Assembly: GCA_020718845.1 (NCBI GenBank)
Contig: DYRG01000006.1
Location: 1-64,000, forward strand
Reading direction: 5' to 3'
DNA length: 64,000 nucleotides
Source: Thiomargarita sp.
GTDB lineage: Bacteria; Pseudomonadota; Gammaproteobacteria; Beggiatoales; Beggiatoaceae
This document shows positions 1 to 64,000 of this stretch, piece by piece (position 1 is the first letter of the stretch; the number at the start of each line of letters is the position of its first letter). Made by a program: the position numbers and the translations under genes. The notes below the pieces were generated by a model, which was not told the DNA's origin, ran no database searches, and worked only from the letters and a program-made list of their open reading frames with translations.

Positions 1-3000
1 GATTGCTCAGTACATCAGTTGCAATGAGTTTGGTGCGAATTACAAAACTATTATTGGTAGTTGTGTTGTCTCCTTGAACAACTACATTACCAAAACTAAA
101 GGTTATATCTTTGCCATCATCTGCAGTTGTTCCTAAGAGTACCGCATGAGAAAGTGTGACATTTGTTCCCGTAACTTCATTTTGATCGCTGAAGGGTTGT
201 GTTAAGAAAGTTCCATCACCAGCATCAGTGATTATTTGATAACCAAAAGATGGATCAAAACGCATTCCGAGAGGAACATTATCAATCACTCTTAGGTTTT
301 GAGTTGTTCCCTCGGGTAAGGTGACTTTAATATCGTAATAAACGCCTTCACCAACGACAACCATTTGATTTGAAGTGAAAGGCTCTGTAGTATAACTTCC
401 ATTCACACCAATCGTTACAAAACCTTTAGCAATATCTGGAATTGCAATGGGTTTTGTTGCAATCGCATTAGAGGAATAATCATTAGTTAAATTACCCCCA
501 ACTTGAGCACCATCTAACATTACACCTAACGTTCTTTCTCCAATAACTTCATTTGGTAAATTAGAGGATTTTGTAATATAAGCGGTGGTTTCTAACGTTT
601 CTCTTGCTGCAACGTTATCGGTTAATTTGCCTGTAAATGAGAATGTAACAGATTGGTTTTTGTCAATAAATCCTAGTGATTCATTTATGGGTTTGAAAAC
701 AACAGTGTCGAGTGTGCCATCATTATTACCAATTAAATCCGCAAAAGTATATTCCCAACCACTTGGCGTTACATTTGCTACGATATTAGTAAATTTATTT
801 AAATCAATGGGTTCTTTAATTTCAACGCCCCACGCGCCTAATCCGCCGCTGTTTCCTAAAACGATATTAAAAGTAACATTATCTCCCGCATCTGCTGTGC
901 CAGTTGCTCCCCCATTTGTACTGAGCAACGAATGGGTTAATGTTAAATCGGGTTCTATAACACTTAACGTAAATTCTTTAGAAGTAAAATCCCATGTATT
1001 TAAATGTAAAATTGCTTTATTTTTAGGTTGGCTTTGCTCACTTGCAGGGGTTGCTGGATTATCGCCACGAATACCCGTTTGATTGAGCACTTTCATATCA
1101 TACTCAATCACAAAACGATTTAATGATGTATCTAATGGCGTGAAATTAACGGTGTTACCTTGTAAAACTTCTTTTGTGAACTCATTAGCACCAGAAGCAT
1201 CAGGATTAGGTTTGTTATAAACACTGTCAAATTTAAAAATGAGAGTTGAACTGTCTTTGACATCTATATCACTAGAAACTAAAGTTGCACCATGCTCATA
1301 ATAGTTTGTACCGCCAATTTGCACTGATCCGTCAAATGTACCCGTTAAACCCTGCCCGTAATAATAAATTTTTGCACTATTTGCAACATAAGTTAAACCT
1401 TTGTCATGAATATCGGTTAAAGTTAAATTATTAGCTAAACCATCGTTCATATTTACTTCTAAACGATAGGTAACAACTTCACCTGGAGTTACAAATAAAC
1501 TGGTGGTTGCGGTTTGATCAGTTTTAACGACACTTTTATCGCTAATGAAAGCATCGTTCTTTATTTTAGTAGTAGAATCTTGAAACCACATCGTTGCCGC
1601 TTCTTCAGGCTTTATCATGGTTACAAGTGAAGTACTATTATCTGTAATAAAAATACCCGTTCCGTCTAATACTCTGCTAGTTGAATCAAAGTATTTAAGA
1701 TTTAAGCCACCTTCATGTCCCGCATAACTTAATAAGGTGACTTGATTGACAATTTTTGAACCAGGTTGAATGGTATCTGTTACTTTTAATTCATAAGTCA
1801 TTACCGCGATGTTTGTTCCAACGGAAACTTCTAATAATGACATATCATTAACGGATTTATTAGAGGTAGAACCATCTTGTGTTCCACTAGAATCAGCGGC
1901 TGGAACTTGTCCTTTTCCTAACGCACTGGTTGTCCCATCATCTAAAATGATTTGAAAAGCGGTTGCATCATTTAAGCGTGTTTCATCTTGATAAACAAAA
2001 GAACTTGCAAAGTTATAAGTAATGGCATTTTGAACATACTTGGAAATATCGTCAGATTTGTAAGAATAAGTATAACCCGCGTTTTCAAAGAAACCCGTGA
2101 AATCAAATGACGGATCGGCTACATTGTCCCAAGTGAAAGTATTGCTTGTATTCCAATAGGTTTCTGGATTGGTTAAATCAGTGAAGAAAGTATTGTTTAA
2201 ACCATCTACAAAAGTAGCGGTTACAGAAAAGGTCGGATCGACGGGATTCCACGTTAAAGTTTTAGCATTTTCCCAATAAAGGGTGGGAACGTCAGAATCG
2301 ATGTAATATTCTTTGCCAGAACTGGTAAGAATCTTTCCATACCAACCGATTTCACGACCACTCGCATCTCCTTTTCCATCAGAAATATTAATATCTAAAC
2401 CAGTGGCGGGAATTTTATAGCCAACGGGGATGCTATCTTGTAAAACCACATCGTGCGCATCTCCAGTTCCTTTGTTTTCTAAACTCACCGCAAAACGAAT
2501 GACATCACCCGCATCCGCACCATCGCTAATATTTGCATCCCAAGGATTAGATTTAGCCGGATCGTTAGGATCAGTAGTAACCTTTTCAAATGCCTCACCG
2601 TTTAATAAACCAGTAAATCCACCGCCATAGTTTTGAACCGGTTTAATTTGTAATCCATTGACACCGGGAAGAAAATCCGTTCCTGGGCGAGTGGTGGCGA
2701 CTGCACCTTTTTTAATGAAAATATCGGGTTGCGTTAAGAAAATTTGAACAATATTGGTGGTTGAACTCGATGTGCCTTTGGTATTTCCATAAGCCGCATC
2801 CGCTTGATTTGTAAGGAAAAACCCATCTTTTGCAAACGGACGATCCGCCACTTGAACGCTAATTAACAAATCTAAAGTTTTATTTCTATCCGCGCCACTC
2901 ATGTCAGCGTGATCAGCGTCGAACTTTCCAAAATTCAAAATAACGGTATTTGCAGCCGCATTAACTGAAATATCGGGTCCATTGGTATGATCGGTTACAA

Positions 3001-6000
3001 ATCCTGTTTTTCCATATAAAGTGTGAAACGTATCTAAAGGACCGAGCGCAACGTGACCGGCATCGGGAGCATTTGAAGTTGTATTGTGAATATCTAAGGT
3101 TGTATCAACAATTTTATAAACATCTTTTGCCATATCAAAAACGGGTAATGGCAAATAATCGGTAATTAAAAAACCTTCGCTATCTGCTGCGGGCATAGAA
3201 ATAGTTAAACGGTAAGTGACCGTATCACCCGGAGAAACTCGCGGAGGAATTAAGTAAGAGGTGCTATCATTAATCGCATAAATAGATTTGGTCATTTTCG
3301 GAGCTTCAATTTTGATGCTTGCCGAACTCACATCACCAATATGCGTATTGAAATAGGTATAACCATTATGCGGATCGAGCAAAGAACCATCTATGGTTAC
3401 ATCATTTTTTAATTCATCTAAGCTATCAACACTCTTGTCGCCCGTGAAATCGGCAGCACTAAAACCGTTTGTTAAATAAATATCACTAAAATTCTCTTGA
3501 ATGACAGTTTGAAAAATAATCTTTCCTGTCATTTGTCCTGAATAATCTCCTCGAGTGAAAGCGGGATCATAATCATCCGCATTAACCCCACTGCCAATTA
3601 AACGCCCACCATCTCTTCCTGCCGCATCTAGTTCATCTGAAACTTTAAAAGTTAAAACTGTTTCGCCTGTGAAAGTATTTGAATTAACTGGAGGATTTGA
3701 CCACCAGCCTGCACTTCCATAACTTGGATTTGAATTAATTTTCCAATCAAAATGTGAACCACTACCCGTTAAGTCTCCAGCGGTTGCATCATCTACTTTA
3801 ACAACGGGTTCAGGCACGAAACCAGTAAAATTAGCGGAATAATCAGCACCTGTTGGATAATCAATGACAATAATTGGGGTAAAATTCGTATTCAAACGCT
3901 GACCGTCGCTAAAAGTATCTTTAACAACAACGTCATCAAAGGCAAAATAATCAGAGACTTGGAACTCTAAAACATATTGTAAAGTTGTCCCAGGTAAAAT
4001 CGGCGCACTTCCATCGGCGGGTTTTACGCTTTTTTGAATGGCAATGGGTTTGTCGGTCATGCTGTAGGAAGCGGTCACGCCTGATTCGACATTTGTGACA
4101 TTTACGTCAAAAGTGGTGGAATTGCCTGCTGATGGGGTTATGAAATGCGTTACATTGTTATAAACATCATCATGATAGCTACCATCTAAACCAAATGTGC
4201 CGCTAAATTTTGTACCGCCATCCCCCCGATCATTATCGACATAAATCGCGTTCGCGCCCACAACGTTTGTTGAGTTAGCCCACACCCCCGTGCTTGGTGG
4301 CAATACAGGGATAGGTGTAACTCCTCCCGCGCTAGGTTGAGGAATCCCTTGATATTCAGGCACATACACTTTATAAGTAAAAACCGCTTCGCCGCCGCCA
4401 ACACCGACGATAGGCGTATCGATAAACACCCTAAATTGATTATCTGGAATGCCGTCTGTCCCATCGGCGGGAATTGAACCATTAGCTGGCGTTGCACCAT
4501 TATTTGTATGTAAATCAAGGGTTGTTAAGGGATAATCAGTTTTAGGTTCGTATTTGGTCATTGCCAAACCGTGTGATTCGGTCAAAGTTCCCAAATAGCG
4601 CAAATTGGTCGGTAATATATCTTCAAATCCCACATGATCAATCGTGACATCTTTCGCCACATTCACCGTCACAGTATAAGTGCGCGGATAATCTTTTCCT
4701 GTGGCGGTTTCTGCTTCGGGTGCATCGCCAGTTTTGGTGACGGTGATAATTGTAGGGGTAATGACACCAGTGACTTTCGTACCAATGATAGAGGGATCGG
4801 CAGCCATTATGAGATTGTGTGAGGAATCGTACCTAGCGTTCTGGTTATCTAGCGCATCTTGACCAAAGCGAAAGCCTGGCGTTGCACTAAAAGTATAATC
4901 ATGATCATAGCGTGCGCCCCCTGTTTCGACCGGTTGAGAAAGCGTAATTGCATTTCCTGAACTGTCCTCTGAAGGAATTAATAAATTTAAATTAGAGCTG
5001 GTATTATATTTTAGTTCATTATTTGCGAAAGTGATGGTTGCAACGGGTTGATTATCAACAAAACTTCCGAAAGGAACTTGCACTACATACCAACGATCGC
5101 CCGTTTTCAAATTTGCAGTGCTGGGAGGTGTAAAATTATTTGATTGAAATGGATGAAAGGCTGTCGTATCGTACATGAATTCTTTTTTTATTGTTTGACC
5201 ACCCGCTTCCCAATCTGGACTCAAAGAAATCCAAGATTCTTTTCCCGAAACAGGGTCTTTAAAGAAATAAAATTCGTGAACTAAATAACCTTGATTTAAT
5301 GGATAACCCAAATAAGTCGCTTGTCCTAATTTCACTTCTCGCGGAACAATTAAATCAACAACGGGTCCATAACCTGTATTAGTTGGACTACTTGGACTAT
5401 AAGAACCATCATCATTTTGAAAACTTACTGAGAAATCAAAATTTTTATTTAATAAATGATCACCCATTCCTCCTAAACTTACGACAGGTTCGGCTATTCC
5501 TCCTAAATAGATTTCTGCTTGACTAGAGAATGGGGTGGTTTCTATTTTGCCAATGTGGGTTTCTAAAAGGAAATCACCGCCTAATGTTTCGGGGGCAGTA
5601 TCATTTGAGGACGCGGCAATATCTGCTTGAGTTAATTCAGAGAGTTTCTTGACAAATTCAACGCCTGTTTCATTCGCGGTAACATTACAACCGTAAATTA
5701 AAATATCTGCGTCTTGCGTTAAATGGGTTTTCCAGCTTTCAAAATCTTGGGTATGTTCTTTTAAATTTTCAGTGTTTAAATGCGTTTGAGCAATGTTTAA
5801 CTCGGCATTTGAACCGTGTGAGAAAATATGAATTGCATTAATAGAAATATCTGATTTGTTTAAAGTTTCGGTAATTTGTTGTAAGCCGTCTTTTGAACCA
5901 TCTAAAATAACGATTTGTAAATTTGTATTAGGTTTGCTTTGTAAATCTTTAATTAAGTCTTGATAATTAGAAATATTATTATCAATGAAAACGATTTCAT

Positions 6001-6343
6001 GGCGTTGAGGAATTTCATTTGGTTCGGGCGCAACCTGGGTGTCGTCGGCGGAAATAAGGGTGGTTTTGGACGCAGATGCCTTTTCAATTGGTTGATTTAA
6101 TTGAGGTTTTTCAATCGTAGGGGTTTCTGTGGCGACGACAGTGGGTTGATCAGAATGCAACGCTTGATGAATGAGGGTTTGCAAAACATCGGGCGAATGA
6201 TGAAAGTCTTGTAAATCAGGGAGATGATCGAGCGCGGCAAACGGGTCGGCACTTAGCAAGACGCGATCTTCTAAGCGTTCGGCAAGCAGCGGACGCTTTT
6301 TGAACGGGGGAAATTTTTGAGAAGAGGGAGATTTGCGTTTCAT
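1..6343 (-). CDS. Giant LEPR-XLL / DUF4347 repeat protein, 3' end beyond window
   Basis: The minus frame from the ATG at 6343-6341 stays open to base 2, giving at least 2,114 codons with no stop; the C-terminus lies outside the window. Residues 19-33 read LLAERLEDRVLLSAD, a variant of the LEPR-XLL N-terminal motif found on very large putative surface proteins of Gram-negative bacteria. A DUF4347-like domain follows at about residues 115-280 (it includes a HIFSHG stretch and an ILIYGCNV stretch). The rest is a chain of Asp/Thr/Asn-rich beta-sandwich modules of the DUF11 or isopeptide-forming fimbrial D2 kind, with phrases such as GDTVTYRLTI, GEVVTYRLEV and VYYDIKVTLPEGT. No classical signal peptide is visible. 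A ribosome site AGGT (6351-6354) sits 7 nt before the ATG. Role in adhesion or a sheath is inference. Start and frame are certain; function is not known. Confidence 0.9.
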   Translation of the reverse strand, partial: MKRKSPSSQKFPPFKKRPLLAERLEDRVLLSADPFAALDHLPDLQDFHHSPDVLQTLIHQALHSDQPTVVATETPTIEKPQLNQPIEKASASKTTLISADDTQVAPEPNEIPQRHEIVFIDNNISNYQDLIKDLQSKPNTNLQIVILDGSKDGLQQITETLNKSDISINAIHIFSHGSNAELNIAQTHLNTENLKEHTQDFESWKTHLTQDADILIYGCNVTANETGVEFVKKLSELTQADIAASSNDTAPETLGGDFLLETHIGKIETTPFSSQAEIYLGGIAEPVVSLGGMGDHLLNKNFDFSVSFQNDDGSYSPSSPTNTGYGPVVDLIVPREVKLGQATYLGYPLNQGYLVHEFYFFKDPVSGKESWISLSPDWEAGGQTIKKEFMYDTTAFHPFQSNNFTPPSTANLKTGDRWYVVQVPFGSFVDNQPVATITFANNELKYNTSSNLNLLIPSEDSSGNAITLSQPVETGGARYDHDYTFSATPGFRFGQDALDNQNARYDSSHNLIMAADPSIIGTKVTGVITPTIITVTKTGDAPEAETATGKDYPRTYTVTVNVAKDVTIDHVGFEDILPTNLRYLGTLTESHGLAMTKYEPKTDYPLTTLDLHTNNGATPANGSIPADGTDGIPDNQFRVFIDTPIVGVGGGEAVFTYKVYVPEYQGIPQPSAGGVTPIPVLPPSTGVWANSTNVVGANAIYVDNDRGDGGTKFSGTFGLDGSYHDDVYNNVTHFITPSAGNSTTFDVNVTNVESGVTASYSMTDKPIAIQKSVKPADGSAPILPGTTLQYVLEFQVSDYFAFDDVVVKDTFSDGQRLNTNFTPIIVIDYPTGADYSANFTGFVPEPVVKVDDATAGDLTGSGSHFDWKINSNPSYGSAGWWSNPPVNSNTFTGETVLTFKVSDELDAAGRDGGRLIGSGVNADDYDPAFTRGDYSGQMTGKIIFQTVIQENFSDIYLTNGFSAADFTGDKSVDSLDELKNDVTIDGSLLDPHNGYTYFNTHIGDVSSASIKIEAPKMTKSIYAINDSTSYLIPPRVSPGDTVTYRLTISMPAADSEGFLITDYLPLPVFDMAKDVYKIVDTTLDIHNTTSNAPDAGHVALGPLDTFHTLYGKTGFVTDHTNGPDISVNAAANTVILNFGKFDADHADMSGADRNKTLDLLISVQVADRPFAKDGFFLTNQADAAYGNTKGTSSSTTNIVQIFLTQPDIFIKKGAVATTRPGTDFLPGVNGLQIKPVQNYGGGFTGLLNGEAFEKVTTDPNDPAKSNPWDANISDGADAGDVIRFAVSLENKGTGDAHDVVLQDSIPVGYKIPATGLDINISDGKGDASGREIGWYGKILTSSGKEYYIDSDVPTLYWENAKTLTWNPVDPTFSVTATFVDGLNNTFFTDLTNPETYWNTSNTFTWDNVADPSFDFTGFFENAGYTYSYKSDDISKYVQNAITYNFASSFVYQDETRLNDATAFQIILDDGTTSALGKGQVPAADSSGTQDGSTSNKSVNDMSLLEVSVGTNIAVMTYELKVTDTIQPGSKIVNQVTLLSYAGHEGGLNLKYFDSTSRVLDGTGIFITDNSTSLVTMIKPEEAATMWFQDSTTKIKNDAFISDKSVVKTDQTATTSLFVTPGEVVTYRLEVNMNDGLANNLTLTDIHDKGLTYVANSAKIYYYGQGLTGTFDGSVQIGGTNYYEHGATLVSSDIDVKDSSTLIFKFDSVYNKPNPDASGANEFTKEVLQGNTVNFTPLDTSLNRFVIEYDMKVLNQTGIRGDNPATPASEQSQPKNKAILHLNTWDFTSKEFTLSVIEPDLTLTHSLLSTNGGATGTADAGDNVTFNIVLGNSGGLGAWGVEIKEPIDLNKFTNIVANVTPSGWEYTFADLIGNNDGTLDTVVFKPINESLGFIDKNQSVTFSFTGKLTDNVAARETLETTAYITKSSNLPNEVIGERTLGVMLDGAQVGGNLTNDYSSNAIATKPIAIPDIAKGFVTIGVNGSYTTEPFTSNQMVVVGEGVYYDIKVTLPEGTTQNLRVIDNVPLGMRFDPSFGYQIITDAGDGTFLTQPFSDQNEVTGTNVTLSHAVLLGTTADDGKDITFSFGNVVVQGDNTTTNNSFVIRTKLIATDVLSN

Positions 6344-6751
6344 AAAAACTACCTGTAAAAATGTTAAGGATTTTTTGAAGTTTGTGGTTCGATCTAAAAG
6401 AATTTTGCAAAAAACATTCCATAGCCTAACTCATTGTTTTAACTGTGAAATAAAGATTAAAATCGCCTTGCAAAAAGAAGGAGTGAATCAAAATGCAATG
6501 CAACTTGTTTTTTAGCGTGGGATAAAAGCAACTAACACATTATTTTGTGGTTAAAAGTAACCATTTCGATTCTCAACATAATATAATTAATTAAAAAATT
6601 CAAGCTATACTTTAATCATTCTATGAAAATAATTAATTTTTATAATGGGTTATGAAAAAATTTTCCCATCTTGTGTTACTTACGTTACAATAATATTGCA
6701 AAGCATTTGAAATAAAATATAAAATTTTAACTAAATGGGAGTCATATTTGT
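6344..6751. other. Divergent intergenic region, giant gene / pyrB
   Basis: About 400 bp of strongly AT-rich sequence between two divergently read genes, so it should hold promoters for both. Short open frames here start inside the giant gene or lack ribosome sites and are not believed. No riboswitch, tRNA or repeat was recognised. Confidence 0.6.
6696..6723 (+). promoter_or_regulatory. Candidate sigma-70 promoter of pyrB
   Basis: TTGCAA at 6696-6701 and TATAAA at 6718-6723 are separated by 16 bp and would start transcription near 6730, about 20 nt before the pyrB ATG. A ribosome site GGGAG lies at 6737-6741. The surroundings are so AT-rich that chance matches are likely. Confidence 0.35.
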
Positions 6752-7726
6752 ATGATAAACAATATCCAATTTAATGATCGAGGAAAGTTACGACATTTTC
6801 TCGCCATTGAGGGTTTGTCGAAAGAGCTTTTAGTTCACATTCTCGACACCGCTCAATCCTTTATTCATCCCGATCATCAAACCATTAAGAAAATCCCTCT
6901 TTTACGCGGCAAAGCGGTGATGAATTTGTTCTTCGAACCCAGCACTCGAACTAGAACAACTTTTGAAATCGCTGCGAAACGTTTATCGGCGGATGTAATT
7001 AATTTCAATATTAGTGCATCTTCCTCGAGCAAAGGCGAATCTTTAACCGATATGTTGCACAATTTAGAAGCCATGTTTTGCGATATGTTTGTGGTCAGAC
7101 ACGCGGCGAGCGGCGCGGCACATTTTATTGCCGAACACATTTCCCCGCACGTTCATGTGGTGAATGCGGGCGACGGTTGCCACGAACATCCCACCCAAGC
7201 GATGCTCGATGCGCTAACGATTCGACAACATAAAGGCGATTTTAGCCCGTTAAAAGTGGCGATTGTCGGTGATATTCTGCATTCGAGAGTCGCCAGATCG
7301 TTGATTCATGCGTTGAATATTTTAGGGGCAAACGAAGTTCGAGTCATCGCGCCTAAGACCTTGATTCCAAAGGATGCTGAACAATTGGGCGTGCAAGTTC
7401 ATCATAATTTACGCCAAGGCATTAAAAACGTTGATGTTATTGTGATGTTGCGATTACAACGTGAACGTATGCAGAGCGCTGCGTTACTTCCGAGCGCGCA
7501 TGAATTTTTCCAAACCTATGGTTTAACAGAAGATATTTTGAAATTCGCCCACCCCAACGCGATAGTTATGCACCCAGGTCCGATCAATCGAGGCGTTGAA
7601 ATTGCTTCAAGCGTCGCCGACGGTAAAAAATCTGTTATTTTACAACAAGTTAGCAACGGGATCGCCGTCCGCATGGCAGTCATGGCATTAGCTATGGGCG
7701 TTCCTTTAGAAGAATCTGGAGAATAA
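6752..7726 (+). CDS. pyrB: Aspartate carbamoyltransferase catalytic subunit
   Basis: Condenses carbamoyl phosphate with aspartate to carbamoyl aspartate, the committed step of pyrimidine synthesis. The 324-residue protein carries the carbamoyl-phosphate loop [12 protein letters not shown], the [10 protein letters not shown] segment and, near the C-terminus, [10 protein letters not shown]. Length and motifs match the Pseudomonas-type enzyme, which needs a dihydroorotase-like partner (PyrC') to assemble; such a partner is encoded at 9496-10764. In relatives the two genes are adjacent; here about 1.8 kb of accessory genes lie between them on the same strand. No regulatory subunit gene (pyrI) is present. 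Start chosen for the GGGAG ribosome site 10 nt upstream. Confidence 0.97.
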
Positions 7727-7731
7727 AACAA

Positions 7732-8795
7732 ATGGAACAACGCCAACTTTATTTAGATTTATTACGGATTATTTCCATTTTCGCAGTCATTACTTTACAC
7801 GTTGCTGCGTCGATTGCGGGGAATTTTTCAAAAGTTCCTCCCGATCATTGGATGGTTGCAAACATCATTGATTCTATTACACGTTTTTGCGTGCCAGTTT
7901 TTTTCATGATTAGTGGCGCATTAGTGTTAGGAGATAATAGAAACTATCAATTTTCTTATCTTTTTCGTAAAAGAATTTTGAGGATTTTGATACCTTTTAT
8001 TATTTGGTCGTTGTTCTATCTTTATTATTTTCAACAACAACCTTCTTTTGATCTACTTAATGGACTTTATACTATAACAATTAAGCCCGCCATGTATCAT
8101 TTAAGCCCGCCATGTATCATTTATGGTTTGTTTATCCACTCATTGGTTTGTATTTATTGATTCCCTTATTAGGTACTTTTGTTACTCATGCAAAGGATTC
8201 AATAATTCATTATTTTTTGATTTTATGGTTCATAGTTACTATTTTAAATTTATTACTTAATACATTAGTTGGCTATCAACCTCCGATTTTTTCATTACCA
8301 AAGAATCTTGAAGAAGTTTGGTTATACACTGGTTATTTTGTATTAGGTTTTTATTTATCAAAAAAATCCTTTAATTTCAATAAATTACTGCCTATTTTTT
8401 TGATTGTTAGTGGCATTGTTATTACGATTTTAGCAACGGATTATTTTAGTTATAAACACGGCAGATTTTATGATGTGTTTTACCGTTACACAACACCTAA
8501 TGTTTTAATGGTTTCGATAGGTGTGTTTTGGATCATTCAAATGCTTTCCTCTAAATTAGAAACCCTTAAACCGATGAGTCGTTCTTTGTTAATTAAGTTA
8601 TCAGAAGCAAGTTTTGGGATTTATCTGATGCACATTATAATTCTTAATCAAGTCAATATCAGATTGCATTTAGATGCTAATACTTTTCATCCCGCGATTG
8701 GTATTTTATTAACATCGGTTTGTGTGTTTATTATTTCTGCGGTTTTAACACATTTGATTCGTCAAATACCGTTTATTGGAAAATGGGTTGCTTAA
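7732..8795 (+). pseudogene. Acyltransferase 3 family membrane protein, frameshifted by a 20 bp tandem duplication
   Basis: Two overlapping frames, 7732-8160 and 8112-8795, are the N- and C-terminal parts of one acyltransferase-3 (OafA/WecH-like) membrane protein. The first begins MEQRQLYLDLLRIISIFAVI with an early histidine in TLHVAAS, and has hydrophobic segments typical of the family. The break coincides with a perfect 20 bp direct duplication at 8081-8120. Removing one copy restores a single 347-residue protein whose junction reads KPAMYHLWFVYPLIGLYLLI, a conserved segment of this family. Such enzymes O-acetylate surface sugars or peptidoglycan; the substrate is unknown here. It begins 5 nt after pyrB. 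It could be a dead gene or a phase-variable one, since slippage between the copies could restore the frame. Confidence 0.88.
8081..8120. repeat. Perfect 20 bp tandem duplication inside the acyltransferase
   Basis: Bases 8081-8100 and 8101-8120 are identical. Because 20 is not a multiple of three, the extra copy shifts the reading frame. The duplication covers the start of the conserved YHLWF segment. Confidence 0.97.
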
Positions 8796-8807
8796 AGGAT
8801 AAGAAAA

Positions 8808-9032
8808 ATGAATCTTATGATGATTGCGGAACACAAACTAAACTTAATTCATCAACTTAATGAATTACCTGAAGAATTGGTATTTGAGTTAGAAACAATT
8901 ATTTCACGACTCAAAGAAAATTCGCTATCCCAAAAAAAGGGCTTAAAAGCATTATTAACTTCTTGGAAACCTTTAGAGGAAGAGTTCCCTAAAATAGAAG
9001 ACTATCCTCCAAAAATAGAGGACATTTTTTAA
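8808..9032 (+). CDS. Small VapB-like antitoxin of a PIN toxin pair
   Basis: A 74-residue acidic protein whose stop overlaps the start of the PIN toxin by one base (TAATG), the usual antitoxin-first layout. The N-terminal half is predicted helical (IAEHKLNLIHQLNELPEELV). The C-terminal tail is charged, with a doubled PKIED motif, and would be the toxin-wrapping part by analogy with VapB. No clear ribbon-helix-helix or AbrB domain was recognised, so it is called an antitoxin mainly from position, size and tail. Start at ATG 8808 follows an AAGGAT-type ribosome site about 8 nt upstream. Confidence 0.72.
   Translation: MNLMMIAEHKLNLIHQLNELPEELVFELETIISRLKENSLSQKKGLKALLTSWKPLEEEFPKIEDYPPKIEDIF
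8988..9029. repeat. Imperfect 21 nt tandem repeat in the antitoxin tail
   Basis: Codons at 8988-9008 and 9009-9029 encode PKIEDYP and PKIEDIF. The first five residues are identical, with mostly third-base differences, which looks like an older in-frame 21 nt duplication. Confidence 0.6.
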
Positions 9033-9472
9033 TGCAAAAATATTTGTTAGATACAAATATTCTATCCGCATTGATTAAACAACCTCAAAGTGCTTTAGCA
9101 CAGAAAGTGGCGCATTTAGAACATGAAATTTGTACCAGTGTGATTGTCGCTTGTGAATTGCGTTATGGGGTAGAGAAAAAAGGTTCGCCATTATTAGCAA
9201 TAAAAGTTGAATCCTTGTTAAATGAAATTCCTGTGTTGCCATTGGAATATGAAACTGTTAGTCAACATTATGCAACATTGCGCGTTTTTTTAGAGAAACA
9301 AGGGTTAGTAATTGGTGCAAATGATATGTTAATTGCTGCAAATGATATGTTAATTGCTGCACACACATTGGCATTAGATGCAACATTGATCACAGCAAAC
9401 ATCGGAGAATTTAAACGTGTCCCTCAGTTACGAGTTGAAAATTGGTTAGAAATTGAGCAAATAAATTCGTAA
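9032..9472 (+). CDS. vapC: VapC-type PIN-domain ribonuclease toxin with duplicated active-site segment
   Basis: A PIN-domain protein of 146 residues: LLDTNILS holds Asp7, ACELRYG holds Glu42, and the third acidic motif GANDMLIAA holds Asp98. VapC toxins cleave RNA, often tRNA or rRNA, using these acidic residues with Mg or Mn. Here the third motif occurs twice in a row (NDMLIAA NDMLIAA, Asp98 and Asp105) because of an in-frame 21 bp tandem duplication, adding 7 residues to a helix that is otherwise length-conserved. The TATLITAN-like region after it is intact (ATLITANIGEF). The protein may be inactive or altered. It is translationally coupled to the antitoxin and lies between pyrB and pyrC'. 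Confidence 0.92.
   Translation: MQKYLLDTNILSALIKQPQSALAQKVAHLEHEICTSVIVACELRYGVEKKGSPLLAIKVESLLNEIPVLPLEYETVSQHYATLRVFLEKQGLVIGANDMLIAANDMLIAAHTLALDATLITANIGEFKRVPQLRVENWLEIEQINS
9316..9357. repeat. Perfect 21 bp tandem duplication inside vapC
   Basis: Bases 9316-9336 and 9337-9357 are identical. The unit encodes the catalytic NDMLIAA segment, so the insertion keeps frame and doubles a catalytic motif. Confidence 0.97.
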
Positions 9473-9495
9473 GATACGTTTTTTTGGGAGCAAAT

Positions 9496-10764
9496 ATGAA
9501 TAAAATCAGTATTATGGGCGGTCACGTCCTCGATTCAGCGCAACATATTGATAAGATTAGTGATTTACACATTGCGGACGGGCGAATTTTAAGCATTGGT
9601 GCGCCGCCCGCTAATTTTCAAGCCGATCAAGTCATTGATGCAAAAGATAAAATTGTTTGTGCGGGATTGGTCGATTTGGCGGTTCGATTGCGCGAACCAG
9701 GTCAGGAACATAAAGCCACGATTGCCAGCGAAACCCTTGCCGCTGCTTGCAATGGCATCACGAGCTTGTGTTGTCCGCCGGATACTTCTCCAGTCGTTGA
9801 CACGCCAGCGGTGGCGGAATTGTTGCGTCAACGCGCTAAAAATGGCGGGCATTGTCGGATTTTTCCGCTCGCGGCTTTAACGCAAGGGCTTGAAGGAAAA
9901 CAACTTTCTGAAATGTCAGAATTAAAGCAAGTCGGTTGTATTGGGGTGAGCAATGCGCAAGTGCCGATTGCCAACACGCAAGTCCTTAAAAATGCTTATG
10001 AATATGCGGCGAATTGTGATTTGACGGTGTTTATTCAACCCACCGAACCGTATTTGGGACGCGGCGGATGTGCGCATGAAGGCGCGATTAGTTCGAGAAT
10101 GGGTTTGACGGGGATTCCCGAAGCTGCTGAAACCATTGCAATTTCTCGAGATTTGTTTTTGATCGAACAAACGGGCGTGCGGGCGCATTTTTGTCGTTTG
10201 TCGAGCGCGAGATCGGTTGATTTGATTCGAGAAGCACAGCATCGAGGCTTAAAAGTCACCGCCGATGTCGCCGCGCATCAATTATTCCTTACAGATCAAG
10301 ATATTATGAATTACAACAGCCAATGCCACGTTTATCCGCCGTTAAGAACCAAGAAAGATCGAGATGCGTTGAGAAAAGGGGTTTTAGAAGGTGTCATTAG
10401 CGCGATTTGTTCGGATCATCAACCTCACGAACATGAAGCAAAATTAAACCCGTTTGCAGAAACCTTGGCGGGTATTTCAACTTTAGATACGTTGCTCCCT
10501 TTAGCATTACGTTTAGAAATGCCACTTCCTAAAATAATTGATCGTTTAACATGGGGAGCTTCACAAGCGTTAGGCGTGAAAATAGGGACGTTGCGAGCGG
10601 GTAAGAAAGCAGACATTTGCATTATTGATCCGAACAAAAAATGGACATTAACGCCCCAAACGATGTTTGCAAAATGTTTGAACACACCCTTCATGAATTG
10701 GGAATTTCAAGGACGAGCTGTTTGCACTATTGTTGGCGGTCAAGTTGTTTTCTCTGAGAAATAA
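9496..10764 (+). CDS. pyrC': Dihydroorotase-like non-catalytic subunit of aspartate transcarbamoylase (PyrC')
   Basis: A 422-residue amidohydrolase-fold protein aligned by eye to type I dihydroorotase. The metal motif expected as DxHxHxREPG reads DLAVRLREPG, so both zinc histidines are missing. The usual FSDDG segment reads VSNAQ, and the PHHLLLTD segment reads AAHQLFLTD. SDHQPHEHEAKLNPFAETLAGISTL keeps the shape of the C-terminal substrate loop. In Pseudomonas an inactive PyrC' holds PyrB in an active dodecamer, and this protein should do the same. A separate active dihydroorotase is therefore expected elsewhere. Start: ATG 9496 is 5 nt after GGGAG (9486-9490); a TTG at 9484 is in frame but overlaps the ribosome site. 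The last third of the gene is more AT-rich than the first. Confidence 0.9.
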   Translation: MNKISIMGGHVLDSAQHIDKISDLHIADGRILSIGAPPANFQADQVIDAKDKIVCAGLVDLAVRLREPGQEHKATIASETLAAACNGITSLCCPPDTSPVVDTPAVAELLRQRAKNGGHCRIFPLAALTQGLEGKQLSEMSELKQVGCIGVSNAQVPIANTQVLKNAYEYAANCDLTVFIQPTEPYLGRGGCAHEGAISSRMGLTGIPEAAETIAISRDLFLIEQTGVRAHFCRLSSARSVDLIREAQHRGLKVTADVAAHQLFLTDQDIMNYNSQCHVYPPLRTKKDRDALRKGVLEGVISAICSDHQPHEHEAKLNPFAETLAGISTLDTLLPLALRLEMPLPKIIDRLTWGASQALGVKIGTLRAGKKADICIIDPNKKWTLTPQTMFAKCLNTPFMNWEFQGRAVCTIVGGQVVFSEK

Positions 10765-10792
10765 CTTTATTTAAAGAAAAAGTGAGAAACTT

Positions 10793-11767
10793 TTAATTTT
10801 CTAAGGCGTTAATGCGGCTTTTTAACTGTTGATATAAAGAGTTTCTTTCCCAGAAATAACCCGCAGCATACCCTTGAATAGCGGGATGTTCGGTAACAAG
10901 TGATAATCGTTTCTCTGCTAAACAACAATACTCTAGTTCAGCTTCAATTCCGATGTAATGACGATTGAGTTTCTTTGCAACCACAGAGGTTGTTCCAGAA
11001 CCTAAAAAGGGATCAAAAACGACCTCTTGTTCTTTTGAACTTGCTAAGATTAATTTTGCAATGAGTTTTTCAGGCTTTTGAGTGGGATGATCGGTGTTTT
11101 CTGGCATCGACCAAAAAGGAATAGAAATATCTGTCCATAAATTTGAAGGATAAGTAATCCGATTACCTTCATCAGAATGTTGCCAATCTTTAGGTCGTTG
11201 ATTTCTATCACGATAAGGTGCAAAAACTTTTCTTTTTATTTTTACTGCATCGATATTAAATGTGTAATCTTCAGAAACCGTGCAAAACCAAATATCTTCA
11301 GAGCAATTCTTCCAATTTGTATGAGCACCGCGACCTTTTTCTCTTTCCCATGTAATACGATTTCTTACTTTAAAATATTTTGTAATTGTTCGATGAACAG
11401 CAGAGGAAGATTGCCAATCACTACAAACATATACAGAAGCAGTTTTCTTTAATAAACGGATTAATTGACGTAACCATAAATCAAACCATATTTCATATTC
11501 ATCTAAGGTTTTTTTATTAAACAAATGTCCATTAAATGATTTGGTTAAATTATAAGGCGGATCAATGATCATCAAATCAACGCATTCATTTGGTAGATAT
11601 TTAAGTGCTTCAAATATGTCTTGATAGATGGTTTTATTAAGCAATTGTTCTATTTGAGTAGGTTCTTGTAAAACAAGGAGTTTTTGAGCATATAATTCAC
11701 GTTCTTCTGGATTTAAAACGATAGTATGATTTCTGGGTGCTTTAATTTTTTCTATCGTTTTTGCCAT
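10793..11767 (-). CDS. Site-specific DNA methyltransferase, beta class (DPPY)
   Basis: A 324-residue amino-methyltransferase with the catalytic DPPY at residues 69-72 preceding the AdoMet-binding DPFLGSGTT at 252-260, the order of the beta class that methylates adenine N6 or cytosine N4. SDWQSSSAV and HPTQKPEKL are further class landmarks. The target sequence cannot be read from the protein. No restriction endonuclease gene is next to it, so it looks like an orphan methylase or one with a distant partner. Its ATG overlaps the end of the DUF484 gene by 16 nt, so the two are probably cotranscribed. In many gammaproteobacteria xerC occupies this slot after dapF and DUF484. It converges with pyrC' across only 28 nt. 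Confidence 0.93.
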   Translation of the reverse strand: MAKTIEKIKAPRNHTIVLNPEERELYAQKLLVLQEPTQIEQLLNKTIYQDIFEALKYLPNECVDLMIIDPPYNLTKSFNGHLFNKKTLDEYEIWFDLWLRQLIRLLKKTASVYVCSDWQSSSAVHRTITKYFKVRNRITWEREKGRGAHTNWKNCSEDIWFCTVSEDYTFNIDAVKIKRKVFAPYRDRNQRPKDWQHSDEGNRITYPSNLWTDISIPFWSMPENTDHPTQKPEKLIAKLILASSKEQEVVFDPFLGSGTTSVVAKKLNRHYIGIEAELEYCCLAEKRLSLVTEHPAIQGYAAGYFWERNSLYQQLKSRINALEN

Positions 11768-12462
11768 ACTGCTAAAATCCGACTAATTTGATCGCCTAAA
11801 TACACCAACAAATCGGTGCTCATTCCATTAAAAAAGCGTGCAACATCCATACTTCCCATCGCTAAAATGCCGTGCGGTTCGGGCAAACCTAAAGGAATTA
11901 AAACCGCTGATCCAATTTGATCATCAGGAAACAAATAATTGGCTTGCGCATTGGAAAGCCGACCACACATTGGATGATTCGATTCTAAAACTCGCTCGAA
12001 TAATGAGAAAACTTGCGCATCATAATCCTCAAATTCAACCCGATGAGAAAACCGATCAATTCCACTAAATAAACGCACCGTTACTGCATCAGTGTGAAAA
12101 TTTTTCGCCATTTGTTCATATAAAGAATCAAAAAAATCATCAATATTATCAGTGCTTAACAACGCATTAACCGTGCGTTGAATTTGTTGCAAAAGGATTT
12201 CATTTCGTTTCGCGGCGGTAATTAAATTCTCTAATTGGCGTTGTAATTGTTGGTTTTCGTCGCGCATTACCGAAAGTTGGCGTTCAATCAGAGAAACCGC
12301 ATTTCCACTATGATGAGGAATCCGCACTTTTGTTAGCAGTGATTCATTGCGCATAAAAAACTCGGGATGACGACGCAAATATTCGGCAACGGTTTGTTCT
12401 GAAAGTCCTTGAATTCTATAGTCTAATTCATCCACTGAGGGATTTCTAATTGAACTAATCAT
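11752..12462 (-). CDS. DUF484 (YigA-like, GAF-fold) protein
   Basis: A 236-residue soluble protein with N-terminal helices (VAEYLRRHPEFFMRNESLLTKVRIPH), a coiled-coil segment (about residues 60-105) and a GAF-like C-terminal part ending in SMDVARFFNGMSTDLLVYLGDQISRIL. These match DUF484, whose biochemical role is not established. It lies 18 nt after dapF, as in the conserved dapF-DUF484-xerC order; xerC is replaced here by a methyltransferase gene. Confidence 0.9.
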   Translation of the reverse strand: MISSIRNPSVDELDYRIQGLSEQTVAEYLRRHPEFFMRNESLLTKVRIPHHSGNAVSLIERQLSVMRDENQQLQRQLENLITAAKRNEILLQQIQRTVNALLSTDNIDDFFDSLYEQMAKNFHTDAVTVRLFSGIDRFSHRVEFEDYDAQVFSLFERVLESNHPMCGRLSNAQANYLFPDDQIGSAVLIPLGLPEPHGILAMGSMDVARFFNGMSTDLLVYLGDQISRILAVWQKR

Positions 12463-12480
12463 AACTATTTCAACCTCGTT

Positions 12481-13314
12481 TTAAATATCTAAGAAACCTT
12501 CAAATACTCGATTGGCTGATCCGATCATCCATACGGGCGCATCTGGTTGATTTTTCCAGAGAATTTTTAAATCACCGCCGCGCAAACTCACGGTCACTTC
12601 TTCACCCAGCAAACCCCACGCATGACCAATCACTGCCGCCGCGCAAGCTCCTGTTCCGCAAGCTAAAGTTTCGCCCGACCCGCGTTCGAACACTCTCAGA
12701 CGAATATGATGAAAATCAACCACTTCCATAAATCCAACATTCACTCGATTGGGAAAACGCGGATGGCTTTCGAGAATTTTTCCAAATAAATCAACGGGGG
12801 CGCGATCAACTGATTCAACCCTTGTTACCGCATGGGGATTGCCCATCGACACCGCTCCAATAATCAAATCTTCTTCACAAACGTCGATTTTGTAATGCGT
12901 ATTTTGAGCGGGCGCGAGAAACGGAATTTCTTCTAATTTGAAACGCGGCGCACCCATATTGACGCGAATTTCTCCATTATTTTCAACGTATAAGCGAATA
13001 ATCCCTGATTTCGTAGAAACCACTAATTCGGATTTATTGCTCAAATTTTCATCAAGCACGAAACGTGCAAAACATCGCGCACCGTTTCCGCATTGTTCGA
13101 CTTCGCTGCCGTCGGCGTTAAAAATTCGATAATTAAAATCTACTTTAGAATCAAAGGATTGTTCGACAATTAAAATTTGATCACACCCCACCCCAAAACG
13201 TCGATCCGCGATGGCTTTCATATTTATTTTAGATAAATCAATCGATTGGCGAATCGTGTCGAAAACCACAAAATCATTGCCTAACCCGTGCATTTTCACA
13301 AAGCGACATTTCAT
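12481..13314 (-). CDS. dapF: Diaminopimelate epimerase
   Basis: Interconverts LL- and meso-diaminopimelate for lysine and peptidoglycan. The two catalytic cysteines are visible in NADGSEVEQCGNGARC and GSGETLACGTGACAA, and the N-terminus MKCRFVKMHGLGNDFVVFD is typical. At 277 residues it matches the family. ATG 13314 is preferred over an in-frame TTG at 13338 because AGGACA (13324-13329) is spaced 9 nt from it and family members begin at this methionine. Other lysine-pathway genes, dapD and dapC, are 25 kb away. Confidence 0.97.
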   Translation of the reverse strand: MKCRFVKMHGLGNDFVVFDTIRQSIDLSKINMKAIADRRFGVGCDQILIVEQSFDSKVDFNYRIFNADGSEVEQCGNGARCFARFVLDENLSNKSELVVSTKSGIIRLYVENNGEIRVNMGAPRFKLEEIPFLAPAQNTHYKIDVCEEDLIIGAVSMGNPHAVTRVESVDRAPVDLFGKILESHPRFPNRVNVGFMEVVDFHHIRLRVFERGSGETLACGTGACAAAVIGHAWGLLGEEVTVSLRGGDLKILWKNQPDAPVWMIGSANRVFEGFLDI

Positions 13315-13464
13315 CGTGCGATATGTCCTGTTTTTCAAAATTAGGTGATTATATAATAAGTTACGCGCTTTTTGTAAAAACTTTCTTAAGAGTGCAAAAT
13401 GCCACGTTTTTGGTTATGCGCCAAGTGTGCGATAATTATAGGTTTTTAATTTGAGGACGAAACG

Positions 13465-14238
13465 GTGTTTTCACCCGAACAATTAGTTAATTGGTTGATC
13501 ACTTGGCAAACCGCGTGGATTTTGCCATTAGAAATATTGATTTGTTATGGTTCAATTGTGCTTTTAAATCGTTATTTTGGCTCGGCGGGTTTGTACGCTT
13601 ATATTTCGGTTGCCATTGTGGGAGCAAATATTCAGGTTTTAAAAGCGGTGCAATTTCCTTTTTATCCTGAGCCTGTCGCATTAGGAACGGTTTTATTTGC
13701 GTCGAGCTATTTAGCCACTGATGTGCTTTCTGAAATGTATGGATTGAAAGCGGGCAGAAAAGGAATTTGGATCGGGTTTGTGAGCTTTTTATTCTTTTCA
13801 ATCATGATGATATTAACGCTTGGATATTCGCCTTTAACGCCCGAACAAGCCGGAGAAGCAATGGCGTGGAACTTACCTTATCAAGAGCATATGAAAGCGT
13901 TATTTGTTCCTCAAATGGGTTTCTTTGTTGCGAGTATGTGTGCATATTTAATTAGCCAACACAGTGACGTATTTCTGTATGGGATTTTCTGGCGGTGGTT
14001 TCCTCAACATTTATGGGTAAGAAATAATGGTTCAACGTTGATTTCTGCGTTCATTGATAATACAGTTTTTTCGATTCTCGCGTGGATTGTATTAGCGGAT
14101 AATCCTTTACCTTTTGCAACAGTATTTTTCACTTATATTTTAGGGACTTACTGGATGCGCGTGGTTATTTCTGCCTTAGATACGCCGTTCATTTATTTAG
14201 CGCGTCATTTCAAACATCAAGAACCCGTCACTATTTAA
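13465..14238 (+). CDS. yhhQ: Queuosine precursor transporter, VUT/YhhQ family
   Basis: A 257-residue inner-membrane protein with about six hydrophobic segments. The family landmarks DVLSEMYGLKAGRKG and RNNGSTLISAFIDNTVF are both present. YhhQ imports 7-cyano- or 7-aminomethyl-7-deazaguanine for tRNA queuosine modification. The start is GTG 13465 with GAGGA at 13453-13457. It stands alone, divergent from dapF, and is followed 12 nt after its stop by a MITE-like repeat that may serve as its transcript end. Confidence 0.9.
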   Translation: MFSPEQLVNWLITWQTAWILPLEILICYGSIVLLNRYFGSAGLYAYISVAIVGANIQVLKAVQFPFYPEPVALGTVLFASSYLATDVLSEMYGLKAGRKGIWIGFVSFLFFSIMMILTLGYSPLTPEQAGEAMAWNLPYQEHMKALFVPQMGFFVASMCAYLISQHSDVFLYGIFWRWFPQHLWVRNNGSTLISAFIDNTVFSILAWIVLADNPLPFATVFFTYILGTYWMRVVISALDTPFIYLARHFKHQEPVTI

Positions 14239-14250
14239 CCTAAGTTCGGG

Positions 14251-14332
14251 GGTAGTGATCAAAATTAAATCTATAATTTACTGAAAATAAACACAAAATA
14301 TGTAAAATTATCTCTTGCTTTTGATCACTACC
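14251..14332. repeat. MITE-like palindrome-ended repeat, copy A
   Basis: An 82 bp element bounded by perfect 14 bp inverted repeats: GGTAGTGATCAAAA at 14251-14264 and its complement at 14319-14332. Its interior (about 14265-14320) closely matches copy B at 22218-22310; copy C at 25300-25393 shares the ends. Relative to B it lacks a short block after the left end. It contains no gene. Confidence 0.9.
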
Positions 14333-14348
14333 AAATAAAGAATGATGG

Positions 14349-14480
14349 TTATAATTTTAAAGAACACTCACGGGTTTTATGATGTTTAACCTGTTGTTCT
14401 AAAAGCATTTTTTGATATGCTGACATAAAATGTTGGTAAAAATCATCGACGTGACAAAACAGTTCTACAAGGTTTATCAT
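14349..14480 (-). pseudogene. Remnant of an IS982-like transposase N-terminus
   Basis: A 43-codon frame begins MINLVELFCHVDDFYQHF and continues with QKMLLEQQVKHHKTRECSLKL before a stop. The ELFCxVDDFxxxF opening followed by a basic stretch and S-L resembles the first 45 residues of IS982-family transposases, after which SEIMTI would be expected; everything beyond is missing. The MITE-like copy A begins 16 bp beyond its stop. The 149 bp between this remnant and the next gene (14481-14629) hold no gene; CCCGAACTCAGG near 14577-14590 could be part of an insertion-sequence end, but this is a guess. Confidence 0.6.
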
Positions 14481-14629
14481 CTACAAAGAATCTCCAAATT
14501 AAGTGGTTGTAATAAAGTCGCAAACGCTATTATCAACAATTTTTTCTGGAAATTCAATACTTTATCTACTTCCTTATCCCGAACTCAGGCTAATTTAGCA
14601 AACGCTAATGTACGATTCGAATCAAGATT

Positions 14630-16573
14630 ATGAGCCAGCCAATCCAACCCAAAGCCAAAGCCTTTACGCAAGGTTTGCAGTTTTTTAACCAAAAAAATTA
14701 CCCTCAAGCCGCCGTGTGGTTGCGTCAAGCCGCTGCGCAAGGTCACGCCAAAGCCCAACATTTGCTTGCGGCGATGTATCATCACGGCAAAGGGGTCGCC
14801 CAAGATTGGCAACGCGCCGTGCATTGGTATCGATCTGCCGCGACTCAAGGCGAAGTCAAAGCCCAATTCACGCTCGCCTCATTATATTTGCAAGGCACTG
14901 GTTTAACTCAAGATTTTTCGCAAGCCGCCCAATGGTTGAATCGAGCCGCACAACAACAACATCCCGATGCGATCTTTCAATTGGCGAATTTGTACGCGCA
15001 AGGCAAAGGGGTCGCGCAAGATTTCACCCAAGCCGCCCGCTGGTTTCGTCAAGCCGCAGAATTGAATCACGCCAAAGCCCAGCACAGTTTGGCGACGTTG
15101 TACACGCAAGGGCGCGGCGTTCCCAAAGATTTGCAACAAGCCGAATATTGGTACGGTCGAGCGGCAGAAACATTGCCAGAATCTCAAAAGAATCTCGACA
15201 GCGTCCGTTCGATGCAGCTTCAAGCAAAACCTCAAGTCATTCAATCACTTCAATGGCATCGCCAATTAGCCGAACAACAAATCGCCGAAGCCCAAAAAGC
15301 CTTAAATGCGCGTTTTATGCACTATTATTTGGGGATATTGCACGAAAAAGGGCAAGGCGTTCCCGCCGATCAAAATCAAGCCCGCGCTTGGTACGAAAAA
15401 GCCGCTGAAATCGCACAACCTAATGATTTTCAAAGAGATTTACCCAATGATATGCTGTGGGTTTTGCAACAATATAATCGAGCAGATTTACCCGCACAAA
15501 CCACCGCATTATTGCCCAATTTAAATAATCAAGAAACGCCTAAACGCTTGTTACATATCATGGAATTGCATCGACAAGCCTCCGAACAAAAAGATGCCGA
15601 AGCCCAATTCAAACTCGCGGTGATTTGTCAAAAAGGTGAAGAAGTTCCTCAAGATTTATTGCAAGCGATTGATTTATATAAACAATCAGCCAAACAAGGT
15701 CACGTTCAAGCACAATTCAATTTGGGCGTAATTTATGAGCAAGGTCAAGGAGTTACGAAGGATTTGAAACAAGCCGTGCGTTGGTATCGACTCGCCGCCG
15801 AACAAGGGCATTCCGATGCGCAATTCAATCTTGGTGTGATGTACGAACAAGGGCACGGCGTGGGGCATGATATTACGCAGGCTTTGTACTGGTTTCGTCG
15901 AGCCGCTGAACAAGGCGACACGGGCGCACAATTCAATTTGGCGGTGATTTACGAAACGGGCACGGAAGGCATCAAAAATCTCGCGCAAGCCCTTCATTGG
16001 TATGAAAAAGCCGCTCAACAAGGCAATTTGGACGCACAGTTTAATTTGGCGATGCTCTACGAAGAAGGCGCGGTGGTTGCTCAAGATTTAAGTCAATCGG
16101 TGTATTGGTATCGCAAAGCCGCCGATCAAAATCACGCCGATGCGCAATTTAATTTAGCGGTGTTATATGAAATGGGACAAGGCGTTCCTCGAAACTTGCA
16201 ACAGGCTTTGCATTGGTATCAATTAGCCGCTCAACAAAACCATATTGATGGTTGTTTCAATGTTGCTCGTTTATATGAAACAGGGGTTTCTGGAAAGAAA
16301 GATTTGCTCCAATCAGCCCAATGGTATCGTAAAGCCGCCGACATGGGTCAATCCGATGCACAATTACGTTTAGGTTATTTGTATAGAAACGGCTTAGGTG
16401 TTCCTCAAGATTTTGTTTGCGCCTACCAATGGTATTCTTTAGCCGCGATGCAAGGTCAAACTGATGCCATTGTTGCTCGAGATTCTTTATTATCAATCGC
16501 AGCCCCACAACAAATCGCCGAAGCCCAACGTTTAGCCCGCGACTGGTTCGATAAATTCTCAAAAACGCATTAA
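14630..16573 (+). CDS. Sel1-like repeat (SLR) protein
   Basis: A 647-residue protein made of about 13 Sel1 repeats of 36 residues. Each follows the pattern AQFNLGVxYExGxGVxxDxxQAxxWYRxAAxQG; eight consecutive ones occupy roughly residues 320-625. An irregular linker at about 185-240 and 265-310 separates two blocks. Sel1 repeats form superhelical protein-binding scaffolds. No signal peptide, membrane segment or catalytic domain is visible, so it is probably a cytosolic scaffold with unknown partners. The 5' third is clearly richer in G+C than its flanks. A 230-codon Arg/Ser-rich frame lies in another phase within it and is a composition artefact. Confidence 0.92.
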   Translation: MSQPIQPKAKAFTQGLQFFNQKNYPQAAVWLRQAAAQGHAKAQHLLAAMYHHGKGVAQDWQRAVHWYRSAATQGEVKAQFTLASLYLQGTGLTQDFSQAAQWLNRAAQQQHPDAIFQLANLYAQGKGVAQDFTQAARWFRQAAELNHAKAQHSLATLYTQGRGVPKDLQQAEYWYGRAAETLPESQKNLDSVRSMQLQAKPQVIQSLQWHRQLAEQQIAEAQKALNARFMHYYLGILHEKGQGVPADQNQARAWYEKAAEIAQPNDFQRDLPNDMLWVLQQYNRADLPAQTTALLPNLNNQETPKRLLHIMELHRQASEQKDAEAQFKLAVICQKGEEVPQDLLQAIDLYKQSAKQGHVQAQFNLGVIYEQGQGVTKDLKQAVRWYRLAAEQGHSDAQFNLGVMYEQGHGVGHDITQALYWFRRAAEQGDTGAQFNLAVIYETGTEGIKNLAQALHWYEKAAQQGNLDAQFNLAMLYEEGAVVAQDLSQSVYWYRKAADQNHADAQFNLAVLYEMGQGVPRNLQQALHWYQLAAQQNHIDGCFNVARLYETGVSGKKDLLQSAQWYRKAADMGQSDAQLRLGYLYRNGLGVPQDFVCAYQWYSLAAMQGQTDAIVARDSLLSIAAPQQIAEAQRLARDWFDKFSKTH

Positions 16574-16634
16574 TTAGTTTGTTATACAATAAACCACAAA
16601 ACATTTTGTTTTTATTTTTTAGGATTGAATTGTT

Positions 16635-17780
16635 ATGTTAAACTCATTGATTATTAAGAACTTTAGAGCATTAGAAAACTTTGAAGTGAAGAAACTCGGA
16701 CGAGTCAACCTAATAGTTGGCAAAAACAACTCAGGTAAAAGTACGATCCTCGAGGCGTTAAGAATTTATGCTGGTGCAGGTAATCGATCATTGTTGCGCA
16801 AAATTGCTAAAAACCGTGATGAGAAATCCGATTGGCATAGCAATGAACAACCAAATAAGTCTAATTTGTCATTTCCATTTGAGAATTTTTTTACTGGAAG
16901 ACAATTTCCTAATGAAGATAATAAAGGGATTCTAATTGGAGAAAGTCTAACAAGCCCACAGTGTTTAGAAATTCAACCTATATTCACTATAAGACAAGAG
17001 AAAATTGAAGATGGAAGGATTATAACAAGTGAGGAAATCATTGATTCTATTGCGAAAGCTAAGAGTTCAAACGCTGTTATTAAATATGCTTTAAAAATAT
17101 CACAAAACACAAAAAGTTTTCGGATTAAACTTTTCGAAGAAGATGAAGCCGAGTCGCGTTTTTTATATAGCGCAACGCCTCTGACGGATATTCCTTATAG
17201 ATTTATTTCTACTCGATTTGTTTCAATGGATAACCTTGCTCAAGAATGGGATAATATTGTCTTTACTGAACATGAAAAAATTGTTCATGATGCTTTAAAA
17301 ATTATTCTCCCTGATTTTGAAAATCTAGTGTTTGTTGAAAAAGAATATCGTGAAAGTGATTCTTCTCTCAGAACTGCAAAAATAAAACTGTCTAATCTTC
17401 CACGTCCTATATCCCTAAAGAGTCTTGGAGACGGTATGTTGAAAATATTACAATTGGTGTTAAAAATCTTTCCAACTAAAGGTGGATTTTTACTGATTGA
17501 TGAATTTGAAAATGGATTGCATTACAGTGTACAAGAAAAAGTTTGGGCATTATTATTTGAAATGGCAGAAAAATTAGATATTCAAGTTTTTGCCACGACG
17601 CATAGTTGGGATTGTATAGAAAGTTTCACTAAAGTTGCCTCTGCGAATGAAAAAACACAAGGTATTTTATTTCGCATGGGTAAAAGTGCAAAGAAAGATA
17701 ATTATGGTCAAACCATTGCTACTATTTTTGATAGAGAAGCACTTTATGATTTAACTCAAGCAGATGTTGAGGTGCGCTAA
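16635..17780 (+). CDS. OLD-like AAA/ABC-type ATPase
   Basis: A 381-residue ATPase. Walker A GKNNSGKST is at residues 29-37 after the typical opening LNSLIIKNFRALENFEV. A signature-like SLGDGMLKIL, Walker B FLLIDEFENGLH and a TTHSWD H-loop follow. This is the OLD/RecF-like (AAA_15/AAA_21) type. Its stop overlaps the next start by one base (TAATG), so it is translationally coupled to the DUF3226 protein. In fused OLD nucleases the ATPase is joined to a TOPRIM nuclease; here the two halves are separate genes, as in PARIS (AriA/AriB). A defence function is inference. AGGA at 16621-16624 is the ribosome site. Confidence 0.9.
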   Translation: MLNSLIIKNFRALENFEVKKLGRVNLIVGKNNSGKSTILEALRIYAGAGNRSLLRKIAKNRDEKSDWHSNEQPNKSNLSFPFENFFTGRQFPNEDNKGILIGESLTSPQCLEIQPIFTIRQEKIEDGRIITSEEIIDSIAKAKSSNAVIKYALKISQNTKSFRIKLFEEDEAESRFLYSATPLTDIPYRFISTRFVSMDNLAQEWDNIVFTEHEKIVHDALKIILPDFENLVFVEKEYRESDSSLRTAKIKLSNLPRPISLKSLGDGMLKILQLVLKIFPTKGGFLLIDEFENGLHYSVQEKVWALLFEMAEKLDIQVFATTHSWDCIESFTKVASANEKTQGILFRMGKSAKKDNYGQTIATIFDREALYDLTQADVEVR

Positions 17781-18445
17781 TGGAATCTTTGCTTCTAGTT
17801 GAGGGTGAATCGGATAGAGGTTTCTTTGAACAATTATGCAAACAATTGCAAATCGATGCTAAAGTTCAAGTTGCGCCACCAAAAGATATTGGTGGAAATA
17901 GAAACACTAAACAAGGTGTATTTAATCGGTTAGAACATTTATTAGGTGACTTAGTTGATTCTGAAGCAGAATTGAAAAAATTAGCTGTTATTGTTGATGC
18001 TGATTATCCTTCAATTAGTCCCCCTGACGGTTATCAAAACACTGTTAAAAAAATAGAACAATTTGTTAATCCATTTGGGTTTTCTTTAATAAATCAAGAA
18101 AATAATAATGGTTTAATTTTTCAAAATGACTCTAGTGATATTTCAGATTTTGGTTTATGGGTAATGCCTAATAATTGTGATGATGGAATGTTAGAGGATT
18201 TTATTAAACGTTGTATTAATTCAAACGAGCAACCACTTTTTAATCACGCTCAAACAACAGTTTCACAATTACCTTCCCCTAAATTTAAAGCCCATCATTG
18301 TTCTAAAGCAGAAATTGCAACTTGGTTGGCATGGCAAAAAGTACCCAGTCATGGACTTTATGTTTCAATCACAGATTCCTTATTAGATGAAAATAACCCA
18401 TTATTTGAAAAATTAAAAAATTGGTTAGTTCATGTTTTTAAGTAA
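17780..18445 (+). CDS. DUF3226 / TOPRIM-like partner of the OLD-like ATPase
   Basis: A 221-residue protein beginning MESLLLVEGESDRGFF, with Glu8 in LLVEGESD, and later VIVDADYPSI with the DxD pair Asp73 and Asp75. This glutamate plus DxD layout is that of TOPRIM nuclease or primase folds, and the whole resembles DUF3226 proteins. A basic region and SKAEIATWLAWQ near the C-terminus are typical of that family. It starts within the stop of the ATPase. The pair would by analogy sense a trigger through the ATPase and act on nucleic acid through this subunit. Activity has not been shown for this family to my knowledge. Confidence 0.82.
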   Translation: MESLLLVEGESDRGFFEQLCKQLQIDAKVQVAPPKDIGGNRNTKQGVFNRLEHLLGDLVDSEAELKKLAVIVDADYPSISPPDGYQNTVKKIEQFVNPFGFSLINQENNNGLIFQNDSSDISDFGLWVMPNNCDDGMLEDFIKRCINSNEQPLFNHAQTTVSQLPSPKFKAHHCSKAEIATWLAWQKVPSHGLYVSITDSLLDENNPLFEKLKNWLVHVFK

Positions 18446-18462
18446 GCTCGTAAGCGAGGTAG

Positions 18463-18499
18463 GGTGCGTTAGGCACATCTTTTTGTGCCGTAACGCACC
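18463..18499. repeat. Palindromic hairpin sequence
   Basis: GGTGCGTTAGGCACA (18463-18477) pairs with 18484-18499 with a one-base bulge and a 6 nt loop. It lies 18 nt after the DUF3226 stop and may end that transcript, although no T-run follows. It looks like a REP-type palindrome. Confidence 0.8.
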
Positions 18500-18516
18500 A
18501 ATAAATCTATTTTTGA

Positions 18517-18534
18517 TGCAATTGCATTGCACCT
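18517..18534. repeat. 18 bp repeat identical to one at 46733
   Basis: TGCAATTGCATTGCACCT at 18517-18534 recurs exactly at 46733-46750. Both copies stand a short distance before a gene start in the same orientation. The core is self-complementary. Confidence 0.85.
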
Positions 18535-18586
18535 ACATTAATACATATTGCAGTGTTTCAAAAACAACCATTAAAAGGAAAGAAAA

Positions 18587-19186
18587 ATGTCATTTAGCGA
18601 TTATAAAACATTGGCACAAGTTCAAACATTATTTCAAATAAAATACCAAGAAACTTCTTTTGTAAAAAATATCCCGATAGAAATATCATTGCAATTTATT
18701 GAAGAATTAAATTTCAATATAAATCAATTAGATGCTTTTTCATCGGAAGCGGCACGTTGTGAATTAATTATTTTACCCATTTTAAGAGAATGTTATAAGA
18801 AAATTGCTGTAAAATGTTCTTTATGGGTGCAAAAATCTTTAAATTATGATCAAGTTTTAAATGGTACGCCAGACTATATGATTTCTAAACGTTCACCTTT
18901 AGGAAAAACCGTTTTAAGTTATCCGTTATTAATGATTGCTGAGGCAAAGAAAAACGATTTCAATCAAGGTTGGGCACAATGCTTGGCTGAACTCATTGCT
19001 TCTCAAAAACTCAATCAAAATCAACAACCTATTTATGGAATCGTGACCGATGGAAAATATTGGGAATTTGGTTTTTTAGAACAAGATATTTTTACTAAAA
19101 ATACTAAAAGTTATACAATCGATAATTTATCAGATTTATTTGCGGGATTAAATGACATTTTCTCACGCATCGAAGAAATGATTTAA
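18587..19186 (+). CDS. PD-(D/E)XK nuclease-like protein
   Basis: A 199-residue protein with SEAARCELIILPIL (Glu59), then GTPDYMISKRS (Asp96), then LLMIAEAKKNDFNQGWAQC (Glu119, Lys121, Gln131). The Asp-x(n)-Glu-x-Lys pattern followed by a helix with Gln is the PD-(D/E)XK nuclease core seen in restriction-like proteins. The family is familiar as short uncharacterised proteins, common in cyanobacteria and sulfur bacteria. It has its own ribosome site (AAAGGAAAG at about 18572-18580) and is separated from the ATPase/DUF3226 pair by two palindromes, so membership in one operon is uncertain. Confidence 0.78.
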   Translation: MSFSDYKTLAQVQTLFQIKYQETSFVKNIPIEISLQFIEELNFNINQLDAFSSEAARCELIILPILRECYKKIAVKCSLWVQKSLNYDQVLNGTPDYMISKRSPLGKTVLSYPLLMIAEAKKNDFNQGWAQCLAELIASQKLNQNQQPIYGIVTDGKYWEFGFLEQDIFTKNTKSYTIDNLSDLFAGLNDIFSRIEEMI

Positions 19187-19486
19187 AATTCGCTCATTCA
19201 CAACAACTCTTTTCGTATAGCAATAAAAGAGCGAAATAATTAATAAGTTTTCTAAGAAAGGTAATTTTATGCAAAGATTTGATTTAGTTTAAACACAGAG
19301 TTAAATTTCTTTTAAACTTTTAAAACACAGCTATTCAAGAAATCGCCCCTTAAAAATCACAAAAAAACCGACACATTCAGAGAATATGTCGGAGAGAGGT
19401 TTTTTATGAAAAAGATGGGGATTTTGTTATCCCCTTTAGAATGCGCAATCTTGTGGATTTTGCACTCTAAAAATGGTTTCTAGCGA
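19187..19486. other. Intergenic region with several hairpins
   Basis: Besides the apr terminator it contains a hairpin GGGGAT/ATCCCC (19417-19422 with 19429-19434) and a weaker one at about 19437-19469, both between the terminator and the aprA stop. A short ATG frame at 19269-19292 ends after seven codons despite an AAGAAAGG ribosome site; it could be the start of a lost gene. Confidence 0.5.
19361..19392 (-). terminator. Rho-independent terminator of aprBA
   Basis: Read on the minus strand, CCGACATATT pairs with AATGTGTCGG (positions 19383-19392 and 19368-19378) and is followed by seven T residues (19361-19367). It lies about 95 nt after the aprA stop. Confidence 0.9.
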
Positions 19487-21502
19487 TTAATGACTGCCCG
19501 CTTTGAAGAGTTTGGATTTGTCAACTAAATCAACGTGTGCGCGTTTGAAGACAGTCCATTTCTTGGTGGTTTTGTCATACACTGAATTCACAAAACATTT
19601 CCAGTTTTGTTCATCAACGAAGTTCTTATCCATACGATAGTAGAAACCAGGGTAACGGCTTTCTTCACGGAATTGGATATGTTTCATGTGAGCTTCAGCA
19701 GTTAAAATACGGTGGTAGTTTTCCCAAGCGCGGAGCAATTCGTGTAAGTCTTTTGCACGCATTTTCTCTGCATCTTCTTTCAACATTTCCAATTTTTCTT
19801 CTGCAACCGTCAACATATGACTGTTTGTGGTGTAATAAGTTGCAACACCCGCCACATATTCATCCATAATTTTTTGCAAACGGAATTGCAACATTTTTGG
19901 CGTAATATAATGAGGATTTACATCAATTGCAGTGGTGTAATCTTTGTGTTGTAAGAAGTTACGAACGGGTTTGTAGATTTCTTCTACTAATTGCTCAACA
20001 GAAGCATCTAATTCTGGTTGATAGTCTTTGTTATCAATCGCGTATTTCACCATTGATTTTGCTGCCATCCGACCTTCAGCGTGTGAACCAGAAGAGAATT
20101 TGTGACCAGATGCGCCCACGCCGTCGCCAGCTGTGAATAAACCTTTCACGGTGGTCATTGAGCGATAGCCCCAGTTCCAACCTTTTGGTAAATGCGCAGG
20201 AATGCCGTCGCCTAAACCTTCTTCGCTTGGTGCGCCAACGTCGGTTGGACCAGAAACCCAAATGCCGCAACAACCTGAATGTGAACCCAATAAGTACGGT
20301 TCGGTAGGCATTAATTCAGAGTTTTTCTTCTCTGGTTCAATGTTTTCGCCAACCCAAATACCGCATTGACCGATACACATATCTAAGAAATCTTCCCACG
20401 CTTCAGCTTCTAAGTGCTTGACTTCACGAGGAGAGAGGGTTTCGCGTAATTTAGCGAGCGCGGTAACGGTATCCATGTAAATAGGACCGCGACCTTCTTT
20501 CATTTCTTTTAACATCAAGTGGTTACGTAAGCAAGATGCTGGAACGGCTGCTTGACCATACGGAGGATAGTCATTCAACATTTCTTTGTTGCGAACCATG
20601 TAGACTTCGCCTTCAGCGTTGATTGCTTGTGATTTGAACAACAAGAACCATGCGCCCACAGGACCGTAACCGTCTTTGAAACGTGCTGGGACGAAACGGT
20701 TTTCCATCATGGTCAATTCTGCACCGGCTTCGGCAGCCATCGTGTAGGTTGAACCTGCGTTCCATACGGGATACCAAGCGCGACCTTGACCTTCACCGAC
20801 TGAACGAGGACGGAATAAGTTCACGCAACCGCCCGCTGCTAATAAAATCGCTTTTGCTTTATAAACAACGACTTTGTGATCACGAGTTGAGAAACCAACC
20901 GCGCCCGCGATGCGAGAAGGATCGTTTTTGTCGTTGACTAATTTAACGATGAAAATCCGTTCTTGGATGCGATCAGAGCCGAGAGCTTTTTTAGCGGCTT
21001 CAGCGACGATCCATTTGTAAGATTCACCGTTGATCATGATTTGCCATTTACCAGAACGCACGGGTTTGCCGCCGTCTTTCAATGCTGGCAAGCCTTTAGA
21101 ACCGTCATGACGTTCGCCCGCTTCGTCAGTTTTCCAAATAGGCAAGCCCCATTCTTCAAATAAATGAACAGATTCATCAACATGGCGACCTAAGTCGTAT
21201 GCTAAATCGTCACGGGTAATGCCCATTAAATCGTTAGAAACCATGCGAGCATAGTCAGCAGGGTCTTGTTCAGAACCGATGTAAGTGTTAATTGCAGACA
21301 AACCTTGCGCAACCGCACCAGAACGATCCATCGCAGCTTTATCAACTAATTTGATTTTGAGATCAACGCCGGTGGCTTTTTTAGCGGCTTCCGCCCAACG
21401 CATGATTTCGAAACCCGCGCCGCAGCACGCCATCCCACCACCAATCAATAAAATATCAACTTCTTCTTGAACAACTTCAGGATTACCGAAAGTACCAGAC
21501 AT
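19487..21502 (-). CDS. aprA: Adenylylsulfate reductase alpha subunit
   Basis: The FAD subunit of APS reductase, which in sulfur oxidisers runs in reverse, joining sulfite and AMP to APS. The 671-residue protein has an N-terminal dinucleotide motif LLIGGGMACCGAG (residues 18-30), an AQGLSAINTY segment, and the active-site GSHSGCCGIWVSGP and TAGDGVGASGHKFSSGSHAEGR regions. It follows aprB after 41 nt with ribosome site GAGGA. Downstream there is a strong terminator and no aprM or qmo gene, so the membrane electron partner must be encoded elsewhere. Base composition is closer to balanced than in most neighbours, as expected for a highly expressed gene. Confidence 0.97.
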   Translation of the reverse strand: MSGTFGNPEVVQEEVDILLIGGGMACCGAGFEIMRWAEAAKKATGVDLKIKLVDKAAMDRSGAVAQGLSAINTYIGSEQDPADYARMVSNDLMGITRDDLAYDLGRHVDESVHLFEEWGLPIWKTDEAGERHDGSKGLPALKDGGKPVRSGKWQIMINGESYKWIVAEAAKKALGSDRIQERIFIVKLVNDKNDPSRIAGAVGFSTRDHKVVVYKAKAILLAAGGCVNLFRPRSVGEGQGRAWYPVWNAGSTYTMAAEAGAELTMMENRFVPARFKDGYGPVGAWFLLFKSQAINAEGEVYMVRNKEMLNDYPPYGQAAVPASCLRNHLMLKEMKEGRGPIYMDTVTALAKLRETLSPREVKHLEAEAWEDFLDMCIGQCGIWVGENIEPEKKNSELMPTEPYLLGSHSGCCGIWVSGPTDVGAPSEEGLGDGIPAHLPKGWNWGYRSMTTVKGLFTAGDGVGASGHKFSSGSHAEGRMAAKSMVKYAIDNKDYQPELDASVEQLVEEIYKPVRNFLQHKDYTTAIDVNPHYITPKMLQFRLQKIMDEYVAGVATYYTTNSHMLTVAEEKLEMLKEDAEKMRAKDLHELLRAWENYHRILTAEAHMKHIQFREESRYPGFYYRMDKNFVDEQNWKCFVNSVYDKTTKKWTVFKRAHVDLVDKSKLFKAGSH

Positions 21503-21543
21503 ATTAAAAATCCTCGTAAAATTAAATACTTGAGATGAATAAA

Positions 21544-22011
21544 TTAAACACGAATTAATTCGCTAGGATTGCCCGCACGATAACCGTTTTCGCTATTGAA
21601 AAAGCCGCTGGAATCTAATTTAGACCAGTCTGCTTCAGGTTTGCCAGCGTAAGGTTCGATAGAGCCTTCTGGCGTGGTACGAATGGGGAATTTGAAGCGT
21701 TTGAGCGTGCCGTTGCGGAATTTGATCGTCCACATAATGGAATCGCCGCCGCGTAAAGGTTGGACAGAACCGCCCAAAGGGACGATGTCAGCGTAGTGAC
21801 GCGCTTCGATAGCATTTTGAGGGCAGATTTTCACACAAGAATAGCATTCCCAGCATTGCTCGGGTTCTTGGTTGAAGGCTTTCATGACGTGACCGGTTTC
21901 AGAGCCGTCTTTGTCTAATTTCATCAAATCGTGTGGACAGATATACATACAAGCGGTTTTGTCGCCGCCCTTGCAGCCGTCGCATTTGTCAGTACGCACA
22001 TAAGTTGGCAT
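21544..22011 (-). CDS. aprB: Adenylylsulfate reductase beta subunit
   Basis: A 155-residue iron-sulfur subunit carrying electrons to or from the AprA flavin. Two [4Fe-4S] ligand sets are visible: Cys10, Cys13, Cys21, Cys25 and Cys53, Cys56, Cys59, Cys63. The C-terminal extension that wraps AprA is present (ending FFNSENGYRAGNPSELIRV). A strong ribosome site AAGGAGA lies just upstream, and it is the first gene of the aprBA operon. Confidence 0.97.
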   Translation of the reverse strand: MPTYVRTDKCDGCKGGDKTACMYICPHDLMKLDKDGSETGHVMKAFNQEPEQCWECYSCVKICPQNAIEARHYADIVPLGGSVQPLRGGDSIMWTIKFRNGTLKRFKFPIRTTPEGSIEPYAGKPEADWSKLDSSGFFNSENGYRAGNPSELIRV

Positions 22012-22217
22012 TAGTGTTCTCCTTGGTTGAACGAATAAATGAAAAATCGTGGGCTATTATTTATCAGTGAATCCTTAAATGCTATTTGATTTATTCTTAT
22101 GCCTTATAAACTCGCTTTATTAGCTTTTTTTGTACGTTTATATAACCAACTAAAATACTCTGGTATTTTATCTCACCAAATTTCCTCTTGACTTTCATTT
22201 TTTGGCGTACAACGAGC

Positions 22218-22310
22218 GGTAGTGATCAAATTGAGATGCTGGTTAAATCTATAATTTACTGAAAATAAACATAAAATACGCAAAACCATCTCTTGCTTTT
22301 GATCATTACT
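22218..22310. repeat. MITE-like palindrome-ended repeat, copy B
   Basis: A 93 bp element beginning GGTAGTGATCAAATTGAGATG and ending with CATCTC ... TTTTGATCATTACT. The interior is nearly identical to copy A (14251-14332) for over 60 bp, including CTATAATTTACTGAAAATAA. The outermost bases of the right end have decayed. It lies 5 bp beyond the lpxH stop and about 200 bp upstream of aprB. Confidence 0.9.
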
Positions 22311-22315
22311 GAGAA

Positions 22316-23044
22316 TTAAAAATACTCTAAATGGAAGTCTTGACCATTGAAAATTAGAGCATTTCCGCGTTCATACCATGCGTCGAGCACAAATCTATGT
22401 GCAACATCTTGATTTAATTTAAATTTATGATGATTTGGGCGATGAGTGTGACCGTGAATTAAATGCGTTACTTGATATTTTTGCATGATTTCCTCAACGG
22501 TTTGTTGAGAAACATCCATAATTTCACGCGATTTCTTTTGAGTTTCTTGACGGCTTTTTTGACGAACCTGACGTGAAACAAATCGTCGCACAAACAAAGG
22601 TAACATTAAATAGAATTTTTGGATATATTGATTATGTGGTTTTAAACGCCATTTTTTCCATTTTTGATAAGCAAGATCGTCTGTGCAAAGATTATCACCG
22701 TGCATTAATAAGATATTGATTTTATTTAAATTTATAACAACTTCATCATCGAGCAATTGACAACCTGTTTGTTGAGCAAATCCTTTCCCAACTAAAAAAT
22801 CTCGATTGCCGCGAATGAAATAAATCGGGACACCATTTGAAGTAATATTTTTTAAAGAACGCAGTATTTCAAGATAGACGAGGTTGTTCTCATCATCGCC
22901 ATGCCAAAATTCAAACAAATCCCCCAAAATATACAAACCCGCCGAGTATTTCACACGACGGGTTAGAAAAGTTTGAAACGCCTCAATGAGCGCGGGATGT
23001 CGCTCATCGAGGTGAATATCGGCAATAAACAGTGTTTCAGCCAT
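22316..23044 (-). CDS. lpxH: UDP-2,3-diacylglucosamine diphosphatase
   Basis: A calcineurin-fold metallophosphatase that releases lipid X in lipid A synthesis at the inner membrane. Metal ligands appear in order: DIH (Asp9, His11), GDLFEFW (Asp42), GNRDF, MHGD and GHTHRP. The 242-residue length matches LpxH. Its ATG overlaps the stop of the upstream cyclophilin gene by one base (TAATG), so the two are coupled. The organism therefore makes lipopolysaccharide by the classical route. Confidence 0.95.
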   Translation of the reverse strand: MAETLFIADIHLDERHPALIEAFQTFLTRRVKYSAGLYILGDLFEFWHGDDENNLVYLEILRSLKNITSNGVPIYFIRGNRDFLVGKGFAQQTGCQLLDDEVVINLNKINILLMHGDNLCTDDLAYQKWKKWRLKPHNQYIQKFYLMLPLFVRRFVSRQVRQKSRQETQKKSREIMDVSQQTVEEIMQKYQVTHLIHGHTHRPNHHKFKLNQDVAHRFVLDAWYERGNALIFNGQDFHLEYF

Positions 23045-24234
23045 TATTCTGCCGCAGGTTCATCGGGAGCATCTCCCCCTTTATCAGCGTCTTTTGCTTT
23101 GCTAGGTGCTTTTTTATCCTCTTTTTTCTCTACCTTTTTGCTATCAGTTTTTTTGGTTTCTACGGATTTTTTTGCATCTTGTTTTTCTTCAGCTTTATCG
23201 GCAGCTTTATCGGCAGCGTCTTCGGCGGCATCAGCGGCGGCTTCGTCATCTACGGGTGTTTCTTTTTTCTCCGATTTTTTCTCTGATTTTTTAGTAGAAA
23301 CTTTCGCGTTTTTCTTATCCGATTTTTCAGAAGCAGCTTCATCGGCGGCGGCATCGGCAGCGTCTTCGGCAGCATCAGCAGCGGCTTCATCATCTAAGGG
23401 TGTTTCTTTTTTCTCAGATTTTTTCTCTGATTTTTTAGTAGAAACTTTCGCGTTTTTCTTATCCGATTTTTCAGAAGCAGCTTTATCAGCGGCGGCATCG
23501 GCAGCGTCTTCGGCGGCATCAGCGGCGGCTTCGTCATCTACTTTCTTATCTTTTTTCTCTGATTTCTTCTCAGATTTTTTCTCGGTTTTTTTGTCTTCTT
23601 TATCTAATTTAGCGTCAGTTTTCTTATCTTTGCCGACTGCTTTTTTAGAAGGTTTAGATTCTTCTTTTAGTGTAACGCTTTCTATGATCACTGGATCGAC
23701 AGGAAAATATTTGAAGGGACCCTCTTGATTAGTTTCTACTTCTTGGATTTGTTCAAGGACATCCATGCCTTTAGTGACTTTCGCAAAAACAGCATAACCC
23801 CATGTTTTAGAATCAGTTTTTCCGGTAAAATCTAATGTTTTGTTATCTTTCATATTAATGAAAAATTGAGAAGTGCCAGAATGGGGTTCAGCTTTACGCG
23901 CAACGGCGACAGTTCCTTTGGTATTTTTTACGCCATTATTGGCTTCATTTGCAACAGCGGGATGAGTAGTTTCTTTTTTAGTTTGCTTATCATCATAACC
24001 ACCGCCTTGAATCGTATAATCAGGGATTACGCGGTGAATGATGGTATTATCATAGAAACCGTCTTTCACATAATTGAGAAAGTTTTCTACGCTTTTTGGC
24101 GCTTTATCAGGCATGAGTTCAAATACGATCATGCCTTTGTTGGTTTGTAATTCGACTTGCGGTTTATCTGCCGCGTAAAGATTAGAAATATTAAACGTTC
24201 CTATCAACATAAGAACTGGAAAGAAAGATTTCAT
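23044..24234 (-). CDS. Secreted cyclophilin-type prolyl isomerase with Ala/Lys-rich repeat tail
   Basis: A signal peptide (MKSFFPVLMLIGTFNISNLYAA) precedes a cyclophilin domain of about 165 residues with GMIVFELMPDKAPKSVENF, IIHRVIPDYTIQGGG and SGTSQFFINM, so it should act on periplasmic proteins. After about residue 190 the protein becomes a low-complexity tail of Lys/Glu-rich stretches alternating with acidic Ala-rich stretches (DDEAAADAAEDAADAAAD), including two full and one partial 48-residue tandem repeats. The tail resembles histone-like or peptidoglycan-associated Ala/Lys tails; its role is unknown. ATG 24234 is preferred over GTG 24243 because of spacing to GGGG. A second cyclophilin gene lies just upstream. 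About 396 residues, twice the usual size. Confidence 0.93.
   Translation of the reverse strand: MKSFFPVLMLIGTFNISNLYAADKPQVELQTNKGMIVFELMPDKAPKSVENFLNYVKDGFYDNTIIHRVIPDYTIQGGGYDDKQTKKETTHPAVANEANNGVKNTKGTVAVARKAEPHSGTSQFFINMKDNKTLDFTGKTDSKTWGYAVFAKVTKGMDVLEQIQEVETNQEGPFKYFPVDPVIIESVTLKEESKPSKKAVGKDKKTDAKLDKEDKKTEKKSEKKSEKKDKKVDDEAAADAAEDAADAAADKAASEKSDKKNAKVSTKKSEKKSEKKETPLDDEAAADAAEDAADAAADEAASEKSDKKNAKVSTKKSEKKSEKKETPVDDEAAADAAEDAADKAADKAEEKQDAKKSVETKKTDSKKVEKKEDKKAPSKAKDADKGGDAPDEPAAE
23179..23541. repeat. 144 bp tandem repeats encoding the cyclophilin tail
   Basis: Two full units of 48 codons (23398-23541 and 23254-23397) and a partial third (to about 23179) encode DDEAAADAAEDAADAAAD followed by a Lys/Ser/Glu block. 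The first two units differ at few residues, so they are recent or homogenised duplications. Confidence 0.9.
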
Positions 24235-24302
24235 AAACAACACCCCGATTGTGGCAAAAAATACTCAATAAATTTAACAAAATATACCGAATCCAATTTT
24301 AT

Positions 24303-24335
24303 AAACCTACAAAGTTTTCAAAACCTTGTAGGTTT
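24303..24335. terminator. Palindrome between the two cyclophilin genes
   Basis: AAACCTACAA (24303-24312) pairs with TTGTAGGTTT (24326-24335). It lies just past the stop of the minus-strand ppiA and could end or attenuate that transcript; the T-run is short and interrupted. Confidence 0.5.
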
Positions 24336-24352
24336 TTGGAAAGAACAAAAAA

Positions 24353-24961
24353 CTATTTGGGTTGTTCGACCAAAGTGACTTTTTCAATGATCACCATTTC
24401 TTGAGGAGCGTCGGTAGGAAAAGGACCGCCGCGCCCTGTTTTAACGGCTTTGATTTTATCAACCACCTCCATGCCTTCAATAACCTTGCCAAACACCGCA
24501 TAGCCCCAGCCATCTTGCCCCGGATAATCTAAGAAGCCATTATCGCCCACATTGATAAAAAATTGCGCAGACGCGGAATGAGGCGCGCTGGTACGAGCCA
24601 TTGCGATGGAATATTTGACGTTTTTCAAGCCATTTTTCGCTTCATTTTGAATTTGAGCGCGAGTAGGTTTTTGTTGATATTTTTGATCGAAACCACCGCC
24701 TTGGATCATAAAATTACCGATCACGCGATGAAAAATCGTTCCGTCAAAAAAGCCGTCTTTGACATATTGCACGAAATTATCGACGGTTTTCGGTGCTTTT
24801 TCCGCATCGAGTTCGAGGGTAATCGTGCCTAAATTTGTTTGCATCTTAACCAAGTTTGCCTCCTTTTCGGCATACACCGACGCACTCCACAGCGCGCCGC
24901 ATAAAAAAATAACAGGAATCTGACGGATCATCTTAAACAAATGCCAAGTTTTTTGCATCAT
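24353..24961 (-). CDS. ppiA: Periplasmic cyclophilin-type peptidyl-prolyl isomerase
   Basis: A 202-residue cyclophilin with an N-terminal signal peptide (hydrophobic IRQIPVIFLCGALWSASVYA) and the domain landmarks TNLGTITLELDAEKAPKTV, IFHRVIGNFMIQGGG and SASAQFFINV. It should speed cis-trans proline isomerisation in periplasmic proteins. ATG 24961 is chosen because GAGAG sits 7 nt upstream; an ATG at 24991 is possible. It is a close paralogue of the following gene but lacks the repeat tail, which suggests a tandem duplication. Confidence 0.92.
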   Translation of the reverse strand: MMQKTWHLFKMIRQIPVIFLCGALWSASVYAEKEANLVKMQTNLGTITLELDAEKAPKTVDNFVQYVKDGFFDGTIFHRVIGNFMIQGGGFDQKYQQKPTRAQIQNEAKNGLKNVKYSIAMARTSAPHSASAQFFINVGDNGFLDYPGQDGWGYAVFGKVIEGMEVVDKIKAVKTGRGGPFPTDAPQEMVIIEKVTLVEQPK

Positions 24962-25271
24962 CGTTTGCTCTCTTTGAGGGTAAGTTTTCATAAAAAGGAC
25001 TTACTCTAACAATAATTAACAAATAAATCAAGATGTTAAATATCGATCCAAACTTAAAAAGTTCGAGACATTTCCGATTTTATTTATGATTAAAAATCAC
25101 CGACAAATGTGAGAGCATTATTTGTGGTAAAAAATGATGGTGTATGCGATATTATATAAAATATTCCGTAGGTTGGATTGTAAATACAACATTTTATTAG
25201 AGTTTATACCCTAACTTACCTATAAATGATCTAATAAACCTATAATGCTAAAGAATTATGGAAAGTTTTAC

Positions 25272-25531
25272 CTTATAGTGTAATACCTATAAAGAGATGG
25301 GTAGTGATCAATAAGAGATGTTAGTGCATCAAATAGTCTTATGAAAATAAAAGAAAAACTCATAAAAATCATCTCTCATTTTTGATCACTACCAACTATT
25401 GGGCAATCATTAAAAAATATGTGAAGAAATATCGTCAATATTTTCCATCTCTTAAAGATACTCTTTCCTTTATTTTTAATTTTATCTTTTCTCCTTATAT
25501 ATTCATCTCTTTATAGGTATTACACTATAAG
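25272..25531. mobile_element. Small element with perfect 28 bp terminal inverted repeats
   Basis: Bases 25272-25299 and 25504-25531 are exact reverse complements over 28 bp. The 260 bp between and including them encode no protein. The left arm abuts MITE-like copy C at 25300, so one element appears nested in the other. The remainder of the 600 bp gap (24992-25593) is AT-rich with no gene. Part of the sequence recurs near 38371-38402. Confidence 0.8.
25300..25393. repeat. MITE-like palindrome-ended repeat, copy C
   Basis: A 94 bp element starting GGTAGTGATCAATAAGAGATG and ending with CATCTC... TTTTTGATCACTACC. Its ends match copies A and B, but its centre differs (it holds ATAGTCTTATGAAAATAAAA). 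Left and right arms pair over roughly 20 bases with a small mismatch. Confidence 0.88.
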
Positions 25532-25593
25532 TCAGAAAATATGTATTGAGAAAAAAGCGCATTGTAAATTGATTTAAACTAAAAAATCAAAAT

Positions 25594-26421
25594 TCATTTC
25601 TGGCAATTTGGACAGAAATAAGTCGAACGTTGACCTTGAGTGATTTGTTGAATTAAAGCGTTGCAATGATGGCAAGGTTGATCGTTTCTTCCATATACAT
25701 AGAGGAATTGCTTAAAATAACCCGCATTGCCTTCTGCATTGGTAAAATTACGAATAGTTGTGCCGCCTTGTTCTAAGGCTTTGTTTAAAGTTGAAATAAT
25801 TTCCTCACGAAGTTTCTCTGCTTCTTCAAAAGAAATGCTCACGCCTAAACGAGTCGGTAAAATCCCCGCATGAAATAAACTTTCACTCGCATAAATATTT
25901 CCCACGCCCACCACAATTTGATTTTCCATAATTAAGTTTTTGATAGGAACTCGACGACGTTTTAATTGTTGGTAGAAATATTCGGCATTAAAAGATTCCT
26001 CAAAAGGTTCAGGTCCAAAATGCGCTAAAAGTTTGTGTTGCAACGGATCGCCGTCAATTAAAACAATTACCCCAAAACGACGCGGATCGGTATAACGCAA
26101 AAGTTGACCATTTTCTAATAAAAAATCAATACAAACATGAGGTTGTAACGGTGTATTTTGAGGAAAAATCCGCAAACTTCCTGTCATGCCCAAATGAATG
26201 AGCAAATGCGTAATTTGTTGATTTTTTTGACATTTAAATAAAAGGTATTTTCCACGTCGTTTGAGTTCGATGATTTTAGATCGAGCAAGTTTCTCTGGTA
26301 AATCAGAGGAAATCGGTAATTTCAAACGCGGATCAATGATTTGTGCGGTTGAGAAAATTTGATTTAAAAGAGGGGTTTCTAAACCACGTCGGACGGTTTC
26401 AACTTCGGGTAATTCTGGCAT
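25594..26421 (-). CDS. mutM: Formamidopyrimidine-DNA glycosylase
   Basis: Excises oxidised purines such as 8-oxoguanine. The catalytic N-terminus MPELPEVETVRRGLE is intact, NLIMENQIVVGVGNIYASESLF gives the helix-two-turn-helix, and a C-terminal zinc finger with paired cysteines (CHHC ... CPNC) is present. At 275 residues it matches the family. It stands alone, 250 bp from a divergent gene. Confidence 0.97.
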   Translation of the reverse strand: MPELPEVETVRRGLETPLLNQIFSTAQIIDPRLKLPISSDLPEKLARSKIIELKRRGKYLLFKCQKNQQITHLLIHLGMTGSLRIFPQNTPLQPHVCIDFLLENGQLLRYTDPRRFGVIVLIDGDPLQHKLLAHFGPEPFEESFNAEYFYQQLKRRRVPIKNLIMENQIVVGVGNIYASESLFHAGILPTRLGVSISFEEAEKLREEIISTLNKALEQGGTTIRNFTNAEGNAGYFKQFLYVYGRNDQPCHHCNALIQQITQGQRSTYFCPNCQK

Positions 26422-26675
26422 ATTGAGAGCATAGCAAAAAGCATGGAAAGATCAGGCATTGTAACAGGAAGATGATGATTATTCCTAGACAAGTGAGGCT
26501 AAAAATGCGTACACTTAGCGTTTTAGCGAACGCCATATTGAAGTTGCGCAAAGTGTTTGAAATGAAAATAACCAAGCGTCAATTTACACTTGATCTCATT
26601 GAATATTAACGATTTTTAGTGCTCTGAGGGCGTTCCCGTTACCGTTCACACCTTACCGAAGATTTTCGACAAGCC

Positions 26676-29537
26676 ATGTTATCAAAACTTTTCAAGCCCA
26701 AATGGCAACATCCTGATTTGACTGTCCGCAAACAAGCGTTGGAAGCTCTTGCTGCCACCGAAGTGGATATTTTGCAAAGCGTCGCCCGCGAAGACCAAGA
26801 TATTGGCTTGCGTTGTTTGGCGGTGCAAAAATTAGCCGACGTGCAATTATTGCAAGAAATCGGTCAAAACAACGACTTCCACGCCGATGTCCGCCAAGCC
26901 GCCGCCGACCGTTTTCAACAACTTTTAACCGGTCAGCAAAAAGATCACAGCCCGCCGCTTGAACAACGTTTGCAATGGATTGAATCTTTGCAAGATATTG
27001 AAATGCTTGAATATTTTGCATTAAATGCCAAAGAAGCCGCCTTGCGCCAAGCCGCTCTCCAAAAATTAAACAACGAAGCCTTATTTGCAGAAGTTGCTCA
27101 AAATGATCGTGATGCACATATTCGTTTGTGGGCGATTGAAAAAGTCGAACAAATGGATTTGATTGCTCAGATTGCAAAAGGCAGCCGTAATCGTGATAAA
27201 CGCATCTATCGTTTAGCCAAAGAAAAACTCGACGCGTGGCATAAAACCCAAGAACGTCCATTACAAATCGCTGCCGAACGTGAAGAATTATGTAAACGCT
27301 TGGATTGGTTATTAAAAATCGGCGATTGGGAACACGATACTGAATTAAATCGTTTGCAAGAAACTTGGAACAAACTCGCCGAAGAAGTCGTCACTTTTAA
27401 TACAGAGCAACAAGCCCTTTCTGATAAAGGAACTGTTGCTCAATTTTCTGAATTAAACAAACGAATTAAAGTCGCGCAAGAAGAGCATCAACACGCTTTA
27501 CAAGCGCACGCAGAATTGCGTCGTGAAAAACAAAACTTTTTACGCGATTTAGATACATTGTGGCAAGAGGTTGAAAAATTTGAAGAATTAACCGCAGAAC
27601 AAAGCCTCGCTTTAGAAGAAAAAGCGCAGCAACTTCAAGAAAGTTTCAAATCTGCGGGGCATTTGCCAGAAACCGAAGAACATCGTTTAACTGAGGCTTT
27701 TGTTGAAAAACATAAAGCAATTCGCAAACATTTGAAATCGTTATTGCATTCTCAAAATATTGCAGCAGCTTTACAAAAAGTCATTCAAAAGGCAGAGAAA
27801 CTTCTAAAAGAATCTTCCATTCGCAAAGACGCTGTCGAGAAACTTCAAGAACAACGCAAAGCAATTGAACAACCTGAAAACCTTACGCCAGCCTTAGAAA
27901 GTTTAGAAGAAAACTTTCATTCTTTAGTCGATCAACTTCAAGAACGTTTGCAACAACAACAAGCAAAACAAAAAGAGCATCAACAAGAAATCAAAAACTT
28001 GTTAGAAACCTTAGAGCAAACCTTAGAAGCAGGCGAATTACAAAAGGCAATTGCTTTAGAAGAAAAAGCTCAAAATTCTTTTAAACAACTCAATGATTTA
28101 CCTAAAAATAAACGTGCGCAATTTGAAAGTCGTTTGCACGTTTGTATCAGTAAAATCAATGATTTGCGCGGTTGGCAACGTTGGGGTAATCATCAAGAAC
28201 GCCAAATCCTTTGTGAGCAAATGGAAGCCTTAATTGGCATTAAAGCTGATCCAGAAGAACTTGCGCGTCGAGTTCGTGAAGCGCAAACCACTTGGAAAAA
28301 GTTAAATGATGGTAATTCTGATCATGGTTTGTGGGAACGTTTCAACGCCGCGTGTCGTAAAGTATATGAACCTTGTCAGGCTTATTTTGTTGCAAAAGCT
28401 GATGAACGCAAACAAAACATGGCTGCAAAAGAAACTGTTTGTGTGAAGTTAGAAACGTTATTACAAAGCACGGATTGGAAAAATCACCAATTGGATTGGA
28501 AAGCGGTTTATCGTCAAGTTAAAGAATTTCAAAAAGAATGGTTTGCAACAGGTCCTACCGATCGCAAGTTGAAAAAAACCGTTAATGTGCGGTTTGAAGC
28601 GACAATGAAAACCTTAGAAGATTATTTGACGCAAGAACGCCAAGCTAATCTCCAACAACGCCGACTTTTAGTAGAACAAGTCAAAGCAATGTTGGAAAAA
28701 GAAGATTTGAAACAAGCCATTACTGATGTGAAGAAATTGCAAGAACAATGGTTAATTACCGTGCCGAGTGGTCGCAAAGAAGAAAATCAGTTGTGGAAAG
28801 CCTTTCGTGAAACCTGCGACGCGGTATTTGCACGTCGTAATCAAGCACGCGATGAACAAGAGCAACAATTGCAAAACAACTTAGTTGAAAAAACGGCTTT
28901 GTGTGAGAAATTAGAAACCCTTGCAAAAGATTCTCAAAATGTTTCATTATTGGCAGAAATTAAAAAAGCCGATCAAGCATGGAATGCGATTGGTCAAGTG
29001 CCTAAAAAATCTCTTCAAAGCATTGAGAAACGTTATCAATCTGCAAAACGTTTAGTTGAAGAATCCAATCAAAATCTTCAATTAAATCAGCAGGTTGTAC
29101 AACTAAACCTTTTGGCTCAAAAAGCAGCTTTATGCGATCAAGTTGAAAACAATCAATTAACCGCAGATGAAGCAAAAGAACAATGGAACGCTTTAGCAAC
29201 TATTACGCATATTCCAACCGAACAATCAATTGTAAAACGCTTTCAAAAAGCCTGCGATGGGAAAGCAATTTCCTCAATTGATAATAAGCAATTACATCGT
29301 TGGTGCGTGAATTTGGAATGGTTAGCTGGAATTGATTCTCCCGCCGAAGATAAATCGATTAAAATGGCATTACAAGTTGAACGTTTGTCGCAAGCGATGA
29401 CCGATCCCAGTATCAAATCAGTAAGCCGTACTGCACAAGCCGAAAATATCATTAGAAACTGGTATTTGGCGAGAGCAGAACGTGATCCCGCTTTAATTGA
29501 ACGTTTCAATAAAGCAAAAGCTGCAATTTTTAAATAA
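26676..29537 (+). CDS. DUF349 repeat protein with N-terminal HEAT-like region
   Basis: A 953-residue, highly charged, helical protein. The first 190 residues are HEAT-like helical repeats (VRKQALEALAATEVD, LRCLAVQKLADVQLL, LWAIEKVEQM). The rest consists of DUF349-type three-helix units with conserved tryptophans (for example WKAVYRQVKEFQKEWFATGP and LWERFNAACRKVYEPC) and coiled coil. DUF349 proteins are widespread but lack a settled role; some are linked to lipid A or colony phenotypes. No signal peptide. The ribosome site before ATG 26676 is weak. The first 400 bp are richer in G+C than the rest. A terminator follows directly. Confidence 0.88.
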   Translation: MLSKLFKPKWQHPDLTVRKQALEALAATEVDILQSVAREDQDIGLRCLAVQKLADVQLLQEIGQNNDFHADVRQAAADRFQQLLTGQQKDHSPPLEQRLQWIESLQDIEMLEYFALNAKEAALRQAALQKLNNEALFAEVAQNDRDAHIRLWAIEKVEQMDLIAQIAKGSRNRDKRIYRLAKEKLDAWHKTQERPLQIAAEREELCKRLDWLLKIGDWEHDTELNRLQETWNKLAEEVVTFNTEQQALSDKGTVAQFSELNKRIKVAQEEHQHALQAHAELRREKQNFLRDLDTLWQEVEKFEELTAEQSLALEEKAQQLQESFKSAGHLPETEEHRLTEAFVEKHKAIRKHLKSLLHSQNIAAALQKVIQKAEKLLKESSIRKDAVEKLQEQRKAIEQPENLTPALESLEENFHSLVDQLQERLQQQQAKQKEHQQEIKNLLETLEQTLEAGELQKAIALEEKAQNSFKQLNDLPKNKRAQFESRLHVCISKINDLRGWQRWGNHQERQILCEQMEALIGIKADPEELARRVREAQTTWKKLNDGNSDHGLWERFNAACRKVYEPCQAYFVAKADERKQNMAAKETVCVKLETLLQSTDWKNHQLDWKAVYRQVKEFQKEWFATGPTDRKLKKTVNVRFEATMKTLEDYLTQERQANLQQRRLLVEQVKAMLEKEDLKQAITDVKKLQEQWLITVPSGRKEENQLWKAFRETCDAVFARRNQARDEQEQQLQNNLVEKTALCEKLETLAKDSQNVSLLAEIKKADQAWNAIGQVPKKSLQSIEKRYQSAKRLVEESNQNLQLNQQVVQLNLLAQKAALCDQVENNQLTADEAKEQWNALATITHIPTEQSIVKRFQKACDGKAISSIDNKQLHRWCVNLEWLAGIDSPAEDKSIKMALQVERLSQAMTDPSIKSVSRTAQAENIIRNWYLARAERDPALIERFNKAKAAIFK

Positions 29538-29571
29538 ATTTAGTCTTTTGAGTTGTTATTTCTACTTTGAG

Positions 29572-29604
29572 CACACCTTCGTTAAAAAAAAGGTGTGTTT
29601 TTTT
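29572..29604 (+). terminator. Rho-independent terminator after the DUF349 gene
   Basis: CACACCTT (29572-29579) pairs with AAGGTGTG (29590-29597), followed by a T-rich run to 29604. Confidence 0.88.
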
Positions 29605-29629
29605 ATTTCTAAACATTGAGGAAGTTTTA

Positions 29630-30118
29630 ATGTCAAACCTTGCAATTGCTAAAGGAAAAGTGGTTTTTGTAACCTATTCGTTATATGATCAAAAGGGGCA
29701 ATTATTTGAAAAATCAGATATTCCCATTGGTTACATTCAAGGTGCAGAAAAAGGGTTGTTTTTTAAATTAGAAGAATCCTTAAATGGAAAAGTCGAAGGT
29801 GAGAAAATTAGCGTGACACTTGCTCCCAATGAAGCCTTTGGTGAACATCGTCCAGATTTAACTTTTACTGATGAAGTAGCGAATGTTCCACCTCAATTTC
29901 ATTATGTAGGTGCTCAAATAGATTTCCAGAATGATCAAGGAGATATTAAAACCTTTGTGGTTTCAAATATTGAGGACGGTAAATTAACGGTTGATGGAAA
30001 TCATCCTTTAGCGGGACAATCGGTTCGATTTGATTTGATGGTAGTGGAAGTGAGAAATCCAACGCCAGAAGAAAATGCAATGGGTGAGCCTTTAAGTCCT
30101 TTACAAACAATCCAATAA
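29630..30118 (+). CDS. FKBP-type peptidyl-prolyl isomerase, SlyD-like
   Basis: A 162-residue FKBP with the SlyD order: short FKBP strand set (KVVFVTYSLYDQKGQLFEKS), GYIQGAEKGLFFKLEESLNGK in place of the usual LIPGLE helix, EAFGEHRPDLTF, an inserted IF chaperone lobe, and NHPLAGQSVRFDLMVVEV. It lacks the His/Cys-rich metal-binding tail of E. coli SlyD. Cytosolic, no signal peptide. ATG 29630 with GAGGA at 29618-29622 is chosen over an upstream start lying inside the preceding terminator. Confidence 0.9.
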   Translation: MSNLAIAKGKVVFVTYSLYDQKGQLFEKSDIPIGYIQGAEKGLFFKLEESLNGKVEGEKISVTLAPNEAFGEHRPDLTFTDEVANVPPQFHYVGAQIDFQNDQGDIKTFVVSNIEDGKLTVDGNHPLAGQSVRFDLMVVEVRNPTPEENAMGEPLSPLQTIQ

Positions 30119-30122
30119 ATAA

Positions 30123-30155
30123 AATGGAGTTCAAATATAAGTTTTGAACTCCATT
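30123..30155. terminator. Bidirectional terminator between slyD-like gene and smpB
   Basis: AATGGAGTTCAAA (30123-30135) and TTTGAACTCCATT (30143-30155) are perfect 13 bp complements between two convergent genes; A-rich sequence flanks one side. Confidence 0.82.
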
Positions 30156-30162
30156 AGTATTA

Positions 30163-30633
30163 TCAGTTATGCGCTTTCATAACTCTTGATTTCTCACGTT
30201 GCCAATCACGATCTTTCTCTGTATCACGTTTATCATGTTCTTTCTTTCCAGTGGCTAATGCGATTTCAAGTTTCACTCGATTGTTCTTCCAATACATTGC
30301 AACTGGAATTAACGCTTTTCCTTTACGCTCAATTGCACCAATGAGTTTATTTAATTCCTCACGATGCAATAACAATTTACGGGTTCGATTGTTTTCTGGA
30401 GAATAATGCGTAGAAACCGTTCCTAACGGCGTAATTAACGCACCTAGCAACCACGCTTCTGCATTTTTAATAATCACATACGAATCACGCAGTTGTATTT
30501 TGCCAGCGCGCAAACTTTTCACTTCCCAACCTTGCAAAACCATACCAGTTTCAAAGCGTTGTTCTAAAAAATAATCAAATCCGGCTTTCTTATTCAAACA
30601 AATCGTGCCAGAAGCAGCTTTTTTCTCAGCCAT
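30163..30633 (-). CDS. smpB: SsrA (tmRNA)-binding protein
   Basis: Delivers tmRNA to stalled ribosomes for trans-translation. The 156-residue protein has the family's [39 protein letters not shown] and a basic C-terminal tail ([21 protein letters not shown]) that mimics the anticodon arm. No ssrA gene was recognised in the window. It precedes nothing on its strand, and its start is 17 nt downstream of the glgP stop. Confidence 0.96.
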
Positions 30634-30650
30634 AATTCCTCACTTTTCCT

Positions 30651-33101
30651 TTAAAATAAAGGTTCAATGTTCCAAATATCTGTTGCATATTCTCTAATCG
30701 TGCGATCACTAGAAAACTTACCCATGCGTGCAACATTTAAAATCGCTTTTTTCGTCCATTTCTGGGTATTTATAAAATCTTTGCTCACTTTTTCTTGAAC
30801 AGAAATATAAGATTCCAAATCCGCTAAATGAAAGAAATAATCACCACCTTCTAATAAATTATCAAAAATCATTTGAAATATCCCGGGTTCATTTGGTGAG
30901 AAACGATTTGTTACCAAACTATCCATGATTCGTTTAATGATTGGACTGCGATGATAATAATCCCGAGGATGATATGTGTGAGAACGACGCATTTCTTCAA
31001 CTTCTCGCGTTGTCAAACCAAAAATATAAATATTTTCTTTACCGACTTCCTCACGAATTTCTATGTTTGCACCATCTAAAGTTCCAATCGTTAATGCGCC
31101 ATTCATTGCAAATTTCATATTACCCGTTCCAGAAGCCTCTGTTCCAGCCGTAGAAATCTGTTCACTTAAATTCGCAGCAGGAATGATTTTCTCCGCTAAA
31201 GAAACCCGATAATCTGGCATAAAAACCACTTTTAATTGCTCAGATGCAATCGGATCGTTATTCACAACTTCTGCAACGTTGTTAATCAATTTAATAATGG
31301 TTTTCGCCATTACATAACCTGGTGCAGCTTTTCCTCCAAAAATGCAAGTTCTGGGTGCTGTTAAAGTTTTATTATCTTCAACAATGCTCAAATACGCATG
31401 AATAACGTGCATAATGTTTAATAATTGACGTTTGTATTCATGAATGCGTTTAATTTGCACATCAAACATCGAGGAAGTATCCACACTCACACCAATCTGA
31501 TCTTTAATGATATGAGCAAGGCGTTCTTTATTGATTTTCTTAGATACATTAAAACGGTTTTGAAATGCGCTATCTTCGGCATATTTCTCTAAAACCTTCA
31601 ATTGATCTAAATCCGTGATCCATTCATTACCAACGGTTTCTTTTAAAAGCGCTGACAAACTAGGATTTGATTGCAATAACCAACGACGTGGCGTTACACC
31701 ATTTGTTTTATTGTTGAAACGTTCTGGATAAAGCGCATTAAAATCAGGAACTAAACGAGTTTTCACTAATTCAGAATGTAATTCTGCAACCCCATTTACT
31801 GAATGACTTCCTACAATTGCCAAATGTGCCATTCGAATTTGTTTTTCTGCTCCTTCTTCTACTAAAGAAAGGCGATTTATAAAATCACCATCATTTGACC
31901 AACGACGACGAATTTCACTTAAAAAATGATGATTAATATCATAAATAATTTCTAAATGACGTGGTAAAACGTGTTGTAATAAACTTACGTGCCATTTTTC
32001 TAAGGCTTCAGGTAATAGCGTGTGATTTGTATAGCCGCAACACGCCTGCGTAATTTTCCAAGCGCGTGCCCATGAGAAATCTTTTTCATCAATTAAAACG
32101 CGCATCAATTCTGCAATGGTTAAAGCGGGATGTGTATCATTAAGTTGTAATGCTACTTTATCTGCAAAATTCTCTAAAGTTGGATAAAGTTTCAAATGCT
32201 CTTTAATAATATCACGCAATGAACAAGCAACTAAGAAATATTCTTGAATTAAGCGAAGTTCTTTTCCACCCCAACAAGAATCTGAAGGATATAACACTTT
32301 AGATATTTTTTCAGAATAAATCTTTTCTTCAACTGCTCGAATGTAATCGCCACCATTAAAGATTTGAATATCAAATTCATTAGAAGAACGCGCTGAAAAT
32401 AAACGAAGATAATTAACGGTTTTTCCTCCAAATCCAGCCACTGGAATATCAAAAGGAACACCAATAATAATTTGATAATCTTTCCAATGTCCAAATTCGC
32501 CTTTTGCACTATTATAATCAGTGTAACCATATAAAGGAATATGATAAGATTCATAGCGACGTTCTAATAACCAAGGCGCATCTTCATGTAACCAATGATC
32601 AGGGATTTCTTTTTGATGACCTTTTTCTATGCGTTGCTTAAACAACCCATATTCGTAATTAATCCCATAACCAAACCCCGGCATATTTAAAGTTGCTAAA
32701 GAATCTAAAAAGCACGCTGCTAAACGTCCTAAACCGCCATTTCCTAAGGCTGCATCAGCTTCAACTTCTTCAATATCTTCTAAGGTTAATTGATACTTTT
32801 CTAATACAGTTCTTGCTTGATCTTCAATGCCTAAATTTTGCAAATTACTTGATAAAAGACGACCAATCAAAAATTCTAATGATAAATAATATATTTTCTT
32901 TGCTTGAGATTTATGTAAAATATCTTGAGTTGCAAACATTCGATCAATCAAATAACTACGGGTCGCCAATGCTAATGCGCCAAATAAATCTTGAGCATTT
33001 GCTTGTTGAGGTCGAATACCGAGAGAATATTTTAAGTGAATATCAACTAATTCCTTAAAATTCATGGTGTTAGATTCTGTTAATTGTAATGGCATATTCA
33101 T
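30651..33101 (-). CDS. glgP: Glycogen/alpha-glucan phosphorylase
   Basis: Releases glucose 1-phosphate from glycogen or maltodextrin. The 816-residue length is typical. EASGTGNMKFAMNG contains the pyridoxal-phosphate lysine near residue 660; LEFLIGRLLSSNLQNL, ALGNGGLGRLAACF, LNDTHPALTIAELMR and KTNGVTPRRWL are all present. No other glycogen gene is nearby. It is 17 nt from smpB on the same strand and may share its transcript. AGG at 33108-33110 supports ATG 33101. Confidence 0.97.
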   Translation of the reverse strand: MNMPLQLTESNTMNFKELVDIHLKYSLGIRPQQANAQDLFGALALATRSYLIDRMFATQDILHKSQAKKIYYLSLEFLIGRLLSSNLQNLGIEDQARTVLEKYQLTLEDIEEVEADAALGNGGLGRLAACFLDSLATLNMPGFGYGINYEYGLFKQRIEKGHQKEIPDHWLHEDAPWLLERRYESYHIPLYGYTDYNSAKGEFGHWKDYQIIIGVPFDIPVAGFGGKTVNYLRLFSARSSNEFDIQIFNGGDYIRAVEEKIYSEKISKVLYPSDSCWGGKELRLIQEYFLVACSLRDIIKEHLKLYPTLENFADKVALQLNDTHPALTIAELMRVLIDEKDFSWARAWKITQACCGYTNHTLLPEALEKWHVSLLQHVLPRHLEIIYDINHHFLSEIRRRWSNDGDFINRLSLVEEGAEKQIRMAHLAIVGSHSVNGVAELHSELVKTRLVPDFNALYPERFNNKTNGVTPRRWLLQSNPSLSALLKETVGNEWITDLDQLKVLEKYAEDSAFQNRFNVSKKINKERLAHIIKDQIGVSVDTSSMFDVQIKRIHEYKRQLLNIMHVIHAYLSIVEDNKTLTAPRTCIFGGKAAPGYVMAKTIIKLINNVAEVVNNDPIASEQLKVVFMPDYRVSLAEKIIPAANLSEQISTAGTEASGTGNMKFAMNGALTIGTLDGANIEIREEVGKENIYIFGLTTREVEEMRRSHTYHPRDYYHRSPIIKRIMDSLVTNRFSPNEPGIFQMIFDNLLEGGDYFFHLADLESYISVQEKVSKDFINTQKWTKKAILNVARMGKFSSDRTIREYATDIWNIEPLF

Positions 33102-33244
33102 TAGTAACCTGCTCCGTTTATAGAAAAATTATAAGTAAAAGAGAATTGTAAAACGAAAGCACGCATTTGTCAGCGTTTTTAATGGAGGTTTGGTGAAATT
33201 AAAGATACATGCTACAATCCTTACTTTTAAGGAGTATTGAAGAA

Positions 33245-33826
33245 ATGCAAGAATATCTCTTTATATTCGTAAGCACTGTTTTAGTCAATAACTTTGTCTT
33301 AGTTAAGTTTTTAGGTTTGTGCCCTTTCATGAGTGTTTCTACACGCTTAGAAACGTCGATTGGAATGGGATTAGCAACCACCTTTGTGTTAACCATTTCA
33401 TCGATTTGCACCTATTTGGTTAATCAGTATTTATTAGTCCCTTTTGATTTGGATTTTTTGAGAACCATTGCTTTTATTTTAGTGATTGCAGTGGTGGTGC
33501 AATTTACTGAAATGGTGATTAAGAAAACTAGCCCCGTTTTACACCAAATTTTAGGTATTTTTTTACCTTTAATTACAACGAATTGCGCAGTTTTAGGGGC
33601 AGCTTTACTTAATATCCAAAATCAGTATAATCTATTGGAATCTGCAATGTTTGGATTTAGTGCCGCAATTGGTTTCTCGTTGGTTTTATCGTTGTTTTCA
33701 GCGATGAGAGAACGTCTTGCCGTTGCAGATATTCCAGATGTTTTTAAAGGTGCGCCCATTAATTTAGTCACAGCAAGTTTAATGTCGATTGCATTTACGG
33801 GTTTCAGTGGTTTAATTAAAATGTAA
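33245..33826 (+). CDS. rsxA: RsxA/RnfA membrane subunit, without the rest of its operon
   Basis: A 193-residue protein with six membrane segments, the length of E. coli Rsx[20 protein letters not shown] and [16 protein letters not shown] hold the conserved cysteine-containing half-helices that bind a membrane iron-sulfur cluster. RsxA normally works inside the RnfABCDGE ion-translocating ferredoxin:NAD complex, but the next gene here is a P-type ATPase 9 nt after it, and no other rnf gene is in view. ATG 33245 has AAGGAG 10 nt upstream; an earlier ATG at 33209 lies before that site and is rejected. Confidence 0.94.
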
Positions 33827-33835
33827 GGAGTTTGT

Positions 33836-36523
33836 ATGAAGTTCAACTATTCAGGACTTAATGAACAACAAGTCCTAGAATCGCGCCAGAAATATGGTGC
33901 AAATGTAGTTTCTACAGGTGAAGTAGAAACCTTTTGGGATAAATTCTTTGGTAATTTCAAAGACCCAATTATTATTATTTTATTGGTGGCATTAATCATT
34001 GTTGTATTGCTTTCTATTTTTGGTTTTGCACCTTGGTATGAAGGCATAGGAATTGGGGTTGCAATTTTGATGGCAACATTGGTTGCAACTTGGTCAGAAT
34101 ATTCTAGTGAAAATGAATTTCAAAAACTCTTAGAAGAAGCCTCGTTAATTAAAATCAAAGTTTTTCGTGATAATACGTTAAAAGAAGTCCCAATTACTGA
34201 ATTAGTCACCAATGATTTGGTGCTATTACAATCGGGTGATAATGTGCCTGGTGATGGTCATTTGATTGATGGGCATTTGAGCGTTAATCAAGCGGCTTTA
34301 ACGGGTGAATCTGAAGCGGTTAAAAAAATCGCTATTTCTTCTGAAAATGCAGAAATTGATGATAAGAACAAAATGTTTCGTGCATCGTTAATTGACGATG
34401 GTGAAGCTGTAATGAAAGTGACTGCCGTTGGAGAAATGACTGAATACGGTAAAACCTTGAAAGAATTAGTCAATGCAGAATCTCGTTTATCACCTTTACA
34501 AGAGAAACTTTCTGTTTTAGGACATAATATTTCTACTTTTGGTTATATTGGTTCAACTTTAATTGCTATTGCATTCATGTATAAGAAAATTTTTATGGAT
34601 GCAGGAAGTTTTGCGATTTATTTTGCGCAAAGTTTTGGAGCAATTCTTTCTGATTTTGTGACTGCATTTGTATTGGCGGTGATTGTGATTGTAATGGCAG
34701 TGCCTGAAGGTTTGCCGATGATGATTGCAATTGTGTTATCAATTAACATGAAAAAATTGCTTGCTGAAAAAGTGTTGGTTCGTAAGTTATTGGGTATTGA
34801 AACTGCGGGTAGTTTAACGGTTTTATTCACTGATAAAACAGGCACTTTAACGCAAGGAAAATTGGTTGCAGAAAAATTTTTAACAGGTGATTTAACAACC
34901 TATACAAAAATTGAAGAACTTCCTCAAGATTTAAAACAGTCTTTGATTTTTGCAGTGAGAAATAATAGCAGTGCCGTTATCGATCCGAGCAATAGTCGAG
35001 AAGAACCTAAAATTGTCGGTGCAGATAAAACCGAGCAAGCATTGTTACGGTTTTTAGAGAAACACCTACTTGAGAAAAGTAATGTTGATATTACGGAAGT
35101 TATTTTGTTCAATAGTAGCCGTAAATTTTCTGCAATGCAGGTTTCTGGAGAACAAAATTTAACTTTAGTGAAAGGTGCGCCAGAAATCCTTTTGAAGAAT
35201 TGCACACATTATTTGAATGCGCAAGGTCAACAAGTAGAACTAACCGATCAAAATGCCTTAAAAGAACAAATGTCTGCGCTTTCTCAACAGGCAATGCGTT
35301 TATTAGCAATTGCGGTAACAAAAGAGCCTATTTCTTCCGAGCAAACTTTACCAGAATCTTTATGTTTAGTGGGCGTTTTTGGTATTCGTGATGGTTTGAG
35401 AACTACCTCGCAACCTGCGGTAAAAATGGCTCAGAATGCGGGTATTCAAGTGGTTATGATTACGGGTGATGCCAAAGAAACCGCGCACGCAATCGCAAAA
35501 GATGTAGGCATTTTAACTGACGACAAAAACGTTGTGCTAACTTCTAGTGATTTAGCACAAATGTCTGATGAGGAAGTTAAGAAAACATTACCGCATTTGG
35601 CAGTGGTTGCAAGAGCTTACCCAACTGATAAAAGTCGTTTAGTGAAACTCGCTAAAGAATTGAATTGGGTGGTGGGTATGACAGGCGATGGTGTAAATGA
35701 TGCCCCTGCGATTAAAAATGCTGACGTTGGATTTGCAATGGGTAGCGGTACAGAAATGACTAAGGAAGCGGGCGATATTGTAATATTAGATGACAATTTC
35801 GCTTCTATTACGCAAGCGATTTTATACGGACGCACGTTGTTTAAATCAATTCGTAAGTTTTTAGTATTTCAATTAACGGTAAGTTTGTCTGCAATTTCTT
35901 TAGCATTTTTAGGACCGTTTTTAGGATTTGAACTTCCTTTGACGATGATTCAAATGTTATGGATTAACGTTATTATGGATACCTTAGCAGCGTTAGCGTT
36001 TGCGGGAGAACCAGCGTTGAAACGTTATATGTTGGACAAACCTATTCCAAAAGATACGCATTTGATTACACCAGATATGTGGTCATCTATTTTAAGTATG
36101 AGTGCAGTGACGGTAATTTTGAGTTTAAGTTTCTTAATGTACGATCCGATTTATAACCTATTTGTACATCAAGGAATGGATAAAGAAACTCAAAACTTAG
36201 TCTTTTTAACCTCATTCTTTGGATTCTTTGTATTTTTATTGAACTTTAACCGTTTCAACGTGAGAACTGAAGGTTTCAATTTATTTGAAAATATCAATGA
36301 AAACTACTATTTCATGAAGATCACTTATGTGATTTTTGGCTTGCAAATTCTCTTCACCTATATTGGAGGAGATATTATGCGAGTAGTTGGATTGCAAATG
36401 ATGGATTGGGTGTATTTGACATTGCTTGCATTGTTGATTATTCCAGCCGATATGATTCGTAAAGCAATTCGTAACAAATTGTTTGGCGATCCTATTTTAA
36501 TGCAGGCTGATAACAAAGCCTAA
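33836..36523 (+). CDS. P-type cation-transporting ATPase, probably Ca2+ (P2 type)
   Basis: An 895-residue membrane pump. The phosphorylated aspartate is in DKTGTLTQG (Asp333). TGES is in the actuator domain, TGDGVNDAPAIKNADVGFAMG in the hinge, and VPEGLPMMIAIVLSINMKKL plus MLWINVIMDTLAALAFAGEPA form the transport helices; the PEGL and NVIMDTLAALA sequences resemble plasma-membrane calcium pumps. It begins with the family's LNEQQVLESRQKYGANVV and follows rsxA closely. Ca2+ is the likeliest ion, but the substrate is inferred from sequence only. Confidence 0.93.
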   Translation: MKFNYSGLNEQQVLESRQKYGANVVSTGEVETFWDKFFGNFKDPIIIILLVALIIVVLLSIFGFAPWYEGIGIGVAILMATLVATWSEYSSENEFQKLLEEASLIKIKVFRDNTLKEVPITELVTNDLVLLQSGDNVPGDGHLIDGHLSVNQAALTGESEAVKKIAISSENAEIDDKNKMFRASLIDDGEAVMKVTAVGEMTEYGKTLKELVNAESRLSPLQEKLSVLGHNISTFGYIGSTLIAIAFMYKKIFMDAGSFAIYFAQSFGAILSDFVTAFVLAVIVIVMAVPEGLPMMIAIVLSINMKKLLAEKVLVRKLLGIETAGSLTVLFTDKTGTLTQGKLVAEKFLTGDLTTYTKIEELPQDLKQSLIFAVRNNSSAVIDPSNSREEPKIVGADKTEQALLRFLEKHLLEKSNVDITEVILFNSSRKFSAMQVSGEQNLTLVKGAPEILLKNCTHYLNAQGQQVELTDQNALKEQMSALSQQAMRLLAIAVTKEPISSEQTLPESLCLVGVFGIRDGLRTTSQPAVKMAQNAGIQVVMITGDAKETAHAIAKDVGILTDDKNVVLTSSDLAQMSDEEVKKTLPHLAVVARAYPTDKSRLVKLAKELNWVVGMTGDGVNDAPAIKNADVGFAMGSGTEMTKEAGDIVILDDNFASITQAILYGRTLFKSIRKFLVFQLTVSLSAISLAFLGPFLGFELPLTMIQMLWINVIMDTLAALAFAGEPALKRYMLDKPIPKDTHLITPDMWSSILSMSAVTVILSLSFLMYDPIYNLFVHQGMDKETQNLVFLTSFFGFFVFLLNFNRFNVRTEGFNLFENINENYYFMKITYVIFGLQILFTYIGGDIMRVVGLQMMDWVYLTLLALLIIPADMIRKAIRNKLFGDPILMQADNKA

Positions 36524-37065
36524 GAAATGGAAAGCAACCGTTGAGCAAAATTAATTAAAATGCTAGCGGTTGCTCCCCAAATATAGTATTTCTGATAAGG
36601 AATAACATAATAGGTTTTATCAAACTTAGTTTCTTGATAGTAATTTGCAGAATTTAAAATAAATGTTAAAGGTAATTCAAAGATTTCTGCAACCTCAAAT
36701 TGATCCTTTTGAATTTGAAATCCTTCTTTAATGAAACCCACCACTGGTGTAATCATAAAACCAGTCAAAGTCTGATAGTTCTCCAGAAATCCCACCACTT
36801 CAATAAATTCTTTAGAAATCCCGATTTCTTCTTCGGTTTCTCGCAACGCCGTCATCGTAAAACTTTTATCTTGCGTATCACAACGTCCACCAGGAAAACA
36901 AATTTGCCCCGCATGATTATTCAAATGCGCCGTGCGCTGCGTTAAAATAATCGACAAACCATTTGGGGTTTCAACCAAAGGCACTAACACCGCCGAGCAA
37001 GTGAGCGTTTTAGTTGAAGGTATATGCGGTTGAGAAAGCAACGCTTGTTGAATACAAGTACGCAT
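36520..37065 (-). CDS. nudL: Nudix hydrolase, CoA pyrophosphatase type
   Basis: A 181-residue Nudix protein. The CoA-enzyme signature ILTQRTAHLNNHAGQICFPGG precedes a Nudix box ending LRETEEEIGI; as in NudL the box carries Asp where most have Glu. It should split CoA or its derivatives into 3'-phospho-ADP and phosphopantetheine. It converges with the P-type ATPase, overlapping its stop by 4 nt. ATG 37065 is chosen; an in-frame TTG at 37092 falls inside the purM terminator. The ribosome site is poor. Confidence 0.88.
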   Translation of the reverse strand: MRTCIQQALLSQPHIPSTKTLTCSAVLVPLVETPNGLSIILTQRTAHLNNHAGQICFPGGRCDTQDKSFTMTALRETEEEIGISKEFIEVVGFLENYQTLTGFMITPVVGFIKEGFQIQKDQFEVAEIFELPLTFILNSANYYQETKFDKTYYVIPYQKYYIWGATASILINFAQRLLSIS

Positions 37066-37075
37066 AGGAAGTTCT

Positions 37076-37107
37076 TTAAAAATACCCCTCAAATTTATCG
37101 AGGGGGT
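37076..37107 (-). terminator. Rho-independent terminator of purM
   Basis: On the minus strand ACCCCCTC (37100-37107) pairs with GAGGGGT (37084-37090) and is followed by a T-rich run (37076-37083). It separates purM from nudL. Confidence 0.8.
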
Positions 37108-37113
37108 TTGAGA

Positions 37114-38145
37114 TTAGATGATTTCAATGGCGTGATTTGAATTAGCAATGATTTCACCGATTTCAAACACGGTTTCTCCGCTGTTTTGAAGTTGTTGAAT
37201 AGCGATTTCTTTATCATTAGAAGAAACGATAACAACCATTCCAATTCCACAATTAAATGTCCGCCACATTTCAGTTTGCTCAATATTACCATGCGTTTGC
37301 AACCAATCAAACATGAGAGGAACTTTCCACGCTTGGCTATTGATTTTAGCGCATAATCCTTGAGGAATTACTCGAGGAATGTTTTCTGACAAACCACCAC
37401 CTGTAATATGAGCCATGCCGTGTATTTGAAGGTGTTGCATTAAATTTAACAGTGATTTCACATAAATGCGGGTGGGTTTTAAAAAGATTTCTCCGAGGGT
37501 TTCTCCATCAAAAGAAATATCGGGAGAAACGCCGCTTACATTCAATACTTTTCGGATTAAAGAATAACCATTTGAATGTGCGCCGCTCGAGGCTAATCCT
37601 AAAATGACATCGCCCGCTTTAATTTGTGAACCGTCTAAAATCTTAGATTTTTCAACGACTCCCACGCAAAAACCCGCTAAATCGTAATCGTTGCCTTCGT
37701 ACATTCCAGGCATTTCTGCGGTTTCTCCGCCGACTAATGCCATGCCCGATAATTCGCAACCTTTTCCTATCCCAGAAATAACTTGGCTGGCGATTTCTAC
37801 GTCTAATTTTCCTGTTGCATAATAATCTAAGAAAAACAAAGGTTCTGCACCTTGTACTAATACATCATTTGCACACATTGCGACTAAATCAATTCCAATG
37901 GTGTCGTGTTTGCCGAGTTGCATTGCAAGTTTTAATTTAGTTCCTACGCCATCTGTGCCAGAAACTAATACGGGTTGTTTATAGCGGTCGATAGGAATTT
38001 CAAATAACGCCCCAAATCCACCCAAACCACCTAACACCCCGTTTCGCATAGTTTTTTTAGCGATGGGTTTAATGCGTTCTACCAATAAATTGCCGCTGTC
38101 AATATCAACCCCAGCATCTCGATAACTTAAAGAAGTTTTGTTCAT
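37114..38145 (-). CDS. purM: Phosphoribosylformylglycinamidine cyclo-ligase
   Basis: Makes aminoimidazole ribonucleotide from FGAM with ATP in purine synthesis. The 343-residue protein has [13 protein letters not shown] at the N-terminus, [39 protein letters not shown], and [16 protein letters not shown] 38145 follows GAGAG by 6 nt; an upstream start adds MRAN and lies within the ribosome site. purN, its common partner, is not downstream; a terminator is. Confidence 0.96.
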
Positions 38146-38230
38146 GTTTGCTCTCAAAAAATATGTTTAGTTAAGAAATTTTAATTAATTACCTTATTTT
38201 GCGGTTTTTTATCCTGTTGTGGTTTGCACC

Positions 38231-38402
38231 CTACCTATAAATGGTGTAATAAAATTATAATAATTATCCAACATAGGTTTTGTAATGTAAAAATTGAGAA
38301 AATAAGATTTTAAAATTAGAGATTTTTTCTCCAGCATTTGATCAACTAATTTTAAATAGGCTTTTTTGAATAATACCTACAAAGAGATGAAGATATAAGG
38401 AG
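38231..38402. repeat. Diverged relative of the 25 kb inverted-repeat element
   Basis: The stretch at about 38371-38402 matches the reverse complement of 25493-25524 with two differences, and 38231-38260 resembles 25214-25250 (both contain ACCTATAAATG followed by TAATAAA). No gene lies in this 310 bp gap. The two parts are probably remnants of one repeat family. Confidence 0.6.
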
Positions 38403-38418
38403 CATGAAAGAGCAACAA

Positions 38419-38460
38419 TGAAATAAAAGCTAGTATTGTTTTGCTAGGCTTTTATTTCAT
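38419..38460. terminator. Hairpin after dapD
   Basis: ATGAAATAAAAGC (38419-38431) pairs with GCTTTTATTTCAT (38448-38460); inner TAG/CTA bases extend the stem with one bulge. It lies 9 bp past the dapD stop on the minus strand and is the likely end of the kinase-dapC-dapD transcript. Confidence 0.72.
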
Positions 38461-38469
38461 AACGTTTAA

Positions 38470-39291
38470 TTAGAGGTCTCGTAATAAGGCGTTGATACCG
38501 ACTTTGCTCCGAGTTTTTTCGTCGACTTGTTTTACAATAACCGCGCAGTACAAACTATACTTTCCATCGTTTGACGGCAAGTTTCCAGAAACCACCACCG
38601 AATAAGGCGGAATGTAACCATAAGTGATTTCTCCTGTTTCTCGATGATAAATCTTGGTGCTTTGACCAATATAAACCCCCATTGAAATCACTGCACCTTT
38701 GCCGACAATTACGCCTTCCACTACTTCAGAACGCGCTCCAATGAAACAATCATCCTCAATAATAGTTGGCGATGCTTGCAAGGGTTCTAATACGCCACCA
38801 ATCCCCACACCGCCCGATAAATGCACGTTTTTTCCTATCTGTGCGCACGAGCCAACTGTTGACCAAGTATCCACCATTGTTCCACTGTCTACAAATGCCC
38901 CAATATTGACGTAAGACGGCATTAATACGACGTTTGGTGCAATATACGACCCATATCGTGCTGCCGCTGGAGGAACTACTCGAACACCACTATTTTTGAA
39001 ATCTTTTCCACTCATATCTTCAAATCGGGAGGGAATTTTATCGTAATAATTGGTGTAACCGTCACGCATCACGGTATTTTTATTCAAACGAAACGCCAAT
39101 AAAACTGCTTTCTTCAACCATTGATTAACGACCCATTGCTCACCTTGTTTCTCGGCGACTCTTTGTTGTCCAGAATTAAGCAATTGTAATACTTCATTAA
39201 CGGCTTCTTTAATTTCTGAAGGGGCATTTTTTGGAGAAAGTTCTTCACGATCTTCAAAAGCTGCTTCAATAATAGTTTTTAACTGTTCCAT
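38470..39291 (-). CDS. dapD: Tetrahydrodipicolinate N-succinyltransferase
   Basis: Transfers succinyl from succinyl-CoA to tetrahydrodipicolinate in lysine/DAP synthesis. The 273-residue protein has an N-terminal helical part and a left-handed beta-helix of hexapeptide repeats ([37 protein letters not shown]). [22 protein letters not shown] is characteristic. It lies 14 nt after dapC on the same strand. Confidence 0.97.
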
Positions 39292-39305
39292 GTAAAGTTC
39301 CTTAA

Positions 39306-40499
39306 TTAAAGTTGTTCAATAAAACGACGGATTCGTCGCGCTGCTTCCTCACATTCTTCTACGTTGGCAACTAATGCAATTCTTACCCTATTTTCTCCCG
39401 GATTTCCAAACGGCGTTTTTCTCGACAAATAACTACCGGGTAAAACCGTAATATGTTGTTTTTCAAATAAACGCTGCGTAAAAAGTTCTTCCTCAAAAGG
39501 CGTGTGCATCCAGAAATAAAAACCCGCTTGCGGCATTTGTAACGGTAAAACAGGGCTTAAAATGTTAAAAAAAAGTTCAAATTTCTCACGATATAAAGCA
39601 CGATTTTCTTTAACGTGTTCTTCATCTTGCCACGCCGCGATGCTCACTTTTTGAACGGGCGGCGGCATTGCACAACCATGATAAGTTCGATATAAGAAAA
39701 ACTTGTCTAAAATTTTTGCATCGCCCGCCACAAATCCTGATCTTAATCCTGGTACATTTGAACGTTTTGAAAGGCTATGAAACACCACACAACCTTTAAA
39801 TGTTTTGTTACCCATTTGCTCGGCGGCTTGTAATAAACCGACAGGTGGTTTTTGTTCATCAAAATATAGCTCCGAATAACACTCATCAGATGCAATTACA
39901 AAATCATATTTCTCAGCAAATTGAATAAGTTTTTGCAATATTTTAATATCCAAAACCGCACCCGTTGGATTATTGGGTGAACACAAATAAAGTAATTGGC
40001 AATCTTTCCAAGTTTCTTCAGAAATGCTTTCAAAATCGGGATAAAAGTTCTTATTAGCTGGGCAATTTATAAAATAAGGCGTTGCTCCTGCTAAAAATGC
40101 CGCCCCTTCATAAATTTGATAAAAGGGATTTGGCATTAAAATTAACGGATTTTTTTCATTACGATCAATCACCGCTTGCGCAAAAGAAAATAATGCCTCG
40201 CGTGTTCCATTAACGGGTAAGATTTGCTTTGCTGGGTCGATATGAGCTAAATGAAAGCGTTGTTTTAACCAATTTGCAATACTTTCTCTCAGCACGTCCT
40301 CGCCTTTCGTTAAAGGATAATTCGCCAATCCTTGCAAATTATTGATGAGTGTTTCTTTAATAAATTCGGGCGTAGGATGTTTAGGCTCACCAATAAATAA
40401 AGGGATATGTGACAAATCCCTTGGTGGAGAAATCCCTGCTTTTAATTTATTAAGTTTTTCAAAGGGATAGGATTGTAATTTATTTAAATCTGGATTCAT
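39306..40499 (-). CDS. dapC: Succinyldiaminopimelate transaminase
   Basis: A 397-residue class I/II aminotransferase with the DapC-type lysine motif [26 protein letters not shown] and [12 protein letters not shown]. It makes N-succinyl-LL-diaminopimelate, the step next to DapD, whose gene follows. Its ATG overlaps the stop of the upstream sensor kinase (ATGA), indicating translational coupling with a signalling gene, which is unusual. Confidence 0.95.
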
Positions 40500-43057
40500 A
40501 GATTAAAGTCTTCTGTATCGATGAAAAGTGGAAATTCTACAATAAATTTAGCACCGTTGCCTATTTTAGTTTCACACCATACATTTCCGCGCATATTTTC
40601 AACAAGTTTCTTCACAATAAATAATCCCAATCCACTAGAATGTTCTCCGCCCGTTGGCTTTGCACTTAAACGGCTAAATTTTCCAAAGAGTTTCTTTAAA
40701 TCTTGCTCATTAAAACCCGGTCCTTGATCTTCAATTTCACAACGCACTTTATTTTCTACAACAAACATTCTGCAATAAATGTTTTTAGCAAAAGGTGAAT
40801 ATTTTACTGCATTTGAAATGATATTATCCAATACTTGATAAAATAAATTTTCATCAACCATTGCAATCACTTTTTGATTAGTTGCTTCGGTAAGAATAGT
40901 AATGTTTTTAGCTTGAGCTTTTATTTGATAGCGTTTAATAATAATTGATATAATCAACCAGATATTTGTTGGCTGCATATTTGCTTTTACTTCGCCCGAA
41001 TCTAGTTTATTCATATCCAATAAATTTTCGATTAAATCAAACATTTGTTGCGTGCTTGTTTGAATCATATCAACATATTCAGCGAGTTCTTCTTTAGTAA
41101 TTGATTCTGCAGACCATTGAATAATATCCACTAAACCTTTAATTGCCGATAACGGATTTTTCAAATCATGAACCACAATTGCCATTAATTCATTTTTCTC
41201 TTGATTCAAATGGATCAATTGGTCATTTTTGATACCGATTTCTTTATTGTATTTTAAAGCCGCATTTTTAGCTTCTTGCTCTTGAATTAAAGCTATTTTA
41301 TCCCGTTCTGCTTGACGACGCAGAGAAATATCTTGAAATACCGCAATTGCAAAGATTACTTCTCTTTTTTCATTAAAAACAGGGGTCGCTCGTACTTCCA
41401 AAGGAATAGTGCAATCAGGATGACGAATTTCTATATCATCCACTAATGCTGCTTTACCATTTAATGCTTTAGTTAAGGGCATTTTTTCCACTGGATATAA
41501 CCAAGGCGTATTTGCTAAGTAAATATTATAGATTTCTGGTATTTTTTGATAATGCAAATAATTAGTATTTTTCTTACCCAAATAGGCTTGGAAAATGCCA
41601 GATATTTCTTGTCCACCTAAATCATGAATAGTATTTTTCCTCAAAATAATTTGCGCAGCTTGATTTGCATAATAAGGTACACCTTGCGCATCAATAATAA
41701 AAATACCTAGAGGAATTGCTTCTAAAAATTGCTTTAAACGTTCCTCATTATAACGTACTTGTTCATTCTTCATTTCTAATGCGTCAAAAGAATATTTTAA
41801 TTGATCACCCATCTTCTTAAATGATCGAGACAATTCTCCCACTTCATCACGTCTTAAATAATCTAAATGCTCTAAATTTTGCTCCCAATTTCCATTTGCA
41901 ATTTTAGCAGCGGCAACACTCATTTTTTCTAATGGTAAGGTTATCCACCTTGCAAACAACATTGCAATAAAAATTGCAATCAATAACGCACCTAATGACA
42001 AAAAGAAAGTGATTTCTGAATTAGCATTAATTTTTGCCATAAAATCTTGTTCTGATAACACTACTATTACCAACCAATCTAATCCATAATTATCTTGATA
42101 AGGTAATACATTGACGAAATTTTTTTGTTTATCCACTTCAAATGCAAAATTGCTTTCGGTTTTAATCTTATGAAAATCGCCAAAATATTGCTTTAAATAA
42201 TGCGTAGCTTGATTGGTTAAAGGGTTTTTACTTTGCAAAGCAGAGAAACGTTGTATTTTACCATCGACTAAGGTTGCTAACGTTTCATCTAAATTAGAAG
42301 ATGCAATGAAATTTCCGTTTTTTTCTATAATAAACGCTTGACCTGTTTTTCCAGTCTTTAAACTATTTAAAAAACGATTAATTTCAACTAATGCTAAATC
42401 CGTCGCTAAAACACCAACTATTTCATTTTTTTTGTTATAAACAGGTGCACCAAATCCTAATCCCAAACTATCATATAGAATATATTTATATACATCATAC
42501 CAAGTATGTTTTTTTTTTTCTATAATATTTTGATACCAAGGTCTTTTACGCGGATCAAAGAAACTTGGGGTATTTTTAATTAAATTAATTTTATTTCCAT
42601 GCTCATCTACTTCGTATGTAAAATAAGCATGATTAGTTGTTTCATTTGCAGTAATCGTTCTTAACATACCATTATCAGTTTGACGATGCGCTCCTGTATA
42701 ATTTCCAGTTTCTGTACTATAACTAATATAGGTCATTTTTGGAAAAAGTTTTATTTGTTGAAATAGATAATGCTCAAGCTCCAGTTGATTATCTGAATTC
42801 AAATGACCACTTTCTATTGCATCTTGATTTATTTTTGAAATTAAAGGTGGCACTGCAAGATATTGATACAAATGTTCTTTAATTCGAGAAGTAATTTCAG
42901 TTTGTAATTGCCCAATAATCTCTTGAACTGTTTGCTGACTATTTCGAAAGGATAACCAACCAATAATCCATGCAAAAACAATGAGTTGCAATAAAAACAT
43001 AAGAATAAGTACAATACGCAATGAACGGTATTTTTCAGTTGTATTTGTTGGATTCAT
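40496..43057 (-). CDS. Membrane sensor histidine kinase (Cache-HAMP-PAS-HisKA)
   Basis: An 853-residue kinase. A transmembrane helix at residues 14-36 and another near 345-366 flank a large extracytoplasmic double-Cache-like domain (it contains FFDPRKRPWYQNI, GFGAPVYNKKNEIVGVLATDLAL, AFIIEKNGNFIASS). HAMP follows (to about 425), then a PAS domain (about 445-590), a short coiled coil, and HisKA with His630 in VVHDLKNPLS. The ATPase domain has DNIISNAVKYSP, EDQGPGF and SSGLGLFIVKKL. The Cache type usually binds small molecules such as amino acids or organic acids. No response regulator is adjacent. It is coupled to dapC and sits after argG, so it may sense amino-acid state; this is speculation. 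Confidence 0.93.
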   Translation of the reverse strand: MNPTNTTEKYRSLRIVLILMFLLQLIVFAWIIGWLSFRNSQQTVQEIIGQLQTEITSRIKEHLYQYLAVPPLISKINQDAIESGHLNSDNQLELEHYLFQQIKLFPKMTYISYSTETGNYTGAHRQTDNGMLRTITANETTNHAYFTYEVDEHGNKINLIKNTPSFFDPRKRPWYQNIIEKKKHTWYDVYKYILYDSLGLGFGAPVYNKKNEIVGVLATDLALVEINRFLNSLKTGKTGQAFIIEKNGNFIASSNLDETLATLVDGKIQRFSALQSKNPLTNQATHYLKQYFGDFHKIKTESNFAFEVDKQKNFVNVLPYQDNYGLDWLVIVVLSEQDFMAKINANSEITFFLSLGALLIAIFIAMLFARWITLPLEKMSVAAAKIANGNWEQNLEHLDYLRRDEVGELSRSFKKMGDQLKYSFDALEMKNEQVRYNEERLKQFLEAIPLGIFIIDAQGVPYYANQAAQIILRKNTIHDLGGQEISGIFQAYLGKKNTNYLHYQKIPEIYNIYLANTPWLYPVEKMPLTKALNGKAALVDDIEIRHPDCTIPLEVRATPVFNEKREVIFAIAVFQDISLRRQAERDKIALIQEQEAKNAALKYNKEIGIKNDQLIHLNQEKNELMAIVVHDLKNPLSAIKGLVDIIQWSAESITKEELAEYVDMIQTSTQQMFDLIENLLDMNKLDSGEVKANMQPTNIWLIISIIIKRYQIKAQAKNITILTEATNQKVIAMVDENLFYQVLDNIISNAVKYSPFAKNIYCRMFVVENKVRCEIEDQGPGFNEQDLKKLFGKFSRLSAKPTGGEHSSGLGLFIVKKLVENMRGNVWCETKIGNGAKFIVEFPLFIDTEDFNL

Positions 43058-43114
43058 GCTTATATTTTCCTTAGGGTCAATTCCTCCCCAATTGTTTTGA
43101 GGAGGAGGGTTTCT

Positions 43115-44329
43115 TTATTTACGTCCTACACGAGCTGCAATGCGCATTCTTAATGCGTTTAATTTAATGAAACCTTCTGCATCAAATTGATTATAAGCAC
43201 CCGCATCGTCCTCAAAAGTTGCAATGCTCGTATCAAATAAACTGTCTGTAGTTGATTTACGTCCAGCAATGATCACATTTCCTTTGTAAAGTTTGACACG
43301 CACAAATCCATTCACATATTTCTGAGATTCATCGATCATGGTTTGTAATAATTTGCGTTCTGGACTCCACCAATAACCATTATAAATTAAAGACGCATAA
43401 CGCGGCATTAATTCATCTTTCAAATGCGCTACTTCACGATCTAAAGTTAAAGATTCAATTGCACGATGGGCTTTTAACATAATCGTTCCACCCGGTGTTT
43501 CATAACAACCGCGTGATTTCATTCCTACATAACGGTTCTCAACTAAATCTAAACGACCAATACCGTTTTCTCCCGCGACTTTGTTCAAATAAGTTAAAAC
43601 CGTTGCGGGGGTCATTTGCTCACCATTAATGGCAACAATATCGCCTTGTTGATAAGTGAGTTCAATTTCGGTTTCTGTATCGGGTGCACGTTGCGGAGAA
43701 ACCGACCAACGCCACATATCTTCTTCTGGAAATGACCAAGGGTCTTCTAAAATATCACCTTCATAAGAAATGTGTAATAAATTTGCATCCATTGAATAAG
43801 GTGATTTTGTACCGCGTTTCATTTCAATGGGGATTTGATGTTGCTCTGCGTATTGCATTAATTTTTCACGCGAGGTTAAATCCCAAATTCGCCAAGGTGC
43901 AATGATTTTAACTTCGGGTTTTAAGGCGTATGCACCTAATTCAAAACGAACTTGATCATTTCCTTTGCCAGTTGCTCCGTGAGAAATAGCATCTGCGCCT
44001 GTTTGATTAGCGATTTCTACCAACCGTTTGGCAATTAAAGGACGTGCAATCGATGTTCCTAACAAATACTCGCCTTCATAAATGGTATTTGCTCTAAACA
44101 TGGGAAATACATAATCTTTAACAAACTCCTCACGCAAATCTTCAATGTAAATTTCTTTAACGCCCATTTGTTGGGCTTTTTGACGTGCGGGTTCAACTTC
44201 CTCACCTTGTCCAATGTCAGCGGTGAAAGTGACGATTTCACAATGATATTGATCTTCCAACCATTTTAAAATAATTGACGTATCTAATCCGCCCGAATAG
44301 GCTAATACAACTTTTTTAATCTCAGACAT
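43115..44329 (-). CDS. argG: Argininosuccinate synthase
   Basis: Joins citrulline and aspartate with ATP in arginine synthesis. The 404-residue protein begins [20 protein letters not shown] with the N-type ATP pyrophosphatase P-loop; [15 protein letters not shown] and [15 protein letters not shown] are also present. ATG 44329 is preferred to an in-frame GTG at 44341 that overlaps the ribosome site. A GC-rich imperfect hairpin near 43082-43105 separates it from the sensor kinase gene and might attenuate read-through. Confidence 0.97.
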
Positions 44330-44401
44330 AATCCGTTCCACTCATTAGGTAAGTGCAAATATTTCATTTTACCATAAACTTTTAAAGCGGCAAATAGAAA
44401 T

Positions 44402-45022
44402 CTATTTAATTGACTGAACGGCTTGAATAAAATCCCTCATTTTAGAGAAATTTTTAATGCCTTTGCTTTCTTCAACGCCGCCGCTCACATCGACCGCTGA
44501 GGGTTTTATTTGCAATAGGGCTTGTTTAACATTTTCAGCATTTAATCCTCCCGCTAAAATTAACGGTTTTTCTAAATGTTGAGGAATGAGTTTCCAATCA
44601 AAAGTTTCTCCCGTTCCACCTTTCAAATTTGGGTTGAAAGTATCTAATAAAATTCCTCTTGCTGAATGATAAAAAGCGATTTGTTCGTTCAAATCACTAT
44701 TTTCTTTAATGTGTAACGCTTTAATATAAGGACGTTGGAATTGCTCACAAAATTCAGATGGTTCTTCACCATGAAATTGCAACAAATTTAAAGGAACTTG
44801 TGCCAAAATTTTAACCATTTCTTTATAGCTTGCATTCACAAATAAACCCACCAATTGCACAAAAGGCGGCGTAATATTTGAAATCGCAATTGCTTGTTGA
44901 ATTGAAACCGCACGAGGACTTGATGGATAAAATACTAAACCTAACGCATTTGCACCTAATTGTGCAGCGGCAATGGCATCTTCGGGTCGCGTTATCCCAC
45001 AGATTTTAATATGAGTTTTCAT
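44402..45022 (-). CDS. trpF: Phosphoribosylanthranilate isomerase
   Basis: A 206-residue TIM barrel of tryptophan synthesis. KICGITRPEDAIAAAQLGANALGLVFYPSSPR is the family N-terminus, LLQFHGEE and LILAGGLNAENV follow, and AVDVSGGVEESKGIKN is the phosphate-binding end. ATG 45022 gives the standard N-terminus; an upstream extension to 45079 lacks a ribosome site. trpB and trpA, which usually follow, are not adjacent: trpA is at 53571-54371. Confidence 0.96.
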   Translation of the reverse strand: MKTHIKICGITRPEDAIAAAQLGANALGLVFYPSSPRAVSIQQAIAISNITPPFVQLVGLFVNASYKEMVKILAQVPLNLLQFHGEEPSEFCEQFQRPYIKALHIKENSDLNEQIAFYHSARGILLDTFNPNLKGGTGETFDWKLIPQHLEKPLILAGGLNAENVKQALLQIKPSAVDVSGGVEESKGIKNFSKMRDFIQAVQSIK

Positions 45023-45096
45023 TGCTGGTATCTCTTTTGCTTGAAAAGTAATTAACAAAGATATTCGCAAGTATAACATAGCAAAACAGGTGTCAC

Positions 45097-45669
45097 ATGA
45101 CTACTCACAAGATTTTGATTTTATTAGTTTTAATAACATTACAAGGATGCAGTAATATGCTGCCAAGTGTTAAAACCACGACAGATTCTCCTTGGGAAGA
45201 TTTTTCTCAAGCAAAAGCCGCATTTGATCAAATTGTTCCAAACAAAACGACAACTTTAGAACTCAGACAATTAGGCATTGATCCTTTCACTACGCCAAAT
45301 GTAAAACAAATCACTTATTTAGAGGTGATTCAACATTTCATGCCAAATAATTCAATTGGGGTCAAAGATTTAGATCAATACTTACAAGAATGTATCAAAG
45401 CGCGTAAAGAATGTTATGGGTATGAATTAAGCCCTGATCAAAAGGAAGAGAAACGTTATGGAAACGTTGCTTTAGATTTGTTAAATTTCCGTCGACAAAC
45501 CGAAATAAGTGGTTGGAAATTCGTCGCGTTGATTATTTTAAATCAGGACAAAGTTGTTTATAAATTATGGGGCGGTGAACCCAATATTTTAAAACACGAA
45601 GATAGAAAAAATCCTCTCGGTCCATTACAAAATATCGGCGGTCTTTTTGCAATCGATATCAGAAAATAA
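45097..45669 (+). CDS. Putative lipoprotein of unknown function
   Basis: A 190-residue protein with a lipoprotein signal: MTTHKILILLVLITLQGCSN with lipobox LQGC and Cys18, followed by Ser and Asn, which suggests outer-membrane sorting. The mature part is mixed alpha/beta without recognised domain; it has QITYLEVIQHFMPNNSI and ends with IGGLFAIDIRK. Divergent from trpF with 74 bp between starts. Confidence 0.8.
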   Translation: MTTHKILILLVLITLQGCSNMLPSVKTTTDSPWEDFSQAKAAFDQIVPNKTTTLELRQLGIDPFTTPNVKQITYLEVIQHFMPNNSIGVKDLDQYLQECIKARKECYGYELSPDQKEEKRYGNVALDLLNFRRQTEISGWKFVALIILNQDKVVYKLWGGEPNILKHEDRKNPLGPLQNIGGLFAIDIRK

Positions 45670-45754
45670 TTCTTCCAAAATAAAAAACAGAGTTTTGTCT
45701 TTTTCTTCTAAAATATGATAAACTTTGCTTTATTTTATAAACAGGAGATTTTTA

Positions 45755-46693
45755 ATGACGGCAGCGATTTGTGGTTCTTTTGCATTTGATACCATTATGG
45801 TATTTCAGGATAAATTTGCTAATCATATTTTACCTGAGCAAGTTCATATTTTAAACGTATCATTTCAAGTGCCAGAAATGCGGCGGGAATTTGGTGGTTG
45901 CGCGGGCAATATTGCCTATAATCTCAAGCTGTTAGGGGGCGATGCGTTGCCAGTCGGAACGGTTGGGCGGGATTTTACGGCGTATGAAGCGTGGTTAAAT
46001 CGTTGTGACATTGATTGTCGCTATGTTATTGAAATTCCTGATGCTTATACTGCGCAGGCTTTTATTATCACGGATTTAGCGGATAATCAAATCACAGCAT
46101 TTCATCCGGGTGCAATGAATTTTTCTCATCAAAACAGTGTGTTAGAAATCCCAAATTTAAAAATGGGCATGATTTCTCCCGACGGTCGTGATGGAATGAT
46201 TATTCATGCAAAAGAATTTGCTCAAATGAACGTGCCGTTTTTCTTTGATCCAGGGCAAGGAACGATTTTATTTAGCGGTGAGGAACTAAGAAACTTTATC
46301 GATCAAGCAACGTGGATGACGGTTAATGATTATGAGTGGAAACTTATTCAAGAACGCACGGGTTTAAGTGTTGAAGAAGCAGCAAAGAAACTTAAAGCCT
46401 TAATTATTACAAAAGGTGGAGATGGTTCTTTAATTTACCATGATAATAAATGCGTTGAAATTCCTTCTGTTGCAGTGAGCAAAGTCCAAGACCCAACGGG
46501 TTGTGGAGATGCTTATCGTGGTGGTTTGTTGTTTGGATTGCAAAAAGGCTTAGATTGGGGAACTTCTGGAAGAATTGCATCATTAATGGGTGCGATCAAA
46601 ATTGAGAACGCGGGCACTCAAAATCATCATTTCACTTTTGAGGAGTTTAAAACCCATTTCAAAGAAAGTTTTGGTTATGATTTAGGTTTGTAA
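45755..46693 (+). CDS. PfkB-family sugar or nucleoside kinase
   Basis: A 312-residue ribokinase-fold protein. The first PfkB motif region EFGGCAGNIAYNLKLLGG and the second DPTGCGDAYRGGLLFGL (catalytic Asp in GCGDA) are clear; ITKGGDGSLIY is the ATP-site strand. The pattern is close to bacterial adenosine kinases, but the substrate is not assured. CAGGAGA at 45742-45747 supports ATG 45755. Confidence 0.88.
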   Translation: MTAAICGSFAFDTIMVFQDKFANHILPEQVHILNVSFQVPEMRREFGGCAGNIAYNLKLLGGDALPVGTVGRDFTAYEAWLNRCDIDCRYVIEIPDAYTAQAFIITDLADNQITAFHPGAMNFSHQNSVLEIPNLKMGMISPDGRDGMIIHAKEFAQMNVPFFFDPGQGTILFSGEELRNFIDQATWMTVNDYEWKLIQERTGLSVEEAAKKLKALIITKGGDGSLIYHDNKCVEIPSVAVSKVQDPTGCGDAYRGGLLFGLQKGLDWGTSGRIASLMGAIKIENAGTQNHHFTFEEFKTHFKESFGYDLGL

Positions 46694-46730
46694 CTTTCTT
46701 TTGATGCAATAAAAAAATATTAGTTTGTAG

Positions 46731-46750
46731 GGTGCAATTGCATTGCACCT
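46731..46750. repeat. Palindromic repeat shared with 18517-18534
   Basis: GGTGCAATTGCATTGCACC can fold as an 8 bp stem with a 3 nt loop; bases 46733-46750 are identical to 18517-18534. It lies about 27 nt upstream of the TPR-kinase start. Confidence 0.85.
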
Positions 46751-46776
46751 TACGGGTTAAAAGGGGAAAGCATATT

Positions 46777-48033
46777 ATGAATCGTGCTAAAGCAATTAAG
46801 TATTTTAATCAAGGACTTGAATATTTTGAAAAAGGGCAATTTGAACTTGCTTTAGAATGCTATGCGCAAGTAATTAAAAAAAACCCAAAATACACTGAAA
46901 CTTATAATAATCGTGGAGCGACTTATTATGAATTAAAAGAATATGAGCAAGCATTGAATGATTATAATCAAGCAATTAAATTAAATCCAAAATATACTGA
47001 GGCTTATAATAATCGTGGAATTGTTTATAGTAAATTAAAGCAATATGAAAATGCAAAAGATGACTGGAAAAAATGTATTGAATTAACTGAAAAAAAAGAA
47101 GAGAAAAAATCATTTTCCTCTCTATGCTATTCTGTATTTCTAGCAGAGCAACAATTTGAATTAGCAGAATATTATGCACATAAAATTTTTGAGTTTTCAG
47201 AAAACATCGAAGAATTTCACAAAAAAACCTATTTAGATAATATCGAAAAAGCGAAAGAAATTTATCAAAAAAATCAAGAGCTTGAGAATGCCTATTTATT
47301 ATTAAAAGAAGATTACAAAGCAGAAATTGAAGAAAAGAAACGCTTTGAAGAAATGAGCATTATGGCGACGGGCGTGGCGCATGAAATCAATCAACCAGTT
47401 GGCGTTATTCAAGCAAAAACGAGTGCCGCACAAACCGATTTAAAAGACAATTTGTTTTCAGTTGAAACAGAATTACATCCTTTATTAGAAACCATCCTTA
47501 GTCAAACAAAACGCTTAGAACATATTATTAATAATTTTCGTGCTTTCTCACGCGGAGATCATAGCAAATGCGAAATCGTTGATGTGAATAAATTAGTCGA
47601 TCAAACGGTGAGTGTTTTAAATTCACAACTTAGCTCTATTCAAATTATTATTAAAAGAAATCCTCACGCCAAAGTATGGGCAAATTTCTTTGCGCTTGAA
47701 AGAGCATTCATTAATCTCTTGAAAAACGCCAAAGAAGCTCTTGAAAATCGAGAATATCCAACAATATGGATTAAAATTAATCAACAAAATCAAAATATTA
47801 TAATTATTATTGAAGATAATGGTTGCGGTGTTGATCCAGATTTTGAAAGCAAATTATTTACCCCTTTTATTAGCACTAAATCAACATCAAAAGGAACTGG
47901 TTTAGGTTTAAATCTTTCTCGACGATTAATCGAAGAATTTAACGGACAATTAACCTATCAACCCACCAAAGAAAATGGCGCAAGTTTTAAAATTACTTTA
48001 CCCTTATTTAGAGAGGAAAATCATCATGGCTGA
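46777..48033 (+). CDS. Soluble TPR-linked sensor histidine kinase
   Basis: A 418-residue cytosolic kinase. Three TPR repeats fill residues 3-105 (NQGLEYFEKGQFELALECYAQVIKKNP and YNNRGATYYELKEYEQALNDYNQAI), followed by a helical linker/coiled coil (to about 190), the HisKA motif GVAHEINQPVGV (His202), and a HATPase domain with NLLKNAKEAL, DNGCGVD and GTGLGLNLSRRL. TPRs suggest it senses a protein partner rather than a small molecule. AAGGGGAAAG before ATG 46777 is a good ribosome site. Its last 8 nt overlap the response regulator gene. Confidence 0.92.
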   Translation: MNRAKAIKYFNQGLEYFEKGQFELALECYAQVIKKNPKYTETYNNRGATYYELKEYEQALNDYNQAIKLNPKYTEAYNNRGIVYSKLKQYENAKDDWKKCIELTEKKEEKKSFSSLCYSVFLAEQQFELAEYYAHKIFEFSENIEEFHKKTYLDNIEKAKEIYQKNQELENAYLLLKEDYKAEIEEKKRFEEMSIMATGVAHEINQPVGVIQAKTSAAQTDLKDNLFSVETELHPLLETILSQTKRLEHIINNFRAFSRGDHSKCEIVDVNKLVDQTVSVLNSQLSSIQIIIKRNPHAKVWANFFALERAFINLLKNAKEALENREYPTIWIKINQQNQNIIIIIEDNGCGVDPDFESKLFTPFISTKSTSKGTGLGLNLSRRLIEEFNGQLTYQPTKENGASFKITLPLFREENHHG

Positions 48034-48466
48034 AACCTATCAAATTTTAATTGTCGACGACGAACCCGACATTTTAAGTACTTATCAAAATTTTTTTGAG
48101 AAACGCGGCTATGTCGTTGAAACTGCTCAAAATGGTAAAGAAGGCTTAGAGAAAATCCGCAACGGTGGTTTTGATGTTGCCATTGTCGATATTGGAATGC
48201 CAGAAATGAATGGATTTGAAATGATCCGCAGAGCAAATGAAGAAGAAATTGATCCCGAATGGATTATTTTAACAGGGCATGGACAAGCTGATGAAGTTAT
48301 TGAGGCTTTAAAATTGGGTGCTGTCGATTGGTTTAATAAAGAAAGCATCAAACTACCTGAATTACTTGAAAAAGTAAAAAAATTGACTTATGGAAAATTA
48401 GATCAAACTCGAAAAATTCTTACCGAAATCCGTAAAGAAATGCAGATGAATAAGTTAGTAGGATAA
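48026..48466 (+). CDS. Single-domain response regulator
   Basis: A 146-residue receiver domain: Asp11/Asp12 acidic pair, phosphorylated Asp55 in VDIGMPEM, Thr83 and Lys105. A short helical tail (KLDQTRKILTEIRKEMQMNK) replaces an output domain, so it must signal through protein contact. It overlaps the kinase gene by 8 nt and precedes a PIN-domain gene by 4 nt, forming a three-gene operon. GAGAGGA at 48011-48017 is its ribosome site. Confidence 0.94.
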   Translation: MAETYQILIVDDEPDILSTYQNFFEKRGYVVETAQNGKEGLEKIRNGGFDVAIVDIGMPEMNGFEMIRRANEEEIDPEWIILTGHGQADEVIEALKLGAVDWFNKESIKLPELLEKVKKLTYGKLDQTRKILTEIRKEMQMNKLVG

Positions 48467-48470
48467 AACA

Positions 48471-48938
48471 ATGAATTATTATTTTGATACGAATGCTCTG
48501 CTAAAATATTATGACGTTAATGGTAATGAATTGGGTGTTGAAAATGTTCGTAATTTAGTAGAAAACGGGAAGCAAGTTTTAATTTCAGAACTCACTATTT
48601 TAGAAACAATTAGCGTTCTGAAAAAGAAACAACGTACAAATCCTAATCGGAAGAAATATTTTCGTAAAACCATCGACTTTATTTTGATCGATATTAAATC
48701 AAAATTTATAAATATTCCCGTTCCAGAGAAATCATTTGAGGAAGCCCAAAATATTTTATTAACTTATGGCGATTTTGATGTGGGTTCTTTAGATGTGTTA
48801 CACGCTGCAATTGTTAATAATTTAAGAGATTCAGTCCATTTCGTAACTTCAGATGGAAGTGGCGGCGGAAGATTAATTGGTGTGTGCAAAAAATTGCAGA
48901 TTTCCGTATATGATCCAGAAAAAAATGCTTATGTTTAG
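48471..48938 (+). CDS. PIN-domain protein without adjacent antitoxin
   Basis: A 155-residue PIN-fold putative ribonuclease: YFDTNALLKYY (Asp6), SELTILETISVLKK (Glu45), GSLDVLHAAIV (Asp108) and FVTSDGSGG (Asp128). The catalytic acids are all present. It is unlike VapC operons in that no small antitoxin gene precedes it; instead it follows a histidine kinase and response regulator within 4 nt of the latter. Its control by the two-component pair, or by an unlinked antitoxin, is conjecture. Confidence 0.87.
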   Translation: MNYYFDTNALLKYYDVNGNELGVENVRNLVENGKQVLISELTILETISVLKKKQRTNPNRKKYFRKTIDFILIDIKSKFINIPVPEKSFEEAQNILLTYGDFDVGSLDVLHAAIVNNLRDSVHFVTSDGSGGGRLIGVCKKLQISVYDPEKNAYV

Positions 48939-48948
48939 AGCATAATGC

Positions 48949-48984
48949 AATAAAAAATGTTAGAAAGAAAATCCTTTCTAACAT
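48949..48984 (-). terminator. Terminator of the subtilisin-like protease gene
   Basis: ATGTTAGAAAG (48957-48967) pairs with CTTTCTAACAT (48974-48984). Read on the minus strand it is followed by TTTTTT (about 48950-48956). It lies 15 nt beyond the protease stop and may also stop the convergent PIN operon. Confidence 0.85.
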
Positions 48985-48999
48985 CGAATGAAAATAAGA

Positions 49000-51552
49000 T
49001 TATTTAGAAATCTTAAAGCTGCGTTGAGAAAGGTGAGAACCGAGTGCTTTTGTTGAGAGAAACTGCGTATCAAAACTCACCACAAAATTAATATTACTTA
49101 TGTTTTGAGCAACTCTAATGTCCGAAGGTTGAGAAACCGTCAAATATCCGCCGCACGATTCGCCCGCATCACAAATTGAATCATTATTATCGCTGTCGCT
49201 TCCACTGATCACCCAATATGTTCCCGCAAAAACATTCGTAAATTCATAGGGATAATGACCATCGTCACTTTCACCTGTCAACATTTTAAGGGTGTCGCCC
49301 GTAATCGGATCGACTAATAAAATGTATTGTCGTCCTGCGTTGCCAGTGCGTGACGCGCCGACGTTCCAAATCACTGGAATCGTTGAAGTTCCGCCGTTGC
49401 TGATGACGTTGATGTTGGCTTGAAAAGTGCCGTTTGTCGCGCCGCGTTGCAATTTCACGTCGTAAGTGCCGATTCCATTTGCATCGACTTGTGAAGGTGT
49501 AATTTGTAACTCGTTGTTATTAGTGGAAATTTGTTGGATTTTTAGATCACCGCCGCCAGAATTGGTTATTTTTAGGGTTAAAACACTAGAAATTGCACCA
49601 AAATTAAGGGCTTGCGGAACACTGCTCAAAAGAGGTGGCGCAGGCGGTAAAGGTTTGCCGATAATATTTAACGCCGCAGACACCGCTTTGTAAGCGTCGA
49701 TTAAACCGTAACCCATTGAATTATCTCGCCCTGTTGTCCCTAAATCTTCGGTTAACGCGCCGCTCGCCAATAAAGAATCAAATTGATCGGGCGTGAGTTG
49801 GGGATTAACCGCTTTCATCAACGCAATCACCCCCGCAATGTGTGGGGTTGCCATCGACGTGCCGACATAAGTTAGATAAGTCATTTGAATTGCGCCCGAA
49901 CTGTCGTCGCCTGCCGAACTCAAAATTCCGTCTGGCACGCCGTCACCGTTTAAATCTTTTTCGCTTGCGCCGCCGGGGGCAGCAACGTCGACACTTGAGT
50001 TGTAATTTGAATAACTTGCGCGTTTTTTATCCATATCGACCGCCGCCACGCCAATTACACCTGCCATTGCTGCGGGATAATTTGGGGTGGTATCGCCATC
50101 ATTTCCCGCCGCCGCGACGATAAAAACCCCATTTTTGCGAACATCGGCGATTAACGCATCCCAATTCATTGGATCATAACCGCCCAAACTCATATTAATA
50201 ATGTCGGCGCGTTTTGAGGGGAATTTGCCAGAATCATTAGATAAACCAGCGGCATAGCGAATCGCTTGTTCGATGTCATAAAGCGTGCCTTCGCCATTTT
50301 TGCCAAGCACGCGCAACGGCATAATTTTGGTTTGCCAACTCACGCTCGCGATGCCGTCGTTGTTATTGGTCAAAGCCCCGATTGTTCCCGCGACGTGCGT
50401 GCCGTGAAAACTGCTGCCATTTGCCGCATCATCACCAGGATCATCAGGGTTATTATCGATGCCATTTCCATCCAAAGCGGAAGTCAAATTTTTAATAAAA
50501 TCATAACCGTCAACAAATTTTCCTTTTAAATCAGGATGTTGCATCAAAACGCCTGTATCGATCACCGCCACGACCACCTCAGAACTTCCTGTCGTAATAT
50601 CCCACGTTTGTGGCAAATTCATTAATGGCAAATCCCATTGCAACTTGTAATATTGATCGTTAGGAACGGCTAACTTTTTGAAATAAAAATTCAAATCCGC
50701 ACTCGCCACATCTTCACGTTTGCGGAGGTTTTTAACGGCTAACAAAGTTTGATATTTCAACTGATCTTTCAATGAAGCAAATTTTGGAGAAAAGCGTTGT
50801 TTAGTTGAAATGTTTTTTGAAGTGAATGCTTGAGCATTTTGCGGATCGATTTGAAATAATTGCCGACGATCAGTTTCTCCCGCCACTTTCTTTAAACCTA
50901 CATTACTTAAAATATGAGGTTGTTCATTAAATTGTGCAATCACTTGCTCAGGAACAAAATGCTGACTTAAACGTAAAGATTGAAAAGAAGTTGTTTGACC
51001 CGATGCTTGACCAATAGTGAGTGCGTAATTAGATGCACCCATAAAGGCTTGTACTTGCACCAAAAAACGCCCAGAAGTTGGAACAACTAGGCTTTCAACA
51101 TTTCCCTCAGAAACCGATGCGTCCACTAACATTCCATCTAATTTAAGCAATCCCAAATCTAAATCATTCAAACGTAAATTATCAGTGCCAATTAATAAAG
51201 TAATTTGCTGACCTGCTAATAAATCCATCACATAAAAATCATCTAAATCACCCATTTGAAATGAACGACCTTGATAACCCATTAAAGGTAAATTAACGTA
51301 ACCGCCCACAATCACTGGATTTGGTAAAGGTTGAGCGGTATCAATGTTATCATTGCTTTTGAAAGAGGATTTAATATCATTAACATCGCTATCAGTGGCA
51401 ACACCTTCTGCAACGGCGATTTCTCCAGAAATAGAGAAAGTTGTTCCAGTTGAATCAACGGGTACAGTAGGTGTAATCATATTACTTTCCTCACCATCTC
51501 CACCACAACTTGCTAAAAAAAGACTTAAACAACACAACCACCAATAGCGCAT
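49000..51552 (-). CDS. Subtilisin-family (S8) serine protease lipoprotein
   Basis: An 850-residue exported protease. MRYWWLCCLSLFLASCGG is a lipoprotein signal with Cys16. Residues about 75-185 form a PPC-like beta domain, then a propeptide-like region to about 300. The S8 catalytic triad is Asp332 in VIDTGV, His383 in HGTHVAG and Ser566 in GTSMATPHIAG, with Asn484 for the oxyanion hole. After about 640 come Ig-like/choice-of-anchor modules with LNFGAISSVLTLKITNSGGGDL and a final cysteine-bearing beta domain. It is likely anchored on the cell surface. Codons of the middle and C-terminal part are G+C-richer than the N-terminal part. It is transcribed alone and ends at a strong hairpin. Confidence 0.94.
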   Translation of the reverse strand: MRYWWLCCLSLFLASCGGDGEESNMITPTVPVDSTGTTFSISGEIAVAEGVATDSDVNDIKSSFKSNDNIDTAQPLPNPVIVGGYVNLPLMGYQGRSFQMGDLDDFYVMDLLAGQQITLLIGTDNLRLNDLDLGLLKLDGMLVDASVSEGNVESLVVPTSGRFLVQVQAFMGASNYALTIGQASGQTTSFQSLRLSQHFVPEQVIAQFNEQPHILSNVGLKKVAGETDRRQLFQIDPQNAQAFTSKNISTKQRFSPKFASLKDQLKYQTLLAVKNLRKREDVASADLNFYFKKLAVPNDQYYKLQWDLPLMNLPQTWDITTGSSEVVVAVIDTGVLMQHPDLKGKFVDGYDFIKNLTSALDGNGIDNNPDDPGDDAANGSSFHGTHVAGTIGALTNNNDGIASVSWQTKIMPLRVLGKNGEGTLYDIEQAIRYAAGLSNDSGKFPSKRADIINMSLGGYDPMNWDALIADVRKNGVFIVAAAGNDGDTTPNYPAAMAGVIGVAAVDMDKKRASYSNYNSSVDVAAPGGASEKDLNGDGVPDGILSSAGDDSSGAIQMTYLTYVGTSMATPHIAGVIALMKAVNPQLTPDQFDSLLASGALTEDLGTTGRDNSMGYGLIDAYKAVSAALNIIGKPLPPAPPLLSSVPQALNFGAISSVLTLKITNSGGGDLKIQQISTNNNELQITPSQVDANGIGTYDVKLQRGATNGTFQANINVISNGGTSTIPVIWNVGASRTGNAGRQYILLVDPITGDTLKMLTGESDDGHYPYEFTNVFAGTYWVISGSDSDNNDSICDAGESCGGYLTVSQPSDIRVAQNISNINFVVSFDTQFLSTKALGSHLSQRSFKISK

Positions 51553-51621
51553 AAAAAATTCCTTTATTTAAAATTACTTAAACGAAATAAAAGTTAATAA
51601 ACAGTCGCAGGTATTTTTAAA

Positions 51622-52098
51622 TTATTTCTTAACAAAATCCCAAATTTTACCTGTCCAACCTCCTTTAGACCATTTGCTTTTCACACCTTTACCCAAGAAA
51701 CAAGGGGTGTAATGCTTATCTTCAATCATAATATGATTTGTCAACCAGCTGCGTAAAAAGTTGAGTAATTCCATACTCACAGCGGTTTTACGCGCTTTAA
51801 CTTTTTCTCTAATATCCATCACTTGCGCGGCGAGTTCTTGATGATGTTTCTTATGTTCTTCATATTGAGCATAATCAAAAATTCTCATTAAACTTTCTTC
51901 CACTGCAAAATGAACAACTGTGTATTCAACCAATTCAGTTAAAATGTTATCAACCGTGTGCAGATCGGTTTTCTTAATAATCGCTTCGTACAAATTGTTA
52001 ATGAGTTTGATTAATACTTTATGTTGCTCATCGATTTCCTCAATGCCAACACTCAGTTGATCCGCCCATTCGACTAAGGGTTTAATTTCCATCTTCAT
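51622..52098 (-). CDS. Bacteriohemerythrin
   Basis: A 158-residue four-helix oxygen-binding protein with the full di-iron ligand set: His26, His63, Glu67, His82, His86, His122 and Asp127. VEWADQLSVGIEEIDEQHKVLI and HFAVEESLM are typical. The family stores or senses oxygen, useful to bacteria living at oxygen-sulfide boundaries. It follows the degenerate methyltransferase gene by 12 nt and may be cotranscribed. A short basic C-terminal extension (KGVKSKWSKGG) follows the domain. Confidence 0.95.
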   Translation of the reverse strand: MKMEIKPLVEWADQLSVGIEEIDEQHKVLIKLINNLYEAIIKKTDLHTVDNILTELVEYTVVHFAVEESLMRIFDYAQYEEHKKHHQELAAQVMDIREKVKARKTAVSMELLNFLRSWLTNHIMIEDKHYTPCFLGKGVKSKWSKGGWTGKIWDFVKK

Positions 52099-52110
52099 TG
52101 TTCCTATAAG

Positions 52111-53511
52111 TTAATAAAAATAAATTACTTTCAATGCTAACCAATAATGCAGTTTTTCTTCCATTAAATGATCGAATAATTGCACTAAAACTTCTAGTTG
52201 CATTGCCTGTTCTATGATTGCTTCATTTTCAATAGACAAATACTGTTGATGATATTTCAAAACTTCCAATGCTAACAAAGGAACTTGTTCGGGCGTTGTT
52301 TCAGTTAAGCAATATAACAACAAAGCATCGATGCTATCTAATTCAACGGCATCACCTAAAATCGGAGAAGCAAGCACAATTTTAGGATATTTCCAATCGT
52401 GAGAATGTAATTTTTGATAATTATAATCAGAGAAACGTAATTGCTGGTTGTTTTGAAGTGTTGTTTCATCAAATGATTTCACAAACGGTCTAAATTCTCC
52501 CCCTAAAACCAACAATTGAATTGCCTCAATTAATTCAGATTGCTTTAAATTTATTTTCTCAGTCAGCATTTCAAGATTATGCGGATATTGCACTAATTGT
52601 TGAATCACTGAGAAATAAGGTTCTTCTATATAATTTATTTGTAATTGATGCTGCTGATTTTGAATTGTGATTTGTAATTGGCATTCGGGTTGTAATGTTC
52701 CAAAATAAAATTTTTCAAATAATTTTGCATTTAAACAAGGCGTTTCGGAAGATTTTATATATAATTCATAACGATAGCATTGGGTATCCCATAAAACTTT
52801 ATGTTGTTCTAAACATTCTCGATGAGTATTTGTCAAGGCAGATAATTCAATCGGAACAATGGTTTGCGCATAATTGCTCGAGATGGGCAACGTTCCAACA
52901 AACTGCAAACCCGCCAACTTAAACCTACTTAAAATATCACTAAAATGAAACATTTGCCAATCGGTATTACTAATTGCTTCAGATAATTGCGCATCATTAT
53001 ATTTCAAATAGGTTTCTACAAGGGCTTGCAAAGCCACATTAGTTGCTAAATGCCCAATTTTTTTCTCCACACACAATTGCAAATAATTTAATCCTTCTCG
53101 CCATTTCTCTAAAGTTGACAAGTTTGGCGATAAGTTTTTTGAGTAAGCGATTATCCATTCTTTTAACCATTGTAATGTCCACGCGGCTGGTAAAGCTGGA
53201 TAAGCAATCCATAATAATCCATTGATTTTCAAAGTATTTTTAATATAAAATTCAAGATTATTGTTATGTAATGCTTGAGGAGAAACGGCTAAAAAATCTA
53301 ATGCGGGAACGTTTTCTAAAATTAAAGAAGGAGAAATACGAATAAATTGACCTTGCGGATATGATGCGGCAAGTTCTTGTAAAGGTTGAATATTTCCATC
53401 TGCAAGATTGCCATAATTAAATTCGCTTTCTAAATTCACTGGCGAGAAACCGTGAATTGCTGCCAAATAATTCAACCAAATGGGGCTCACTAATGCGTTT
53501 TCTAAAATCAT
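52111..53511 (-). CDS. Degenerate methyltransferase-like protein with MethyTransf_Reg-like region
   Basis: A 466-residue protein. Its first 220 residues follow the layout of class I methyltransferases fused to the MethyTransf_Reg domain (LNYLAAIHGFSPVN, then WLKEWIIAYSKNLSPNLSTLEKWREGLNYLQL, and TDWQMFHFSDILSRFKLAGLQFVGTL), but the AdoMet motif expected as LExGCGxGxN reads NYGNLADGN, so it probably cannot bind AdoMet normally. The C-terminal half resembles a winged-helix-like tail (LEMLTEKINLKQSELIEAIQLLVLGGE). ATG 53511 is chosen; an earlier in-frame ATG lies inside the trpA terminator. The ribosome site is weak. Function unknown. Confidence 0.65.
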   Translation of the reverse strand: MILENALVSPIWLNYLAAIHGFSPVNLESEFNYGNLADGNIQPLQELAASYPQGQFIRISPSLILENVPALDFLAVSPQALHNNNLEFYIKNTLKINGLLWIAYPALPAAWTLQWLKEWIIAYSKNLSPNLSTLEKWREGLNYLQLCVEKKIGHLATNVALQALVETYLKYNDAQLSEAISNTDWQMFHFSDILSRFKLAGLQFVGTLPISSNYAQTIVPIELSALTNTHRECLEQHKVLWDTQCYRYELYIKSSETPCLNAKLFEKFYFGTLQPECQLQITIQNQQHQLQINYIEEPYFSVIQQLVQYPHNLEMLTEKINLKQSELIEAIQLLVLGGEFRPFVKSFDETTLQNNQQLRFSDYNYQKLHSHDWKYPKIVLASPILGDAVELDSIDALLLYCLTETTPEQVPLLALEVLKYHQQYLSIENEAIIEQAMQLEVLVQLFDHLMEEKLHYWLALKVIYFY

Positions 53512-53542
53512 TTTTATTTTAAATTCAAATAGATACAACTCT

Positions 53543-53564
53543 AAAAACCTCCCAAATTGGGAGG
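53543..53564 (-). terminator. Rho-independent terminator of trpA
   Basis: CCTCCCAATTTGGGAGG (53548-53564) is a perfect palindrome; on the minus strand five T residues follow at 53543-53547. It is 7 nt from the trpA stop. Confidence 0.9.
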
Positions 53565-53570
53565 AACACA

Positions 53571-54371
53571 TTAGAGATTGTCAATTCCGTGACGAATATC
53601 GGCGAGAGTTTGAGAAAGTTTAGCAATTAGTTGAGATTCTTCAGTATTTTCAATGAGTTGAACTAATGCACTGCCTACAATTACCGCATCAGCGACTTTT
53701 GCAACTTTCGCGGCGGTTTCCGCGTTTTTAATCCCAAAACCCACCCCGATCGGCAAATCAGTGTGTTGACGAACCGATGCAATTTTATCGCTAACCCCTT
53801 GAATATCAAGGTCTGCGCTTCCCGTCACACCTTTCACCGACACATAATAAATAAAACCACTGGCTTGTTGAGCGATTTTTTCGATTCGACTAACTTGAGT
53901 TGTGGGGGCAATTAAAAAAATCATATCTAAATCATATTGTTGCAAAGGTTTTACTAAAGTTTCGGCTTCTTCGGGAGGCAAATCAACAATCAAAAATCCG
54001 TCCACGCCCGCGTCCGCCGCATCTTTCGCAACTCGTTGATAAGTATAGGCTTCGAGCGGATTTAAATAACCCATTAATACAATCGGTGTTTTAGTGTTTT
54101 GGGTGCGAAATTCTTTAACTATTTCAAAGACTTGTTTTAATGAAACATGATGTTTTAAGGCACGTTCGCTCGCACGCTGAATAACGGGTCCGTCCGCCAT
54201 CGGATCAGAAAACGGCACGCCCAATTCCAAAACATCTGCGCCCGCATCGACCAGCGCGTGCATTAATGGAACGGTTAAAGTAGGATTTGGATCGCCCGCA
54301 GTTATGAATGGAATCAATGCTTTACGTTGTTTAATTTGGCATTCTGAAAAGCACGCACGAATTCGGCTCAT
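53571..54371 (-). CDS. trpA: Tryptophan synthase alpha subunit
   Basis: Cleaves indole-3-glycerol phosphate to indole. The 266-residue TIM barrel has [45 protein letters not shown] (catalytic Glu) and [16 protein letters not shown]. trpB, which nearly always precedes trpA, is not upstream here: the next gene is on the other strand. Expected to pair with TrpB encoded elsewhere. Confidence 0.97.
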
Positions 54372-54455
54372 TTTTTCTTCCTTTTTGAAATGAATTTGCT
54401 ATATTATACTAAATATTGAAATAATTGTAATCGCTTTCTACAAAGGAAAAAACAA

Positions 54456-55094
54456 ATGAAAACTACCGAAGAACGCAAGAAACATTGGGAACACGTTTAT
54501 CTAACTCGTTCTCCTAATGAAGTAAGTTGGTATCAAACCCGTCCCGAATCCTCTCTAAAATTGATAGAAAAATCCCTTTCAAATAAGTCAATGTCTTGTA
54601 TTGATGTGGGAGGAGGCGCTTCAGTATTAGTAGATTGTTTAATTGCAGCAGATTTTACTAATATTTCAGTGTTAGATATTTCGGAACAAGCCTTGCAGCA
54701 TACTAAAGAACGATTAAAAGAAAAGGCTGAACAAGTTCAATGGTATATTTCGGATATTTTGACCTTTAACTCTCCGCATAGATTTGATTTGTGGCATGAT
54801 CGTGCTGTCTTTCATTTTTTAACGGATGCAGATGAAAGAAAACAGTATATTAAAGTACTTAAAGAAAGTCTAAATAATCAAGGACAAATTATTATTGCAA
54901 CATTTGGAATTGATGGTCCAGAAAAGTGTAGTGATTTACCTATAAAACAATATGATACAACAACCATTATGGAGGAACTTGGCGATGAATTTACTTTATT
55001 AGAAACCTTCGATGAATACCATCTCACACCCAAAGATGCACAGCAAAAATTTTCTTATTTTCATTGTATTTTTAATCGAGGAGCAACATCATGA
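54456..55094 (+). CDS. Class I SAM-dependent methyltransferase
   Basis: A 212-residue AdoMet methyltransferase: motif I MSCIDVGGGASVLVDCL, motif II VLDISEQAL, motif III/IV DLWHDRAVFHFL, then LKESLNNQGQIIIATFG. EVSWYQTRPESSLKLIE at the N-terminus resembles a family often linked to thiol or small-molecule methylation, but no substrate is assured. Its stop overlaps the start of the DsrE-like gene (ATGA). AAAGGAAAA precedes ATG 54456. Confidence 0.9.
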   Translation: MKTTEERKKHWEHVYLTRSPNEVSWYQTRPESSLKLIEKSLSNKSMSCIDVGGGASVLVDCLIAADFTNISVLDISEQALQHTKERLKEKAEQVQWYISDILTFNSPHRFDLWHDRAVFHFLTDADERKQYIKVLKESLNNQGQIIIATFGIDGPEKCSDLPIKQYDTTTIMEELGDEFTLLETFDEYHLTPKDAQQKFSYFHCIFNRGATS

Positions 55095-55588
55095 AAAAAC
55101 TATTTTATTCTACCTTATTGTTGGGATTGATTTCTTTTATTCCAATACAAGGGTTTTCTCAAGAAATTAACGACGCTGATGCGTTAGCAAATGTGAAGAC
55201 TGGAAAAGTGGTTTGGGATATTACAATCGATAATCCTAAAAAACTTGCGCTTTTTCTATCTGTCATCAAAGAAACTTACGACGGATTGGTTAAGCAAAAT
55301 GTTACACCAGATATGATTTTTACCTTTCATGGTGGCGTTGTCAAATTACTTTCTAGCAATCGAGAAAAAGTGCCTTTAGAAGAGCATGATGATTTAGATA
55401 AAGTTCACCAACTTTTAAATGAACTCCAAAAGAAAGACGGCATAAAAATGGAATCATGTAGTATTGCAACTCGTTTATTTGGTGTTGACAATAAAACTAT
55501 TTTAACAGGCATTAAACCAGTGGGAAATACTTTCATTTCTATCATTGGTTACAATGCAAAAGGTTATGCGGTAATTCCTATTAATTAA
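55091..55588 (+). CDS. Exported DsrE-like protein
   Basis: A 165-residue protein with a signal peptide (MKKLFYSTLLLGLISFIPIQGFSQ) and a DsrE/F-like fold: DMIFTFHGGVVKLLSSN, HQLLNELQKKDGIKMESCSIATRLFGV, NTFISIIGYNAKGYAVIPI. The single cysteine in KMESCSIA is at the place where DsrE-family proteins carry sulfur. Periplasmic DsrE-like proteins are frequent in sulfur oxidisers; sulfur-relay function here is inference. Coupled to the methyltransferase upstream; a terminator follows. Confidence 0.82.
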   Translation: MKKLFYSTLLLGLISFIPIQGFSQEINDADALANVKTGKVVWDITIDNPKKLALFLSVIKETYDGLVKQNVTPDMIFTFHGGVVKLLSSNREKVPLEEHDDLDKVHQLLNELQKKDGIKMESCSIATRLFGVDNKTILTGIKPVGNTFISIIGYNAKGYAVIPIN

Positions 55589-55610
55589 TTAATTGAATTT
55601 AAATAAAAAT

Positions 55611-55640
55611 AGCCTCATTTTTTTGAAATGGGGCTTTTTT
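55611..55640 (+). terminator. Rho-independent terminator of the methyltransferase/DsrE pair
   Basis: AGCCTCATTT (55611-55620) pairs with AAATGGGGCT (55626-55635) with one wobble, followed by TTTTT. Confidence 0.88.
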
Positions 55641-55680
55641 AATGCTAAAATAATGCTTTTTAAAATGATTTGAAACAAAA

Positions 55681-57006
55681 ATGAAACGTCGCCATAAACC
55701 CTTACCCACTGAAAACATTTTATTAAATATTGAACGTTTGTCGCATGATGGTCGCGGCATTGCAATTAATAATGGAAAAACCGTTTTTGTCAACGGTGGA
55801 TTACCAGAAGAACAAGTGATTGCAAAATACACTGATGTGCATAGCAAATATGATGAAGTGGATGTTGTGGAAGTTTTAAAAGCATCTCCGCAACGAGTTT
55901 CTCCAAAATGTCTGCATTTTTTGATTTGTGGTGGCTGTAATTTACAACATTTGAATCATAACGCACAATTAGAATTAAAACAGCATAATTTATTAGAGCA
56001 ACTTCAATATATTGGGAAAACAACTCCCGAAACAATTTTACCTTCTTTAACTGGATTGCAATTTGGTTATCGTTGTAAAGCAAGGTTAGGGGTAAAACTT
56101 GTTCCCAAAAAAGGTGGTGTATTAGTTGGATTTAGAGAACGTAGAACTAATTTCTTAGCAGAATTAAATAATTGCGTTGTTTTACATCCTTCAGTTGGAG
56201 AGAACATTAGCGAATTAAGAAACCTTTTGTCGACCTTTGAAGGTGCAGCAACCATTGCTCAAATCGAAGTCGCAGTTTGTGAAACCCATACCGTGTTAAT
56301 TTTTCGTAATTTGCAACCTTTAGTGGAAAGTGACCAAGAAAAATTAACTGTATTTGCTAAAGAAAGCGGCTTACACATTTATTTGCAACCTAATAAAATT
56401 ACTAGCATTACACCGTTTTATCCGATCCCAGCAGAAACCTTATATTATTCTCCTGAAGATAATATAAAAATCAATTTCCAACCCTCTGATTTTACTCAAG
56501 TTAATCCGCAAATGAATCGTCAAATGGTTCAACAAGCGATTTCTTTATTAAATCCAACGAAAGAAGATCATATTTTAGAATTGTTTTGTGGATTAGGAAA
56601 TTTCACCGTTCCTTTTGCAAAACGAGCGGGTTCAATGACCGCAATTGAAGGTGAGAAAACTTTAATTCAACGTGCAGAGGAAAATGCGCAACGTTTAGGC
56701 GTTAATAATATTGAATATCACGTTGCAAATTTACAGCAAGAAACCATTCAGGCAGATTGGTTGGATAAGAACTACAATAAAATTTTCCTTGATCCACCTC
56801 GTAGCGGGGCGATTGAAATTCTTCGACAATTACCATTGCACGGCGTAAAGCAAATTGTGTATGTGTCGTGCAATCCAGCAACGTTAGCGCGGGACACAGA
56901 AATTTTAGTGCATCAACAGGGTTTCAAATTAAAGAAAACTGGCATTATGGATATGTTTCCTCACACCGCGCACGTTGAATCTATTGCTTTATTTGAAAAG
57001 GATTAG
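55681..57006 (+). CDS. rlmD: 23S rRNA (uracil-1939-C5)-methyltransferase
   Basis: A 441-residue RumA-type enzyme: N-terminal TRAM domain (about 10-65), iron-sulfur cysteines in SPKCLHFLICGGCNLQH, AdoMet motif LELFCGLGNFTVPFA, DPPRSGA, and the catalytic VYVSCNPATLARD. It methylates U1939 of 23S rRNA. It starts a run of plus-strand genes (ubiA-type, mtnD, mtnC) with small gaps. Confidence 0.95.
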   Translation: MKRRHKPLPTENILLNIERLSHDGRGIAINNGKTVFVNGGLPEEQVIAKYTDVHSKYDEVDVVEVLKASPQRVSPKCLHFLICGGCNLQHLNHNAQLELKQHNLLEQLQYIGKTTPETILPSLTGLQFGYRCKARLGVKLVPKKGGVLVGFRERRTNFLAELNNCVVLHPSVGENISELRNLLSTFEGAATIAQIEVAVCETHTVLIFRNLQPLVESDQEKLTVFAKESGLHIYLQPNKITSITPFYPIPAETLYYSPEDNIKINFQPSDFTQVNPQMNRQMVQQAISLLNPTKEDHILELFCGLGNFTVPFAKRAGSMTAIEGEKTLIQRAEENAQRLGVNNIEYHVANLQQETIQADWLDKNYNKIFLDPPRSGAIEILRQLPLHGVKQIVYVSCNPATLARDTEILVHQQGFKLKKTGIMDMFPHTAHVESIALFEKD

Positions 57007-57012
57007 AAATTC

Positions 57013-57912
57013 ATGCGAATTTTGACTTGGTTTCAAGCCACTCGTCCGAAATTTTTTACCATTATTATTTTACCGATTTTTTTAGGAACTGCGATTGCTT
57101 GGTATGATAAGAAAATCTTTTCTATTGAGTATTTCATTTTATCTTTAATAGCTGGCATTTTATGTGCTGCCGCTGCCAATGTTTTAAACGATTATTTTGA
57201 TCATCTAAATCAAACAGATATTTTAAATATCGATCCTTTAATACCCTTTGCGGGCGGTAGTCGAATGATCCAAAATGGTGTTTTAACTGCTCATCAAACT
57301 TTTCAATACGGAATCATTTTATTATCTTTAGCAATTATCTTAGGAATTTTCTTAATTGTAGAAAGAGGATTACCTTTATTATGGATCGGTTTAATTGGGG
57401 TTTTATCAATTTATTTCTACTCTGCGCCGCCGTTATTACATAGTGTTGGTTTAGGTGAAATAACTATTGGTTTAAATTATGGTATTTTAGCAGTTGCTGG
57501 ATCGTATTTTGTACAAACCCAAGATTACAGTGCAACTGCCTTTTTTGCTTCATTACCAATGGCGGGTTTTGCGGCTGCAATTTTGTATATCAATCAATTT
57601 CCTGATTTTGAAGCAGATCGAGCCGCTGGAAAAAGAAACTGGGTCGTGCGTTTAGGTAAAGAACAAGCTAAAACTTATTATAATTATCTTATTTTAGGAA
57701 GTTTTGGTTTCTTATTGTTAGGAATTGTTTTACAATACTTGCCAATTTGGACGGCGATTTCTTTTATTATTTTACCTTTTGCAATTAAAGCAATACAGGT
57801 TTTAAAAGAACATTATCAACACAAACAAGCCTTACTTCCAGCAATTCAAAACACCATTGCATTGCATAGTTTAATGGGCATTTTATTAACAGTCATTTTT
57901 TTATTTGTCTAA
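57013..57912 (+). CDS. UbiA-family prenyltransferase, MenA-like
   Basis: A 299-residue protein with about eight or nine membrane helices. The first aspartate motif NDYFDH (with the preceding AAANVLNDY) and the second DFEADRAAGKRN bind prenyl diphosphate through Mg. TWFQATRPKFFTIIILPIFLGTA resembles DHNA octaprenyltransferases, and the second motif order is MenA-like, but no menaquinone genes are nearby, so the aromatic acceptor is not certain. It lies 6 nt after rlmD. Confidence 0.85.
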   Translation: MRILTWFQATRPKFFTIIILPIFLGTAIAWYDKKIFSIEYFILSLIAGILCAAAANVLNDYFDHLNQTDILNIDPLIPFAGGSRMIQNGVLTAHQTFQYGIILLSLAIILGIFLIVERGLPLLWIGLIGVLSIYFYSAPPLLHSVGLGEITIGLNYGILAVAGSYFVQTQDYSATAFFASLPMAGFAAAILYINQFPDFEADRAAGKRNWVVRLGKEQAKTYYNYLILGSFGFLLLGIVLQYLPIWTAISFIILPFAIKAIQVLKEHYQHKQALLPAIQNTIALHSLMGILLTVIFLFV

Positions 57913-57922
57913 GGAGAACAAC

Positions 57923-58465
57923 ATGAGCGTCCTTAAAATTTATAATACAGCGGGATCAACTTTATTAGAAACCGTAGAAAACTGGGATGAGATTGCTCAA
58001 CGATTAAATAGTTTAGGATTGCGATTTGAACGTTGGAAAGCTGAACACATTTTAGAGGATAATTGCACTCAAAAAGACGTTTTAAATGCTTACAAAAATG
58101 ATGTAGAACGTTTAAATCAAGAATATGGCTTTCAATCAGTTGATGTAGTGAGTTTAACTGCTAATCATCCCGATAAAGAAACTTTGAGAGCAAAGTTTTT
58201 AAATGAACATATTCATGAAGATAATGAAGTGCGTTTCTTTGTTGATGGTTGTGGATTATTTTATATTCATTTAGAAGATAAAGTATTTAGTTTGTTATGT
58301 GAAAAGGGTGATTTAATTAATGTTCCAGCAAATATTAAACATTGGTTTGATATGGGAGCAAATCCTCATTTTAAATGTATTCGTTTTTTCACTCGTCCAG
58401 ATGGTTGGGTGGGGCATTTCACGGGTGAGAAAATTTCTGAACAATTTCCTTATTTGGAAAACTAA
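57923..58465 (+). CDS. mtnD: Acireductone dioxygenase
   Basis: Methionine-salvage enzyme that oxidises acireductone to the keto acid of methionine with Fe (or wasteful products with Ni). The 180-residue cupin has the metal motif HIHEDNEVRFF (two His and Glu) and, later, KHWFDMG. AAGGAG at 57911-57916 supports ATG 57923. mtnC follows after 2 nt. Confidence 0.95.
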   Translation: MSVLKIYNTAGSTLLETVENWDEIAQRLNSLGLRFERWKAEHILEDNCTQKDVLNAYKNDVERLNQEYGFQSVDVVSLTANHPDKETLRAKFLNEHIHEDNEVRFFVDGCGLFYIHLEDKVFSLLCEKGDLINVPANIKHWFDMGANPHFKCIRFFTRPDGWVGHFTGEKISEQFPYLEN

Positions 58466-58467
58466 TC

Positions 58468-59148
58468 ATGATCCAAGCAATTTTAACAGATATTGAAGGA
58501 ACAACTTCTTCGATTTCTTTTGTAAAAGAGGTTTTATTTCCTTATGCAAGACAGCATTTAGCCGATTTTATTAAAAACAATCGTGAAATGCCTGAAGTAA
58601 AACATTGGCTTGAGGAAACTCGTAAAGAAGTTCAGCAACCTACTTTAGATGAAAATGGTGTAATTGATGTTTTAATCAAATGGATTGATCAAGATAAGAA
58701 AATTACCCCGTTAAAAGCCTTGCAAGGGTTAATTTGGGAAGCGGGCTATAAAAATCAAGATTATCAAGGACATATTTATCCAGACGCAGTTGAGCATTTG
58801 AAACGCTGGAAAGAGAATAATTTAAAACTTTTTGTTTTCTCTTCAGGTTCAATTAAAGCGCAAAAGTTGTTATTTACACATACCGCTTTTGGTGATTTAA
58901 CGTCATTGTTTTCGGATTATTTTGATACCACCATTGGTGCAAAACAACAAGTTGAATCTTATCAAGCAATTGCTCAACAACTCGGGATTTCACCAGAACA
59001 AATTTTGTTTTTATCTGATATTATTGGTGAATTGGATGCTGCAAAAGCAGCGGGTATGCAAACAACTTGTTTGGTGCGTGAAGAAACTTTGCATAACAAC
59101 TGTGAGCATCCCCAAGTGAGAAACTTTAATGAGTTGGTGATTTCATGA
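58468..59148 (+). CDS. mtnC: Enolase-phosphatase E1
   Basis: A 226-residue HAD phosphatase of methionine salvage converting diketomethylthiopentyl phosphate to acireductone, the substrate of MtnD. ILTDIEGTTSSISFVKEVLFPYA carries the catalytic Asp with the E1-typical DxEGT; SSGSIKAQKLLF and LSDIIGELDAAKAAGM complete the HAD motifs. mtnA and mtnB are not in the window. Its 3' end overlaps the convergent ubiJ by 23 nt. Confidence 0.95.
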   Translation: MIQAILTDIEGTTSSISFVKEVLFPYARQHLADFIKNNREMPEVKHWLEETRKEVQQPTLDENGVIDVLIKWIDQDKKITPLKALQGLIWEAGYKNQDYQGHIYPDAVEHLKRWKENNLKLFVFSSGSIKAQKLLFTHTAFGDLTSLFSDYFDTTIGAKQQVESYQAIAQQLGISPEQILFLSDIIGELDAAKAAGMQTTCLVREETLHNNCEHPQVRNFNELVIS

Positions 59149-59707
59149 GCAATCGTTCAAGCCGTTTCTCAAGTCGAGCAACATCTGAGCGTACAGTATC
59201 CACTTCATTATAAAAAAGTTCTAATTCTGGTTGGGTAGGAAGAAAACGATTTTCTTCTTGTAAATATTCAACGATGTTTTGTTGCCATGTTTGAACGGTT
59301 TGTTGGGTGTATTGCTGCGCATTTCTGGTAAAATTTCCCATTTGATGAGCAGCCACATCACCCACAATATGAGAAAATTGTTCTTCCCAATCGATTTGTA
59401 ATTGAGCAAAAACTGTCATGAAACTTTGAGCAACTTTCATTTCTCCGCTTAAAGTAGCAATGCCAGTAGTTAATAATGTCGGTTCAGATAATAAACGTAA
59501 TAAAGAAAACGGCATTCCAGAAACCACTGCATCAGGATAATCAACGGTTTGCGGCATTTGTAAAAAGCCATCAATTTGAGGTGCAAAATACCATTTCAAT
59601 GGCGTTCCTTCGATTTGAATTAGCAAGGTTTTTCCCGCTAATTTTGCCATTGATTGTTGCGCAACTTCATCTAATGCAAGTGCTTGATTAATCAAAATTT
59701 CTAACAT
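59126..59707 (-). CDS. ubiJ: UbiJ-like ubiquinone biosynthesis accessory protein (SCP2 domain)
   Basis: A 193-residue protein with an SCP2 sterol-carrier-like lipid-binding domain (about residues 10-110) and a C-terminal helical part with DTVRSDVARLEKRLERL, the UbiJ (YigP) arrangement. UbiJ helps the ubiquinone hydroxylase complex in the cytosol. In enterobacteria it lies between ubiE and ubiB; here it stands alone. A ribosome site AGGAGAA precedes ATG 59707. Confidence 0.85.
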   Translation of the reverse strand: MLEILINQALALDEVAQQSMAKLAGKTLLIQIEGTPLKWYFAPQIDGFLQMPQTVDYPDAVVSGMPFSLLRLLSEPTLLTTGIATLSGEMKVAQSFMTVFAQLQIDWEEQFSHIVGDVAAHQMGNFTRNAQQYTQQTVQTWQQNIVEYLQEENRFLPTQPELELFYNEVDTVRSDVARLEKRLERLLMKSPTH

Positions 59708-59743
59708 AACTTTCTCCTATATTTTCTATATAGTTATCTTACC

Positions 59744-60163
59744 ATGACTAATATTTTTTTACAAAACGATTTAATTTTAGAGCAAATTATTCAATTAACT
59801 TGTCAAAATTTCCAAGTTGATGCGATTTATTTATACGGTTCTCGTGCGAAAGGAATGGCGTTAGAAAATAGTGATTGGGATATTGCAATTTTATTTAGTG
59901 ATTTTATTGAAGATATTTTAGAGCAAATTAATCGTCCACAATATTTAGAAGCAATTTTACAGAGAGAATTAAATCTATATGATAAAATAAGCATTGTTGA
60001 TTTAGAATTAGTTCCTCCACCATTGCAATATAATATTATTCGTGGTAAAAAATTCTTTGATCGAGGTGTTTTACACATTAGAAAAGTAGAACAAAGTATT
60101 TATTCAAAAATTGAGAAAGATTATGATGAACCGAGATTTAATTTACGAGCAGCAGTTATATAA
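59744..60163 (+). CDS. mntA: MntA-type nucleotidyltransferase antitoxin
   Basis: A 139-residue minimal nucleotidyltransferase with LYGSRAKGMALENSDWDIAIL: Gly32-Ser33 and the metal pair Asp44/Asp46. In MntA/HepT systems the MNT protein adds AMP groups to the HEPN toxin to silence it. The paired toxin gene overlaps its 3' end by about 40 nt. Antitoxin-first order is as in known operons. Confidence 0.92.
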   Translation: MTNIFLQNDLILEQIIQLTCQNFQVDAIYLYGSRAKGMALENSDWDIAILFSDFIEDILEQINRPQYLEAILQRELNLYDKISIVDLELVPPPLQYNIIRGKKFFDRGVLHIRKVEQSIYSKIEKDYDEPRFNLRAAVI

Positions 60164-60542
60164 TAACGCATTAAGAATGCAACAAATACTGACTAACTAT
60201 TCTCAGCAACAACAATGGTTAGAAACAGATTATCTTGCCATTGAAAGATCATTGCAAATTTTAATTGAATCATTCATCGGTTTAGCACGTTATACCTTAG
60301 AAATTACGTTTAATGTTCACGTTTCTAAATCACGAGAAGCCATCGATGTATTGCATTTAAAAGGTGTATTTGATGATCATATTTATCAGCAGTTGAATAA
60401 AATGATTGGATTTAGAAATGTTTTAGTACATGATTATCTTAATTTAAATCCAGCAATTATTCAATCTATTGTTAGGCAACAACATTATAATTTAGTTATA
60501 CAACAACTGCAAACATTATTAAAATGCTTAGAGAAAATTTAG
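60123..60542 (+). CDS. hepT: HepT-type HEPN ribonuclease toxin
   Basis: A 139-residue all-helical DUF86/HEPN protein with the active-site motif RNVLVHDY (Rx4HxY), where the tyrosine is the site of AMP attachment by MntA. Family HEPN toxins cleave RNA, for example tRNA. The start is ATG 60123 or 60126; an upstream TTG is less likely. Its 3' end overlaps the tilS start by 19 nt, so the toxin pair and a tRNA modification gene may be read together. Confidence 0.92.
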   Translation: MMNRDLIYEQQLYNNALRMQQILTNYSQQQQWLETDYLAIERSLQILIESFIGLARYTLEITFNVHVSKSREAIDVLHLKGVFDDHIYQQLNKMIGFRNVLVHDYLNLNPAIIQSIVRQQHYNLVIQQLQTLLKCLEKI

Positions 60543-61789
60543 ATATTTTTGAACAATCAAAGACAATTTGGATTGCGTATAGTGGTGGACTGGATTCGCA
60601 GGTTTTATTGCATTTGTGTGTGCAATCAAAATATACGAATAAAATCAAAGCAATTCACATTCATCATGGTTTGAGCAAAAATGCAGATAATTGGGTAGGA
60701 CATTGTAAAGAAATTTGCCAAAACTTGAAAATCCCTTTAATTATAAATTATATACAAATCAATGAGATAAAAAGAAAAAGTTTAGAAGAATTAGCGCGTC
60801 ATAAACGTTATGAAATCTTTGAAAAACTTTTAGAAGAAAATGATATTTTATTAATGGCGCATCATGCGGATGATCAAGCAGAAACTTTTCTTTTAAGAGC
60901 ATTTCGAGGATCGGGTGTCGAAGGATTAAGTGCGATTCCTCAACAAAGAACATTAGGTAAAGGTTTGTTATATCGACCGTTGCTTAATTTTTCACGAATG
61001 GAATTGCAAAAATATGCTCATGAAAATAACTTAAAATGGGTTGAGGATGACAGCAATCAAAATGAAGCATTTGATCGAAATTTTTTGAGAAAACAGATTA
61101 TTCCTGTCTTAAAAAATCGTTGGAAAGGCTTAGAAAAAACTCTTTGTCGAACCGCACACATCCAAACCGAAACTGCGCAATTATTACTAGAAGTTGCTAA
61201 AGAAGATTTAATTAAATGCCAAGGTAATGATAAAAATATTTTAGATATAAAAAATTTATTACAACTTTCAGAGCAACGTCAAGCAAATCTTTTAAGATAT
61301 TGGTTAAAAGATTTAAATTTTGAAATCCCATCGAGAATTAAAATACAACAAATTCAAGAAGATATTTTATTATCAAAAATTGATCGACAACCTTGCGTAA
61401 ATTGGGAAGGCGTGGAAATTCGGCGTTATCGACAAGATTTATACGCAATGTCGCCTTTACCCCCTAAAATTTCACAACCTATTGAATTTACTTGGAATAT
61501 TAAAGAAAAATTAAAGTTACCTTTTGGAGAATTAAAAGCTGAAAATGAAAAATTTGGTCTGCCAAATAACACCTATCAAATTCGGTTTCGTAAAGGGGGA
61601 GAAACTTGTTTTGTGTATGGGCAACATCATGAAGTAAAGAAATTATTACAAGAAAAGGGCGTTCCGACGTGGTTAAGAGCTTTTATCCCATTGATTTATC
61701 ACGAAAATATTTTAGTGGCGATTCCAAATGTTGTTATTGCAGATGAGTGGCGAATTGAAAATGGAATAAGACCCGATTGGAAATTTTAA
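60524..61789 (+). CDS. tilS: tRNA(Ile)-lysidine synthetase
   Basis: Adds lysine to C34 of tRNA-Ile(CAU), an essential step for AUA decoding. The 421-residue protein has the PP-loop YSGGLDSQVLLHL, HIHHGLSKNA, AHHADDQAETFLLR, RGSGVEGLSAIP and the C-terminal domains (RFRKGGETCF and GVPTWLRAFIPLIY). Its ATG lies 19 nt inside the hepT gene. AT-rich codon use matches the surroundings. Confidence 0.94.
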   Translation: MLRENLDIFEQSKTIWIAYSGGLDSQVLLHLCVQSKYTNKIKAIHIHHGLSKNADNWVGHCKEICQNLKIPLIINYIQINEIKRKSLEELARHKRYEIFEKLLEENDILLMAHHADDQAETFLLRAFRGSGVEGLSAIPQQRTLGKGLLYRPLLNFSRMELQKYAHENNLKWVEDDSNQNEAFDRNFLRKQIIPVLKNRWKGLEKTLCRTAHIQTETAQLLLEVAKEDLIKCQGNDKNILDIKNLLQLSEQRQANLLRYWLKDLNFEIPSRIKIQQIQEDILLSKIDRQPCVNWEGVEIRRYRQDLYAMSPLPPKISQPIEFTWNIKEKLKLPFGELKAENEKFGLPNNTYQIRFRKGGETCFVYGQHHEVKKLLQEKGVPTWLRAFIPLIYHENILVAIPNVVIADEWRIENGIRPDWKF

Positions 61790-61899
61790 CTTGCTGAAAA
61801 TGCGGTCTGCACATACAATAATAAGTTCATTTTATGAGCATTTTTGCGTTTTGTTGCCTGTCTATTTGCTCCCAATTGATTGAAAATTAAGGAGATTTT

Positions 61900-63039
61900 G
61901 TGCGTTATCCCGCAGTCCTAGCTTTGGCTGACGGCAGCCTGTTTTATGGTCAATCCATTGGCGTTGCTGGTCAAACCGTCGGCGAAGTGGTGTTCAACAC
62001 CGCGATGACTGGTTATCAAGAAATTTTGACCGACCCGTCCTACGCTAAACAAATCGTCACTCTGACCTATCCTCACATCGGCAATGTCGGCGTGAATCCT
62101 GAAGACGCAGAATCCGACCGTGTGCACGCGGCGGGGCTGATTATTCGTGATTTGCCGCTCTTAGAAAGCAACTGGCGGGCGACCGAAACCCTCGAAGCCT
62201 ATTTGGAACGTTACAATCTCGTGGCGATTTCTGGCATTGACACGCGGCGTTTAACGCGGATTTTGCGGGAAAAAGGCGCACAAAGCGGTTGTATTTTGGC
62301 GCAAGATTTCTCCGACATCAAACAAGAAGCCTCCGCAGCATTAGAATATGCTAAACAATTCAATGGGTTACAAGGATTAGATTTGGCGAAAGTTGTTTCT
62401 ACTTCAAATACTTACGAATGGCAAAAAACGGTTTGGCATTTAGGTCAAACTAACGATGAGAAAACCGATTTCAAATATCACGTTGTGGCGTATGATTTTG
62501 GTGTGAAGAGAAACATTTTAAGAATGTTAGTCGAACGGGGTTGCAAAATTACTGTTGTACCTGCGCAAACTCCTGCAAAAGAAGTTTTAGCAATGAAACC
62601 CGATGGCGTATTTCTTTCAAACGGACCTGGTGATCCAGAGCCTTGTGATTATGCCATTGAATCTATTAAAGAATTTCTTAACGTTAAAATCCCAACTTTT
62701 GGCATTTGTTTAGGTCATCAATTGTTAGGATTAGCGAGTGGTGCGAAAACCATGAAAATGAAATTCGGACATCATGGTGCAAATCATCCTGTGCAAGATT
62801 TGAACACCAAACAGGTTTTAATTACCAGTCAAAATCATGGTTTTGCGGTCGATGAAAATACCTTGCCTTCAAATGTCAAAGCGACACATCGTTCTTTATT
62901 TGACGGATCATTGCAAGGCATTGAATTAACGGATTGTCCCGCGTTTAGTTTTCAAGGACATCCCGAAGCCAGCCCCGGTCCACACGATGTAAGCTATTTA
63001 TTTGATCGTTTCATTAATAGTTTTTCTCAACCATGTTAA
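61900..63039 (+). CDS. carA: Carbamoyl-phosphate synthase small subunit
   Basis: The glutaminase subunit (379 residues) that feeds ammonia to CarB for arginine and pyrimidine synthesis. The N-terminal half carries [26 protein letters not shown]; the class I amidotransferase domain has FLSNGPGDP, the catalytic Cys270 in GICLGHQLL, and [11 protein letters not shown]. The GTG start follows AAGGAG. carB does not follow: the next gene is a helicase. The first ~440 bp are markedly richer in G+C than the remainder. Confidence 0.97.
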
Positions 63040-63115
63040 TTGATTTGAAATTACTAGAAATGTATTTTAAATAGATTTTTAGTAATTTTAATTTTGAGAA
63101 TGAGATCATTATATT

Positions 63116-64000
63116 ATGAAGGAAAATGATTATATCGAGAAAAAAGTAAATATTAGCAATGGGGATAATCGCATTGCTAATAAATACAACGTTTTTCCTC
63201 ACCAAAAAGCTGCTCATGAAGCATTGGATAAGGCTCTTTTAAAATATGAACAAAATGGTGAGTTTAGTGGTTTACTTGTTATCCCAACGGGTGGAGGAAA
63301 AACTTTTACTGCTGTGGAATGGTTATTAAAAAATTGGTTGAATCATAAAAGAAAAATATTATGGATAGCCCATCGTCAAGCCTTATTAGACCAAGCAAAG
63401 GAAACTTTTGAAAAAAATTGTTATATTAATTTGGTGGATAAAAGAACAAATTTAAATTTTTTAACAATATCTGGCAGCCCAGATCACCATAAAATAAAAC
63501 ATATTTCTACTGATGATGATGTTGTTATGATTACTAATCTGAGTTTAACTCAGAAAAAATTAAAAACTTTTTATGATAAGTGGTTAGAAAAGGAAATAGA
63601 ACTATGTGTTGTAATAGATGAAGCTCATCATACGACAGCAAAAACTTATCAAGACATATTAAATTTTGTTAAAACTGAGGTTAAAAAATATTTTATACTG
63701 GGCTTAACTGCAACGCCTATTCGTACTAATGAAAACGAAGAAAAAGAATTAATGAAAATTTATAAAGATGGCTTTATTTATGAAATAGGGTTGAAAAATT
63801 TAGTTATTAGTGGGATTTTATCTGAGCCTCGCTTTATTAATGTAGACACTGGTTGGAAGATTGGAAACGAATTTTCTGAGAAAGATATTGCTAAAATTAA
63901 CAAAGAAGGGGAAAAGTCTGCGGTTTTGGCAGATGTGCTAAACAAAATTAAAGAAAAACAAGAAAGAAATGAATTGATTGTTAAGCATTATATTGAAAAT
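63116..64000 (+). CDS. SF2 DEAD/DEAH-box helicase, 3' end beyond window
   Basis: An open frame of 295 codons runs from ATG 63116 to the window end. VIPTGGGKTFTAVEW is Walker A, VVIDEAHHTTAKTY is the DEAH box and LGLTATPIRTNEN is motif III; ILWIAHRQALLDQAKETF is motif Ia. It is of the ResIII-like type found in restriction systems and several phage-defence helicases. The C-terminal half, which would tell which, is not in view. It sits where carB normally follows carA and is strongly AT-rich. The ribosome site is weak. Confidence 0.85.
   Translation, partial: MKENDYIEKKVNISNGDNRIANKYNVFPHQKAAHEALDKALLKYEQNGEFSGLLVIPTGGGKTFTAVEWLLKNWLNHKRKILWIAHRQALLDQAKETFEKNCYINLVDKRTNLNFLTISGSPDHHKIKHISTDDDVVMITNLSLTQKKLKTFYDKWLEKEIELCVVIDEAHHTTAKTYQDILNFVKTEVKKYFILGLTATPIRTNENEEKELMKIYKDGFIYEIGLKNLVISGILSEPRFINVDTGWKIGNEFSEKDIAKINKEGEKSAVLADVLNKIKEKQERNELIVKHYIEN

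Follow-up and report, generated by a model that had tools for sequence, protein, structure and literature searches.

A PARIS-like gene pair of the PDC-M38 family, encoding an OLD-type ABC ATPase and a DUF3226 TOPRIM protein, as a probable anti-phage module in Thiomargarita sp.

The stretch of Thiomargarita sp. DNA analysed here (64,000 nucleotides of contig DYRG01000006.1; hereafter the window) carries two overlapping genes, one for an ABC ATPase of the OLD/Rad50 type and one for a DUF3226 TOPRIM protein, which together probably constitute a self-contained two-gene anti-phage module that resembles PARIS and belongs to the candidate family PDC-M38. This PARIS-like pair is the best reading in view of the obligate pairing of the two genes, the co-variation of their products, the intact motifs, the similarity of the second protein to AriB and the location of relatives within BREX operons or on mobile elements. 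The original prediction had described a split OLD-like ATPase with a DUF3226/TOPRIM-like partner, followed by a PD-(D/E)XK-like protein, and had proposed either an undescribed system of three genes or a two-gene system with an unrelated neighbour. The three reading frames are all open at the predicted positions, and both members of the pair were identified by Pfam and PADLOC profiles. The features are:

16635..17780, + strand: OLD/Rad50-type ABC ATPase, PADLOC PDC-M38A (ORF of 381 aa)
17780..18445, + strand: DUF3226 TOPRIM protein, PADLOC PDC-M38B (ORF of 221 aa)
17778..17782, + strand: stop/start overlap taATG of the two genes, in which the stop TAA and the start ATG have one base in common, as predicted
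18463..18499, no strand: long inverted repeat 3' of the pair, 0 matches in 100 shuffled sequences
18587..19186, + strand: PD-(D/E)XK-like protein, a neighbour (ORF of 199 aa; PADLOC PD_DExK, 9.3e-49)

The ATPase is matched by the Pfam families AAA_15 (6.8e-25, 88.9 bits) and AAA_21 (1.2e-22, 81.8 bits). Its best PADLOC profile is PDC-M38A (478 bits, 5.2e-144), to positions 1-383 of which residues 1-381 are aligned; the AbiLi profile gives 174 bits. All ABC motifs are present, and G29, G34, K35, G265, G267, D289, E290, H323 and R381 are invariant in 76 homologues; Lys35, which had been singled out for mutation, is the Walker A lysine (GKNNSGKS). The best PDB fold matches of the AlphaFold2 model (pLDDT 92) are the retron Eco8 effector, PtuA, GajA, OLD and SMC/Rad50 heads. 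AriA was not found among the first 50, and the fold search thus did not single it out. By analogy, the ATPase would act as a sensor or regulator in the manner of AriA.

The second protein matches Pfam DUF3226 at 1.5e-48 and PDC-M38B at 5.3e-80 (266 bits; residues 2-221 on profile positions 2-219). In 72 homologues, E8, D12, D75, W127, M129, P130, N132, G136, E139 and K176 are invariant, and D73 is kept in all but one (71 of 72). E8, the Glu8 named for mutation in the original prediction, and the DxD formed by D73 and D75 are the TOPRIM catalytic motif; a further invariant block, GxWxMPxN...GMLE with K176, is a family-specific signature. The AlphaFold2 model of this protein (pLDDT 95) was compared with 350,542 PDB chains by Foldseek and the top two matches were both AriB (E=0.014 and 0.025). 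These matches are weak by the usual cut-offs, cover mainly the first half of the TOPRIM domain and have global TM-scores of about 0.25, so they were taken as a ranking only. A viral fold search gave nothing useful. AriB also came first when the DUF3226 profile was searched against 177,635 PDB sequences (E=0.0026), with LLVEG/E8 paired to LLVEG/E26 of AriB, and AriB is thus the closest solved relative both by profile and by predicted fold. AriB carrying the E26A substitution is reported to have no tRNA cleavage activity (PMC12409363). At the same LLVEG motif, hhalign aligned a single DUF4435 protein (75% probability) and a small RloB alignment (64%) with DUF3226, so that the three appear to be offshoots of a single TOPRIM group. 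By analogy with AriB, the DUF3226 protein would be the nuclease effector of the pair.

PDC-M38 is a computational candidate in PADLOC-DB v2, defined by an A ATPase with an adjoining, overlapping B partner. Both are found here, the A and B profiles are the best full-length matches of the two proteins, and no difference from the catalogued system was found; hence the pair cannot be called undescribed, the more so as modules that link an OLD-ABC ATPase to TOPRIM have already been described as a class and proposed to act as back-up effectors of BREX (PMC12839542). No paper naming DUF3226 or PDC-M38 was found in the open literature searched. The likeness to PARIS that had been noticed in the arrangement is borne out: an ABC ATPase gene is followed by a separate, overlapping gene for a TOPRIM protein whose glutamate and DxD correspond to those of the TOPRIM motif, and both kinds of pair are found inside BREX. 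However, the ATPase scores only 91 bits against AriA and the DUF3226 protein 15 bits against AriB, far below their PDC-M38 scores. The published rule for PARIS combines an AAA_15/AAA_21 ATPase (above 32/27 bits) with a DUF4435 partner above 27 bits (PMC9122126). The ATPase clears the first part, which is not a specific criterion, but no DUF4435 match at E<=1 was obtained for its partner, nor does any occur in the same genome, and the pair is consequently not PARIS itself. AbiL resembles the pair in its AbiLi-type ATPase and in its RloB-type TOPRIM, weakly alignable with DUF3226, and differs in that the second protein here has neither an RloB nor an AbiLii match. A TOPRIM protein of the RloB family is encoded elsewhere in the same genome (L176, C103:139977-140423), where an AbiL-like system is possible.

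Class 1 OLD nucleases and GajA of Gabija combine the same ATPase family with a TOPRIM domain, but as single fused proteins rather than two genes, and no GajB-like gene lies 3' of the pair in the window. An OLD- or Gabija-like complex of ATPase and TOPRIM protein with direct nuclease activity on DNA of the phage or the host is an unlikely reading, though the strongest rival of the PARIS-like pair. The ATPase folds listed above and the conserved TOPRIM residues agree with it, and OLD nucleases are known to cut DNA (PMC10568477). Against it stands the DUF3226 protein, a small free-standing TOPRIM whose nearest solved relative is a tRNase and not OLD or GajA.

The co-occurrence of the ATPase and DUF3226 genes, which had been put forward as a check, was examined by searching for DUF3226 alone in 84,980 species genomes and IMG/VR; together with three matches from the class search, this gave 86 other loci. 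The ATPase gene lies directly upstream on the same strand in all 82 that have upstream sequence, the remaining four beginning at a contig edge, and the two genes overlap by 1 or 4 bases in most homologous loci. An independent search with Pfam PF11536 in 398 genomes of the phylum added 13 matches above the cut-off, all 13 with the ATPase upstream. No fusion of ATPase and TOPRIM was seen in the loci examined. The pairwise identities of the two proteins are correlated (r=0.77, a value reached by none of 2000 permutations, the largest of which gave 0.20; r=0.62 within the near clade). Two tandem ATPase-DUF3226 pairs were observed in one genome (L139/L146).

Eight loci, every one of them within the closest 41 (L013-L053), have BREX genes next to the pair, and wherever both sides are visible the pair lies between pglX and pglZ. 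One of them (L026) runs pglX, ATPase, DUF3226, pglZ and brxL, with ends that overlap or abut. Among 105 near neighbours, six match PglZ and four BrxL, compared with no BREX protein among 96 encoded around aprA in genomes of the same family as the window, a control that is small and drawn from different taxa. A search for an empty site beside aprA was uninformative, the gene order of these genomes having nothing in common there beyond aprBA. In Salmonella, ariAB (PARIS) is embedded in the same kind of BREX operon (PMC11341690). A second OLD-type ATPase, similar to PDC-M25A, accompanies the pair in two BREX operons (L035:10740-11960 and L051:6805-8055), where it lies in the interval from pglX to pglZ. 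It is possible, and put forward tentatively, that DUF3226 pairs form, beside PARIS (DUF4435) and AbiL (RloB), a third branch of systems with an OLD ATPase and a free-standing TOPRIM, which would occupy the place of PARIS in BREX, serve as a back-up by sensing anti-BREX proteins and have an RNA target of their own, set by the GxWxMPxN...GMLE region.

The pair is also found on mobilizable plasmids of Citrobacter (6.4 kb, the rest of which is mostly replication and mobilization genes) and Acinetobacter, near phage tail genes in Plesiomonas, and on contigs of the virus collection with Zot, tail or integrase genes; three contigs of that collection carry DUF3226. No DUF3226 was found by tblastn in phage records, and the Citrobacter pair was absent from 5,426 E. 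coli genomes. Archaeal copies are about 50% identical to the pair in the window, which suggests transfer across domains. The predicted enrichment in defence islands holds for closer relatives, through BREX; distant homologues (about 30% identity) lie mostly among housekeeping genes and have no clear association with defence, so that the association is clear only among closer relatives. The window copy is likewise surrounded by housekeeping genes, as is an N6/N4 DNA methyltransferase gene at 10793-11767. The setting of the distant homologues and of the window copy would suit a housekeeping module for DNA repair or stress, and the archaeal OLD-family ATPase Cran1, which acts in the cell cycle, indicates that such ATPases can serve cellular roles (PMC12796447). 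Nevertheless, this reading is improbable, as the pair is patchily distributed (4 of 369 class genomes), travels on plasmids and phages, is inserted in BREX and has archaeal relatives.

For the PARIS-like pair, a mechanism can be proposed by analogy. The OLD-type ATPase would form a sensing assembly that keeps the DUF3226 protein inactive in a complex, until a phage signal, for instance a protein directed against restriction or BREX, sets it free or activates it. The activated TOPRIM protein would then cut nucleic acid, most probably RNA of the host, for example tRNA, although its substrate may instead be DNA, by analogy with OLD and Gabija. The infected cell would be halted by abortive infection, through which the pair would confer protection from phage. 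The candidate system PDC-M38 and the Pfam family DUF3226 thereby gain a hypothesis of mechanism, and the placement in BREX predicts a possible trigger. The intact pair on the small Citrobacter plasmid represents a compact module suited to testing in laboratory strains of E. coli.

The third gene lies on the same strand as the pair after a gap of 141 bp, with no terminator-like site on the plus strand in between, and its product, for which no Pfam match was found, belongs to the PD_DExK family that PADLOC lists as CRISPR-associated. It is probably a nuclease, as D96 (D in 25 and N in two of 27 relatives), E119 and K121 are conserved, the latter two without exception; K121, in AEAKK, is the lysine picked out in the original prediction. 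Its distribution is nevertheless different from that of the pair. Ten matches were found in its own genome, one a short degraded piece, leaving about nine scattered copies. Of the 369 class genomes, seven have the third family, and this genome is the only one that has the pair as well. No homologue was found in the 86 other loci of the pair, many of which are short contigs, and no pair at 30 other loci of the third gene, most with about 1.5 kb on each side. The trio as one unit was rejected on this distribution, and a three-gene defence system that includes the PD-(D/E)XK protein is extremely improbable and close to refuted; the alternative that had been offered, a two-gene system with the third gene as an unrelated neighbour outside it, is the one that stands. 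In a few genomes of the class, the PD-(D/E)XK-like family is present in scattered copies, whose number per genome can reach eight or more (L003-L009, L096-L118), once in tandem (L096), and it looks like a proliferating nuclease family.

The main palindrome predicted after the pair (18463-18499) is real. It was rejected as a component of the system, because a similar inverted repeat occupies intergenic positions in related genomes of the same family. The repeat, GGTGCGTTA...TAACGCACC, also occurs near aprBA in such genomes (L122, L126, L150 and L154), and is possibly a REP-like element.
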